In this document: positions 1 through 64,000 of the stretch, one piece after another
Position numbering within the stretch: position 1 is the stretch's first letter
Layout of the letters: the number at the start of each line of letters is the position of its first letter
Assembly: GCA_021464415.1 (NCBI GenBank)
Contig: CM038465.1
Coordinates: forward strand, 25,740,990-25,804,989
Reading direction: 5' to 3'
DNA: 64,000 bases
From: Lonicera japonica
Lineage: Eukaryota > Streptophyta > Magnoliopsida > Dipsacales > Caprifoliaceae
The notes under the pieces: model-generated
Database searches by the model: none
What the model was told of the DNA's origin: nothing
What the model saw: the letters and a program-made list of their open reading frames with translations, nothing else
Program-made: the position numbers and the translations under genes

Positions 1-454
1 TACAAGAGATTAAAAAAGTACTTGTTGGAGCAATTTAATTTAATTTTTTTTCAAATTCTAAGTTTTGTATAAATATAGATTGATTCATATAATATACACT
101 TCAACTTTTACACGACGGTCAGAGATGCTCTGCAGCTTAGAGTTCAAACTATGTTACTATATATGGATGAGGAAAAAATGAGGGCGACGCTAATTACACA
201 TACTTCTTTACTCGGTAATACTTCGTCTCATTTACATGGTCATATTGTACTCAGTACGTGCGCATTACCTCAATGCAATAGGGCTGAGCTATTGTTGGTA
301 ACAAAAAGAATACACTGGTTATATAAGACCGAGGTCATGTGCACATAGTCGGTGCTAAAGGACCAATTATGTGGACATTAATCGGTTCTTTACGGCCGAG
401 CTAATGTTGGGGTATTATAGAATATTTTGGTGTGTGTAATTAGCGCCATTGTTG
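1..454. other. AT-rich intergenic sequence without a recognised gene
   Basis: No reading frame of convincing composition is present. Around 330-410 there are short inverted GGTC/GACC and CGG-containing motifs of the kind seen near ends of DNA transposons, but no terminal repeat or target duplication could be defined within the window. Confidence 0.4.
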
Positions 455-1890
455 TAATAAATTTTAATATATTCGCAAGAGCACGAATTAGTTTATAGTT
501 TAACATGTAAGCGAAGATGATCCGACCTAGATTCAACATTAAGTTTTATAATTATCTCGTTAATTTTTCACTAATCTCCTAATCTAATTAGAAAAGTTTA
601 TGGTAATTAAACATATTAAATAAAGCAAATTAAATAAATCAAAGTAATGAAAGTAAACTAAAGTAATGCAAATAAATTAAATAATATTAAGAAATATAAT
701 TAAATTAATGAATTAATTAACTAGGCTTTCGGATTCATATATTTCATATCATCTTCCTAAGTATTCATGCGCAAACATTATACTCTTGTCTCGTAATAAT
801 TTGGTCTCTCGACTCTATTATTTGCGAAAAAAAAACCATTCAATTTTAATTAATTTATAAAATTTAATTATAATTCTTCCACAACCAAACTTATGTGTAA
901 AATTAAAACACTCATTATATTCGTCAAAGTATACCCTATATCCACTCTTAATAAATCATAAGGTGATTCCAACAAAAAATAATGAGAATCCAACTTGATT
1001 TTTATGAATTAAAATATGCTTCTAATAAGAAAAATTGTATTTAATATTAAAATAATAAATTGGTAGAGTTAATTTGTATGAACACGTACAGTAAAATTAA
1101 TTAAATATACTCATCATAACCCTAGTACAAATTTATAGTAGTATAAACTAAATTAAATAAAAAAAATTATTTGACATTAATTAAAGAAATTAACTCTTCA
1201 ATCTTTAAAAAATAAAAGAAAAATGAATACAAGAAAATTAAAGAAAATAGATGAGAGAGGAGCACGGCGTGCACACTGTTGTGTACGGCTGCCCCTTGAA
1301 TTGCACAATTGTGTGCTTTTTTCTTTTTTGGTTCCCTAAAGGGTGTTCGGGTCACCTTTCGTGCACCTCGATTAATTTCTGTTCGCGGTGCGTGGCTGCC
1401 GCTGGCTAAGCATTATTTTGACAACCCCACGAATCGATATTAGAAGCTCCAAGTCGACTTTAAAGTTATCCTAGTAGCAGCCTTATACCACCGGACCATG
1501 CTTTTATAACATATGTGCTTAAAATTCTACTCGAACTAGGAGTAATTGATGGGCTTGGCTCATTTGTGATTTTAGAATGCTTTAGTAGTTTTTGGGCCCT
1601 CACTTTAAAGGCTATAATTATTAACTTGGGCAATCTGCTGAATGATTGGTGGGCTGCAACACGGCTAATGAGTGGGCTTAGATTTGGGCCTATACTGAGT
1701 ATAATTAATTTTTGTTTTATTTTTAATTGTTGTATTCTGTGTCATAATTTTGAAGTATGAGCTAGCTAAATTTGAAAAAGTACCGAATTGTTAAGTTGTA
1801 GTTCTCAAAATTATCTTTAAATTAGGGCCACAAATTGAATGATTTAAAGTTTTGAGCCAAAAGTTATGGGTCTAGAGATATTGAATTATT
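455..1890 (+). repeat. Dispersed ~1.35-kb repeat family, copy 1 of 3
   Basis: The sequence from about 455 (an ATAAATTTTAATA... start followed by 'cgcaagagcacgaatt') to about 1890 lines up with 53541-54803 in the same orientation and with 43694-45063 in reverse. Shared landmarks are a GTAAGCGA(G/A)G(T/A)TGATC block near the start, a 'cactaa..ctaat' run, 'ggtctctcgactctatta' near 810, and a terminal stretch 'aatttgaaaaagtac' near 1770. No open reading frame is conserved between copies, so this looks non-autonomous. The class is not recognised. The far end present in copies 2 and 3 (ACCAATTTCTTG-type) is missing here, so this copy is probably truncated. Confidence 0.5.
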
Positions 1891-1923
1891 TTAGGGGCCG
1901 TTCACTTGGCACTTAAAATACTA

Positions 1924-1958
1924 CTTAAATATGAAAAATTAAAATTTTCATATTTAAG
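1924..1958. repeat. Perfect 14-bp-arm hairpin
   Basis: The arms CTTAAATATGAAAA and TTTTCATATTTAAG flank a short AT spacer. It sits in a 1.9-2.45 kb AT-rich stretch that otherwise shows only low-complexity sequence and may be part of a MITE. Confidence 0.5.
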
Positions 1959-2798
1959 TGACTTAAAATTTTCATGTTTGGTAACCCAAAAAATTAAGTG
2001 ACCACTTAATTTTTATCACTTAAAACTTAAAATTTTGTGGCAACTTCACAACTTAAATTTGAAACTTAATTTTAAAGAGTGTAAAATATTCATTTTACCC
2101 TCTTTCTTTAAACAAAATTACATAGCAGTCTCTACAATCACCGTTGCCACTGGCTACTCCACAACCACTACATCCACCACCACCTCCTCCTTCTCCTCCA
2201 CCATCACCACATTCTCAATTCCATACCCCGCCCAATAACACCAATAACTAAGTTTTAAACATTCTGCATTTCTGATTTCATACACGCATTTATATCTACA
2301 CACACGCATATATTTACATTGACATATATTATATATATATTCATGAAACTAAACAAATAATATTTTTCATATATAATTTTTAGAATTAAAAAAAAAACTT
2401 TTTTAATTTTCAATTTTTAAATTTTTTTATTAATCGCCACCTTAAATTTCTGGCTACATTCAGCCAAAAATAAATCAATGCGCATTAGATCTGTGCATCA
2501 TATGGTCATAAAATTTAAGAGATTTTGTAAGGTTTTGACCAAAAATCTCGTACTTAACTAACGGCTCTTTCAACTCAATTTAACAACAGGAGAAGGAGTC
2601 ATTCGCACATTATGAAGGAAATCTGAGAGATTTATTTAGTCAAACACTGGTGTTCAATCAATCAAACAATTTGTTCATTAGAAAATTGTATTAGAATGCT
2701 GTTCGAATCTGGAAACGAACAAACCTCAATCTAAGAGGACTAAAATCGCAAACTCAAACCTAGATTTGATGGAGGAGAAAAAGGACGAAGGAAATTGA

Positions 2799-2945
2799 AT
2801 GGATCTGGAGGAGGAGAAAAACGGTGGAGAGTATCAGAGCATGGTGGCCTCGTCGTTGATGAAGCACGCAGAGAGAACGGTCGCCGGAATAATTCGCGCT
2901 AGAGCCTTTGGCTTGAGAGCCTCGTGCTCTTATTTCTCAATTTAA
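2799..2945 (+). CDS. Small 48-codon open reading frame, unknown
   Basis: An ATG at 2799 opens a 48-residue frame ending in TAA at 2943-2945, with a second in-frame ATG at codon 15. It is clearly more GC-rich than its surroundings and reads as a purine-rich 5' end (MDLEEEKNGG...) followed by a basic, alanine/arginine-rich stretch (...ERTVAGIIRARAFG). A short upstream frame starts just before it near 2770. It could be a first coding exon of a split gene, a captured gene fragment in a transposon, or chance. No family is recognised and no downstream exon was identified. Confidence 0.22.
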   Translation: MDLEEEKNGGEYQSMVASSLMKHAERTVAGIIRARAFGLRASCSYFSI

Positions 2946-4900
2946 TTTTTTTTTAAAAAGAAAATTGAACAATTATTCCAACGGAATTGCAATTATTTAT
3001 CAAAATTGGAGCCGTCAGTAATTTAGGTAAATGGTGTAGTGATGTATCTCTTTTATTCTTATGAATTGGTTTACTCTGACTTTGTTTTCTCTGTTGGTGG
3101 TTCCATTATTTTGCAACATAATATGTTCTTTCTCCCCTTAGGTTGATGGTAACTTAATTATTTTTGTTTGAAGAATTGAAGTTAAATAAGTATGCTCATG
3201 TGTTGTTTGATGAAATGTCGCATAGAAATAAATTATATGGGGATTTACGTATTGATCAATTTATTCCCTCTTAGATAGCGTTTTACTCGTTTCTTCTTAA
3301 GCGTAATTGGCAGAAAAAACAAGGATTAAGAAATTGGACAAAGCCATCATGTGTGCTACTACTAGAGCAGTCACTAGTCTTCACTTAGATACACTATTAC
3401 TTGTAGGCTTTTAAGTATTGCTGCTACAGCCTTTTAAGCCAAATGATTTTAGGCATAATAAGCCATCTTTGAAGTTGGTATATACATATATATATGCTTT
3501 GCAGTTTAAAATCTATTTTTGTATTAACAAAATCTTCTAATTACCATTTGAACTATATTCCTAGAGTTCTCTGTTTTAGATTCTCGATTGTTTGGGGTTG
3601 GATTGGAATTCTTACCGTGGGCTTGTCCTTCGAAAAAAGTAAATAATTGGCTAGGAGAAGAAGTGGACTTGTTGGCCTCTTTACAATAAGCCTAATATGG
3701 TAATCAATGGCTGTGAATTTCCAATTCCCTTGGCCTTAACCTTTGGTCTCAAAATGTGCAAATGCCTTATCTGGTCTCTTAGTTTTACAAGAAGTGACAT
3801 TCTGTATGTTTATGTGCTGCCTTGCCTTTTCTTATATACAAGATTTATATGTACTAATGGTCAAATAGACATCGTTTTCAACTATTAGTCTAATAAACCT
3901 TATTTTATTCACATGATTTGACGGCTTAATGACAAAATTACAAGATATGATGGAAACCCGATCAAAGGAAGAGGGGGTGCCATTACTTATTTACTCTGGA
4001 ATTCTTGGCTGAGTACTTCTTCAAGAACCTGTTGTTCTTGTTCCAAATATTTATAACATTACTATACCAACAAGCTCTTTAGATCTAAAGATTTTCTCTG
4101 CTTGCACACGTACACCAAAACTCGAGCAAAGTCTACACGAATTGGGTCATTGTGACTCGTTCAACGCTACACTATTACCCATAATAACCTCTCTTCGTTC
4201 TTGTACACATTTATTAGGTGATATTTCACAAAACGTAAAATTCAATACTGATTATATATATATAAGAACACTAGTGCACCTTATGTTTTTGGAAATGAAT
4301 TTGATTGTGTTTGCACGCTATGGTGTATTTGGTGAAATTCATGGTTAAGTCGTGGAAGGAATATATGCATTGCACAAGTAATAACATTCTGCTAGTCCCC
4401 ATCCACTTTTCCTTGCTCCATACAATTCTTTTGATTTTAATGATATGGACAAGAGTCTTAAAGTCTACTTGTACTAATGTTATTTCATGCTCATATAAAC
4501 TTGTAGAGTTGTTCGTCATATCCTAGATAGATACAAAGAACACGGAATGTCTAAAGGGAATTTTGATAAAGCTTAAATCTCTCGTTGCACATATATATTA
4601 TTGAAAATCAATTCTAGATTTGATGTTGAAAACTATGTGCATCACAAAAGCAATAAGAAGCAACAAGATTTTTTTAGTATAGTTATTGGAGAAGCAAGTA
4701 CTGTTGTTAATCTTCCTTTTGTCCAGTAACTAGTCTTTCACGTCTCTTGCCCTTGCAAAATATTTCTTAGAATTAAAAATTCTAGATACCAGCATGACAT
4801 AGCGAAAGCTAAGCAAATAATGAGGAGAAGAGTCCTACATACATATCGTCTAGACATATTATCAAAGGCTATTAAGCCTACAATGCCAAGAAGACTTACT
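2946..4900. other. Intergenic region downstream of receptor kinase gene 1
   Basis: AT-rich sequence without a supported gene. The short frames present have no domain-like composition and no codon bias. The last part lies just 3' of gene 1 and probably includes its 3' untranslated region. Confidence 0.4.
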
Positions 4901-4945
4901 ACAATGTAGTAGATTAAGTTTGCATAAGAAAGCTAATTCAACAGC

Positions 4946-7900
4946 TCAACTAGTTGCGCTGATCTCGAGGAAAGATGAAGATGATGATGTCCCGTGATCC
5001 ACAATTGGTTCATTTGGTGGACAATAAGTAGGCTTCGGAGGCACTTGCAATAACTCGGCCTCCCCTTCAAGCATTTCCAACACTTTGCTCATGGAAGGAC
5101 GGTCCACGGGCTTCAATTGTATGCACCAAAGTGCAACTATAGTCATCTTCCTCACTAGCCTTTTCAATTCTTCAGTTGCATCATCCAACTCCATGTCCTC
5201 TCCTTGATTAATGCGGTCGTAAATCCACGTGGGGAAGTATATCTGGCTCGAGTGCTCTGCAAATGCATTCACATTTTTCCTTCTCCCTACCATTTCCAAC
5301 AAAAGCATACCAAAGCTGTAAACATCAGCCTTATACGAGACACCTCCAATGTGTTTGTAAAAAAACTCAGGAGCAATATATCCCAACGTTCCCCGTGCTG
5401 CAGTGAGAGAAACGATGCTATCATCCGTTGAGTACAATTTTGTTAGACCAAAGTCTGAAATTTTTGGGACAAAGTTCTCATCAAGAAGAATATTGTGGGG
5501 TTTGATATCAAAGTGTAGAATTTGCATGTCACAGCCTCGGTGTATGTACTCAATCCCTCGAGCCACTCCAAGTGCAATATCATACATTCTCTCCCAACTC
5601 AAAGGGGCCTTATTTTCTCCTTTAGAGAAAATAAACTTATCTAGAGAACCATTAGGCATGAAGTCATAGACAAGAGCTCGTTTTGATCCCTCGGCGCAAT
5701 ACCCAAAGAGGTGGACCACATTAACATGATGAATTCGTCCTATGGTGGCAACTTCATTAATAAAATCTTGTCCATTGGCTTTTGATGACTTTCCAAGTAA
5801 TTTTATTGCTACAAGATGGCCACTTCGAAGCTTTGCTTTGAAAACAGACCCGTATCCTCCTTGACCTAATTTGTCCTGGAACCCTTTGGTCATCTCCTTT
5901 ATTTGGGAATACGAGTACCTAATTGGCATGAAATTATTGTGACTTTGAAGGAAGTTCTCGATTGTATCATCTACTGACAAGTGTCTTCGTCGACATCGGT
6001 ACACCACAAGTGCAATCAAGCATGGTATGCCTATAGAAGCCCTTGCTATGAAGAATATGAAGAATACACCTAAGTTTACAAGAAAATCGCGTACAAGTTA
6101 GCAAATAATGCAGACTATAGTTCTTAAATAATTTTCAAGTGATTAATTTAGCTACGAATATCAGCTTAGATGATGCAAGTGGCCGGTTAACTAATATGTC
6201 CTTTAGCTTGTATGCTTTATCTACGTTTTATAGCGAGTCTTAGTCTTCCTTCTGAAGTTTTTCAATGATTTATCTCTCCATCCATCGAAGCTGATAAAAC
6301 AGAGTGTAAGTGCTAAAAATATGAAAACTCACCTATCGTTGCGTAGATCTCATTCCCGTATCCTGGTAGAAATAGCAAAATTCATATTAAGTAGAGTAGA
6401 TAATAGAAGACAAAATGTTGATGTCACTTCCTATATGTAGAGAAAGTGAGTAAAATTAATTAAAACTCACTTATGTCCATGAAGAACCACTTCCAGTGTC
6501 CTGAAAAAATTAAAAAGAAAAAAAGTTAACAATCAGGTACCAATCGGCGCTTAAAGGCGTACTAGTTTGCATTTTGTTTTTCAGGCCATCATTCTTGAAG
6601 ATCAATTGATTTTTAGGGAGGTTATTTCTTTGTAATCCCAATGATATTTCTTAGTAAAAATTACTCTTTTGATTTAGAGTGGCAGTATGACTCAGCTTAT
6701 AATGTTAACACCTTGTATAATTATGTGTCTTGTTTAATAGATCTCTATAATATTATCAATTTATAGATGAACAGATATCTATGATAAAAGTTACAAGATC
6801 TCAAATTAAAAAGTATAATATAATGAAAGAATGAGTGAATATTACAATATCACATTGTTTGACTCTCTTACAATGAAAAGAAAAAAAAATTCTTTTGAAT
6901 TTTTTGAATTTTATCAAGGATCGTGTTAGACCTCGTACTAAATTAATGCAAAAATAATAATATTATGCCCAAGGGCACAGCCTGTACTCTATAACTAATA
7001 GAGGAGGGCCAAATAAGCACACAATTCATTCTTTATAATTTTTTTTGCCACCTTGCACGAAGGTTGAGTCCTTCCCTGAGTGTCACCATTGTACTAGAGT
7101 ACGGCAACGTGATACTCTAGGAGTATTGCAAATCTTCTTAAAAAAATGCCTTCAAATCCACTCAAGAAACTAAGGCCGCTGATGTACATATATCTACAAC
7201 TCTAGGTCTCTTCCATAGGTCACCCCTTTTGTGTAGATGATCGGAATACCTGATATGGTGACTGCTCTATACCAGTTATCATGCCCATCATGTTGCGATA
7301 ACGGGAGCAATTGATCTAGCCCCAAACCACAATTATAACCCGAGAAATCCCTTTTGATAATTTCCACGAATACTAGGCAGGTGGAATTTCGACTAGCAAT
7401 AGGACCAATCAACCAAGCACGCAATCGACACACAATATATACGCAACTATGAATAAGTGATAAAACATACGATAAATAGCAAGCAAGAGAATCAAGAAAA
7501 CACCAAGACATAAGGTGGGTACCCAAACTAGGTCTTCCACCTGAAAGGGGAGATCTTTATTGATTAAAAGAAATTCGGAACTCAATATTCAATCACTTTC
7601 ACCGATTAACAGAACAAACCTCCAATTGATCTTACCCTCTCAAACCCTAGCTAGAAACCCTCACAAGAAACACCTCTTGTAAGATAATCGTAAACCCTAG
7701 TTTTCTCTCTCTACATTCTGATACAAGCTGTACTACTTCTATATTACAAAATAGAAATTAGCCTATCTATTTATACAACTGAGAAACTTGAAAACCTAAT
7801 GAGGTTTGGGCCATCGCGTCGCCGCTACCGCTTACTAATATGACCTTGAACTGGTCTATACCGGTACGCCATATGACAGAACTTCACCTGTTGAAAATAA

Positions 7901-10785
7901 CCCACGCGTACCGGTATGCTAAACCAACCTACACTGGTACGCAGCACTCCGGCAAATGATGAGCCAAACACAACACATCATGTAAAATTTACCCTTGAAA
8001 ACGGGTCAACAAGGGAAGGGTGTCCATGTGCATATTTGTCATTTTATCTCAAGGGCGTATCGAGGGGGGGGGCTCAAGGGGGCTTCAGCCCAACTCTCCA
8101 AAAATATACCAAGTAGTACCTTATGTATTTTTATTATAACTTGAGCTTGTAGCTCGGCGGTCATGAGATCTTTTATTAAGTTTAGCGTCTAACTCAAGTT
8201 GACGGTTCAAATCCTTCTTATGACAATATACTTTTTTTGCATTTTCCTTTTTTAGCCTACCCCTTTATAATTTTAGCCCATCCCTCCCTCAAATCCTGGA
8301 TCTGCCCTTGCTTTATCTCATTATATGTTTTCTATCTAGGACTTGGGTTCATGATGGAACCTGATAGGACGAGATTGAAGTAAGACCTTATCACAACAAG
8401 AACTGATCATGTGCTACCAGGTTAATAGTTTAACGGGTTCGGTCACTTAATCCATGAGAAGAACATATTTAGATATAAATATGATAAATAAAGAAGTTAA
8501 ATCCAACATGCTTGAATATAGCACTACTATTTTTTACGAGGTATACACCAGTTGACCTTTATTAATTTTTTTTTCTAAAGTAGATAGGGTTGGGGTAGGT
8601 TAGAATTATTTTTCACATGAGTAAGAAATAACATAACTTGGGCCCTACACAACACAATGCACTGGCAGATTGTCTAAGAGTAAGTATTTTTTTTAGTACT
8701 TTTTTTGAAAATGTGTAAGAGTAAGTAATTATAAGTTTTAATAGTGAAATAGCGATTCTTAACTAGGAATTTGCGTGTAATAGTTTATGAAACAAATGAG
8801 ACGGAGTATGTAAAGATTTACCACTCTTCAAATCATGCCAGCACCCTGTAAGTTCTCGCCTCATGTCCTGAAGAAACTTGTGTAACGGGCTATACGATCT
8901 GGAAATTCACAAGTTGTTGAACGATAATATCTTTTTTATAAAAAAAGGCAAATAATATTTTTGTAAAATGAGTCCATATTTTGTAATTTATATTTAAAAT
9001 GAGTAGGTTGACCAAGGTTAAGGCAAAATTATTTATCTTTTAATATTTTTTGTATTGACAATTCTATCCTATCCGTGTTAAACATTATTTTTCCCTTCTA
9101 AATGTTGTGATTGTTGGGTCTCACCAATCACTACTGACCACATACCACTACCGGACCATCGGCGGGCCTCAAACAACCTCACTTGAGCTCCCATGAAATA
9201 ATAGGGGGTCGGATGGTGGCTAACTGTATTTCTTTTTCAAAAATTAGGAAATGTAAGGATATTTTAAGTATTTGGAAAGCAAATGCAAGGTAAAGTGGAG
9301 GACACTTGGAACTCTGTGGTGTGAGGACTTATTTTCTTTTACAATATCTGTAAACACACACACACACATATATATACACTAGTTTTTGTGCACATGTTTT
9401 GCACGTGGTTTTAGTACTTCACAAATGTCGTTAAGTCTATTAATGAATACATATATATTAATAATTAAATAATTAATATGAAATAAAAATAATAACATAT
9501 AAACAAAACATAGCATCAAGTGTAAAATTCAATTAATAATTATAAGAAAATCATACAATTGGTCAACTATAGAAAAATGTTGTAGATACATGAAAAAAAT
9601 TGTCGCCTTCAATATTTTTAGTACAAAGGTGATAATATATTTTTACTAAGTTTTTAGAATCGGTAGATAGTTAATTCTATTAAACGTGTGTGGATTACTA
9701 TGCACACTACCAAACAATAATATAACATTCATATAAATAATAGATTTTATTACAATTCCAAACAATAATAATAACACTCATTTAAATAATATATTACATA
9801 ACAATGAAAATATTAAAATGGTTAAAAAAACAAATTTAACATAAATGTTTTACTGAACCACATAGACAATATATTCATAATTTTTTAAAATATTTGTTTA
9901 ATTATTTTAGCCAAATAAAGAAATTTTATTTAATGTATATCTAGTTTAAAATTTTTGTTTAATCATTTTAATTAAATAAAGTAGAGTTTAAATTTATTTT
10001 AATCAAATAAAGTTGAGAAAGTATACGTACCTCCAGAAAGGATCAAAATATAAGAGGACTTGAATGCCCAGTAGCATCTTCTGGTGAATATCAGAAATAG
10101 AGATATTGTTGTAGTCAAGATCCCAAGTACTGATTGGGTAAATAATCCTGAGGTTGCAGGAGTCGGGAATGTCTGTTGGTCTTAAATAATTATAATGGTC
10201 GACCATTGCGTAAAGGTGATGATTAGTTTGGGAAGCAGAAGAGGTATTATTGATACAGTTCGAGTAGTTTACAGTAGTTTTCGAAAATCGTATAGGAGTT
10301 GGACAACTCATAAAATAAACTGACATACCATTAAATATGTAAAAATCTACAGAAGACCCCCTAAGTCGAATATCATGACTGCGAAGCTTGGATAATGGAA
10401 AAGAACTGAGAGGAATGGAGCAGTAACTATCCGCATCTAGACCTGCATCTACCAATTGGAGTGTTACAGCAGGTTCTGCATAATATGTTGAATCATAAGA
10501 TATATTTTGGACATAGTATTTATTGTTCCCCGGAGGTATGGATAGAGTGGTGCGATTATCCTCCTCGCAAGCCAGTTCGAATATAACTTCACCCTTAGCA
10601 CAACTACGATAATCGCTTTTTAATCGAAAAAAAGGATATTTGATATTGCTAATGTTTCCACATGACGAAGGAGGGCACTGCTCTGTTTTGGCTGTACAGG
10701 TATAAGACGCATCAAGGAAAAGAAGAACAAGAATAAGAAGAAGAGCAAAAACATGGCCAGTAATGAAGCTTGATCTTGGCATCAT
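4946..10785 (-). CDS. Receptor-like Ser/Thr kinase, LRK10L-2/PR5K-like (gene 1)
   Basis: This is a membrane receptor kinase of the leaf-rust-10-like family, predicted to sense an apoplastic (cell-wall or pathogen-derived) ligand and phosphorylate Ser/Thr targets. Inferred exons, read on the minus strand, are 10785-10027, 8867-8822, 6500-6471, 6362-6333 and 6069-4946. They join in frame to 662 codons plus stop. Exon 1 encodes a signal peptide (about residues 1-32) and a cysteine-containing GUB_WAK_bind ectodomain with many N-glycosylation sites. The last exon starts with a hydrophobic span (FFIFFIAR...LIALVVY), then basic RCRRRH, then the kinase: glycine loop [13 protein letters not shown] lysine, [20 protein letters not shown], and WCIQ...DRP near the end. 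All expected catalytic residues are present. The exon-1 donor is ambiguous: AG|GTACGT at 10031 is the stronger consensus, but only the site at 10027 keeps the frame. It forms a divergent pair with gene 2. Family assignment is strong; the small exons are inference from splice signals and phase. Confidence 0.85.
7194..7960 (-). repeat. LTR-like insertion in gene 1 intron
   Basis: On the minus strand, 7780-7560 has a TATA-like TGTATAAATAG followed by pyrimidine-rich and 'actagggttt' leader-like sequence, as in the promoter part of a plant LTR. The neighbouring 110-codon frame (7526-7194, minus) has no recognised domain and is probably part of the same insertion. Ends and target duplications were not found. 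Confidence 0.3.
8060..8300 (+). repeat. SINE-like sequence with tRNA-type internal promoter boxes, in gene 1 intron
   Basis: An A-box-like TAGCTCGGCGGT (8151-8162) and a B-box-like GGTTCAAATCC (8204-8214) are spaced as in a tRNA-derived SINE. The 3' part, ending in a 'caaatcctggatctgccc' segment, belongs to a repeat type common in plant genomes. No clean target duplication was recognised. Confidence 0.35.
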
Positions 10786-10816
10786 GCTATACTGCTAGTT
10801 TTTGCTAATTGTTTAC

Positions 10817-10925
10817 CATAGAGGTAGTGGTGGTCGTCAATTATATATAGCAAATATGTATATATATATATATGTCTGCTCTGTATTCCCATTAGAGGTA
10901 GTGGTGGTTGTTAATTATAGCTTAG
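10817..10925. repeat. Tandem duplication in the gene 1 promoter
   Basis: A 25-30 base segment built on 'agaggtagtggtggt' followed by 'gttaattata' or 'gtcaattata' occurs at about 10819-10847 and again at about 10893-10919, roughly 74 bp apart. The first copy carries the TATA box of gene 1; the second carries a TATA-like decayed version. An AT microsatellite lies between them. Confidence 0.6.
10841..10850 (-). promoter_or_regulatory. TATA box of gene 1
   Basis: On the minus strand CTATATATAA stands 56-65 bp upstream of the ATG at 10785. A TTGAC core (W-box-like, minus strand, about 10837-10841) directly abuts it. The position fits a short 5' leader. Confidence 0.5.
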
Positions 10926-10932
10926 ATTAGTC

Positions 10933-10995
10933 TTTTGAAAATTTCCAAGTCAATGAAGTCAACTGAATTTTTTAGCCTCTCATTTGTTCAATGTT
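10933..10995 (+). promoter_or_regulatory. Block shared by both receptor-kinase promoters, copy near gene 1
   Basis: About 60 bases centred on 'ccaagtcaatgaagtcaact' match 12471-12535 in direct orientation. Each copy contains two GTCAA motifs, which on the other strand are TTGAC cores of WRKY W-boxes, spaced 9 bp apart. It lies 150-210 bp upstream of the gene 1 start codon but in reverse orientation relative to that gene. Function is inference. Confidence 0.5.
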
Positions 10996-11021
10996 GAGAT
11001 ATTTTGAATTTGCGCTCTTTA

Positions 11022-11065
11022 TGTTTTTTTTTTTTTTTTTTTGTTGTTGTTGTTGTTGTTGTTGT
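11022..11065. repeat. Poly(T) followed by (TTG)n microsatellite
   Basis: A run of about 20 T is followed by eight TTG units. It is simple-sequence DNA in the intergenic space of the divergent gene pair. Confidence 0.85.
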
Positions 11066-11260
11066 TTCGGATTAGGTTTGTGTTTCATATTTTATTTTTT
11101 TTTGTATTTACACTTCATTATTAGTAATGTCCATTAGTTGCTGTTAAATTGTATTATGCTTGATCAAAATGCCATCATAACTTATCGCCTCAATTTTTAC
11201 TTTTAATTTGAGTTTTCACCCTATGCTTCAAAGTGAGCATAGTAATAAGATATGTTGGAG

Positions 11261-12287
11261 CAATGTTTTTAAAAACGAGCAACTCGTACGAGTCGACTAC
11301 TCGCGAGTTGAGGCGAGGCTGAAGAGTTATGCCTTGAGGCGTATAAGTCAGGTGAAAAATTCGAGGCTTGAGAGTTATTTGAATGAGGCGGACGAGTCAA
11401 TAAACAGGTTGTTTTTACCCTCTTTTTTTTTTACTTTCTACTATTAAAATCACCACAAGCTCGGGTCATGTTTGTGGTGTTTTTAATTGTTTTTTTTTTT
11501 TTCTATTTTTTAATACTTCTTGGGAATAAGAAGAAGAAAAACTTTTCATAAAAGAAGAAGAAGAAGAAATAGTTCTACCAAGTATTAAAATACACCTGCC
11601 AAATACTGTTATGATAACTTGATATATGTTCAAGAATGCACAATATCGATGGAAACTTCAATAAGGTTTGGAACAAGTTGCTCTTCCTGATATGCTATAG
11701 GAAAAAGTAAAGCTTTTCCATTTTTATATATTTGAAGCGTTCGATGCAAACTTTCCCTCCCCCAATAAAGAAAAGAGCAAGAAAAGTGTTATGGCTGTAC
11801 TACACTTTACCTCCATGTACTAAATTATACCAGCCATGTACTACACCACTTGCTTAATTACAAAATTACCAGCAAGGTTAGTTGGGGCTCAGGATTTATC
11901 GAGATATATTGCTAGTACTAAAATGCAATTTATTTTTGCATAGTTACGAAATTGCTGTTAATGTTTAATTACTTCATTGCACAATATATATATAATTTTT
12001 TTTCTAAATATTTTTTTGTAGTTTTTCAATCAATATATGTTTTTCTGTTTTGCACTAGTAATTTTTGTTATAAAGTTATTAGGGGAGTGGAAAGGATAAT
12101 TTTTTTTTTGTTTATATGTTTAACTTTTAGTAATATTTACTATTCTTGTTTAGATATTGTTAGGTTTATTATTTTATCATTTTTTCTTCTAAAAACTGAG
12201 GCATACCTCTCGTTCCGTCTCGAGGCTTGCATCTTGCCTCACCTGTCCAAAACGCCTTAAATACACCTCTCGTTTTTTAAAACATTG
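11261..12287. mobile_element. Non-autonomous hAT-type transposon between the two receptor-kinase genes
   Basis: The 1,027-bp element starts CAATGTTTTTAAAAACGAG and ends CTCGTTTTTTAAAACATTG, so its ends are inverted repeats of each other. It is flanked by a perfect 8-bp duplication TGTTGGAG (11253-11260 and 12288-12295), the target-site size of hAT elements. Subterminal regions carry repeated 'gaggcg/cgcctt' motifs in both orientations. The interior is AT-rich, with two short frames (one at 11952-12260) that have no transposase features, so movement would require a transposase supplied in trans. Confidence 0.85.
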
Positions 12288-12470
12288 TGTTGGAGTAAAA
12301 CTAATTTTGAAACATTTAACTAAAAAATATAAATGAGATATATAAATGAAAATTAGGAGAAAAACGTGTGACTTGTGAATTTAGAGTAGAAATTTAACAA
12401 AAAAAATATAAATGAAAATTCAATAAATAACAGGCCACCTACGAGATAATTAGAATTTACACTCCACCCT

Positions 12471-12535
12471 ATCTTTTGGAAAAGTCCAAGTCAATGAAGT
12501 CAACTGAAATTTTTAGCCTCTCCTTTAGTTAATGT
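12471..12535 (+). promoter_or_regulatory. Block shared by both receptor-kinase promoters, copy near gene 2
   Basis: This is the direct-orientation match of 10933-10995, with the same pair of GTCAA motifs followed by 'ttttagcctctc'. It lies 101-165 bp upstream of the gene 2 start codon, in the sense orientation. Conservation around two WRKY-type cores suggests a regulatory site or a piece of ancestral promoter; neither is proven. Confidence 0.5.
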
Positions 12536-12635
12536 TCCCGAGATAAAGAAAAATATAAAAATCCTATCTGAGCACAGTTTTAGCTAATAGATATCATCAA
12601 TCTAGACATTGATTACCTTTTTTGTTTTGGAATTC

Positions 12636-15600
12636 ATGGCTGACTACTTCTTCCATTATTTCTTGTTCTTGATTCTATTAATAACAGGTCGCCTTGGAGT
12701 TGAAGGTACCAATGATGATGAGTGTAAAATTACCAGATGCGGGAAAAATGGTCCGCCCATTCGATTCCCATTTCAACTTACACCTAACCAGCCAAAACAT
12801 TGCGGCTACCCAGGGTTTGAGCTATCCTGCAACCGCATGAACCAAACAGTGCTCGTACTTCCAGTCGCTTTTGAGGTGGTGGTTGATAAAATTGACTACC
12901 TATCACAAACAATTTATGTACATGATCCCCATAATTGCTTTCCGGCACAGGTTTCAAGGTTCAATCCATCTGCTTCTCCTTTCAAATTCGGGTATTACTA
13001 TGGTATTGCTTTGTTCAATTGTTCGCCAGCCGAAAGAAATAGTCCAACCTTGGTCCCTTGCCTTAGTGGCCCCTGGTATCAAATTTATGCAGAGTACTAT
13101 GGATCTTTGACTGATGAATTAACAAATTGTGTTAAGATCCATAACTTCTCATCAGTTCCAATTGATTTGTTTGAGTACCCGCAAAGCGACGTTCAGCTGT
13201 TTTGGAGCAAACCAAATTGTAGCATGTGCGAATCAAAAGGCAAAATGTGCAGGTGGAAGAATTATAACACTACAACAGCAGCAGCAGCAGCAGGGGAACC
13301 TGAACTTGAATGTGTGCAAATGCCCAAAAAACCCACAGGTATGTTTTAGGACAAGCAATAAACTAGCTAGTTGCCCAAACAGACGAACTAAAAATATAAA
13401 ATTTTGTTGAGTACACATGTCAATGGGCTGTTTGCTGAAAAAGAGGGACTAAAACCACAATGAAACTCATCACGTGTACTTTAATTATTTAGACTGTATG
13501 TACTAACACTCCTACCAATTTTCCAGCAAAGATTTTTTATTGCAGAAAATCAATTAATCTCCAGAAATTTCGTCTCAAAAAGAAATTAATTAATTGCTTG
13601 TTTTAATTCGAAAAATAAAGGTTGTTGTACAATATCCGAACAACGTTTCTGAAATATATTGTTCTATAGTTGAAAAGAATGATAACTACTTTATAAATCT
13701 CATTTCCTTTTCACAGGTGCATCAAAGATACTTCACCTTGCAGGTAATATATTGTTCCTTTAATGCAAATTTGGTTACACAATTTTGGAATTCTATTAGA
13801 ATTATAATTCTATAGAATTGCAATTCTAAATACAATAGAATTACAATACTATTGTTTGAATCGTATGGAGATTTCATTTGGAATTCTATTAGAATTACAA
13901 ATTTGTTTGTTTGGTTAATTTGTACAATTCATTTGGAATTCTAATGACACAATGACCTTGAAGAACATTTGTCACAATTCTCACTGTTGAGTCCAGAGAA
14001 ATTTTTGTAATGTACATACAATAGACATACAATAGATATATACAGACATATAGTTACTATAATTACATATAATTACTTATAGGTTTTAGACTATAAAGAG
14101 GGATTCCATTTGAAGGGTAAATAGATGAATTTCATAATGAAAATGTGTAGGGCAATAAAAATAGTGTGTAGGTCACCTCCACCAAATTTCATATAAAAAC
14201 AAATCCAACACCTAGAATTCATTGTATTGAAAAATTGATATATTTGTTTATTTTGGCCATTGAAATTTTTTATGATCATCTCATCCACTTGTAGGTTGAA
14301 TTTTTTTATGAAATTTGGCAGAGCTGATCTACTCAATAGATCATCTTTACAAATTTTTATTACCCCTCAAATGGGCATCCTTTCTTTTTATTAAAGTGAG
14401 GGAATCCTCTTTATAGCCTAAGTTTATATATATATATATATATATACTGTTTATATGTATATATTTATTGTATATATAGTAGTAGATGTATAATGGTAGG
14501 GTTAGGGGTTGGGGTGGGGCACGAGGTGGTGGTGTGGTGGGGAAGGGAAGGGGAGGGGTGTTGTCGAGGCACCATGTGTTTTGTGGTCAGGAGGTGGGAA
14601 ACAAGTTGGGGTGAGTGGGTGTGGGGTTGGGGTGGATGGTTGTAATTGATGGTTTGTTTTTTTAGAATTCAATGAGAATTGAAATTATAAAACTCTACTC
14701 TCCATATATAATTCAATCCTACAAAATTGATGGTTTTAGAATTCCAAAACCATGAGCCAAACAATAGAATTTTAAAACCATGCTCCAATTCTAAAATCAT
14801 AGTATAGAATTGGGGTACATGTCCAATTTGTGTTTTTTTATTTTTTCCCCATTACCACAACAATATTTATAATTTTTTTTATTTTTTACAGCTGCTGCAA
14901 GGAAACGACTATTCACTGGTAAGACAAACTATACACCTTTGTTTGTTATTAATTACTTTGTCTTTCCTTTTTAGAGTCCCGCTATCCCAATTTAACAATC
15001 ACTTATTCCCTTTAGAGTCGTAATACATAGACTAAGTTTTATTCTTGACCATTGACTAGCTTGAAATTATACTCTTTCAAATTATTGGAGAGCGAAAAAG
15101 TGACTCTTAAAATGGGACCGAGGTAGTATTGTACAGCTCTACAATACACCATGTTAATTTCTTCATTTAGAAAAGGAAAGAAATGCAAGCTTTTTAAATA
15201 TTTCTAATCATGCATGTGCAGTATTAGGTGCAATTTTCCTTTGCCTGGTAATTATCACACTCTACCTCATTTACAACTCTTTCAAAAGAAAGAAAGAGGA
15301 CCAAGTAAAAGTTGAAAGATTTTTGGAGGATTACAAAGCTCTCAAGCCCAGCAGATACTCGTTTGTTGATATTAAAAAGATAACGAACAATTTCAAGGAC
15401 AAATTAGGAGAGGGTTCTTATGGTACTGTGTTCAAAGGGAATCTTTCGAGCGAAATATTTGTCGCCATTAAGGTCCTTGAAAGCTCCATGGAAAATGGCA
15501 AGGAGTTTATTAACGAAGTTGGAGCGATGGGCCAGATCCACCACGTCAACGTTGTTCGTTTGGTTGGGTTTTGTGCTGATGGAATTAATCGAGCTCTCAT

Positions 15601-16117
15601 TTACGAGTTCTTACCAAACGAGTCCTTAGAAAAGTTCATATTCTCCGAAACTCAAAATCAAACCTTCCTTGGTTGGGAAAAATTACAAGACATTGCATTA
15701 GGCATTGCCAGGGGAATCGAATATCTTCACCAAGGTTGTGATCACCAAATACTTCATTTCGACATTAAGCCTCATAATATCTTGTTGGACGATAATTTTA
15801 ATCCAAAAATAGCAGATTTTGGGCAAGCCAAATTGTGCCCCAAGGATCAAAGTAAGGTGTCAATGACAGCCGCTAGAGGGACCATGGGTTATATTGCCCC
15901 TGAAGTTTTCTCTAGAAATTTTGGGAATGTTTCGTATAAGTCAGACGTATATAGCTTTGGGATGTTACTACTTGAGATGGTTGGTGGGAGGAAGAACATT
16001 GATCTAACAGTCCAAAATCCTAGTCAAACGTCCTTTCCAGAATTGATTTATGGCCGTTTATGTCAAGGAGAAGAGCTGGGGATCAAAATCGAAGAAGAGG
16101 AACCACGCTCAGAATAG
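12636..16117 (+). CDS. Receptor-like Ser/Thr kinase, LRK10L-2/PR5K-like (gene 2), frameshifted near the 3' end
   Basis: Inferred exons are 12636-13338, 13717-13743, 14892-14918 and 15222-16117. They join in frame to 550 codons plus stop. The start at 12636 ([15 protein letters not shown]) gives a good signal peptide; an in-frame ATG at 12609 is the alternative. Exon 1 holds the GUB_WAK_bind ectodomain (C...[10 protein letters not shown]...[11 protein letters not shown]) and a cysteine-rich WAK_assoc-like end ([13 protein letters not shown]). Two 27-nt exons encode the juxtamembrane linker. Exon 4 starts with the membrane span ([17 protein letters not shown]), a basic stop-transfer, then the kinase with [31 protein letters not shown] and APEVF. 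At 16103-16104 the frame is shifted by two extra bases (or one lost), and translation ends at 16117 just before subdomain XI (CIQ...DRP). The product would lack the kinase C-lobe end and is probably inactive, or the locus is a young pseudogene. It diverges from gene 1. Confidence 0.78.
13750..14825. repeat. MITE-like insertion in gene 2 intron 2
   Basis: The intron is filled by sequence whose two ends are rich in short inverted 'gaattct/agaattc' motifs. The left part (13790-13950) repeats 'ggaattctattagaatta'; the right part (14665-14810) carries 'tagaattccaaaaccatgag' and related inverted copies. This arrangement and a size near 1 kb suggest a non-autonomous DNA transposon. No definite target duplication was resolved. 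Confidence 0.4.
14499..14519 (+). other. Canonical G-quadruplex motif in gene 2 intron 2
   Basis: Four runs of three or four G (14499-14501, 14504-14507, 14510-14513, 14515-14519 region) are separated by TTA, TT and T. It is followed to about 14640 by further G-rich sequence in an otherwise AT-rich intron. The G-rich strand is the transcribed sense, so both DNA and pre-mRNA could fold. Confidence 0.65.
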
Positions 16118-16296
16118 CGAAGAAGCTAACAATTGTGGGGCTTTGTTGTATTCAATGGTCACCGTTAGATCGTCCTCCCATGAAGATTGTGGTTCAAATG
16201 CTCGAAGGGAAAGGAGACATGCTCGCCATGCCTTCCGAATCCTTTTGCTTCTGTAGGCCGACACGAGAGCTCAAAGAAGCCTGCAAGAGCTATTAA
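16105..16296 (+). pseudogene. Out-of-frame 3' end of receptor kinase gene 2
   Basis: From the ACG codon at 16105, the +1 frame reads [18 protein letters not shown], then [17 protein letters not shown] and a typical family C-terminus, ending with a stop at 16294-16296. This is kinase subdomain XI, normally in frame with the upstream exon. Its near-perfect preservation indicates that the frameshift is recent, or that it is an assembly/sequencing error. Confidence 0.8.
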
Positions 16297-16299
16297 TAT

Positions 16300-17280
16300 A
16301 GAGTTAGAAGTTATTAGCAAAGTATAATAATTGCATCTCAATGCAATTTAGAGATCAATCTCTAAAATGGGACATCAAGTGTTTTATCAGTTCTTTTAAA
16401 TGTGGTATTGTTTGTAGTTTACATGTAAGATTTTATGTTTGAGAAGAGAGAGTGTTTTGCAACTAGAGAGGGCTTGAGAGGCTTGTAAATTGCTGATTCT
16501 TTAATATGGTTGCCACACTAGTATATAATAGGAGACATACCCTTCTTAGTAGGACCATTGATTACTGCAAAATGGAAAAAGTAAAAAAAACCTTCATGAA
16601 CTTTATGTCCTAAACTAATAATCTAGCTTTCACCGAGTGGGTTAGCCTAGTAGTGAAGGCGCCCACTCGGATATAGATCGAAGATCCTAGATTTGCATGA
16701 GATTTCGCTTACTTTTTTATTTAAAAAAAAAGAAGACTCTCTTTTACTTCTGCACATTTTAATAATTCTTGGTAAAGAAAAAAGGCTAATTTTACAATGC
16801 TTTGTTCTTAATGCTTCCAAATAGCATATGCGGTGTGCAGCTAAGATTTTAGTGCCGGGATAAGCAAAATATTTAGTGTGACTGTGAAAATATGACAGCT
16901 TGACATTTTTTAATAACCTACCATCCTTTGGCAAATGAAATTAAGAGTAACTTATTTATAGAGATGTTAGATTAAAGTCTCATTTTATTTTTCAAACATA
17001 ATCAAGGTACTAAATCTTACAAGTTCGCATAAATTAACCATATTTTTTGGATGCATAAATGTCATATCACATGATTTGTTCCCAATATGCACATTTTGCA
17101 TAAAATATCATAAATATAATTAGTTCTTTGATCTACCCCAGGGGATAGCTAAAAAGCTATTTTTACTTTCCATCCATAATTTATAAGACATCTACAAGCT
17201 AGTATATATACATAGGCAATTTGAGTGAGTCTAAAAAACAAAATAAATAACAAAACTCGCAATCTTTACCCAAAGAATGT
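16300..17280. other. Intergenic sequence after gene 2, with a SINE-like fragment
   Basis: At 16628-16735 a tRNA-like A-box (GGGTTAGCCTAGTAGTG), a B-box-like segment (GAAGATCCTAGAT) and a downstream A-rich tail suggest a SINE fragment, though no target duplication was found. The remainder is AT-rich with no supported gene. Confidence 0.35.
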
Positions 17281-18759
17281 TTTGGGGTAGTTTATATATT
17301 CTCGGATGCATGAAAATGGACTGAATTTCCGAATGTCATTAACACTTGGAAAAAAAAAATTGTGGTTCCCAAAAAATTTCTTGGAAGATGGAAAGGAATT
17401 TCATGAGGTATCCCCATGGAAAAGAAATTTAGGCGGGTGTAGTCCCTGTGGTTAACTAGGAACATGGAAATAAAATGGGTCCACATGCAAGTCATTTTCA
17501 ATGTGAAAATCCCCCCTATGGTTATAACTAGGAACATGGAAATAAAAAAGGGTCCACATGCAACTCCTTTTCACTCTGAAAATTCTTTTTAGGTGAGCGT
17601 ATTCAATGTTTTGGATCAGGAAATTAAATGAAAGGAGTATTTCAAGTCTTTGTTTGTGGAACAAATACAAGTGGTCCTTAGGAATTTTGTTTGGAAGATG
17701 GAAATGAGTTTCATGAGTTATTACTGAGAAACTGTTGTCTTTTATATGCATGTTGGCAAGGACATTGAATGGAAAATAGTTTGCAAGTTATTTATTATTT
17801 TTATAAATTCCTTTTGAGTGGTTATAATCATACTTCTTGTAATCTCCCATGTTACGTTTCTTAAAGATTTTATCATGCTAAAAAATTAAGTAGTTCCCAC
17901 AATTTTGGGTTAAGAATATGAAAATTAATTTTATACTTTATTTTTATTTTTTTTTTAAAAAAGAAATGTTATTGTTCAGGAAAATGTAATCCCTAGTTAA
18001 AGAGTTTGAGAAGTCATCATTAGTGCAAAAGTCTCTTTCGGGTGGTTGTAGTGATAAGTGGCCCCCAAGGTTTCCGGGAGGAAGATGGAAATGAATTTCC
18101 AAAGTCATTATTGTGCACAAAGTTTTGGGGAGGGTGCATGTAGTTCAAATGATTTTAGCTAGGAGAGTAATTTGAAACGAATTTTGCAAGTCGACATGTG
18201 TGTGAAAATTCTTTCCGGTAATCCTTAAAGGTTGGTCAAGTATTAAATTTAAGTTATGACAAGTGCCTCATCAATATAAGTTATGACTTTAAGCTCCACA
18301 AGATTTAACTATATATTGAGGATTGTGCCATACGCAATATGCATGTTGTGAATTCCCTTGTCCCAGCGAGGATGGCTTGCCTCGGCCGGTATAGATTAGA
18401 GATTAGTCGAGGTGCGCGCAATTTGACAAGAGACTCTTAATGTTCAACCACAAAAAAATAAAATTATTTCGGTCTAAATGTGATTGCCACAGCTTTGATT
18501 AGAAAGGTTCAAAGAATTTCCACAAGTCATTATATTTGCAAATGTTTAGGGCTGGGTGGACCCCCAAGTTTAATTCAATCCTTAAATACAAAATCTATGT
18601 AAATGCGTTATTTTTGTTTAATGTCCTAAATAAATCTATGTGATACTCATCAATTAACTAGTTAACAAAATAAAAATAAGAAAAGAATTAGAGCTCAAAT
18701 GCTCTCTAGATATAAGTGATTAATCCTTATAAAAAAAATAATATTAATATAATAGTGTA

Positions 18760-19308
18760 TAGGCCTATTAATGGATTGGATTTGTACCTGAATTTTATCC
18801 CAATCTGATCCGTTTAGTCAGATAAGGACTGAGATTTATGATCCGTATACCCAAACCGATTCGAACCTGTTAGGTCTTTGATTAACAAATCAGATATGAA
18901 TTTATGCCGATCCAATCTGTTTGCAATCCGATTCGATTCAAGATACACATTTATGCTTAAATTTATTATATTTATATTTATCGCATTATTATTAACACAC
19001 TCATAAAAAATAAATATAACACAAAAAGTATTACATAAGTTTCTTTTTACCAGAATGAAATAAATTTGGCTATTATGAAGTTTAACTTTTATGTTAATTT
19101 TGTTATTTTTTATATATTTACAAACTAATTATTATATAATTAAAATTTTAAATGGATCGGCTTATATCCGATCCGAACAAATTTGGATATTGATCGATAT
19201 TTTGGTGATCCGTTACATGATCTAATCCGGATCCGATCTAAAAACTTTTTGAAATATGAATTTTGATTTACCTTGATCCGATCCAAATCCGATATGTTGA
19301 CAGGTCTA
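18760..19308. mobile_element. Probable hAT-type MITE
   Basis: The left end TAGGCCTATTAATGGATTGG and the reverse complement of the right end (TAGACCTGTCAACATATCGG) are similar inverted termini. The flanking octamers ATAGTGTA and CTAGTGTA match at 7 of 8 positions. Subterminal regions are dense in 'gatccga/cggatc' motifs in both orientations. There is no coding capacity. Confidence 0.6.
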
Positions 19309-20289
19309 CTAGTGTAGTCTCAATGGTTATGACTAGGACGGGAAAAAAGTGTCCATAAGTCATTATTGATGTCATTTTTTTCCTTTGTAAAATGAAAAGG
19401 TAACGCAGTTGCACATGCTCTATTTTAATTATAAATCTTATAATTTTACATGTTACGTTTCTTACCATCTTTACCAGGTTATAAGTTAAATTTTTTTTTT
19501 TTTTAAAACAAGACTTTTATATGTTATTATTGAGGAAACTGTAGTCCCAAATTAAAGAGTTTGGCAGGTCATCATTAGTGCAAACATCTCTCTTTTATGT
19601 GGTTGTAGTAGTAAGTCTAGTAAGTGGCCCTCAAGATTTTGGGGAGGAAGATGGTAATGAATTTCCTAGGTCATTATTGTCGAAATTTTTTTGAGGGTCA
19701 TTATTGTGGAGAAAGTTTTAGGGAAGGTGCATGTAGTTCAAACGATTTTAGCTAGGAAATTAAGTTGAAATGAATTTTGCAAGTCTACGTGATCGATGTA
19801 ACTGTTTGGCTTGAGAATATAATCCACCTTATTGGTTGATCTTATCTTTGATTTTTGATTTAATTGTAGTTTTCTTTGAAAAAACTAATAATAATATTTT
19901 CAACATGTAATGAAATTGACAGATCCCCATGCATGAATTTGGTTTGAAACGTGGAAAGGAGTTTCATTGCTGTGTTGCATTGTTATGAAAGTCATCCTTG
20001 CTGTGTGTGAAAAAAAATAATGTTGTAGTTATAATCCTTAACGTGCATGTAATAAAATTAACGTGCATGTAATAAAATTAAGTGTTCTCCTCAATTTTGG
20101 GTTAAGAAGATGAATAGGAACTTTGTAAGTCATTATTGAGGAAAATTAAGAATCTCTTTCTGTTTTAGACATGTTTAAAATAAGCTGTATTTTTTTTCTA
20201 ACATTATAAATGCATCAAATCTCATAAGTCTGCACAAATTAACCATTTATTTTTAATGCATAAGTGCCACCATCATATTTTGTCTAAAA

Positions 20290-21310
20290 TTTATAATGAC
20301 ATAGATATACGCGCGCAAGAGTAGTACAAATCTTCGTAATCTTTAATTAGATTTGTGTCATCAAGTGTCGACCTACTCGCTTCTTCTCTGATCTGTGATG
20401 CTCTACAAACACCTTCACACCCTAAAGGAGAGAAGACAAAAACTCTCACAAATGAAGAGAAAGAAAACCAATAAATTTTAAAAAAAACCAAACGTATCTA
20501 ATTTTATACTATTTATGTAATGTTAATAAAATATTTGTTGATTTGGCAGTGACTTGAATATTTTCGCCAATAAGAAAATAGGGTTTTAACGACCCTAGTT
20601 TATATAAGGTAAACAAATTTAGACTCGCATCATAGTTGTTAAAAAAACATGTAATAAATTAGCAAATATTATAAGATTATTATCCATGAACATAGGCATA
20701 AATATAAAATATTTCAGTAAAAATCACAGGCAATTCTTTATTTTTCAGTTGCAATTAAGACCCTTTGTATTACTTTTGATGTAAGGGGTGCAAACAAAAA
20801 TAGAAACTAAAATGTTATGTGAGAAGCCATAAGAGTACTTTGGTTAAGAAAATAGTATCTTACCATCATCAAAATCTACTAATGGCGAGGTGGAAACTCA
20901 AAGAAATTAAAAGAGTAACGCTATTGAGCCTAAAAAAAATATGAAAAAAGATAACCCAAAAGTAACTTTCAACCAATTAATCTCATTCACCATTCTATCT
21001 TCCAATCTATGTTCATTGAGCTATATAGCATTTCTCAAATTAAAATGTAGAGTGCAAACTCCAATTTAGAGTTATTATATGAGAAATGCTATATATATAA
21101 TCCAAAAAGTATATCAAAAGTTGTAACCCAAATGAATATCAACCGAAAGTGATAAATGATATTAATTAGTTAAAAATTACTTTTAAATTGTGTTTTTGGA
21201 TTATTTTATTTTTTAATACTTTTTACAGGAATACAAGGATTGGGCAGGTTGTGTAGAGACACAAGGCCCACCACCAAACTAATATGTATGAGTTGTAAAG
21301 AGTATAGGGC
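20290..21310 (+). repeat. Duplicated block B, copy 1
   Basis: Same-orientation matches lie at about 45330-46110, 48055-49110 and, partly, 50500-50870 and 58820-58990. Landmarks are 'ccttcacaccctaaaggaga', 'actctcacaaatgaagagaa', 'tttgttgatttggcagtgac' and 'aatcacttttaaattgtgtt'. The conserved leader-like opening resembles an LTR or a promoter/5'UTR fragment, but no ends were defined and no gene is seen. Confidence 0.6.
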
Positions 21311-22079
21311 CACCACCTAATATTGTATAATGTTTGCTAAACATACAAATAGCCTCACCACCTAATATTGTACCACGGAAACTAAGGCTCGAAATCACAT
21401 TATGTTCTTTCATCACAGAGATATATTCGCTAGAAATATGAATAACCTTTACACAGCATCGTATAAAAGATTACGAGTTTCCAAAACCCTCACTATATTT
21501 TCTTAATGGAAAGACACATATTCTAAAATCATAGACAATCTCTTTAAAAGGGTTGCATAATGGGAATAGGGAATTAAAGATTAAAATTAAAGGTTGATAT
21601 CATATTTTTATATGAAGAATAATTTAATAAATAGGAGAAGAGTTAGGGTTTAATGAGCAAAATATGGAAATAGGTTGAATAAAGATAGAATTTTAAAGGA
21701 GTAAGGAGCAAGAAATTAAATCGAGACTAGAGTTTTATTTTTGGTGTATGACTACCAAATCTTAATTTCCATCACTATGCACTGACAGTAGATTCGAGAT
21801 TGATTTTGGCAAGGTAAACCTCCGAATTTGAGAAAATTCAAAGCATTAAAGTTGTAGATCTTTGAATTTTCTTTCAAACCATATAAAATACTCCAAAATC
21901 CAAGTTTTGAATGAGAAGATATGCTCAAAATACCGAATTATTGCATAACTTTCTCAAATACAATTCTTGTTTTGAGATTTCTTTGATTTGCTTCTTCTTG
22001 ATTTCGATACTTTATTCACTCAATTCAACCCTTTTTGATATTTTCCTCACTAGCTCTATAATTATTACAATGTACTAAA

Positions 22080-23060
22080 AATAAATAAAATAAATAATTT
22101 TTACATCCTAAAGTGGACAATACAATGATTAATAAGTGGTTTAAAATATTCAATAAATCATGCACATCACATATTGATGTCCAGTTTCATTTTATCCAAG
22201 AAATTATTGATAGTGGTGTAGAGGTTTTAACGAAGATTGGCATCAAGAATAATCTAGACGAAGGTGGTATCATTGGACATGTTTGAGCATTGCTCGACTT
22301 TGGTCAATATTATTCGTTGTTAATACCTTTAGGGCGGACGTTATTCGGGGTCAAGGTTCTTCATGCTGGGAATGCTATAGCAGTTTTGATGCGGAGGATC
22401 ATGGTCAGAGTATGGTGTGGTTAATGGCTCACTGAGAAGAAGATTTTTGGATTTGGCTTGTCATGCTGATCAATTTCAAGGAGCTAGTGATTGATCCACA
22501 AAGGTCCTGAGTGCATGCATTTTCTCTATGCGTGGATAGGATAGCTTTATGATAATGAAGCCATCCAGCAAAAAGCATTAACGCTGCAAAGTTCAATGCA
22601 CCGACTGTGGTACAATAGATCCACAAAGGTCCCGAGTGCTTGCATTTTCTCTGTGCGTGGATATATCCTCAAAAACCTTGATATCGATCCGCGGAGTGTG
22701 TCAGGCATCATTAACTATACATACTTGTCTAATTTTATTGTTTTATAAATTAGTCACTTTAGTTGAGTGTGTAGAGAGATTTTTCTCGAGGTGAGCTTGT
22801 ACGGAGAAACTAGGGCTAATAACAATTATTTGTACTCTTTGATTCAATCATCAATAGAAGCAATCACTCGGTAGATTAGTGGTGTATTTTGCCGAAACCA
22901 CCCTAATTGCTTGTGTTTGGTGAGTATTTGTTTTCTCAATTTCTCCATATTTATTTATTGTCTAATTGCTTGTGCATAACTTTGATTACAGTAACATATA
23001 TTATTTCTGGTTCCCTTCGATTGTGTTAATGGCTTAAATCGGGTTTATCACAATAGGGTG
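22080..23060 (+). repeat. Unclassified, possibly LTR-derived remnant with an internal direct repeat
   Basis: A ~50-base segment beginning 'gatccacaaaggtcc' and containing 'tgcattttctctatgcgtgg' occurs at 22493-22543 and again at 22618-22665. From 22790 onward the sequence ('aatcatcaatagaagcaatc', 'ttgccgaaacc') resembles the end of a plant retrotransposon LTR. No open frame or target duplication supports a firm call. Confidence 0.3.
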
Positions 23061-23558
23061 ATTGTAATCAAACATCATGTAATCTCCTCTAGCAGGTTTC
23101 ATGACCATGGAATAAAATTCAATGGCACACAATTTTAGCTAGGAAGATTGAAAGACGTAACCATTAATGAGGAAAATGTAGGCCCTAAAGAGGTTGGCAA
23201 GTCAATATCAGTGCAGAAATTTCTTGTAGTACATTTTTACAAAGTCTTTATGGTTGATTAAAAGTAAGTGGTCCCCAAAATTTTTTGAGGGAAGATGGAA
23301 TTGAATTTCCTAACTCATTATTGTGGAAAATTTTGGGGTGGATTACTGTTCAAATAAATTTTAGCTAAGAAGTTGAAATGAATTTCACAAGTGATCATGA
23401 GTGTGGAATTTCTTTCCAGTTAAATGTGAATTCCAAATCTTTTACTATATTATATTGTTATGTGTTTTGCTCGGTTCCAAACCCATGAAAAAGATGAGTT
23501 TTGTTGGAAATCGGATTGTTCACTTGAATGGTGCAAAAGAGGATTTATGGTTCTGGAA

Positions 23559-23656
23559 AGGTGCAAAAGCACTTTTGCACCTAAAAAATTGCATTCTGGA
23601 AAGCTGCAAAAGTACTTTCGCAGTTACACAGAAAAAGTGCAAAAGACATTTTGCAG
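23559..23656. repeat. Cluster of three hairpin-forming GTGCAAAAG palindromes
   Basis: The hairpins are at 23559-23582 (11-bp perfect arms AGGTGCAAAAG and CTTTTGCACCT with a 2-base centre), 23603-23623 (CTGCAAAAG against CTTTCGCAG) and 23637-23656 (GTGCAAAAG against TTTTGCAGC). The design resembles the GGTGCTAAA palindromes of the nearby Mutator-like element, but the arm sequence is different. Confidence 0.7.
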
Positions 23657-25388
23657 CTAGGCGAGAAATATGTTTCCTTATCAAATTTGGTTTCCTTGTT
23701 TATGTTGGTTTCTATTGCCTTGTTAATAGTTTTCATATTTACGTAGAATTGTTATTATCTTATTCTGAATTGGATGGACTCTATTATATAGTTATATATA
23801 GATAGAATCATTCAAAAGATTAAGGTACAATAGAAATATTCTTGTTTCTGTGGGATTTGTAGGAGAGTTCATCTTATTGTGAAAGAGAGGTTAAAGGGCT
23901 GTTGATTTTCTTCTTCTGTGAGAGTTTTGAGTGCAATAATTCTTGTGATAGATTTTGTAATCGTTTTCAAAGAATTAGTGAAATCTTCGTTTGTTGAATA
24001 TTGTGTGTTCTATTATCTATCTTCTTCCTTTTTCTCATCCTTATTATCTCTAGTTATTAATATCTACTATTTGAATTACGATCCGTGGGGTGATTTATTG
24101 TTAACAATCACAACATATATTTACAAAAACTTCTTCTCAAATATATATATACACATATTTGCGAAGCTTAGGGTTAGATGGATTCCCAAGTTTACTTCAA
24201 TCAGTAACCACAAAAACCATATATACATATGTTATTTTAGTTTGATGAACCTAATAAATGTGTGCGAGATAGTTACAAATTGAATAATCAAAACAAAATA
24301 AATATAAGAAAAGTATATATTAGAGCTCAAAGTGATCTAGACACAAGTCATTACTCTTAAAAAAATATTTTTTGGGGTGGGCATAGTTGTAAGATTTATC
24401 GTTTTACTTTGTAAAACGACTACTTAATGCAATTCAATTATTGTAAGTCCGTTGATTTTCTCTATGGACTATGGTTTTGACTAGGAAGGGGAGAAAAAAT
24501 CATCCCCAAAGTCATTATAGACATGATTTATTTTTTGGGGAGGGCATAGTTGTACGTTTTATCGTTTTTTCTTTGTAAAACTGCTAGATAATGCAGTTCA
24601 ATTATTGTAGATCTGTTGATTTAAAATTATATCTAAGTTCGTTCAAAGCAAAAAGTAAAGTCAAGTAAACAAAAAAAATACAACTTAGAGCCCTGCTGAA
24701 AGGCAACGAAAGGTTATAATCAAAATAATTTTTTGTTTAGTATTTTAGGATGGATTGTCTTATATAGCCCAGTTTCTATCTTTAATTTAATTTTATATAG
24801 TTATATTTGGTTTAGTTCCTTTTATGCTTGCTTGTAAGTAATCATATTTCCTCATTAATTAATGAGGAAAGTGTAGTCCCTAAAGAGGTTGGCAAGTCAT
24901 TATTAGTGCAGAAATTTATTATAATACGATTTTGTAAAGTCTTTATGGTGGATTAAAAATTTAAAAGTAACTGGCCCTAAGATTAATTTTTTAGGGGAAG
25001 ATGGAAATGAATTTCCTAAGTCATTATTGTAGAAAAAAAAATTTGGGAGGGTGGTTCAAATAATTTTAGCTAAGTCTAAACGAATTTTGTAAGTCTCATC
25101 ATGAGTGTGGAAATTATTTGAGGCAATTAGATATAAGGCCACATTCCAATAACAACATAATTATAAAGGCCAATTATAAATTAGCATTACAAATTAAGGA
25201 CATTACATAAAAATGACAATAATGCCCCTTCCTTATTTAACTAATAACACACTAAACCTAATATATATATAACTTCTCACTTATTCAAAAACCAGTTGCA
25301 ACCAAATCCAAGTTGAAAATTTTCAAAATCCACAACGATCGATCATCAGAACCACTTAGCACATCCTGGGTGATGTGTGATGACAGGG

Positions 25389-25463
25389 GGTGCTAAATGC
25401 ATTTAGCACCTACTGCTTTGCTGTCAAATGTGCTAAAAGTTGGTGCTAAATGCATTTAGCACC
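25389..25463. repeat. Left subterminal pair of GGTGCTAAA palindromes
   Basis: Perfect palindromes occupy 25389-25410 and 25442-25463: arm GGTGCTAAA, core TGCA, mirror arm TTTAGCACC. They lie 270-345 bp inside the left end of the Mutator-like element. Single half-motifs (gtgctaaaag, ggcaccc, ttagcacc) surround them. Confidence 0.9.
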
Positions 25464-25559
25464 TTCTGCTGAAAGAAGCTTTTGGCACCCTATGTGTGTT
25501 AAACACAATGCTGTTGAAATCGTTTAGCACCACTGCAGTTTCTTACTAAAAAATTGATA

Positions 25560-26632
25560 TGTTCTTGTTGATTGTATTATTGATAGGTATGTTCCCGTTA
25601 GCGATGGCTGTTGTCGACTCGAAAAATGTTGCTAATTAGGAATGGTTCTTAAATTATCTGAAGGTTATTGTCGGAACGTATAAACAAATAATGTTTATTT
25701 CTGACCGACATGTTGGCTTGAAAAATGGAATTCCTAAAGTATTCAATGATTCATTCCACGCTTATTGCCTTTTCCACTTGAAAAAGTACTTCATATCAGC
25801 ACTTCCGAAAAGCTTTAGGAAAAAGAAATTAGCAGTGCAATTGTTCTCGAGTTGTACACATGCTCGTACGGTTGACGAGTATATGGAGCATTATCGAGAC
25901 CTCGTCATCCTTGTGGGGGAAACAATGAATAAATTCTTAAAAAGTGCACCCGTTGAACATTGGGTAAATGCATTCTTCCCGGGGAGAAGGTACAGTGTTA
26001 TAGCTTCAAATATGGATGAAAGCTATAACTCCTGGATTATAAATGAACGTAATCTGTCAATTACAACAATGCTAGACCAAATTCGGGTGAAGGTAATGAA
26101 ACAAATGTCAGATAGGCGAGAGGCGTCGAGGTGTTGGAAAAATGAATTATGTCCGTCTTTCGAAAATAAACTAAAAGATAAGGCCACCGAGAGTTCCTCG
26201 TGGACGGTGACTAAATTTGATGATACGCTGTATGAAGTTAGAGAGCAAAAGACTTACCGCGTAGATCTTAAAATATGGCAATGTTGCTGCAATTCCTGGT
26301 GCATTGATGGTTTTTCGTGTTCCCATGCTGTTTTGAGCATACTCACAAATAATAAAAATATTTACGAATACATTGATCCATGCTTCTTAGCAGTCAACTA
26401 GAAGAGCTCGTTCTCCAAACCAATTTATCATGTTCCAACTTATGGTCTGAGTGCTAATGTATTGGCAAATGTAATAGAGATATTAGCTTTAGATTGCAAC
26501 ACACAGCCTGGTCTACCAAAAAATAATCGATTCGACACAAACACTTCAAGTACGAGGAAGAAGCGAAAGTGTGGAAGGTGCAACAAGTATGTTTATCACA
26601 ACAAGAAATTGTGCAACGAGCCTATTGCTTAA
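25560..26632 (+). pseudogene. MULE (mudrA-type) transposase, C-terminal part, broken
   Basis: The readable part starts inside the catalytic DDE domain. The conserved FPLAMAVVDS stretch (from about 25590) is followed by an in-frame TAG where this family normally has a tryptophan, then EWFLNYLK, then the uninterrupted segment 25691-26401, beginning FISDRHVGL with the second catalytic Asp. It ends in a SWIM zinc finger (CCCNSWCIDGFSCSHA; C-x-C...C-x-H type). A further TAG at 26399-26401 is followed in the same frame by the usual C-terminal tail and a cysteine/histidine knuckle (CGRCNKYVYHNKKLC) ending near 26632. The N-terminal half of a normal transposase is absent: only about 440 bp lie between the TIR and the DDE remnant. 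The gene cannot make an active enzyme. Confidence 0.85.
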
Positions 26633-26889
26633 AAATAGTGCGGAACATGCATACATAGTCCTTACAAAAAAATTATTCATTGCTAGTAGTCCTATTCTTA
26701 CAATTTCTCTTTTCTGTTAGAAAATGTCCTAAAATTGTTTAAACACATTTTTATTGATACTGAATATTTCGTATAATTCCAATATTTGTACCATCAGATA
26801 TACTTCTTCTTGTATGTTCGCGATTTTTGTATGTTCAAAAGAAGCTGCTAAATGACTTATAGCACCATCAGATTCCTTCTTAGCACCTT

Positions 26890-27345
26890 CTGGTTTTTTT
26901 TTTGTGATGTGTGTTAACAGGGGGTGCTAAATGCATTTAGCACCTTCTACTTTGTTGTAAACTGTGCTAACAGGGAGTGCTAAAGCATTTACCACCTCTT
27001 GGAATACATTTAGCACCTCTTGGATTTTTTGTGATGAGTGCTGACAGGGGGTGCTAAATGCATTTAGCAACTCCTCTTTTTTTTTTGTGCTATAAACTGT
27101 GCTGACATGAGGTGATAAAGCATTTAGCACCTCCTGGAATACATTTAGCACCTCCTGAATTTTTTGTGATGTGTGCTGACAGGGGGTGCTAAATGCATTT
27201 AGCACCTCCTGGATTTTTTGTGATGTGTGCTGACAGGGGGTGCTAAATGCATTTAGCACTTCCTGCATTTTTTTTTGGTAATGTGTGCTGACAAGGGATG
27301 CTCAATGCATTTAGCACCTACTGGATTTTTGTGATGTGTGCTCAC
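26890..27345. repeat. Minisatellite array built on the GGTGCTAAA palindrome
   Basis: About seven to eight tandem units of roughly 50-65 bp each consist of 'gtgatgtgtgctgacag', a palindrome (arm GGTGCTAAA, TGCA core, mirror arm) and 'tcctggattttttt'. Perfect or near-perfect palindromes start at 26923, 27053, 27185 and 27239. The minus-strand frame through this array only reflects the repeat period and is not a gene. The array separates the 3' ends of the two convergent genes of the element. Confidence 0.85.
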
Positions 27346-27615
27346 AGAAGATTCAACATATTAAACAACCGGTGTCAAAAAAAGACTTTTAATGTGAAGA
27401 AAACTTAACAACAATGCTTACAAATATCACTAGTTATCAAAATTCTTTCACATTTTCCACTTATATATATATCAAATATTCACAACTATAATTACAAACA
27501 TACTTACAAAAAATATCTAAACATCAAATTCTTTCACATGTTCAACTACAAATGTTGTAGCGTCATCAATAATTGAATTAATACTATCACTGGAACCACC
27601 TCCTTTACCGGAAAG

Positions 27616-30600
27616 TTAATAATCAACTCCTTCCTCAGCAAGTTCCTTTGTAATTCTTTCGGTTTCAAGTTCCCAGTTATGATTCTTATCACACAACAAC
27701 TGATAAGTAATTTTAGCTATCTTTATTTGTATCAATTTTACGTCCATAGCTTTTGGAACTTCTTCACCCCGAACAAGTCTCTCAAGAAATTCACAAACAA
27801 AAAGTGCACAATCAGGACTGCAAAACCACATAAAAAACATAGAAACAATCATCTTCAAGTTTTCCAAGAATTAAGATACCAAAACAAAATTTAAAAGCAC
27901 TAGCCTAGCAAAAAATACATAAAGTTCAAGGTGATAAACTTGTTTTATAACAAATATCAAAACAGACAAACTAGCAGCAATAGAAAAATAGGTTTAGCAC
28001 CATTTTTGACCCGAAAAAGAATAACTAAATCATATAGGGCTAAAATGTCCAAAAATAGAATGGTACAAAACCTTTTTAACACCATCCAATGCTACACATC
28101 ATGGTGCTACATTTATTTTTAGAACAATTTCTATGGAACAGAGTAACTGGTGCTGAAACAGATTAGCACCCGTCAAACATCAAGGTACTAAACTCAGCTT
28201 TTTTTGAGATTGTAAAGTACTCACTCTTCAGCTTGTTGCACGCACTCCGCCCTGATAACCTTGGTATCCTTCACCTTCAAATCACCACGAGCATGTAACA
28301 GTTTCATTACAGCTTTCTTCAACATAAATCAAATAGAAACCAATATTAGAATCATTATTGTCAAACACTAAGTGTATTGAAAAATTTTCAAAAATACCAT
28401 ATGTACAGCCTCCTCATAGTAATGATCCACTAGCTTCTTTGATTGTCTTCCCCATCTTCTTAGTATCATCGTGTTGTAATGAGTCCATCTTAAACTGGGT
28501 AAATTAAGGACAAGAAGGGTCCAGTGATACCCACCATTGTCCCCAAGAGACCTGCAGTGATTCATTGGAAACATAAGATATTTTGTTTCCAACGGCATTT
28601 TCATTATGGGAGCTTCAAGAAGATCCTTCAAAAACATATCAATTTTATCCCGTACACCTTGCTGCGTAAAAATAAATAAATTATTTACTTAGCATCTAAT
28701 ACAACACTAAAAACCATTCAAAATAGCATAATATGTAGGAGAAAAATATTACCCATGCAGAATAAGAAAAAATTATAATATCTTCTTTTTGCAAATTCTT
28801 GATACGTGCGTAACATACTAATCGATGATCTGCATTCATAGAGAGCAGATTTAGTAAAAATACTCTTAGATTTATGAAGAGAAAAATCATAAGATTAAAG
28901 TTATTATAATCATACCTGCCCATTAACAAAGTAATTGCACATTAAATCTTCAAGAAGATAGCTAGATATGAACATTGACAAATGATAACTTTTCCGAGCC
29001 ATGGAGCTGCACCGAACCGAAAAAAAGTACAAATAAATGATTTAACACCAAATAAAACTGCTAAAACACTTTTAGCACCCAATTTTCTCCATAACAGAAT
29101 AAGTAAATCACATGGTGCTAAAAAATCGAGCACCAACAGTGAACAAAAGATAATCAAAATGAAGGTGCTAAACTGAAGGTGCTAAAAGGTGTTTTAGCAC
29201 AAAATGTGAACAAGTATTAATAAAACTAAAGGTGCTAAACTGGTTTAGCACCAATTTTCCAGCAATGGGTTGGTGCTAAAACACTTTTAGCACCAATACA
29301 AAACAATGTACAAAGAAAATCTCAAAAGAAGAAAATAAGTAAATCAGATGGTGCTAAAAGGTGTTTTAGCACAAAAAGTGAACAAGTATTAATAAAACTG
29401 AAAGTGCTAAGCTGGTTTAGCACCAATTTTCCAGCAATGGGTTGGTGCTAAAAGTGTTTTAGCACCAATACAAAACAATGTACAAAGAAAATCTCAAAAA
29501 ACAAAATAAGTAAATCACATGGTGCTAAAAGGTGTTTTAGCACCAAAAGTGAAAACTATTAATAAAATTGAAGGTGCTAAATTGGTTTATCACCGAATAC
29601 AAAACAAAGTACAACCAAATTCAAAATAATACATATGATTTATTTGCCTCCGTGAAAAATTTCTCCACAACCTCCCTTTCATTCGGATCCAGAAAAACCA
29701 TTATGTCTTTCATTTTAGACAACGGTAAGAATTTTCCAGCACCCTCATCATCGGGAGTTAGGAACTCATCAACTTCAATAACTTCTTCTTCAGTTAATGG
29801 GGGTTTAACTTTTTCAACTTCCTTCCCCAACTTCTTGTCAGAATAAACTTCCTTAGATGAATCAAATCAATATTCAAGTCAAATGTTGGGAAGTCCTCCT
29901 CCTTCTTTTCTTCCACTTTATGCTCTGCACTCTTATTCAACATTTCTTTGTCAATAACCTTCCAGCATCATTTTTTCAACCTCCACCTCCACGTCCTCCT
30001 TTTCTTCCCATCCTTTTTTCTTCTTCAACTTCTTCTTCTTCTTCTTCTTCATCCTCCATATTATATGCCGTCCTCTTCAGATAGTAATATTCATAATTAC
30101 TATCAATCTTTGCCTTCCTTGGCTTTGCTTTCAGCCTTATTATAAAAGATCTCGTCTTCTTCTCTTCACCCTTATCCTCTTCACTTATTTTTTCTTCCTT
30201 CGAGGGAGTTTCAAACTGTAAATCTCCCCGCACCCCAGAACAAACAAGGTCAACAAACAAATCAGGGTCATCTTGCTCCGGTTTATCGCATAAAACGAAC
30301 TCCAGCTCAATAAGTTGCTTGTGTTTGTTCAGTCGAAGCATCAATTCAAGCTCTGCAACCCTGTTTTTCAATGCTTTTATTTCAATATCTTTCTCGTCCC
30401 CTTGTCCATCTTTCACCGATTCTGGCTCTGCCCTCTCACCGCCAACATCTTTATTTGTTGGACCTTCTTCCTCTGCCTTGTACCATTCTATCGCCTTCAG
30501 ATCCGTCCTTAGCGTACCCGTATTATCCGAACTCAACAATAATTCTTCCTCAGGAAAAATATTACAAATTTCTTTGGATACCTGGATTATAAAATAAAAA

Positions 30601-31839
30601 GAATGTAAAAAAATAAAAAATTAACCATAAAAGCATATAAAAATTTGTTTTCGTTACCTTGGATGCATCTAAATCTGCCAGCTCAAAATCAAACAACATA
30701 CGCTTTAATACATTAATGTTCCACAGAACAAATCTAGGCGTCTCATCGCTCTGCCCACTATAGGGCTGAATGCCTTTATAGTGTTCACAAAACCAAAACT
30801 GCAATTACAAAAATCCAAACATCAATTGGTGCTAAAATAGATAACTTCATGGTGCTAAACCAGTTATAGCACCAAATGGGACAACACTTCAATGGTGCTA
30901 AAACCCTTTTATCAAAGATAGAAATAGACAACATACAAAATTTAAGGTGCTAAAACAGACTTAGCACCATTTTGTAAATATAATTAAAAATAAATAGACA
31001 AAAATTAAGAAACTTACAAGCAACTACACAACACACCCGGGGGTCCGGATGGGATCTTTGTAATGTTTCTTGACTATTCTCATCAAATGGTCGTGTATAA
31101 TGGTAGCCCACTGAAAATCAGCTACTTTGTCCAAATCTTCAATGCAAGGCACAAAACTTAAAGAAATTGTCCTGTTTGAGTTAGCAAAAAAAATAGCTAC
31201 TAAAATGTAGAGTATAAGGCAGCGCGCAAAATCCTCCTCGCTGCTATCTTCTACAACGGCACTATGTACAGCCGCAAGATGTGTAACTTTCAATGTCGAT
31301 TCGCCCCTGAATCACCTCTTAATAAATTCCGAATCACACACGGATTCGGATGACTGCAAAAAAAACCTCCTCCCATGCTTTGGCAATCCAAATGTAATGG
31401 ATACATTATCGGGGGTTAACTTCACTGCCTCCCCGACAATTAAAAATGCATCCTCCTCCTCCGAATAGGCAAAAATAGTTTTCTTACCTGCCTGACCAAT
31501 CATTCCGACGTGATTTGCAATAATTTTCTCCTCAAAAATGGCCTTGAAAATACCACCAAAAGGAGTCCTCATCGTCACTCCAATGTGACACTGTCTAATG
31601 TCACCACGAGACTTCATCCGAGCAATTTCATCCACAATTGATACAAGGTTGCATTTAAACACGGTTGGTCTGGAAGATTCTTTCCCATAAGATTTATCAA
31701 CCCTCTATCCTTTCTTTACAACTTTCTTAACAGATTTTGGCTTTCTTTTCTTGCCATTAGATTGCCTATCATTTCTTTTCCCCTTGGAAGAAAAACTTTG
31801 TTCCCCAACATTTTTCCTTGAACTACTTGTAGTCATCAT
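27616..31839 (-). pseudogene. DUF1985-like / Ulp1-like C48 peptidase gene of the Mutator-like element, decayed
   Basis: Read on the minus strand, an ATG near 31839 opens a lysine-rich, NLS-like start (KKRKPKSVKKVVKKG) ended by an in-frame TAG near 31700. In the same frame 31662-31024 encodes a region with a TPDNVSITFGLP motif and a later SFVPCIEDLDKV block, resembling the DUF1985/plant-mobile-domain part of Mutator-borne proteins, interrupted by a TGA at 31309-31311. Further exons are about 30804-30660, 30539-29976 (acidic, coiled-coil, ending in a Glu run) and 29830-29621. The Ulp1-type part lies at 28637-28368 (GYHWTLLVLN with catalytic His near 28525; Asn, not Asp, in HYNT), then an exon ending at 28225 (GA|GTGAGT) that splices in frame to 27817 (TTGCAG acceptor), giving the catalytic-Cys motif DPDCALFVC. 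Exon limits are partly inferred. Proteins of this kind are known from KAONASHI-type and VANDAL-type MULEs. Confidence 0.7.
29040..29600. repeat. Intronic array of GGTGCTAAA palindromes
   Basis: At least seven paired motifs occupy an inferred intron of the Ulp1-like gene, for example 29231-29252, 29272-29294, around 29350, 29409, 29442 and 29521. Cores vary (CTGG, ACACT, AGGTGT, AGTGT) while the arms stay constant. Two ~170-bp sections (about 29200-29330 and 29370-29500) are near-duplicates of each other. Confidence 0.85.
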
Positions 31840-31919
31840 GCCTTCTACACAATTAATATAAACCTTCATTATCACTGTTATCATTATATATATACATATA
31901 TCTAATTAGCATACACACA

Positions 31920-32640
31920 GGGGGGCTAAAACATAAGGTGTTAAAATAGCTTAACACCACATGAGAACTAAAAAACTTAAGGTGCTAAAACAGTTTAGCA
32001 CCTATCCAATGGTAACATAAAAGGTGCTAAAACAGTTTAGCACCTATCCAATGGGAACTAAAAACATAAGGTGCTAAAGTAGTTTAGCACCACAAGGGGA
32101 CTAAAAACATACAGTTTAGTACCACAAGGAACTAAAAAACATAAGGTGCTAAAACAGTTTAGCACCCCATCTAAAGTCTAAAACTACTAGAATGAACACA
32201 TTTGAATACATGAACACAAAATCTCAAAACAAAAAAATCAGAAATATGCAAAAATATTGTTTCAACTTAAATATACAAAACAACTTAGCACCAAAATGTA
32301 CAAAACATAAGGTGATAAAACAGTTTAGCACCACATCCAAAGTCCAAACTACTAGTATGTTCAACAAAATCAAAGTAAAAATGTGAATTCAAAACACATA
32401 AGTAACCTAACCATATGCAAAAATGTGATTTCAACTTAAAAATCAGATGGTGCGAAAACACATGTCCAAACTAGAAATGGTGCTAAAATCATTTTAGCAC
32501 CACAAGGGAACTAAAACATAAGGTGCTAAAACAATTTAGCACCCTTCCAATGGTACACATCAAGGTGCTAAACTGTTTTAGCACCATTTCTATAAAAACA
32601 AAGTAAGTATTAAAATGGTGCTAAAACAGTTTAGCATCCA
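31920..32640. repeat. Right subterminal array of GGTGCTAAA palindromes
   Basis: About ten paired copies upstream of the Ulp1-like gene include 31981-32002, 32023-32044, 32070-32091 and 32145-32166, then others near 32311, 32478, 32522, 32564 and 32612. The usual core here is ACAG, unlike the TGCA core at the left end. They are spaced by 'taaaaacataa'-type filler. Confidence 0.88.
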
Positions 32641-33500
32641 TCCAATGTCTAAACTACTAAAATGTTCAACAAAATCTAAGTAAAAAATTTGAATAGATGA
32701 ACAAAGTCCAACAAATGAACACAAAACTCATCACCAAAAAAGTTAAAAAACACATCAGAAACCTAACCATAAGCAAAAATGTGTTTTTAACTTAACATAA
32801 ATACAAAATAACTCAATGAATACTCGATTCAAAGCATTAACAAAAATAAATAACCAACGAAAATTAAACAATGAAATAACAGAAGAATGAACGCGTACCT
32901 TAACTAAGAACTGAAGCGACGAAATACCACAAACGAGTAACGAAAACAAGAACAACAATGAAGAATAAACTGAGACCATGAATATAAACAATAACGAACG
33001 TGTTTAGAAAATATAGAGAGAGAAAATTTTGATCGTCTAGATAGAGATGAAATTTTGATCGTGCTGCAATGGTAACAGACGGGGGATGATCGTGCTAGCA
33101 TGCATGGGAAGAGCGAAGGTTTAGCAGAACTTTTATTAGGGGCATTTTTGTCCATTAATATTTCTCATAATCCTTAATATAAAATAACATTATTAAAAGT
33201 GTCCTTAATTTACAATTAAATAATGAAATTAGTCCTCTTTATTTTTGTTCAATATGAATTCGTCCTTATAATAATAAAACATTATATAGTGGGGCCTTAT
33301 AACCCATTTTCTCAAATTATTTCTGGTTGAATGTGAATTCCACATCTTTGAATAGATTATATTTACAAAAGCTTCTTGTCAAATATATATATACACATAT
33401 ATATTTTCCAAAGCTTAGGAATGGATGGATTCCTAAGTTTACTTCAATTAGTAACCACAAAAACTATGTATATATACATAAGTTATTTTAGTTTGATGAA

Positions 33501-34200
33501 TGATACGACCTACGGTAATATCGCACGAAACCCGTAAACACAACAAATTAGTTGTGCGAACCTTGACACAGATACACACGAAAACAGTAGCAAATTAATG
33601 ACCCGGATCGCTTCTACAATCAGATTCTGGTGGAAAACAAAGACACCACAATCGGGTGTAAAATACCGATTAATAAGTCGGATGAATGCCACGGACAAAC
33701 CGATAAGTTCAAGTAGTTCGTGAAGAACTAAAGAGAATTAAGTCACTCAATATTATTATGAATAAAGTCTTAGATGATAAAATAAAACAATGAACCCCCT
33801 TTAAATAGGTAGACGAAAACTTGGACAACAAGAAACCAATCCAACAAGGAATCCTCAAAACAAATCCTAATCAAACAAGAACTAGTCTTTAAAAGAAACA
33901 ATAACAATAATAAATAAATAAAAGTGTGTGGGCTGGTTTGACTCCACATCTTGGGCCGCATAGACATGGTCTTCTCACTCCAATTGGGCTTGAATAAGTG
34001 TAATCCAGCCTCCATTTTGTGCTCCACCTTTTTCCCCTCCAATAGGCTTGATTATGCCTTCTTCTTGAGCCCGAATAGCTTGAATTAATCCATTAAGCTC
34101 TGCCTTTAACTTCTTAGCCCGCGACCTTGTACTTGGGCCTGTTAGAACTTGGATGGCCTTTGAAGTGTCTTCATTTTGCACAACAGCCTTGCCTCCATCA
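33501..34200 (-). repeat. 3' LTR of the Gypsy element
   Basis: This 700-bp LTR has TG...CA ends. It is the left copy in the window but the 3' LTR of the minus-strand element. It matches 39727-40421 along its full length with scattered substitutions. Confidence 0.93.
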
Positions 34201-34213
34201 TTCCCCTCCTCTT
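34201..34213 (-). other. Polypurine tract
   Basis: On the minus strand AAGAGGAGGGGAA directly abuts the 3' LTR. It is the expected plus-strand DNA primer site for reverse transcription and overlaps the stop codon of pol. Confidence 0.85.
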
Positions 34214-37200
34214 AAAAAGGATTTGCCCTCAAATCATCACTGGCATCAAACGAACTTAAGTCAGCAATGTTAAAAGTAGCGCTAACGTTGTACTCTCCTA
34301 GTAGGTCAAGCTTATAAGCATTATCATTGACGCGTTCAAGAATTTGAAAAGGTCCATCTCCTCTAGGATGTAGCTTAGAACGACGTTGTTCCGGAAATCA
34401 TTCTTTCTGCATGTGCAGCCATACCCAATCTCTAGGTTCAAAAACCAGCTTCTGACGTCCTTTATTCGCCTGCTTTGCATATTGCTCCGTCCTCCTTTCA
34501 ATATTGAGCCTTGCCTTCTCATGGATATGCTTAACAAACTCAGCCTTTTTCTTTTCATCAAGATTAGTATATTGAGAATAAGGTAATGGAGATAAATCTA
34601 ACGGAGTCAAAGGATTAAATCCATACACAATTTTAAAAGGTGAAAATTGAGTAGTAGAATGAACAGTGTAATTATAAGCAAACTCAACATGCGGTAAACA
34701 TTCCTCCCATGTTCTAATGTTCTTTTTAATGATAGCCCTTAACAAAGTAGATAAAGTTATATTCACAACCTCAGTTTGACCATCAGACTGTGGGTGACAA
34801 GTAGTAGAAAATAATAACTTAGTTCCTAACTTACACCACAAGGTCTTCCAAAAGTAGCTTCAGAATTTAGTATCTCTATCTAAAACAATGGTCCTAGGCA
34901 TACCATACAATCTCATAATTTCTCTAAAGAACAAATCAGCAACATGAGAAACATCATCGGTTTTATGACATGGAATAAAATAAGCCATTTTAGAAAATCT
35001 ATCTACGACCACAAAAATCGAATCTCTACCATTCTTAGACCTAGGGAAACCCAAAACAAAATCCATGGAAATATCTATCCAAGGTTCACTAGGAATAGGT
35101 AATGGTGTATATAAGCCATGCGGTTGCACACGGGACTTTGCTTGCCGACACGTAACACATCTTCCACAAATTCTCTCAACGTCTCTTTTCATACGTGGCC
35201 AAAAGAAGTGTTCTTACAAAATATCTAAGGTCTTAGCAATCCCGAAGTGCCCGTCAAACCTCCCCCATGGGCTTCCCTCACTAACAAGTCACGCATAGAG
35301 CAATTAGGCATACATAATTTATTCTCACGAAATAAAAAACCATCATGCCTAAAGAACTTACCCACTGCGTTTTTCTCACATGCTTTATACTCCTCACAAA
35401 AATCAACATCAATTGGATATAATTCCTTTATATGCTAAAACCAAGCAATTTAGCATCAAGGGTAGAGATTAACACATACCTTCGCGAAAGCGCATTAGCA
35501 ACAATATTTTCTTTACCTTGCTTGTACGGAATGACATATGGGAATGTCTCAATGAACTCCATCCAATGTGCATGCCTCTTATTCAGCTTATGCTGGCTCC
35601 TCAAATGCTTTAAAGACTCATGATCGGTGTAAATCACGAACTCTTTAGGCCAAAGGTAGTGTTGCCAAGTTTTCAATGCTCTAACCAATGCATACAATTT
35701 CTTATCATACGTCGGATAGTTCAAGGCTGCCCCACTCAATTTCTCGCTAAAGTAAGCAATTGATTTTCCTCCTTGCATAAGAACAGCCCCTATTCCCAAA
35801 CCCGATGCATCACACTGAAGCTCGAATGATTTAGTGAAATCTGGTAATGCAAGTACGGGCGCATGGGTCAACTTCTCCTTGATCAATTGGAATGCCTTCT
35901 CTTGTTTATCCCCCCATTTGAATCCCACATTCTTCTTGATCACCTCCGTCAACGGCGCGACTATGATACTAAAATCTTTCACAAACCACCGGTAAAAGCT
36001 AGCAAGTCCATGAAAACTTCGTACATTCCCCACAGTTGTAGGACTCGGCCACTCTTGTATTGCACGTACTTTCTCCTCATCAACTTGTATACCTTGTGCA
36101 CTCACAACAAAACCAAGAAAGACAAGCTTATCGGTGCAAAAAGTGCACTTCATCATGTTAGCAAATAACTTTTCTTTTTGAAGCGCATCTAAAACTGATT
36201 TTAAATGCTCAACATGATCCTCCAAGGTTTTGCTATAAATCAAGATATCATTAAAGTAGACAACAACAAATCTGCCAATAAATGCACGCAAAACATGATT
36301 CATTAATCGCATGAAAGTGCTCGGTGCATTAGTTAGCCTAAAGGGCATCACTAACCATTCATACAAACCATGTTTAGTTTTAAAAGCAGGTTTTCATTCA
36401 TCTCCTTCTTTCATTCTAATTTGATGATACCCACTTTTTAAATCAATTTTAGAAAATACACAAGCTCCATGCAACTCATCCAAGATATCATCTAAGCGAG
36501 GAATAGGATGTCGATATTGTATCGTTATATTGTTGATGGCTCAACAATCAAAGCACATTCTCCACGTCCCATCCTTCTTAGGCACTAAAATCACCGAAAC
36601 AGTGCATGAACTCATTCTTTCTCTCACGTGCCCTTTCTCCATCGGTTCAGACACTTGCCTTTATAACTCCTTCGTTTCCTTTGGGTTGCTCCGATGATAG
36701 GTTGGTCTGTTTGGAATGGTAGCGCCAGGAACAAAATCAATTTGATGCTCAATCCCTCTAATTGGCGGTAATCCATGTGGCATCTCGTCAAGCAAGACAT
36801 CCGCATAATCCTAAAACAAATAACCAATAGAACTAGGCAAAGACGAGTTAAGTTCATTAGTATTTAAATATGCCTCCTTGTACAAAAGCACAATCATCGG
36901 CTGCCTCAAATACAATGCTCTTTTAACTTCACTCGCTCTCGCATAAAAGTTCTTTTGTTTTCTCTTTTTCTCATTTTTTTCAACTTCACTCTTTTTCTTT
37001 TCCTCTATTTCTCTCTTTTTGTCACTCTTTTTCTTTTGCTCACTCTCTTTTTTTAACTCATTCTCTTTTTTTTGGTCACTCTCCTTTTGCAATTTTAATT
37101 GATCTTCATACACTTGCTTCGGTAACATAGGGACAAGAGTAATCGTCTTATGATTGAGCTCAAAAAAATATTTGTTGGTGAATCCATCATGCTTCACTCG

Positions 37201-37344
37201 GCGATCAAATTGCCATGGTCGCCCTAACAATAGATGACCAACTTGCATTGGTACTACGTCGCATAAGACCTCATCTTCATACTTCCCAATACAAAATGCG
37301 ACTAATACTTACTTGTTCACCTTGATATCCCCACTATCATTCAA
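34212..37344 (-). pseudogene. Gypsy pol remnant (reverse transcriptase, RNase H, integrase)
   Basis: The reverse transcriptase core (36366-~35900) follows a TGA that replaces a tryptophan codon near 36390. Its active-site motif reads YFNDILIY at about 36258-36235, with Asn where the catalytic Asp is expected (codon 36252-36250), and an Arg replaces the Gly of MPFGL. RNase H ([12 protein letters not shown]...[10 protein letters not shown]...[10 protein letters not shown]) continues to about 35490. Integrase follows as 35192-34860 (CGRCVTC zinc cysteines, [15 protein letters not shown]) and 34841-34398 ([12 protein letters not shown] with the catalytic Glu). The C-terminal tail ends DDLRANPF at the stop 34214-34212. 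A Lys/Glu-rich insertion lies before the RT (about 37100-36930). Several frameshifts and stops prevent full translation. Confidence 0.9.
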
Positions 37345-38712
37345 CTATTGCAACTTATATGGCTTGGGATGCTTAATAATAGGCAGCCCTAGCTTCTCCA
37401 CCATAATAGTACTTGCAACATTCGTATAACTTACACCATCAATGATCACACTGCATACCTTATTGTTCACTAGGCATCTACTATGGAAGAGATTTTGTCG
37501 TTGTACTTCATTATCTTCTTTAGCTCGCACACTAAGAGATTTTCTTGCAATCAACAAATCTCCTTCAGCCGCAAGCTCTTCTTCTTCATCATCAACATCT
37601 TCTAATAATGGCATAGAATCATCATTGGACTCTTCATCGGTCTCAATTTCACCGTTGTCTCGAATCACCATAGCTCTTTGATTGGGACATTGGTTCTCCT
37701 TGTGACCCCTGCCTTGACACTTGAAACATTTAATATCACGACTTTGAGATGTATTAGGCTCGGTTTTGGCTTTGATGAGGCTGATTTCTCTTCTTTCTTC
37801 CAAAGGAGAATTGATTTCCAAGAGGGTGTGGTTGGACTTTAGTTTTGGCATAGGCTACCCCTCCTCTTGGGTTGATTCTCAATCTTGATCGCCACGTGCA
37901 CCATATCTTCCAACTCAACATAATGTTGCAAATCCACCGCATTAGCAATTTCCCAGTTCAACCCATTCAAAAACCTGGCCATAGTAGCCTCTCGATCTTC
38001 GTCTACGTTCACTCGGATCATGGCCACTTCCATCCCCTTGAAATAATCTTCCACGCTGCAGTTTCCCTGTGTAAGCCTTTGTATCTTTTGGTACAGCTCC
38101 CGGTAGTAATGGCTAGGTATGAATCGCTTTCTTATCACTGTCTTCATCTCTTCCCATAGGACGCTCTCTATTTCTTCGTCTGTTCATTACTAATTGGTCC
38201 CACCACACAATTTCATATTCAGAGAACTCAATGGCAGCAAGTTTTACCTTCTTTATCTCGGAGTAATTATGGCAAATAAATACTAGCTCAACTTTCTTCT
38301 CCCATTCAAGATAAGCTTCGGGATCATTCTTCCCTTGAAACGACGAAATCTTCATCTTGATACTACCCATATTGTTATCTTCCATGTTCCTTCCTTCTCT
38401 ATTCCGTCCAGCATATCTCCTATTGACGGCCACCGGGTTCCAGTCGTCGTCATCTTCAAACCCACCATCGTAGGATTCTTCATCCTCAACCCTCGCTTCT
38501 CTAGGTTAGATTCTCCCTCTCCTATGAGCATGAGCATTATTTGATTGCTCGTTTTGTTTGTTCTCTATTCGGTCTATCCACCCATGAACCATATCCATCT
38601 CAGTTCTTAACATCTTCCTCATCTCCCCTAACAAAGCTTGTATTTGCAAGTTTGGGATGGCTGGTTGATGGCCCTCCTCCTCTTTCAATGCCACTTCTTG
38701 GCTTTTCGACAT
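37345..38712 (-). pseudogene. Gypsy gag and protease-region remnant
   Basis: An ATG at 38712 begins a gag-like frame. After at least one frameshift near 38510 comes the capsid-type region (FQGKNDPEAYLEWEKKVELVF near 38340-38280; then LYQKIQRLTQGNCSVEDYF). A zinc knuckle CFKCQGRGHKENQC lies at about 37728-37687. A protease-like stretch (VCSVIIDGVSYTNVAS) is near 37440. The pieces are in more than one frame, so no continuous gag-pol polyprotein can be made. Confidence 0.85.
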
Positions 38713-39712
38713 TATTTATATAACCTGCAAAATAGAATTAAGGACCTCACAAGCACTCCCTCACGTGTTTCGCTCAAAGAATGATTCACTCAGTTCACTC
38801 GTGTATCACTCCACAATTATTGGCTTTTACCCTCTAATGATCTCACAGCTTACGCCTCTTTTTGCTCAAATTAATGCTTTATAGGTTCTTATTGAACTAC
38901 ATAATTGAATAGCAAAATGTGAATGGACAGTTCATACGGCGAATTAATAAGAAACTAGAATCCCAGCGATTACGGACACAATAAGGGGCAAAAGAACGCG
39001 AAATAGGTGCGAAAATTCAGTCTCGTGGAACCGTGATTTTTTTTTATTCTGGGTCTCTCGACTTCTACTTTAATTTAGTGTAGTCAAAATTTTCAGAATT
39101 CAAAATTTCAACTGAAATAATTAACACAATTCAAAACTCATCAAAATCGAATTTTAAGCACCTAACAAAGCTTATATAAGCAGCCAACAAATTCGCAACA
39201 GCTAGGGTTTATATGATTAATGAAATAATCAATCGCAGATAGGGTTTATATGCAGAAATTGAAGTTTTAATAACCCTAACAATCTCGTATCTCAGCAAAA
39301 CGCAAGGTAGTAAGGGTTGTATTACAATCGAAAACTAACCCTAACTATGTCGAAATCCTACCTTATGCAGGAACAATAGAAACTGATTCACAATAGCAAA
39401 CAGACTATGATGGACATATTCGCAACTAGGGTTCAAAAGAACAAATTAAAGGAATTTGACTTTAAACCACAGATGAAGCAAATTCGTAATAGGTGCAATT
39501 CGAGTGTACTATAGCAATCAAGAACAAATTCGAAAAGAACTAAGCAAGAACAGATGTGGAATAATGAGAATTTTGATTTTTTTTTTGGACGAAAAACACA
39601 AAACAATCGCGATAAATAAATAAGCAGAACGAAGAACAAAAACACGAACAACGAAAACATGAATCAAACAATTACTAACTAATGGATAGATAAAACCTGA
39701 TAGTATAAGCTA

Positions 39713-39724
39713 GCTCTGATACCA
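39713..39724 (-). other. Primer binding site for initiator tRNA-Met
   Basis: On the minus strand TGGTATCAGAGC lies two bases inside the 5' LTR, the standard tRNA-iMet complementary primer site of plant LTR retrotransposons. Confidence 0.92.
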
Positions 39725-39726
39725 AC

Positions 39727-40421
39727 TGATACGACCCACGATGATATCGCACGAAACCCGCAAACACAACGATTTGGTTGTGCGAACCTCGACACAAATA
39801 CACACAAAAAACATAGCAAATTAATGACCCGAACCATTTCTACAATTAGATTCCGGTGGAAAACAAAGACAACACAATCGGGTACGGAATACCGATTGAT
39901 AAGTCGGATGAACGCCACGGACAAATCGATAAGTTCAAGTAGTTTGTGAAGAACCAAAGAGGATTAAGTCACTCAATATTATTATGAATAAAGTTTTAGA
40001 TGATAAAATAAAACAATGAACCCCCTTTAAATAGGGAGAAGAAAACGTAGGCAACAAGAAACCAATCCAACAATGAATCCTCAAAACAAATCCTAATCAA
40101 ACAAGAACTAGTCTTTAAAAGATATAATAACAATAATAAATAAAAATGTGTGGGATAGCTTGACTCCACATCTTGGGCCGCATAGACATGGTCTTCTCAC
40201 TCCAATTGGGCTTGAATAAGTGTAATCCAGCCTCCTTTTGTGCTCCACATTTTTTCCCTCTAATGGGCTTGATTGTGCCTTCTTCTTGAGCCCGAATAGC
40301 TTGAATTAATCCATTAAGCTCTGCCTTTAACTTCTTAGCCCGCGACCTTGTACTTGGGCCTGTTGGAACTTGGATGGCCTTTGAATTGTTTTCATTTTGC
40401 ACAACAGCCTTGCCTCCACCA
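39727..40421 (-). repeat. 5' LTR of the Gypsy element
   Basis: This 695-bp LTR has TG...CA ends and is adjacent to the primer binding site. It is the right-hand copy in the window. It carries the promoter for the minus-strand genomic RNA. Confidence 0.93.
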
Positions 40422-40539
40422 ATGAACCTAATAAATGTGTGTGAGATACTTAGAAATTGACTAATCAAAACAAAATAAAAATAAGAAAAGAATATATTAG
40501 AGCTCAAAATGATGTAGGCATAAGTCATTACTCTTAAAT

Positions 40540-42010
40540 AAAAAAATGATGCTAGTGAATTAGGAAGGGGATAAAAGATAGTCCTCAAAGTCATTATTGA
40601 CGTGAATTATTTTTTGGGGCGGGCATAGTTGTGCATTTTATCGTTTTCCTTTATAAAACGACTAGGTAATGCAGTTCAATTATTGAAGTTCCTTTGATTT
40701 TCTCTATGGGCTATGGTTACGATTAGGAAGGGGAGAAAAAATATCCACAAAGTCATTATCGACTTGAATTATTTTTTTAGGATAGGCATGGCTGTACATT
40801 TTATTGTTTTTTCTTTGTAAAACGACTAGATAATACGTTTCAAGTATTGTGGGTTCATTGATTTAAAAGTAGAGTATGTCAAGTCCAACTAAAGCAAAAA
40901 ATAGAGTCAAGTAAACCAAAAAATACAACATAGAGCCTTGCTGCAAGGCAACGAAAGGTTATAATCTGTGATATTTTAGTCGGTGATTTAGTTATTGTTT
41001 TTTTTCAAGATAATTTTTTGTTTGGTACTCTAGGATGGATTGTCTTATTTAGTCTAATTTCTATCTTTAATTTAATTTTATTTAGTTATATTTGGTTTAG
41101 TCCCTTTTATGGTTTCTTGTAAATAATCATATTTCGGCTTTATAAATCCACATTTTTTTAATATTTCTATGTAAGTATGCTTTTAACACTTAATTTTTTA
41201 AAAAAATATATAAAAAATGAAAGAGCAAATACAAGCAATTCAACCTTGATTTTAATGTCACACCAAAGTGGGCACATACAATGTAACTAGTACTATTACA
41301 ACTATTTTTCAAAAATTAAAAGGGGACAAATTTGACTTCCACAGTTAATTTTATTTTTCTAATAAATAATTTTGGAATTAAAATAAATTGATAAAACTAA
41401 CAATCCAATTTTGCATATAGCTGATTTATTGACCCTCTTAAAATGAAGGTTAACATGGCCCTCTACTCTCATTAGTTACAACAAGAAGTACATGAATGAA
41501 TAACGATTGTAGGTCCGTGTTGTTTAATAAATTAAGTAATTATAGTGGAAGATCATGTTAAACCTTATTTTAGGAGGTCAACAAATTTGAAGTCCATTTT
41601 AAGATAGTAATTTTGTGATACATATTTGGGTCATGTTAACAAGTGCCTTTAGCAGACATATTAACAAACTATTTATAGAAATAACAAAGCTTAAATACAC
41701 TTTAAAGTTTAAATAAGGAATGAATTCTCACATATAAAGTTACTATGTTATTTACATTCATAATATACTTAACATATACTCTTAGACTACAAGTTAACAT
41801 TTTTAAAAAACTGGAAGATAAAAATATTTGAAGTGTCAATATCAAATATCCGTAAATAAATGACATAGCAAAAAAAATCAATTTGTAAAAGTAAATGTTT
41901 TGCCTTAATGGATGCCTTTTGATCAGCTAAATTCCTTCTAATTTAGATCAATTTGTTATTTAAAATACGAGTATTCACACAAAGTGCTCACGTTTGAGCC
42001 TTATTCTGAT
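40540..42010 (+). repeat. Duplicated block A, copy 1
   Basis: About 1.5 kb matches 46190-47720 in direct orientation, with an older partial copy at 24360-24850. Landmarks are 'aggaaggggagaaaaaat', 'gggcatagttgtac', 'agagtcaagtaaaccaaaa', 'ggcaacgaaaggttataat' and 'ccctctactctcatt'. Within the block the first ~180-bp module is itself repeated. No coding frame is shared. Confidence 0.75.
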
Positions 42011-42374
42011 AGAAAATATTTTTTTGACAATATCAGCAACTTTAGATAATTTACATTTTAATTTTTTAAAGAATCTCCGAGAAACATTTTAACATGTATT
42101 TTTTTTGAAGAAATGAGAGAAACGAAGTGAAAGAATTTCATAAAATCAAATGAAACAAGTGAAAGAAGGTACCACAATAATCAGATATCTATGTTTTTAC
42201 TGTTTGAATAGTAATGCATGCATTGATCACATTTACATTGGCTTTAAATATTTTGTCTTATATCAACAGTCTGTCGGTTGCATTATTGAGTAAATTAGGG
42301 TGAAGTGGGCATTAATAATAATTGACATCTTGGAGAGTAGCTTGGCTGACATTTGTATTATTCATGATTGTGAC

Positions 42375-42868
42375 TAGGCCCGGCAATTATAACACGACAC
42401 GATAATACGACACGAAATCGATACGAATTTACCGGGTTTGAGTGAAGCCTTAACGGTGCGGGTCATAATCGGGTTGACCCGTCAAACCCGTTTATTAAAC
42501 GAATCGATTTCGTGTATATTCGCGAGACCCGAATAAAACCCATTTAACCCGGTAAGAATATATACGAGTCGATTTCGGATCGTGTAAACCTGTTTGTAAC
42601 CCGAATATAATTTATATATATATAAATTACTTAATTGAATTATTAGCGGGTCACTAAACGTTATTCGTATACGACCCAAATCGAACCGTTTATCTTAAAC
42701 GGGTTAAACGAATCGGGTCGTGTCATTCGTTAATTAAACGGGTCGTATATGAATTTGAAATTTTCACCCGTTTATTAAACGGGTCGTGTACGGGTGGAGG
42801 CACTTTTCATCCGACACGATTTTAACCCGACACGAAACCAACCCGTACACGACCCATTGCCAGGCCTA
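42375..42868. mobile_element. hAT-type MITE
   Basis: This 494-bp element is flanked by a perfect 8-bp duplication ATTGTGAC (42367-42374 and 42869-42876). Terminal inverted repeats read TAGGCCCGGCAATTATAACA on the left and TTAGGCCTGGCAATGGGTCG (reverse complement) on the right. The interior is full of 'acgacacg', 'gggtcgtg' and 'aaacgggt' motifs on both strands. There is no coding capacity; the 65-codon frame inside is incidental. Confidence 0.85.
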
Positions 42869-43163
42869 ATTGTGACCATAGCAAACAAAATCCAAGAGCT
42901 ATTACCATCACTAAGACATCTGTTGGTGGAGATTTTAGTCTAAAGGATAAATGTAATATTATATTTTGATAAAAAAAAAATTGTATTATTTTGATAATAT
43001 GATTATCCTTAAAAGATTAGTAAAAATGGAAAGTATGAGGGGGAAAAAAAGATGCTATGAAAATCTTGGTGCAAGTATTGTATTAGATCAATATATTATG
43101 GAAATTATAGTGAAATAATGAGGATGTAGATGAGTATAGTTCACTACATACGCTAATTAAACT

Positions 43164-43303
43164 GAACCAACTCAGGAACGAGGGTAACCTTAGTGGTAGG
43201 TAAGTTCCTACCTATTTTCACGGGGATGAGTTCGAGTTCTACTAGGGAGAAGTTGAAAATACTATTGATCCTCTTTCAAAAAAAATAAAATTGAACCAAC
43301 TCA
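43164..43303 (+). mobile_element. tRNA-derived SINE with 12-bp target duplication
   Basis: The body, 43176-43291, is flanked by TGAACCAACTCA at 43164-43175 and again at 43292-43303. It contains a pol III A-box (TAACCTTAGTGGTAGG) and B-box (GAGTTCGAGTTCT) and ends in an A-rich tail (caaaaaaaataaaa). All three hallmarks of a recent SINE insertion are present. Confidence 0.82.
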
Positions 43304-43589
43304 ACCCAATCCAAACTTGGGCTTGCTTTGTGTAAAACCATATCTTTTTGGACAAAATATGTTTAGTAAATTTTATTTATTAAAAATAAAATTATTTTGA
43401 ATTTTCAAATTTTAAATCCAATTGACCTGGTCTTCGGTCTATTCAATTGGATAGCTTCCACTCTCTCCCTCGCGCAATTTTCTCTCCATCTGTTAATCGC
43501 ACGTTGGAAATTTTTGTTTCTTTAAATAATTTTCTTATATAGCCTTTAAGACATACACACAGACTGGAAAATTTTTCTTTCCATTTGTT

Positions 43590-45295
43590 AGGCTGCCGAA
43601 GTGGAGCTGTTTAAGCCGGCTTTCACACATGGTGGGTATTTGCTAACAGTGAAGGACTCTGTCCTAGACTCGGTAAGTCAGGCTTACAACTATGATACGC
43701 CAAGAAATTGGTATAATTTATTATGGTAACTTATAATTTAAAGAGCATATATTATTACTAATATTTATATTTTTATTGGTTTCTCAAGTGGTAGAAACAA
43801 ATTTGAGAAAATTAAATAAAAATAAAGATTGTGAAGTCACATAAATTGGTCAATACTTATGGATGCATAACTTTTTACTTGGAACTTCAAAAAATGTGAT
43901 TCTTTAGTATTTTGAGAGCTACAACTTGCAGTTCAATATTTTCCAAATTTAGCCGTTTCGAGATCCAAAATTATGACGCAAAATTTAGCAATATAATGTG
44001 GCCAAAATTCAATAAAATACACTCAAATAAATGGGTTTAAAGACATTTAACACTCACTCAATTAAAAAAAGCCCAGCCCAGCCCAGCAGCAAGTCAATCT
44101 ATAACGGGCCGGCCTCCATTCAATTAAATGGGCTCAAGTCATGCAATTACTTGAAGGAGCCCTAAAGCATCATCATCTTAAATATAAAATGAGGCAATCC
44201 GGCCGTGCACAGCAACAACCACCGTGCCGAGCACTATTCAACTCCTCTCTTTTCTTTATTTTTCTTTTATTTTTCTTTTACTTTGAAGACTAGAAGATTA
44301 AAGATTTATTTTAATTAATTAATTCATACTAAGTAAGTTTACTTTAATTTTATTATTTTATGTTTATTTAATTTATTCTATACTAGCGTAAATTTGTGCT
44401 AGGGTTAGGATGAGTATATTTAATTAATTATATTGCACGTGTTCATGCCAATTGACTCTATTAATTTAATATTTTAACGTTAAATACAATTCTTCCTATT
44501 GGATGCCTATTTTAATTGATAAAAATAAAGTTGGATTATCATTATTTTTTGTTGGATTCCCTTTATGATTTATTAATAGTGGATATAGGGTATGTTTTGA
44601 CAGATATAGTGAGCGTTTTGATTTTATACATAAGTTTGGCTATGGAAGAATTATAATTGAATTTTATAAATTAATTAAACTTTAATGATTTTATTTTCTG
44701 CAACTAATAGAGTCGAGAGACCAAATTAGTGCGAGATAAGAGTAGAGTTTACGCACATGAATACTTAGAAAGATAATATTGAATATATGACTCCAAAATC
44801 CTAGTCAATTAATTCATTAATTTTGTTATCTTGCTTAATATTATTTAGTTATTTAATTTACTTGCTTTACTTTGTCATATTTAATTTGCTTTATTTTATT
44901 AGTTTGATTCCCATAAATTTTCTTAGCTAAATTATGAATTTAGTGAAAGATTAACAAGATAATTATAAAACATAATGTTTGATCTATGTGGGATCAACCT
45001 CGTTTACACGCTACACTATATATTGATTCGTGTACTTGCGAGTATTAAAATTTATCACAACAAACCATCTATTGAAGAATGATGGGGATGAGGCAAGACA
45101 AAACGTTTGCTCATTCCAAGAGGCCCTAGACGAGAGGACCAGGGAAAAGGACTACTCTTTGGCTGAGTAGGAATTTAAAGATGCTAAGCAAAAGCTTCGA
45201 GCTTCTACTAATTTTTCGGAGAGGTTGTGTCTATGGCGGCCTTTAGGTTTTTCGATGGTGGGTTATGGGACAGGTTTCGTCAAATTGCTCAAATA
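43590..45295 (+). pseudogene. Protein-coding fragment split by a repeat insertion, product unknown
   Basis: Two short GC-richer segments, 43590-43690 (frame reading AEVELFKPAFTHGGYLLTVK) and 45070-45295 (frames reading FQEALDERTREKDYSLAE and, shifted, AAFRFFDGGLWDRFRQIAQ), flank copy 2 of the 1.35-kb repeat family. They have protein-like composition and may be parts of one coding sequence interrupted by that insertion, with later stops and a frameshift. The family is not recognised; a coiled-coil retroelement-associated protein is one possibility. Confidence 0.3.
43694..45063 (-). repeat. Dispersed ~1.35-kb repeat family, copy 2 of 3
   Basis: This copy is reverse-oriented relative to copies 1 and 3. 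One end is ACCAATTTCTTGG-type (reverse complement of 43700-43712), shared with copy 3; the other is TAAATTTTAATACTCGCAAG (reverse complement, about 45040-45058), shared with copy 1. It is the most complete copy and defines both ends of the family. Confidence 0.6.
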
Positions 45296-45329
45296 AGATG
45301 GATAATTATATTATTTTATCATTTATCAA

Positions 45330-46110
45330 CATTTTAATTTTATTTTGTTAATGTTAATAAAATATTTGTTGATTTGGCAGTGACTTGAATCTTTTGGCCA
45401 ATAAGAAAATAGGGTTATAATAACTTTAGTTTACATAAGGTCAACAAATTTGAACCAGCATCATAGTTGTTAAAAAAACAAGTAAAAGATTAGCAAATAT
45501 TATAAGAATAATCCATGAACATAGGCATAAATATAACATATTTTAGTAAAATGTGCTCGCAATTCTTCATTTTTCAATTGCAATTAAGACCTCGTGTATT
45601 ACTTTTTATGTATGGGGTGCAAACACAAATAGAAACTAAAATATTACGTGAGAAGTCACAAGGACACTTTGGTTAAGAAAATAGTATCAAATCCACTAAT
45701 GGCGAGGTGGTAACTCAAAGAAATTAAAAGGATAATGCTACTGATCCAAAAGGAAAAAAAATCAAAAGTATAACTCCAAAGTAACTTTCAACAAATCACT
45801 GTTATTGATCACTCTGTCTTCCGCTCTTTAGTGCAAATGTTCATTGGGCTGTATATTATTTCTCAAATTAAAATACAAAGTGCAAACGTTAAATTATGAG
45901 AAATGCTATGTAACCCAAAAAGTATACCAAAAGTTGTAACCCAAATGAATATCAACTAAAAGTGATAAATTATATTAATTAGTTGAAAATCACTTTTAAA
46001 TTGTGTTTTTGGATTATCTTATTTTTAGTACTTTTTACAGGAATACAAGGCCGCCACCAAACTAATATGTATGTGTTCTAAAGGGTATAGGGCCTATTAA
46101 TAATTAATAA
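45330..46110 (+). repeat. Duplicated block B, copy 2
   Basis: It aligns with 20520-21310 and 48270-49030 ('tttgttgatttggcagtgac', 'gaacataggcataaatata', 'ggcgaggtggtaactcaaag'). It lacks the 'acaccctaaaggaga' leader present in the other copies. Confidence 0.65.
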
Positions 46111-46189
46111 TATTTCTAAAAAGGGCCGTATAAACTAAAAGGAGAGAAAAAAAGAAACTTAAGTCATTACTCTTAATGAAAAATTGTTG

Positions 46190-47720
46190 TATAATATGCT
46201 AGTGTCTCATGGACTATGGTTATGATTATTGGTTAGGAAGAGGAGAAAAAATAGTCCCCAAAGTTATTACCCACGTGAATTATTTTTTGGGTGGACATAG
46301 TTGTACGTTTTATCGTTTTCGTTTATAAAATGACTAGGTAATGCAGTTTAATTATTGTAGGTCCATTGATTTTCTCTATAGACTACCGTTATGATTAGGA
46401 AGGGGAGAAAAAATCATCCGCAAAGTCATTATCAACATGAATTATTTTTTGGGGTAGGCATAGTTGTACACTTTATCGTTTTTTCTTTGTAAAATGACTA
46501 GATAATGCAATTCAATTATTGTAGGTCCATTGATTTAAAAGTATAGTCAAGTCTATTAAAAGCAAATAGTAGAGTCAAGTAAACCAAAAAAATACAACAT
46601 AGAGCCCTGCTACAAGGCAACGAAAGGTTATAATATGTGATATTTTAGTCGGTGATTTAGTTATTGTTTTAGTCAAGATAATTTTTTGTTTGGTATTCTA
46701 GGACGGATTGTCTTATTTAGTCCAGTTTCTATCTTTAATTTTATTTTATTTAGTTATATTTCCTCTAGTTCCTTTTATGCTTTCTTGTAAATAATTATAT
46801 TTCAGCTTTGTAAATCCACATTTTTTTTTTAATATTTCAATGTAGGAATGCTTTTAACACTTAAATTTTCTTTAAAAATATGAAAAATGAAAGAGCAAAT
46901 AGAAGCAAGTCGACCTTGATTTTAATGTCACTCACACCAAAGTGGGTATATACGTGCAATGTAGCTAGTACTATGACAACTATTTTTCAAAAAATAAAAG
47001 GGGACAAATTTGACTTCCATATTTAATTTAATTTTTCTAATAAATAATTTTGATATTACAATAAATTTATAAAACTAACGATTCAACTTTGCATAGAGTT
47101 GATTTATTGACCCTCTTAAAATGAGGTTAACATGGCCCTCTACTCTCATTGGTTACAACGATAAGTACATGATGAATAATGGTTGTAGGTCGGTGTTATT
47201 TTAATGCATTAAGTAATTATAGTAGAAGATCACGTTAAGCATTATTTTAGGAGGTCAAAAAATTTGAAGTCACTTTTAAGATCATAATTTTGTGATATTT
47301 ACTTGGGTCATGTTAACGAGTGCCTTTAGCGGACATATTAACAAACTATTTATAGAAAGAACAAAAGCTTAAATACACATTAAATAAGGCATGAATTCTC
47401 ACATAGAAAGTTATTATTTATATTCATAATATACTTAACATGTACTCGATCTTAAGCGACAAGTTAACATTTTTCAAAAAACTGGAATACAAAAATATTT
47501 GTAGTGTCAATGGCTAATATCCGTAAATAAACAACAAAGCAAGAAAAATCAATTTGTAAAAATAAATGTTTTCCCTTAATGGATGCCTTTTGATCTGCCA
47601 AATTCCTCCAATTTAGATCTGTTTTTAATGCAAATTTGGGCTTAAACTCAAGCGATTTAAAGTATGAGTATTCACACAAACTGCTCATGTTTGAGCCCTA
47701 CTCCCAAAACTCTGGATTTG
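46190..47720 (+). repeat. Duplicated block A, copy 2
   Basis: Direct duplicate of 40540-42010, about 5.65 kb downstream. The order of landmarks is unchanged and identity looks high, suggesting a segmental duplication younger than the general satellite decay. Confidence 0.75.
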
Positions 47721-48054
47721 ATAGAGGAGTTCACTCGGGATTTCAACTAAAATACAAGTATTCGCACAAGGTGCTCATTTCTCAAGCTTGCTCTCTCAAG
47801 TACAAGTTCCTCTCATAATCATTTACAACAAATTCTTGTGGCAACAGATAGAAAGGAGAAAACATGGAAATTAAAGGTAAAGAATTCAAAAATTACAATA
47901 TATAATACAAATCAAACAAATTTAAATATTGAGAGTAAGGATCATATGGCTAAAAATAGTTTATATAAAGAGATCCAATGGTGAACTTATTATTTTTGTC
48001 CATTTTACATCTAAATAGTCGTCTCTTTCTCCAAGAGGACAACTCCCCCTTTCT

Positions 48055-49110
48055 CATAAGAGCAGTATAAATCTTCATAATCTTGAATTAGTTTTGTGTT
48101 GTCAAGTGTCGATCTACTCACTTCTTCTCTGATATGTGATGCTGTACAAATACCTTCACACCCTAAAGGAGAGAGGACAAAAACTCTCACAAATGAAGAG
48201 AAAGAAAACCAACATTTTTTTAATTTTTTTTTTAAAAAACCGACATATCTAATTTTATTCTATTTTTGTAGTGTTAATAAAATATTTGTTGATTTGGCAG
48301 TGACTTGAATCTTTCCTCCAATACGAAAATAGAGTTATAACGACCTAGTTTATATAAGGTCAATAAATTTGAACTCACATCATAGTTGTTAAAAAAACAT
48401 GTAAGAGCTTAGCAAATGATATAAGATTATTATCCATGAACATAGGCATAAATATAACATATTTCAGTAAAAATCGCAGGCAATTCTTTGTTTTTCAGTT
48501 GCAATTAAGACCCCGTGTATTACTTTTGATGTAAGGGTGCAAACAAAAATAGTAACTAAAATACTATGTGAGAAGCCATAAGGGTACTTTGGTTAAGAAA
48601 ATAGTATCTTACCATCATCAAAATCCACTAATGACAAGGTGGAAAGTCAGAGAAATTAAAATAATAACACTACTGATCCTCAAAAGGAAAAAAAATCCAA
48701 AAGATAACCCAAAAGTAACTTTCAACCAATTGTTGTTATTCATCATTCTATCTTCCAATCTTTAGTAGAAATGTTCATTGGGCTATATAGCATTTCTCAA
48801 ATTAAATTGCAGAGTGCAAACTCCAGTTTGGAGTTAATATATGAGAAATGCTATATATATATAATCCAAAAAGTATATCAAAAGTTGTAACCCAAATGAG
48901 TATCAACCGAAAGTGATAAACGATATTAATTAGTTGAAAATTACTATTAAATTGTGTTTGTGGATTATTTATTTTTTTTAAGTAATTTTTACATGAATAC
49001 AAGGATTGTGACTGTGTTGTAAAGAGTATAGGGCCCATTTATAATTAATAATATTACTAAAAAGAGGGCCTATAAAGTAAAGGGAGAAAAAAAAAACCAG
49101 AAACTTAAGT
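48055..49110 (+). repeat. Duplicated block B, copy 3
   Basis: Near-complete match to 20290-21310, including the leader 'accttcacaccctaaaggag' and the 'caaatgaagagaaagaaaac' segment. Confidence 0.7.
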
Positions 49111-50230
49111 TTGAAATCAAGCTGACAAAATCTCTTTTTGTTTTTTCGAACAAATTTTACTTAGCTTGGGAAAAAAATCACGCATTTATTTAATGCATTT
49201 TCTTTTAGATTACTCTTATACTAAAAATATAATTTTGTTTCTCTTACTGGTGTTCAATCTAACACATACAATTGATCTATTTGTTTAGGTGGAGATTTAA
49301 CTTAAGATTACGAAGATCTATTCTTGCTCGTACGTGCATTTATTCATTTTATTTTTTGTTTGTCGTTCAATGTTGATGATAGCTCCATTTATATGTGCTT
49401 TTTATGGTCGTCTTCTATATTTTGGGGTGTGCCTTTTAGGTTATTATCTTTTATACCCCCATGTTTTTCAAGATTTTTCATTGTATTATTAGACAATTGA
49501 TGTGGTCTAGATCTTTACAACATATGTAAACTTTTAAAGTAACCCTTCATTCTTGTTGAAATGTTTGAATCCTATTAATGATATTTTATTTAAAAAAAAA
49601 TTAACACATACAATTCATCATACACAAAAATCTCAAAATATAATATTTCTCAAATATATGTGTGCGTTAGTATGTCAATGTGTGTGTATATATATTTATA
49701 TAGAAGTAAATAAATATCTTTATGTATATTTTTATATATAATTGTGTATGTGTATATATGTCAATTTTTTTTCTCCTGTTAATCTATTATTTAAACATTG
49801 AGGCATTTTCATAGAAGGCCCTTTAAAATAGATGACCGGCTCTGGGATATGTTTAGGGGACACGATGTCGTTTCATCAGTATATTGATTTTTTTTTCTCT
49901 CATTTCATAATAGCAATTTGACAATATGATCGACACCCATAGTTAAGACGCTCTCAGAGATTGAAAAAATAACAACCACAATAGAAGCCTAACATGATAG
50001 ATCTAGATAAAGTTGTGGGTGGGTGGGTGGGTTGGTGCATCAAAGATAAAATCTTGTAAGAAACACTCCATGACAAAAACAACTAATAAAAACGCCACAA
50101 ACGGAGTTTAATCACTAACAAACACTAAAACAATGTGAAATAACATACAAAAAAGAGCAACTACAAATCTTCATAGTCTTGAGTTAGATCTATGTCTTCA
50201 AGTGTTGATATGCTCGTCTCTAATCTGATA
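49110..50230 (+). repeat. Duplicated block C, copy 1
   Basis: Matches 57130-58880 in direct orientation ('cttttagattactcttatact', 'gcctttta(g)gttattatctttta', 'gtaaacttttaaagtaaccc', 'gacaatatgattgac/gatcgac'). Copy 2 is longer because of extra sequence, including the palindrome cluster at 57.8-58.2 kb. Confidence 0.7.
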
Positions 50231-50499
50231 TGTGCTTAATACGAACCCAGCCAAGAACTGACCAAATTCGTAGCAAATACAGCTGCAAGATCGTCTCTAT
50301 AATCAAATTTTAATGGAAACATTGACTCGTTGCTTATAAAGAGCAAGAACCTCGATATAATAAAGACTCCACAATCGGTGATAGAAGAGCTGATTGATAA
50401 GTCGATGATGAAAGCCACGGAAAAGTCCAATAAGTGCGAATAGTTCACAAAGAACCAAAGAGAAATAAACTCTTGAATTTTTTTATTAATCACCTTGTC

Positions 50500-50870
50500 C
50501 TAATTGGAGTTTGCACTCCAATTAGGAGTTAAATTATGAGAAATGTATGTAATCCAAAAAGTATACCAAAAGTCGTAGCCCAAATAAATATCAACTGAAA
50601 GTGATAAATGATATTATTTTATTTTTTGGATTATTTTAGTTGAAAATCACTTTTAAATTGTGTTTTTGAATTATTTTATTTTTTAATACTTTTCACATGA
50701 ATTCCAAGGCCTGTGGCTGCCCAGAGATACAAAGCCCACCACCAAACTATTTGTGTTCTAAATAGTATAGGGTCCATTTATAATTAATAATATTACTAAA
50801 AAAGGGCCCATAAACTAAAAGTATTAAAAAAAAAGCCCAGAAACATATAAGTTTGAAAAATCGAGATGAT
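50500..50870 (+). repeat. Duplicated block B, partial copy 4
   Basis: Matches the 3' part of block B ('atgagaaatg', 'aaaagtatacc', 'aatcacttttaaattgtgtttttg', 'caccaccaaact'). Confidence 0.6.
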
Positions 50871-51099
50871 AAAATCTCTTTGTTTTTTTGAGCAAATTTT
50901 ACTTTGGGAAAAAAATATGTCGTTATCTATATATTTTTTTTTGGCAGAAGTTTTTAAGTCTCATCCTCTTTCATAACAAATACTCACAATTTTTTCTTTA
51001 GTATCCCAGCATTTTGCTTAAAAGAAAAAATTAATAGCATTAGCCCTCCATATAAATATTCTAACATTTTCAAAAAAGTCTTTAATGTATAAAAAGTAT

Positions 51100-53500
51100 T
51101 TTAAAAGATCCCAAGAAAATATAAAAATTATAGAGATTTATTAACATAACCCCCTAAATAGTGGTATTTGACAAAACTCTCTAAAATAATTTTTATTAGA
51201 CATAATTTCCTAAATTTTAATGACGTTAACTTTCTATTTATGTTCAACTTTTTTTCACCAAAATATTCCTCTCCATTTTTTTTCTCTCTATCTTACGTTA
51301 ACTCTAGCACCTGCTCGTGACCTCCCCTCTTCCCCACCATTCCCCCACAGCCAGCGAGCTCCCACCTCCTAAACTTTACGATAATTTCTTTTTAGAAATT
51401 AAACATATTTTCTCCTCTATAGTGAGAAAAAATCAGCCACTCACCACATTTTCTTCTTCCACCACCATTAATCATCATTGCACACGGTAGAAAAAAAAAT
51501 TATTTTAGAGAGAGAAAACCCAAAATTTTCTTTTGTCCTCTAAAATCAATCCCCAATACTCCTTTAAATCCATCAAACAACCAAAATCGATACAAAGGAG
51601 GAGAATTCAAGAGAGATATACAATAATACAATAGAGAGGGATGGGTTTTTTTCTTCAGCTGACCTTCCCTGAGCTTTCTTTCTCTCTCTATACACACACA
51701 TATATGTGTATATATACTTCATCTTCTTATTCCTGTCCCTCTTCCTCTCAATCTTCCTATTCTTCACATCCCTGCCAGCGAATCCGAATTACTCTAGCAT
51801 TATCAGATTTTATAATTATCAGTAGCAGAGTGTGAGCATATTCGAGGTCCGTAAGAGCCGAGGAGTGAAGGAAAAAAGATAGGGGGTTGGTCGATGCTTC
51901 CCCGTAAATACTGAAATATTTGATTCGGGAATCAATTTGAATTTTTTTGCTCCGATGCTGGTTTGAAATTTCAATGAACTTGTACAATTCATGGACATTT
52001 CTTAGTTCATGGTCATTTCTTAGTTTTATATATATATGGGGGAAATGGTGGGAGTTTGGATTTGGGGTTGAGGGAATGGAGAGGTGGATTGGTGGAGGGT
52101 CCATATTCATTTTCCCTTAAGCTTGCTGTACAATGCCATTAATAATATTGTTCTCTAATCAAGCTTTGCGGTAGCCGGCACCGATGCTAGCGACATGGTA
52201 GAGAGAGTGAAGAATTGAAGAGGAAAGATGTGGAAGAAGAAAAACAATTTGGTTTAAGTCTACGTTTGAATTTTCTTTTATTTGGAATCGAATTTGATTT
52301 ATGTATTTGTTTAAGTTGGATAGAAAATTAGCCAATTAGGGTTTTTGAGGACAAATGATTCGAGAAGACTGGTGAAGAAGAAGAAGAAAAAGAATGGATT
52401 TTATTTTAAGGGATTTTTTCAAATACTGTGTTGGGATTAATTTTTTTTTTTTTTCGCTAAATAAATTAATCTCTCATAAGAATTTAGTGAACTACTAGAT
52501 CATACTATAGTGTTATGTAAGGATTAAATTAATAAACCTCAAAATTATGTACTTGTTTTGGTCCGGCTCATCTAATCAACTGCCTATTGTAAAACTGGGT
52601 CGAGAACTTTGACCCAACGAAGATTTGGGTTGAAGGTTTAGTGAAGAATCTATGCTAAGAAGGTCATGGTGATGTCATCAAGTGCCAACATAAATGTTGC
52701 AATAAATTTTAATACCTCTAAGTGCATGAATCTATATTGTAAAATAAGGAGTTTTTTTAATAAAATAATAAATCAATTCAAAATCTCATATTAATTTATA
52801 ATGGTGTTAACACTTTTAGAGCGTTATATCACTTTTGTATTCACAATAAGATGCCAAATCAATTCAACATCTACTCACACATTAAAAATGTACACAAATA
52901 TAACTCTTACATCTCTCTACTTTTCTACAACATTTATCTCTCATCAATTTTTTAAAAAACATTCAAATGCCATAACTTTAAATTTACAAATTCAACTTTA
53001 ATAAAATTTATATATTTAAAATATGTTCATCAAGATTTACAAAACAAGATCTATTGTAATTATTAAATTATGTATAAAAAAATTCAAGAAAACTTATAAA
53101 ACATTACAACTATAATGGGGCGGATTTTTTTTTATATTAAGTCCGACCTACTTCAAATATAATATTTTTTTTCTTTTAAATACACTCATTACACTATTAC
53201 AATATAAAATGGTCGAGACGATTTCAGGGCGAGAATTTTTTACATTACAGTTTGATCTACCTCGAATATAATATTTTTTCTCTTTTAAATACATTCATAA
53301 CATCATTACATTATAAAAGGGTCGATGCGATTTCAAGTCTAATTGGACAAGTAAGACATGTCTCGTGCGAGGGCGGCTATATTTTTAATTGGACAGGTTT
53401 TGTTTTTTGCTCTACTTTATTTTCATCCTTAGGTAATATACAATCATACATATCTTCGATTTTCACATTTTTCACGTAATTATATTTTATCTAATTTTTT
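51100..53500. other. AT-rich region without a supported gene
   Basis: The 51.3-52.4 kb part is somewhat gene-like in composition (pyrimidine-rich CT stretches, a short purine-rich exon-like segment at 51830-51900, and a 117-codon minus-strand frame at 52110-51757), but no domain, no start context and no convincing splice structure was found. Two similar 'cattcataac..cattacattataaaa' segments at 53180-53340 form a short direct duplication about 100 bp apart. Confidence 0.35.
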
Positions 53501-53540
53501 TTTTCTTTTTATCGTACCGGACGGCATGGGTATACCCTAG

Positions 53541-54803
53541 TAAGTTTATAATACAGCGTGTAAGCGAGGTTGATCTTAGAAAGATTCAAACAATATGTTT
53601 TATAATTATCTTGTTAACTTTTCACTAAACTACTAATTTAGTGAGAGCAGTTTACTAAAATAAAACAAAGTAAAGCAAGTCAACTAAAGTAATGTAACTA
53701 AATTAAATACTACTAAGAAAGAGAACAAAATTAATAAAGAGAATTATAATTGGATTTATTGATTTATAAAATCCAATTATAATTCTTCCATAACCAAACT
53801 TATGCATAAAATCAAAGCACTCACAATATTAATCAAAACACATTCTATATCCGCTCTTAACAAATCATAAGGTAAATCCAATAAAAAATAATGATAATCC
53901 AACTTTATTTTTTATCAATTAAAATAGGTATCCAATAAGAAGAATTATATTTAACATTAAGATACTAAATTGGTAGAGTAATTGGCATGAACACAAGTAA
54001 AGGAATTAATTAAATATATTCATCCTAACTCTAACACAAATTTACGCTAACATAAATAAAATTAAATAAATAAAAAATAATAAAATTAAAGTAAACTTAC
54101 TTAGCATAGAAATTAATTGAATAAAACAAACTTCAATCTTCAAGGTCTTGAATTAAATTCGCAAAGATAGAAGAAAGAAAATTTAACAAGAAAAAAAGTC
54201 GAAACAGTGCCCTGGCACTGTGCACGGCTCTCCCATATTTTTGCTGATGTTCTTCTTTTATAGATTGATAAATATGGCTGTTGGGCTTCAATTAATTTAA
54301 TAGGTTTGGGCATCACTTATGCAATGCCAAACTAGACTAGGCTCATTTTAGACTTCAGTAGGCTTTTTCTACTTAAAATCTTACTAGGCCTTTAATGGCT
54401 GATGAGTGGGCTTCATTAGATGAGATGGGCTTGGATTTAATGTAATGAATATTTGTTAATTTTTAACTGCTGCATTTTGCATCATAATTTTAAATTTCGA
54501 GATGGATGAATTTGAAAAAATACTAAACTGCAAAATTGTAACTCTCAAAATTCTTTTCAAATTAGGCTCAACAATTACATGATTTGGAGTTCCGAGTAAA
54601 AAGTTCTACATCTAAAAGCATTGAATCATTTTTGATGTCTTCAACTTGCTTTAATTTCTCTATTTTCTCAATCTTCTCCGACTCTTTGTAACACATGAGA
54701 AATACTGAAAATACCAATATTAGTAATAATATATGATCTATAAATTATAAATTATAAATTAGCATGATAAATTATACCAATTTCTTGATATATCAATAAA
54801 TGA
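53541..54803 (+). repeat. Dispersed ~1.35-kb repeat family, copy 3 of 3
   Basis: Same orientation as copy 1. It begins at the GTGTAAGCGAGGTTGATC block and ends at ATTATACCAATTTCTTG, the terminus also seen in copy 2. The first ~50 bases of the family end are missing. Confidence 0.58.
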
Positions 54804-54821
54804 GCATTTAGGCCGAGACTG

Positions 54822-55344
54822 GTGTATCCACCATTAGAAACACAACGTATGTACAACATGAAGAAATGGTAATACTTCACCGAGATGGCAGTATCAATCG
54901 ATAGGAGGAAGACACTTGTAAAGCACAAAGTTAGTTAGTTGTAGATAAGAACTAAGCCGCCTAAAAAGAAATGGATTGGTAGCTAAGTTTACCCTATATA
55001 GTCATTTTACTATCCACCCCAATGGAACATTATAACCCTATTGTATACGTATAAATAAAAGAACAAAAATCCGTTCAAAGGGTTCACAATCTTTAGCTAG
55101 GTAATTAACTGTAGAGAGAGAGAGAGTTGGTAACTGGTCTCCACCATTAAGTTTTTGCCTTACAGCTAATATAAATAAAAACACACAGAGAAAAGGAGGA
55201 TTTACTACCAAAAGGATATAAAAATCCCTAGAAGAACCTGCCTATAACCAAAAAATATATTGCTCATTACTCCTTTGATTCATTCTCATATTGAACGTGC
55301 TAAGAACTTCGCTATACAGGAAGACCAAAATTTCTTGGCACCCA
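54822..55344 (+). repeat. Probable 5' LTR of a truncated Ty3/Gypsy-type element
   Basis: The right end is followed by CAATTAGCGCCATCTGTGAGA, the primer-site region typical of many plant Gypsy elements (usually TGGCGCCGTCTGTGGGA). The sequence starts near TGTATCCACC and carries a TATA-like 'ataaataaaaga' about 280 bp before its end. The left border is uncertain. Confidence 0.45.
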
Positions 55345-55462
55345 CAATTAGCGCCATCTGTGAGAAGATCATTTTTTTCTCCTTCTTGTTTTTAACAAAT
55401 TCATTTTCCTTTGGATAAACTTAAAATAGTTGATCTATAACACCTTGTTTCCAGAGATGCAG

Positions 55463-55764
55463 TTATGGTGCAAACTAAAAGAACCAATGATGGCCCACAG
55501 GTTTCTAAATCGCAACAGCTTGGATGGGGATGGCATTTCGCTAGTCCTCTAAAGAAATGACAGTCCAATCCCAGTACTTACCGGTTAAGAGGACAAGTTG
55601 ATTGCAATTATAATGATCAAAGTGTTGTTCTTGGTGATTCTAAGAATGAGATTACCATGTTAAGGCTTAAAAATCAAGCTCTTCAGGCACTGTTGAGAGA
55701 GCACCTGAAGAAATCGGTCTCCCGAGACGAGGAAGAGGACACTGTTGCTTCGTCCACAAAATAA
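55463..55764 (+). pseudogene. N-terminal gag fragment of the truncated LTR element
   Basis: An ATG at about 55465 opens MVQTKRTNDGPQVSKSQQLG..., ended by a TGA near 55560. Downstream in-phase or shifted sequence encodes NEITMLRLKNQALQALLREH followed by acidic residues, a coiled-coil typical of gag N-termini. Nothing recognisable as capsid or pol follows. Confidence 0.4.
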
Positions 55765-57130
55765 TCATACCCAAACAAAACCAACAACAAAACCACAAAA
55801 ATCACCTAAGTTGTACCCATTCAAATCCAAAGCCGATTTGCCAAAAAGGCTAATGCTTTTATCAATCAAGTGAGTAGTGCAAAAACCTTCACAAAAAGGC
55901 TTTTATCAATTAAAAATTAATTGCAAAAAAAATCATAAAGCTTTTATCAATCAAGTGAGTAGTGCAATAACCCTCACAAAATACAAATTAATTTAACTAT
56001 TAAATAATAAAAAATATGAACTTAATATATAAAATAAGGAGTAAAAATAAATGTAAACTTTAGAAAGAGACAGAGAGTTAGGGTTTTTAGGTTAAATGCT
56101 TCCTTTTTAAAAATTAACAATTCAAAGAGTTGGACTTTTACACAATTTACAATTACTCTTTTGAGATCGGGCCATTTCTTCTTCTCCCTTGGCTATTCAA
56201 AGATTAAAACTTCTAAGAGTGGGCTTAACAGTGGGCTGATTAACAAGATAACAGTAGGCTGATTAATAGTGGGTTGGCTTGGGGGGGCTGGGATGTTAAA
56301 GGCCTAGTATAATATATACGGCTAGTGGGCTTTTCAAATTCTTAGGGGGAGTGTGGAGCCCTCTGTGCCAAGGCCCAGTTCCGCCCCTGGCCAAATTTCT
56401 TAGCGCTCATAGATCCATATAAGTATTCTAACATTTTAAAAAGGGTATCGGTAAAGGCACCCTAAAAAGCTGGTTTTTACACCCTTTGTTTAAGCACCTA
56501 TATCTAATTTTTAAACTTACAAGAACACCTTAATAAAGATGGCAATTTTTTTCTTCTTTCTTTCTCTAGAGACCTTGCTACCAAGTGACTCAACTATAAG
56601 CAATCTAACTCAATATCAATTACCAAAATAGTAGAAAAATGCTAATGGATGTTTTTATTCTGAAGCAATTAAGTTAGAGTCAAATGAGTTTAAATTCTTC
56701 GAAAATTATACGCGTTTTAGAATGTTGATGTGAGGAGGTACGATCTTTGTCATGCATTTTGTTTTGATCAATTTTCATAAGCTATATGTCTTTTTTTGCT
56801 CCTTAGGTTTGTAATGTTCATTGTAAAATGTTAAAATCCATTATCAAAGATAAAAAAATTTACTTTCATATTATGTAGAAAAAATAATCTCATGAGGTTG
56901 TAGAGAGTTGGAGGAGAGAGAAAACGTTAGAAATTCAAACCCTATCTAAATATGGTGCTTTAAGAAAGGTATAATAATAACATTTTATTTTTTTTAAATG
57001 AAGGGCGTTGAAATTGATTATTAAAGGTTCTTTTACTAGCACCCTTTTAAAAAGTGTCTTTAATGGATAAAATATTTTCCAATAGATTCATATAAATTGT
57101 CATTAAAGATAATTTAAGAGTGTTAAGAGT
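55765..57130. other. AT-rich sequence without a supported gene
   Basis: It contains short local repeats ('cttttatcaat' with 'caagtgagtagtgcaa' at 55857-55885 and 55940-55968) and a segment at 56180-56400 whose 'gggctgat', 'gtgggctt' and 'ccgcccctgg' words are typical of transposon ends. No reading frame or RNA gene is supported. Confidence 0.4.
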
Positions 57131-57641
57131 AATAATGTGAAATGCTAATATCATTACTCGAAAAAAAAATAATGCATCTAATTATTGTATTTTCTTTTAG
57201 ATTAGTCTTATACTAATGTATATATATATATATGGATCTTACTGGTGTTCCATTTAACACATACAATTTATCTATTTTTTTAGGTAGAGATGTAACTCTA
57301 TATTACAAATATCTATACTTACTCGTATGTGTATTTATTTATTTTTATTTTGTTTGTTTATTTGTCTTTCAATGTTGATAATGGCTCCATTTGTATAAGC
57401 TTTTTGTGGTCGTCGTTTTTATGTTTTCAGGTGTGCCTTATAGGTTATTATCTTTTACATCCCTACGTTTTTTCAAGACTTTTCTTTGTATTATAAGATC
57501 GACCATTGATGTGGTCTACATCTTTACAACATATGTAAACTTTTAAAGTAACCCTTCATTTGTAGTTGAAACATACAACTAAACACAAAAACCTCAAAAT
57601 GTAATATCTATCAAATATATGTGCGCGCTAATATGTCAATG

Positions 57642-57694
57642 TATACATACATACATACATACATACATACATACATACACACACACATATATAT
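57642..57694. repeat. (ATAC)n/(AC)n microsatellite
   Basis: Nine or so ATAC units run into an AC tract and then an AT tract. The equivalent position in block C copy 1 (about 49680-49700) has only a short TG/TA tract, so the array expanded in this copy. Confidence 0.9.
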
Positions 57695-57829
57695 AAGTGT
57701 ATAAATGTCCTTATGTTATATTATGAGATATTGAAAAATATGGCTTGTTTGAAAAAGTTTTCTGCAAAGAATCAAGGAATAATATTTTTGAAAATCAATG
57801 GCCTATATTTGACCAAACTCCAAAAGGAA

Positions 57830-58236
57830 TGCAAAGTTAACGTTGCAGTAGATTTTTAAAATGTATTTTTTTATGGAATCATGCAAAATTAAGTTTGCAT
57901 TATATGTTTTTTAGCATATTATTATAAATAAGTGTTTAATTGGCAGTGCTTTAGAATAATTTTAACAAATTACATCTTCAAAACCTATTATTAATAAAAT
58001 GCACATAATAATTTTTTCGAAGTTATGCAAAGTTAAGTTTGCACTCTTTATATTTCTAAAACATTACTATGTATTTGTGTTTATTTGACATTATTTTAAA
58101 GTTTTATGAATGATACTTAAGAATATACTTGTTATAAAATATAAACACATCATGCAAAACGAATTTGCATTAAATTTTTTTGATTGCAAAGTTAAGTTTG
58201 CACAAAACACAATTTTGTGCAAGGTTAAATTTGCAC
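57830..58236. repeat. Cluster of six TGCAAA...TTTGCA palindromes
   Basis: The copies are at 57830-57847, 57881-57900, 58026-58043, 58152-58170, 58185-58202 and 58217-58236. The common form is arm TGCAAA, core GTTAAG or similar, mirror arm TTTGCA. They are spaced irregularly (14 to about 145 bp) and lie inside sequence that is missing from block C copy 1. Confidence 0.8.
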
Positions 58237-59019
58237 TTGGTCAAAACCCTGATCTTATAACACAATTAAAAAAAAAAAAAAAAAAAACCTTATTTCAGAA
58301 TGATAATGATATCTAGACCCTTTATTTCTAAAAAGTATTATTCATGTATTCTTTTACGAAAAATATTGTCACGCAAGAACTTTTACCTTATTTCTGGTAT
58401 ATATTATTGTATATGTGTACGTCAATTTATTTATTTTTTCTCTTGTCAATCTATATATTATTTGAACATTTAGGCATTTCATAAAAAGCCCTTTAAAACG
58501 GAGGACCGGTTTTGATCACATGTTTAGGGAATACGGTGGCGTGTCATTAATATAATGATTTTTTCTTTCTCATTTCTTAATAAGAATTTGACAATATGAT
58601 TGACAGTTATAGACACTTTCAGATATTGAAAAAATAATGATCACAATATAGACCCTACATAACATACATGGATAAAATTGGGTTGGGGGAAGGGGTTCTG
58701 TCAAATATAAAATCTTATAATGAACACCCCATGACAAAAACAACCAATAAAAACACCACAAATGGAGTTTAATCACTAACAAACACTAAAACAATGTGAA
58801 AATAACATACCAAAAATAACAACTACAAATCTTCTCAGTCATGAGTTAGATTTGTGTCTTTAAGTGTCGATATGCTCATCTCTAATTTGATATGGGTTGC
58901 TCTCCAAACACCTCTACACCCTAAAGGAGGGAGGACTAACTCTCACAAATGAGGAGAAATAAAACTACTAGATTTAATAAAGATGGACATATCTGATTTT
59001 ATTTATTAATCTCAAGAAG

Positions 59020-60465
59020 TGTTAGGCAGAATTTGTCCGTCGAGTAAATTTATTTGTACTTGTGCTGTTTTGAAATAAGTTATTATTTATTGATATATTA
59101 ATTAATAAATTAATTATGTTGTTTTGAGCTTACATTTGTCCATGGATTGATTTGATATTACAAATTGAGTGTTTAAGTTGTTAAACACCGAAAGATTCAA
59201 TTTAAAATTCGATCTAAAATTATTGTTCATGATTAATAAATAAATATGGACAATTTATTTTGATAAGATTGTCTCGATTTTATTAAAGTCTATATTTGAC
59301 CTTGGTAATAAAATTGAGAGTACATTTGGAATATATTGGACGGGACCACGTGAAATTAATTTGTTATCACACAAATTTAATTTCACTCGACTATCGTACA
59401 TAGGACCTTATTCCTGAGCGGATAATGGACTTTGATTACTAGCTTGAAGTTCTTTGAGGTATCAATAGGAGAGATCAAATTGCTGATCATTATCTCGATA
59501 CTTTGGGAATTAAAGTGAACTAACGAGGAACATACATTCGTAATATGGAATCCGTCACCTTTTAGGTATGATCATGACCTCATTGGTTCTTTTAGTGGAC
59601 ATTTTAATCTGAGTTCAGTAATTCGACAATGATTGTTGAGTTCAATAATGTGATGTGATCGCATCAAAATGTCAGATAGAAGATGAGAGTTGAGGATTAG
59701 TGAATATTCGAAAAAGGGCATTTTGGTCAATTCTACTTGTTCCAAATATTCGAGTTAATTGACAGGGGTAACCTGTAGGAAGGTCAGAGGATATAATTAT
59801 TGATTATTGCTTCAGTAATTTCAATTAGACTAAAAGTGCAATCTCGTTCTTTTAGTGGAATATAACATGGTTAGTAATTTATTTTGACTGATCAAGAGTT
59901 GACTGAGTCAAAATTAATTTATTGGACTTTAGCTTAATTGGGTCCGATCAGGTCCCCTTAGTGGCTTCACTATTATATAGCTATACATGCTTATTACCTC
60001 ATTTAGCTAGGCTACGCAGAAAATGGGCATGGGTTAAAGAACTAAGGTTGGTAAGGTTTTGGATATGTATGGGTTATAAATAGTCTTATAAGACTATTTT
60101 TCTACCCTAGCGGGCATATAGGAGGGACACACACAAAAGTATGTAGTGTGTGTTTTCTCCTTACAAAAAAACCCTATTCCTAATGTAACCTAGATCTAGA
60201 GAGGTAACCACATACTGGCATAGTTGCTTTTGGAGAACACTGAGAAAGACTTGTGGGCTTGAAGCTTTAGAAGATTCAAAAATGTAAAAAAAAAAAATTA
60301 TTGTGAAGCACGCTACAAGGGTAATTCCTCAAAAACCAACGTGTTTTAGCAATTATATTTAATCCGGTTGAATGAATGAAATAGATCTAACCCTTTAAAG
60401 GGATATTTGTTTATCACATAAAATTAATTTTCTTGTGATGTCTATGGCCAGGCCGGGTTCCAACA
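59020..60465 (+). repeat. Probable solo LTR
   Basis: The segment starts TGTTAGGCAGAATTTG and ends GGGTTCCAACA, giving inverted TGTT(A/G)G...CCAACA ends. Flanking bases AGAAG and AGAAA match at 4 of 5 positions, as for a slightly diverged 5-bp duplication. A TATA-like GGTTATAAATAG lies near 60070, followed by a CT-rich transcription-start-like region and several AATAAA-like signals. No coding domains are present and no second copy of the LTR is in the window. Confidence 0.55.
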
Positions 60466-60975
60466 AGAAAAAGGAGAGTGCATTATCAATACAATTTCAC
60501 ATCTCATTCAGGAATAATTTGATTGAGAGGTACTACTCCCATTCGTATTGTTTATCACGAGTTCTTAATAAAATTTTCACTATAATTGTTCACTAGTACT
60601 AAAAATAATATATATATATATATATGAATAATATATTATTATACTGTCAAATCATGTTCCTGATTTATATCACTCGCAAATTTTTAATTTTTTTTAGATG
60701 AGTAATATTGCACTAAAAATATTAGGTACAAAGTCAAAATTTTGCAAGAAGTCTAAATCATGCATTCGGGAGTTTTTTGTACGAATAGTGTATTTTTCAA
60801 TCTTATTTTGGTAAATAGGTTTTTTTTGATATTATTTAGTCAAATAGGGTAGTTTTGACTAGGGACCACGTGGACCACTTTGTCTTATGTGAGGGGACCA
60901 CTTGTAATGACCGGTTTATACCTTAGTCTTTCTTAAATTAATTATATCTACCCTTATTGTCTTAAAATAAGGAAT
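60466..60975. other. AT-rich sequence without a supported gene
   Basis: It includes a short AT microsatellite at 60608-60625. No reading frame or structured repeat was found. Confidence 0.4.
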
Positions 60976-61800
60976 CTAGTCTGACCAGTCCATGTCGTCT
61001 ATATCTGGATTTCTATTGTCATCTGTATTAATATTATCAGACGGGTCTTCTGTTGTTGAATCACTGTCTGGTTCACTAGGTGAACTTGGTAGAGGGGGTC
61101 TAAGGGTTTCACTCCAGCTTAATCCGTATGGACACTGATGAAGTTGTGAAACTGTCAGCGGTCTCCATAGGAAGTCTATTAAATCTAAGGCTTCTAGCCT
61201 ATAATCTGGGATATTCCAAATAATATCGTATACAATATCTCTAATGGGATTTAATATATTGTTTTCTATAATTGAGTCTAATTCTTGGTCTCCGTAATTG
61301 GATAACAACTGTCTATAAGCACGTAAATTATAAGCACTAGCTGTCTCTATAAATCTAAGACGTCTAATTCCTCCGTTTTCACGTAGGTATTCTGCAGTTT
61401 CTGCAAGTCTTCTTCACTGCACAAACTTTAATTTTTCTGAAGTTTCTTGCAGTGTACGTCTAAGATCATGTATTCCTCCGGTAACGTCTACTTGAGTGTT
61501 ATCTCTTCCTTGAGGAAGGTCTCTTCGAGGATTATTTGCTTCCTCTTGGTCTATATTTTCTACTAAAGACTGGATATAGTTATCCGTAGCGTCTTCTAAG
61601 TCTGGGAGTTTCCTTACTTCACTAGATACCCACTTGCAAACGTGGTATATATAGGGAAAGGTTCCTCCTGATCTGAAGTGTGCAGTACGCATTAGTCTTT
61701 GTTATTTTGGGTTAATTAGACCCCACCTTAGTATAGGATGGGTACTTCTAATGTATGTCTGATTTACGAAGTTCTCGTAATCTATGTTTATATTGCTCAT
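60976..61800 (-). pseudogene. Broken ~274-codon minus-strand frame, possibly pararetrovirus-like
   Basis: One frame runs from an ATG at 61800 to the stop at 60976-60978, interrupted by two nonsense codons (near 61700 and at 61414-61416). The remaining stretches have clear protein composition: an N-terminal region with an aromatic/basic segment, a central glutamine/glutamate-rich helix, a Trp/Leu-rich segment and a very acidic Ser/Asp/Asn-rich tail. I do not recognise a defined domain. The position directly downstream of a TATA-containing leader and next to another broken frame suggests the first gene of an integrated caulimovirid or an LTR-element relative. A captured host gene is the alternative. 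Confidence 0.35.
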
Positions 61801-62372
61801 AAATTAATTATGTTTGGATTTCTTGTTTTAAATATTTAGCTAGCAATAAGTACTCACAAATAGTTTAAACAATAATATACCTGAATAAAAGTCTGGTCCA
61901 CCTTGCTTCCGATCGCCTTTCTTGCCTTCTTCTTTCATCTGTGGTCTGTTCTGTCTTTTTTGCGTTTGTTCTCACTATTCATCCACCTTTAAAGGATTGA
62001 TCGTTCATTTTCTACCTACGCCTCAACGCCTAATGCACCCTTGCTAAGGGCTTACGGCTACGGCACCTGCCAGCAACAACCCAAAACCGGCCACTCACCG
62101 ATCTTGTATCAATCAGGGAGAAGGATTCTTACAGGGAACCCGCAAAGGGACAGGTCTATTTTTTTTTTTTTTTTAAAAAATAAACAGAACTCAGAGATCT
62201 AATGGAAGTTGTACTGAAGGAGAAATATAATTTTATTCAAGAAATATTACTATTATAAATTACTTGCTTTCTTTTTGCTAACTAAAAGAAGCTTTACTCA
62301 CTCATGCTCTTGTAGAGTAAACTAGTCTAAGCTGAGAATGAAAAAACTCGTACTTACAAATGGAAATTATTT

Positions 62373-62384
62373 CTCCTTATATAG
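62373..62384 (-). promoter_or_regulatory. TATA box of the minus-strand element at 60.9-64.0 kb
   Basis: On the minus strand CTATATAAGGAG stands about 570 bases upstream of the ATG at 61800, a long-leader arrangement known from pararetroviruses and LTR elements. A TGACGTAA (as-1-like) motif lies farther upstream at 62704-62711 on the minus strand. In the leader, a strong donor-like CGGTGAGT occurs near 62092-62099. Confidence 0.45.
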
Positions 62385-62719
62385 GGAAGATACAGACTCT
62401 TAAACCTACTATTGGCTGCTAAAACCAATCTGGTTAACTAGACAGGCCCCACAGCTTTAAACGTCTTTCGGTGAGTAGTGAGTGAAGGAGGCTGCCGACA
62501 CACTAAACAGACAATCACACATAATAATACACATTGGGTGCTGCTTTCATGGTCCCCGTCGTCATGTGCATGCATAGTAATGCAACAGTCTTTTTACAAA
62601 GTAAAGCAAATAATTACAACTTTTAAAGATTCGTCTGGTCTGTCTGATAATTACAGGTCTCTGAGTTGTCATTGCTTACGTTTCTTCATAAGCTGATGTC
62701 TTTTTACGTCACTAGTCGT

Positions 62720-64000
62720 CGGCTGTTACCTTGATGTAATCGTTTGGGCTGGATGCCCTACTAGTGATGCCTTGTTGGTATGTCTGGGTAGAGCCTTTAA
62801 TGGTGCTCCAGTATTCTTCTATATTGGCAATATTGGAGGTGGTTGTTGGTATTATTACCTCCGTGCCCTTGGTCTGTTCTCTAGTCATCCTTCCTCTAAA
62901 GGGTTCTTGTACTTGGTTGATTAGGTCTTTTTCTTGGCACGCTGTGTACTATTTTTCTTCACTTAAAAGTTCATCCATAATCCTTAGAATTCCTAAGGAC
63001 ATGTTAACTTTTAAGGCTGTGGGATTCTATTTTCCTTCAATGGGCTCGAGTTCAGCTGAACAGAGTCCTTCTAAGTCTAAGCATGGTTCTTCTGAGAACC
63101 GGACGAGCTGGAATCCCCCAATCTCATGGTTGAACCCGGCTTCGGGTCCAATAGAATAGCTTCTCAAATAAAGGGGAAGGTATTCTTTAACTGTCTGGTG
63201 TAATTAGCTACTTTTTCGCCAAAACAGTATGCTTCTATAGTTTTCTGTATGAGAATTTGTCCAATGAGTCCATGGCTAGCCAGGAGTTCTATTGGAATTT
63301 ATGTCTTTCCCCAAATATTTATCCGAGGCACCTCTTCACAAAATCCTTTGATGAATGAGGCATGCCCTGGAATTGTTCTATTGAAGAGATAATCACCCAT
63401 TTCTTTTAGGGTTTTGGCAATGTCTAAGTCTAGGTTCATCGTTTCCTTATTTTTTACCTCTTGTTCCTTTTTCAACAGGGTAAGAAGGTTAATGAAAAAT
63501 CTCTTTTTATCATAAACAATATCCTTTTTCTTGTTTTCCTTAGGTAGAGCTATCTGAGCTGTAGCTCTAGCATAGGTTATCTCTTGGAGTCTAAGAGCTT
63601 CTTATAAATTCCTGGGAGGAGCTGGATTTATCTAGGAGATAGCGAGCCACTATGTCCTCATAAATCTAGCTGTAGCAACCAAATTTTGTCTGAACTCTAT
63701 TTTAAGGTTGTTGGAATGGTTCCACCATAGAGCGCCTATGAGGGTGAGAGTCTCCTTAGTAAATTCTTTTCTAAAACCTCTGGTCTGGTCTATATTATGG
63801 GAAGAACATTCCTCCGATAATCTTGTTTTGCTTACAGATTTCTTCACTCCTCTTTCTTGGAGGAATGAGCACATCATCTAGATTCTCCAGAATAGGTCTA
63901 GGCATCTTCAGCTTGTTTCTATAGCTGGTCTGGTTCTGAAGGTCATATGCACCCTATAGGTACCTAGCAATTTCAACCTGGTCGATAAATCTTGTCTTTC
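62720..64000 (-). pseudogene. Broken minus-strand coding sequence running off the window, possibly pararetrovirus or retroelement
   Basis: Protein-like stretches on the minus strand extend from the right edge of the window (64000) to about 62720, interrupted by several nonsense codons and at least one frame change. The longest uninterrupted stretch is 63877-63650. It ends shortly before the TATA-containing region at 62373, and the next frame (61800-60976) lies beyond that region on the same strand, the order expected of a circular pararetroviral genome opened by integration. No catalytic motif (protease, reverse transcriptase, RNase H) is visible in this part, so the assignment rests on layout and composition. 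Confidence 0.4.

Follow-up and report, generated by a model that had tools for sequence, protein, structure and literature searches.

The non-coding parts of a Mutator-like element (MULE) in the 64,000-bp stretch of Lonicera japonica DNA analysed here (the window) are filled with copies of a short palindrome, which raises the question of what these repeats are for. The original prediction, made from the letters of the sequence, took the palindrome for the binding site of a protein encoded by the minus-strand gene of the same element and related to the VANC proteins, which contain DUF1985, bind to short motifs of non-coding DNA and erase methylation (PMC5735166).

The element is 8,194 bp long, leaving 55,806 bp of the window outside it, and its ends had been correctly predicted: the 9-bp target-site duplication AAATTATTT, a perfect match, abuts both of them (Table 1). 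Perfect 9-bp duplications were found in both elements tested. The terminal inverted repeat of the window element is weak, with 18 of 24 end bases alike. This copy is broken, as in-frame stops lie inside the DUF1985-like exon, and tblastn with the relative used as reference (L045, itself interrupted by a stop within one of the small exons predicted for it) found no counterpart of the first transposase exon in it. An inverted twin lies approximately 0.58 Mb away in the same genome; the two are 99.6% alike over 3,760 bp including the outer flank, and 100% over 3,285 bp.

Table 1. Coordinates of the element, its exons, and its palindrome groups in the window
Feature	Position	Strand	Evidence
Left target-site duplication AAATTATTT	25111..25119	+	
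Entire Mutator-like element (degenerate copy of family A)	25120..33313		9-bp target-site duplication on both sides; weak terminal inverted repeat
Palindrome group, left subterminal region	25389..25531		3 palindromes, 2 exact
Second transposase exon (MULE, Transposase_mut)	25571..26629	+	tblastn with L045, 87.5% identity; PF10551 E 4.7e-5 on 25640-26401, below cut-off
Palindrome group between convergent genes	26844..27318		8 palindromes, 2 exact
Ulp1-like exon with DCALFV cysteine motif	27523..27861	-	64% identity to L045 exon; PF02902 E 0.069, below cut-off
Degenerate palindromes, predicted intron between Ulp1-like exons	28062..28170		3 palindromes, 2-3 mismatches
Ulp1-like exon with HW motif	28341..28679	-	69% identity to L045 exon; PF02902 E 0.015, below cut-off
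Palindrome array, predicted intron before Ulp1-like exons	29057..29594		10 palindromes, 4 exact
Charged middle exon, same predicted gene as DUF1985-like exon	30060..30605	-	63% identity to L045 exon
Palindromes, predicted intron after DUF1985-like exon	30851..30968		3 palindromes, 1-3 mismatches
DUF1985/plant-mobile-domain-like exon with in-frame stops	30988..31881	-	63% identity to L045 exon; PF09331 E 7.5e-5 on 31024-31311, below cut-off
Palindrome array upstream of minus-strand gene	31937..32638		10 palindromes, 7 exact
Right target-site duplication AAATTATTT	33314..33322	+	

A comparison with shuffled sequence, which the original prediction had proposed as a check, gave 52 matches of the arm GGTGCTAAA in the window versus 0.66 expected; 51 of these lie in the element and one in the rest of the window. 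Searching for palindromes with cores of 2–8 bases and up to three mismatches revealed 37 in the element, 15 of them exact, which bears out the claim of roughly 30. All have cores of 3–6 bases (core 4, 22; core 5, eight; core 6, four; core 3, three), and 200 shuffles of the element under a first-order Markov model contained no exact palindrome. Their placing in the left subterminal region, between the convergent genes, in the predicted introns and upstream of the minus-strand gene had been described rightly, as had their absence from coding segments: no half-site with up to one mismatch was found in eight hand-picked coding pieces of the element. Over 13 elements, own-type half-sites numbered 513 in the 79,935 bp that had no coding match versus three in the 48,465 bp that had one, coding being defined here by tblastn matches.

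The minus-strand gene runs opposite in direction to the transposase and has its DUF1985-like exon upstream of the Ulp1-like exons, the joining of the exons being predicted. The claim that it is a DUF1985/Ulp1-like gene stood insofar as a DUF1985-type gene is present in the element, but the Pfam scores of both domains lie below the curated cut-offs: DUF1985 (PF09331) reached 22–23 bits in the A and C exons versus 35.1, and C48 (Ulp1 peptidase) 13–16 bits versus 20.7 in A and C, the exons covered by that scan. The Pfam scan listed no PF09331 match for the B exons and no DUF287 match in the pieces scanned. With the DUF1985 locus L061, which is at the Pfam cut-off, the DUF1985-like exons of A, B, and C gave tblastn E values of 1e-14 to 8e-23. 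HW and DCAL motifs are present in the Ulp1-like exons, where Asn follows HY at the place of the protease Asp. The transposase of L045 matched DBD_Tnp_Mut (E 1.2e-15), MULE (5.2e-10), and SWIM (4.3e-5). A search of the protein database returned two homologues; AlphaFold2 run on the DUF1985-like exon of the window with two homologues gave a pLDDT of 31 and a pTM of 0.18, and a sequence search of the PDB with a 13-sequence profile found nothing up to E 1, searches with the L061 and L049 exons each finding a single match at chance level (E 0.28 and 0.89).

The DUF1985-like exon also matches the plant mobile domain, below the cut-off in every case (E 8.6e-6 in A, 1.3e-7 in B1, 1.2e-5 in C, and 2.2e-3 in B2). 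This domain outscored DUF1985 in the exons of five of the six relatives scanned (L045, L047, L049, L051, and L054, with L056 as the exception), while DUF1985 scored better in the window piece. MAIN and MAIL1, host genes and not element-encoded, are needed for silencing, and that the domain of such proteins often outscores DUF1985 in the element exons counts against an anti-silencing role.

Three families (A, B, and C) of the same genome share one common 18-bp dyad register around TGC-A, and the outer bases of the motif differ between them. In the 11 elements of families A and B, 186 of the 222 inverted TGCWAA pairs with gaps of 0–20 had a gap of 6, and the C family follows the same 18-bp register as CTGCAA-N8-TTGCAG (39 of 39 pairs in L049 and 43 of 44 in L050, gaps 0–12). 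Genome-wide, exact arm pairs GGTGCTAAA/TTTAGCACC numbered 27 with core 3, 10,942 with core 4, 2,778 with core 5, and 69 with core 6, and C arms occurred 354 times at spacing 8 and never at spacing 9; the reversed-pattern control gave zero each time for both. The difference in outer bases is sharp for A, whose half-site GGTGCTAA was found 55–94 times in the non-coding DNA of each of four A elements and not at all in that of nine B and C elements. The codes of B and C overlap and only that of A is exclusive: ACTGCAAA occurs in B1 (5–16), B2 (6–11), and C (50 and 57) elements, and the C elements hold 20 and 23 copies of AGTGCAAA.

The arrays are built of tandem units of 31–32, 41, 52–53, and 53–57 bp. 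Because they spread by tandem duplication, their counts are not independent, and the helical phasing of neighbouring dyads at 10.5 bp (resultant length 0.83 in C, 0.73 in B, and 0.35 in A) was set aside as support on the same ground. Such tandem units, like the many copies in which no gene was detected, would be expected if the arrays were self-spreading repeats or sources of hairpins that have no binding protein, the palindrome persisting in young copies. We regard this as very improbable, since the same 18-bp register is kept despite differing repeat units and flanks, which suggests constraint, as do the drop in numbers for cores of 3 and 6 bases and the avoidance of coding DNA.

Pairs of related elements pointed to the protein that would read the motif. 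The backbones of L047 and L048 are 95–96% identical, and this high identity stops 67–93 bp before the first array. Their transposase exon shows 94% amino acid identity and 7.6% change at 105 fourfold sites, versus 56% identity and 57% change (42 sites) in the DUF1985-like exon and 52–61% identity and 57–63% change (14–16 sites each) in the Ulp1-like exons. Between L048 and L054, fourfold-site change amounts to 12.9% and 20.7% in the transposase exons and 5.9% in the DUF1985-like exon. The dominant half-site tracks the type of the DUF1985-Ulp1 gene in all six B elements, the ratio of AGTGCAAA to GGTGCAAA being 18:0, 20:0, and 18:1 with B1 genes and 3:11, 3:9, and 2:10 with B2 genes. Among the relatives compared, it is with the DUF1985-Ulp1 gene, not with the transposase, that the dominant type of motif is associated; between families, too, the motif differs (in part only for B and C) while the transposase is conserved. 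Since the dominant motif follows this gene and not the 94%-identical transposase, the DUF1985-Ulp1 protein is the likely motif-binding protein.

Subterminal repeats of other DNA transposons offer a parallel for transposase binding near the ends, and the palindromes might likewise be transposase-binding sites that bring the ends together, given that groups lie near both ends of the window element (the first and last of Table 1) and adjoin the terminus of gene-less copies. However, 24 of the 37 palindromes are situated between these two outer groups, and L047 and L048 do not share the dominant motif type as they share the transposase exon, making this explanation quite improbable.

The motif was also found, in part, where the original prediction held that it should be missing, namely in MULEs that do not encode the protein. 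Short copies devoid of the DUF1985-Ulp1 gene are rich in the A motif, and all five of those looked at keep the MULE left terminus together with the motif arrays. Only three of the first 50 core-4 sites among the matches listed were within 8 kb of a protein match, likewise among those listed; therefore, most such A-type sites belong to copies without a detected gene. VANDALs have non-autonomous copies, and the short gene-less copies are read here as non-autonomous targets. The reverse case was provided by L061, tried as a further family, where no array was detected in 7.5 kb; it serves as a negative control and indicates that a DUF1985-Ulp1 gene alone does not imply arrays.

The protein might bind the palindromes as an ordinary transcription regulator, by activation or self-limiting repression, instead of acting against silencing. 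This would account equally well for the link between gene and motif, and it agrees with the sites upstream of the minus-strand gene and in predicted introns and with the effect of plant mobile domain proteins on gene expression (PMC7156037). We consider it unlikely, as arrays are also present between the 3′-ends of the genes and in gene-less copies, where a promoter role has no object, and the characterised DUF1985 relatives demethylate (PMC5735166).

Our preferred reading, which we hold to be probable, is that the palindromes are candidate binding sites of the family's predicted DUF1985-Ulp1 protein, which would counter host silencing by DNA methylation as VANC does for VANDAL. The protein, predicted from better-preserved family members, would bind the palindromes as a two-fold symmetric unit, that is, as a dimer or symmetric pair, and the outcome would be the loss of silencing. 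The gene and its arrays would thereby make up a cassette open to exchange between transposase backbones, short copies would be targets served in trans, and the broken window copy would be a target only. The original interpretation as a VANC-like factor with a palindromic target gains from the DUF1985-type gene, the non-coding position of the motif, and its association with gene type; its claim that the fused protease-like domain makes a distinct variant had to be given up, because VANC genes with Ulp1 are already described for KIU/Kaonashi (PMC13317346). More tentatively, at somewhat less than even odds, this Mutator-like lineage may carry an exchangeable anti-silencing cassette, in which a dimeric DUF1985-Ulp1 protein and palindromic arrays of invariant dyad register and family-specific outer bases would move together from one transposase backbone to another, changing the specificity of protein and target in one step. 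Because the codes of B and C overlap, both readings are given slightly lower odds.

As far as the literature was covered, the inverted target of fixed register is apparently new, and VANC with Ulp1 is known. The word 'palindrom' is absent from PMC10398659 and PMC5735166; among the matches listed for VANC with palindrome none was on VANC by title, which is weak evidence as the term also fits vancomycin. Finding the part of VANC that reads the target is set as a task for the future in PMC5735166, and a crystal structure of VANC21 is mentioned as unpublished in PMC8756742, the one report of this structure found in our literature search. Here, one genome offers three families with aligned dyads, which define positions and spacings of half-sites for testing, and element pairs differing mostly in the DUF1985-Ulp1 gene and the arrays, which amount to a natural swap experiment. 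With a readable motif code, DNA methylation could also be removed at chosen loci.

Similar to the VANC/VANDAL system of Arabidopsis (VANC21, VANC6), a Mutator-like element with degenerate termini carries a DUF1985-type gene and a short motif that was built up by tandem repeats in non-coding parts, is absent from coding parts and differs between families related in transposase; one difference is that the scanned pieces had no DUF287 among their listed matches. For VANC21, sites (YAGTATTAY) of a single orientation are reported (PMC5735166), not the inverted dyads of one register with a TGC-A core seen here, and this counts against our reading, one-orientation arraying being reported for VANC21 and not established as defining the VANC/VANDAL family. 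The VANC6 motifs AGTTGTCC and AGTTGTAC are reported as tandem repeats (PMC5735166), in contrast to the inverted dyad. The element resembles plant mobile domain proteins such as MAIN and MAIL1 in the domain match of its DUF1985-like exon and differs from these in that its gene is enclosed by the two ends of a Mutator-like transposon; the word Mutator is absent from the two plant mobile domain papers searched. The non-TIR MULEs KIU/Kaonashi likewise combine, in one predicted gene running opposite to the transposase, a DUF1985-type exon with Ulp1-like exons downstream of it, the reverse orientation of Ulp1 being reported for KIU (PMC2528002) and hypomethylation through family motifs for KIU/Kaonashi (PMC13317346). 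Unlike in these, Ulp1 scores below the Pfam cut-off here, with Asn after HY.

The half-site GGTGCTAAA occurred 52 times in the window, where 0.66 matches were expected, and 51 of these lay inside the Mutator-like element, with a single one in the other 55,806 bp. Searching with cores of 2–8 bp and at most three mismatches in total revealed 37 palindromes in the element, 15 of them exact and all with cores of 3–6 bp, and no half-site was found, even with one mismatch allowed, in the eight coding pieces chosen by us. The original observation that the motif is dense in the element and essentially absent from its coding segments was thus borne out. At its ends the element has a weak terminal inverted repeat, in which 18 of the 24 outermost bases are alike. 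This copy is broken: in-frame stops interrupt its DUF1985-like exon, and the first transposase exon gave no match in it. Its inverted twin, about 0.58 Mb away on the same contig, showed 99.6% identity over 3,760 bp including the outer flank and 100% identity over 3,285 bp; as the near-identity runs into the outer flank, the twin, judged from the alignment, reflects segmental duplication or the assembly and is not the product of transposition. Two direct copies of a roughly 143-bp repeat (24116–24249 and 33358–33500, 86% identity) enclose the element and approximately 0.9 kb of its left flank, and minus-strand frames at 33770–36393 resembled, by eye, a Ty3/gypsy polyprotein.

Coordinates and membership of the elements, families and loci compared
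Feature	Position	Length	Remarks
Mutator-like element, family A	25120-33313		bounded on each side by AAATTATTT
Twin of the window element	G000:C3:26345363-26351038 (window 25640-31311)		inverted, near-identical, flank duplicated too
L045 element (family A reference)	C7:6108745-6120077	11,333 bp	CTCTTTTTA at both flanks
L061 DUF1985 locus	1201-5561		at the Pfam cut-off, with Ulp1-like exon
Family A			window copy, L045, L046, L056
Family B			L047, L048, L051-L055
Family C			L049, L050

Relatives were sought in the 886 Mb genome (967 contigs) with the transposase, the best 150 of 2,098 candidates being scored, and with the DUF1985 exon (best 150 of 792). The element set (n = 13) consisted of the window copy and 12 fetched regions of 10 kb. 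A DUF1985-like exon was seen in 10 of the 13 elements within the stretch fetched; besides the transposase, L052 and L053 showed Ulp1-like exons alone within their 10 kb, and neither exon type was found in the 10 kb of L055. The L045 element is well preserved, yet one small predicted exon contains a stop. Within its minus-strand gene, one of the predicted introns consists of tandem copies of a perfect palindrome, GGTGCTAAATGCATTTAGCACC.

The family A unit is GGTGCTAAA-N4-TTTAGCACC, the B1 half-site is TTTAGTGCAAAA, paired with its mirror, the B2 half-site is TGCAAA with variable outer bases, and the C half-site is ACTGCAA, mainly after TTC or TGG. When aligned, these motifs have in common an 18-bp frame that carries TGC-A at either end. 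Counting gaps of 0–20 in 11 A and B elements, gap 6 was found in 186 of 222 inverted TGCWAA pairs; it was less dominant in the window copy (15/24, with five pairs at gap 7 and three at gap 8), and L056 had 13 of its 32 pairs at gap 6 and 16 at gap 7. The strict TGCWAA count gave gap 6 in only 3/11 and 4/13 pairs of the C elements because the sixth base of their half-site varies, and in the form CTGCAA-N8-TTGCAG, which keeps the same register, 39/39 and 43/44 pairs conformed. Genome-wide, exact A pairs numbered 27, 10,942, 2,778 and 69 at cores of 3, 4, 5 and 6 bp, C pairs occurred 354 times at spacing 8 and never at spacing 9, and B1 pairs 537 times, counted at the on-register spacing alone; the reversed-pattern controls gave 0 each time. 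Such dyad symmetry suggests that the putative reader of the palindromes would be a dimer.

The code is partly exclusive: the A half-site was absent from the non-coding DNA of nine B and C elements, and B and C overlap in ACTGCAAA (5–16 per element in B1, 6–11 in B2, 50 and 57 in C), the C elements additionally holding 20 and 23 copies of AGTGCAAA. The AGTGCAAA:GGTGCAAA ratio was 18:0, 20:0 and 18:1 in B1 elements and 3:11, 3:9 and 2:10 in B2 elements.

Comparison of B elements bears on which gene reads the motif. Between L047 and L048 the transposase exon is 94% identical with 7.6% fourfold-site change, whereas the DUF1985-like exon shows 56% identity and 57% change, and the Ulp1-like exons 52–61% and 57–63%, respectively. 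Between L048 and L054 the fourfold-site difference is 12.9% and 20.7% in two transposase exons and 5.9% in the DUF1985-like exon. The B backbones are 95–96% identical up to L048:2712, 67–93 bp short of the first array, and past this point the alignments drop to 67–71%; a ACTGCAAA pair near the left end, ahead of the breakpoint, is common to L048 and L052. Gene type and dominant B1 or B2 half-site agree in 6/6 elements (L047, L051, L052; L048, L053, L054), and the sites of L055 are B1-like. Unequal silent-site distances inside one element imply different histories, and thus the gene plus its array looks like a cassette that has been exchanged. This pattern is the best evidence at the sequence level that the putative reader is likely the DUF1985-Ulp1 protein, not the transposase.

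The transposase matched DBD_Tnp_Mut, MULE and SWIM in Pfam. All matches of the second gene were below the Pfam cut-off: PMD (E 8.6e-6 in A, 1.3e-7 in B1, 1.2e-5 in C, 2.2e-3 in B2), DUF1985 (1.6e-4 in A, 1.3e-4 in C; absent from the matches listed for B exons) and a weak C48 in later exons of A and C. DUF1985 outscored PMD in L056 and the window piece. The second genes of all three families matched L061, a DUF1985 locus scoring 36.4 bits in one scan and 35.1 in another (cut-off 35.1), with E values of 1e-14 to 8e-23, and share its order of DUF1985-like and Ulp1-like exons; hence, we take the gene as DUF1985-Ulp1 type, PMD and DUF1985 being inseparable here. No motif array or transposase match was found within 7.5 kb in L061. 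In the Ulp1-like exons, Asn follows HY in five of seven loci (L045, L047, L048, L049, L056), at the position which we take to be that of the protease Asp; the pattern had no match in L046, and L061 reads YHMN. The Cys motif DCAL is retained in all six element loci scanned. The encoded protease may have a changed activity or none.

Five motif loci with no protein match among the matches listed were examined, namely L001–L003 (the first sites listed) and L057 and L058 (clusters picked by us). All five showed similarity to the MULE left terminus, split in two pieces in L003, and L057 and L058 contain tandem units of 41 bp. Of the 50 first-listed core-4 sites, which share a single contig, three lay within 8 kb of a protein match among the matches listed, so many A-type targets sit in copies without a detected gene. 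Consequently, the claim that the motif is confined to elements with this protein had to be narrowed: it does not extend to the copies in which no gene was detected, but among the loci examined the motif is confined to this element family.

According to PMC5735166, VANC21 and VANC6 carry DUF1985 and remove methylation; each acts on short motifs that lie outside the coding sequence of the VANDAL family to which it belongs, proteins and motifs evolving together through tandem repeat formation. RNA-directed methylation also targets non-coding parts, as described in PMC10398659. The proposal that the Ulp1 fusion makes a distinct variant was abandoned, since VANC genes with Ulp1 are already known from PMC13317346. 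As far as these descriptions of the VANC21 and VANC6 systems go, the pattern in the present elements is the same in kind, but differs from them in the inverted, fixed-register dyad and the apparent cassette exchange.
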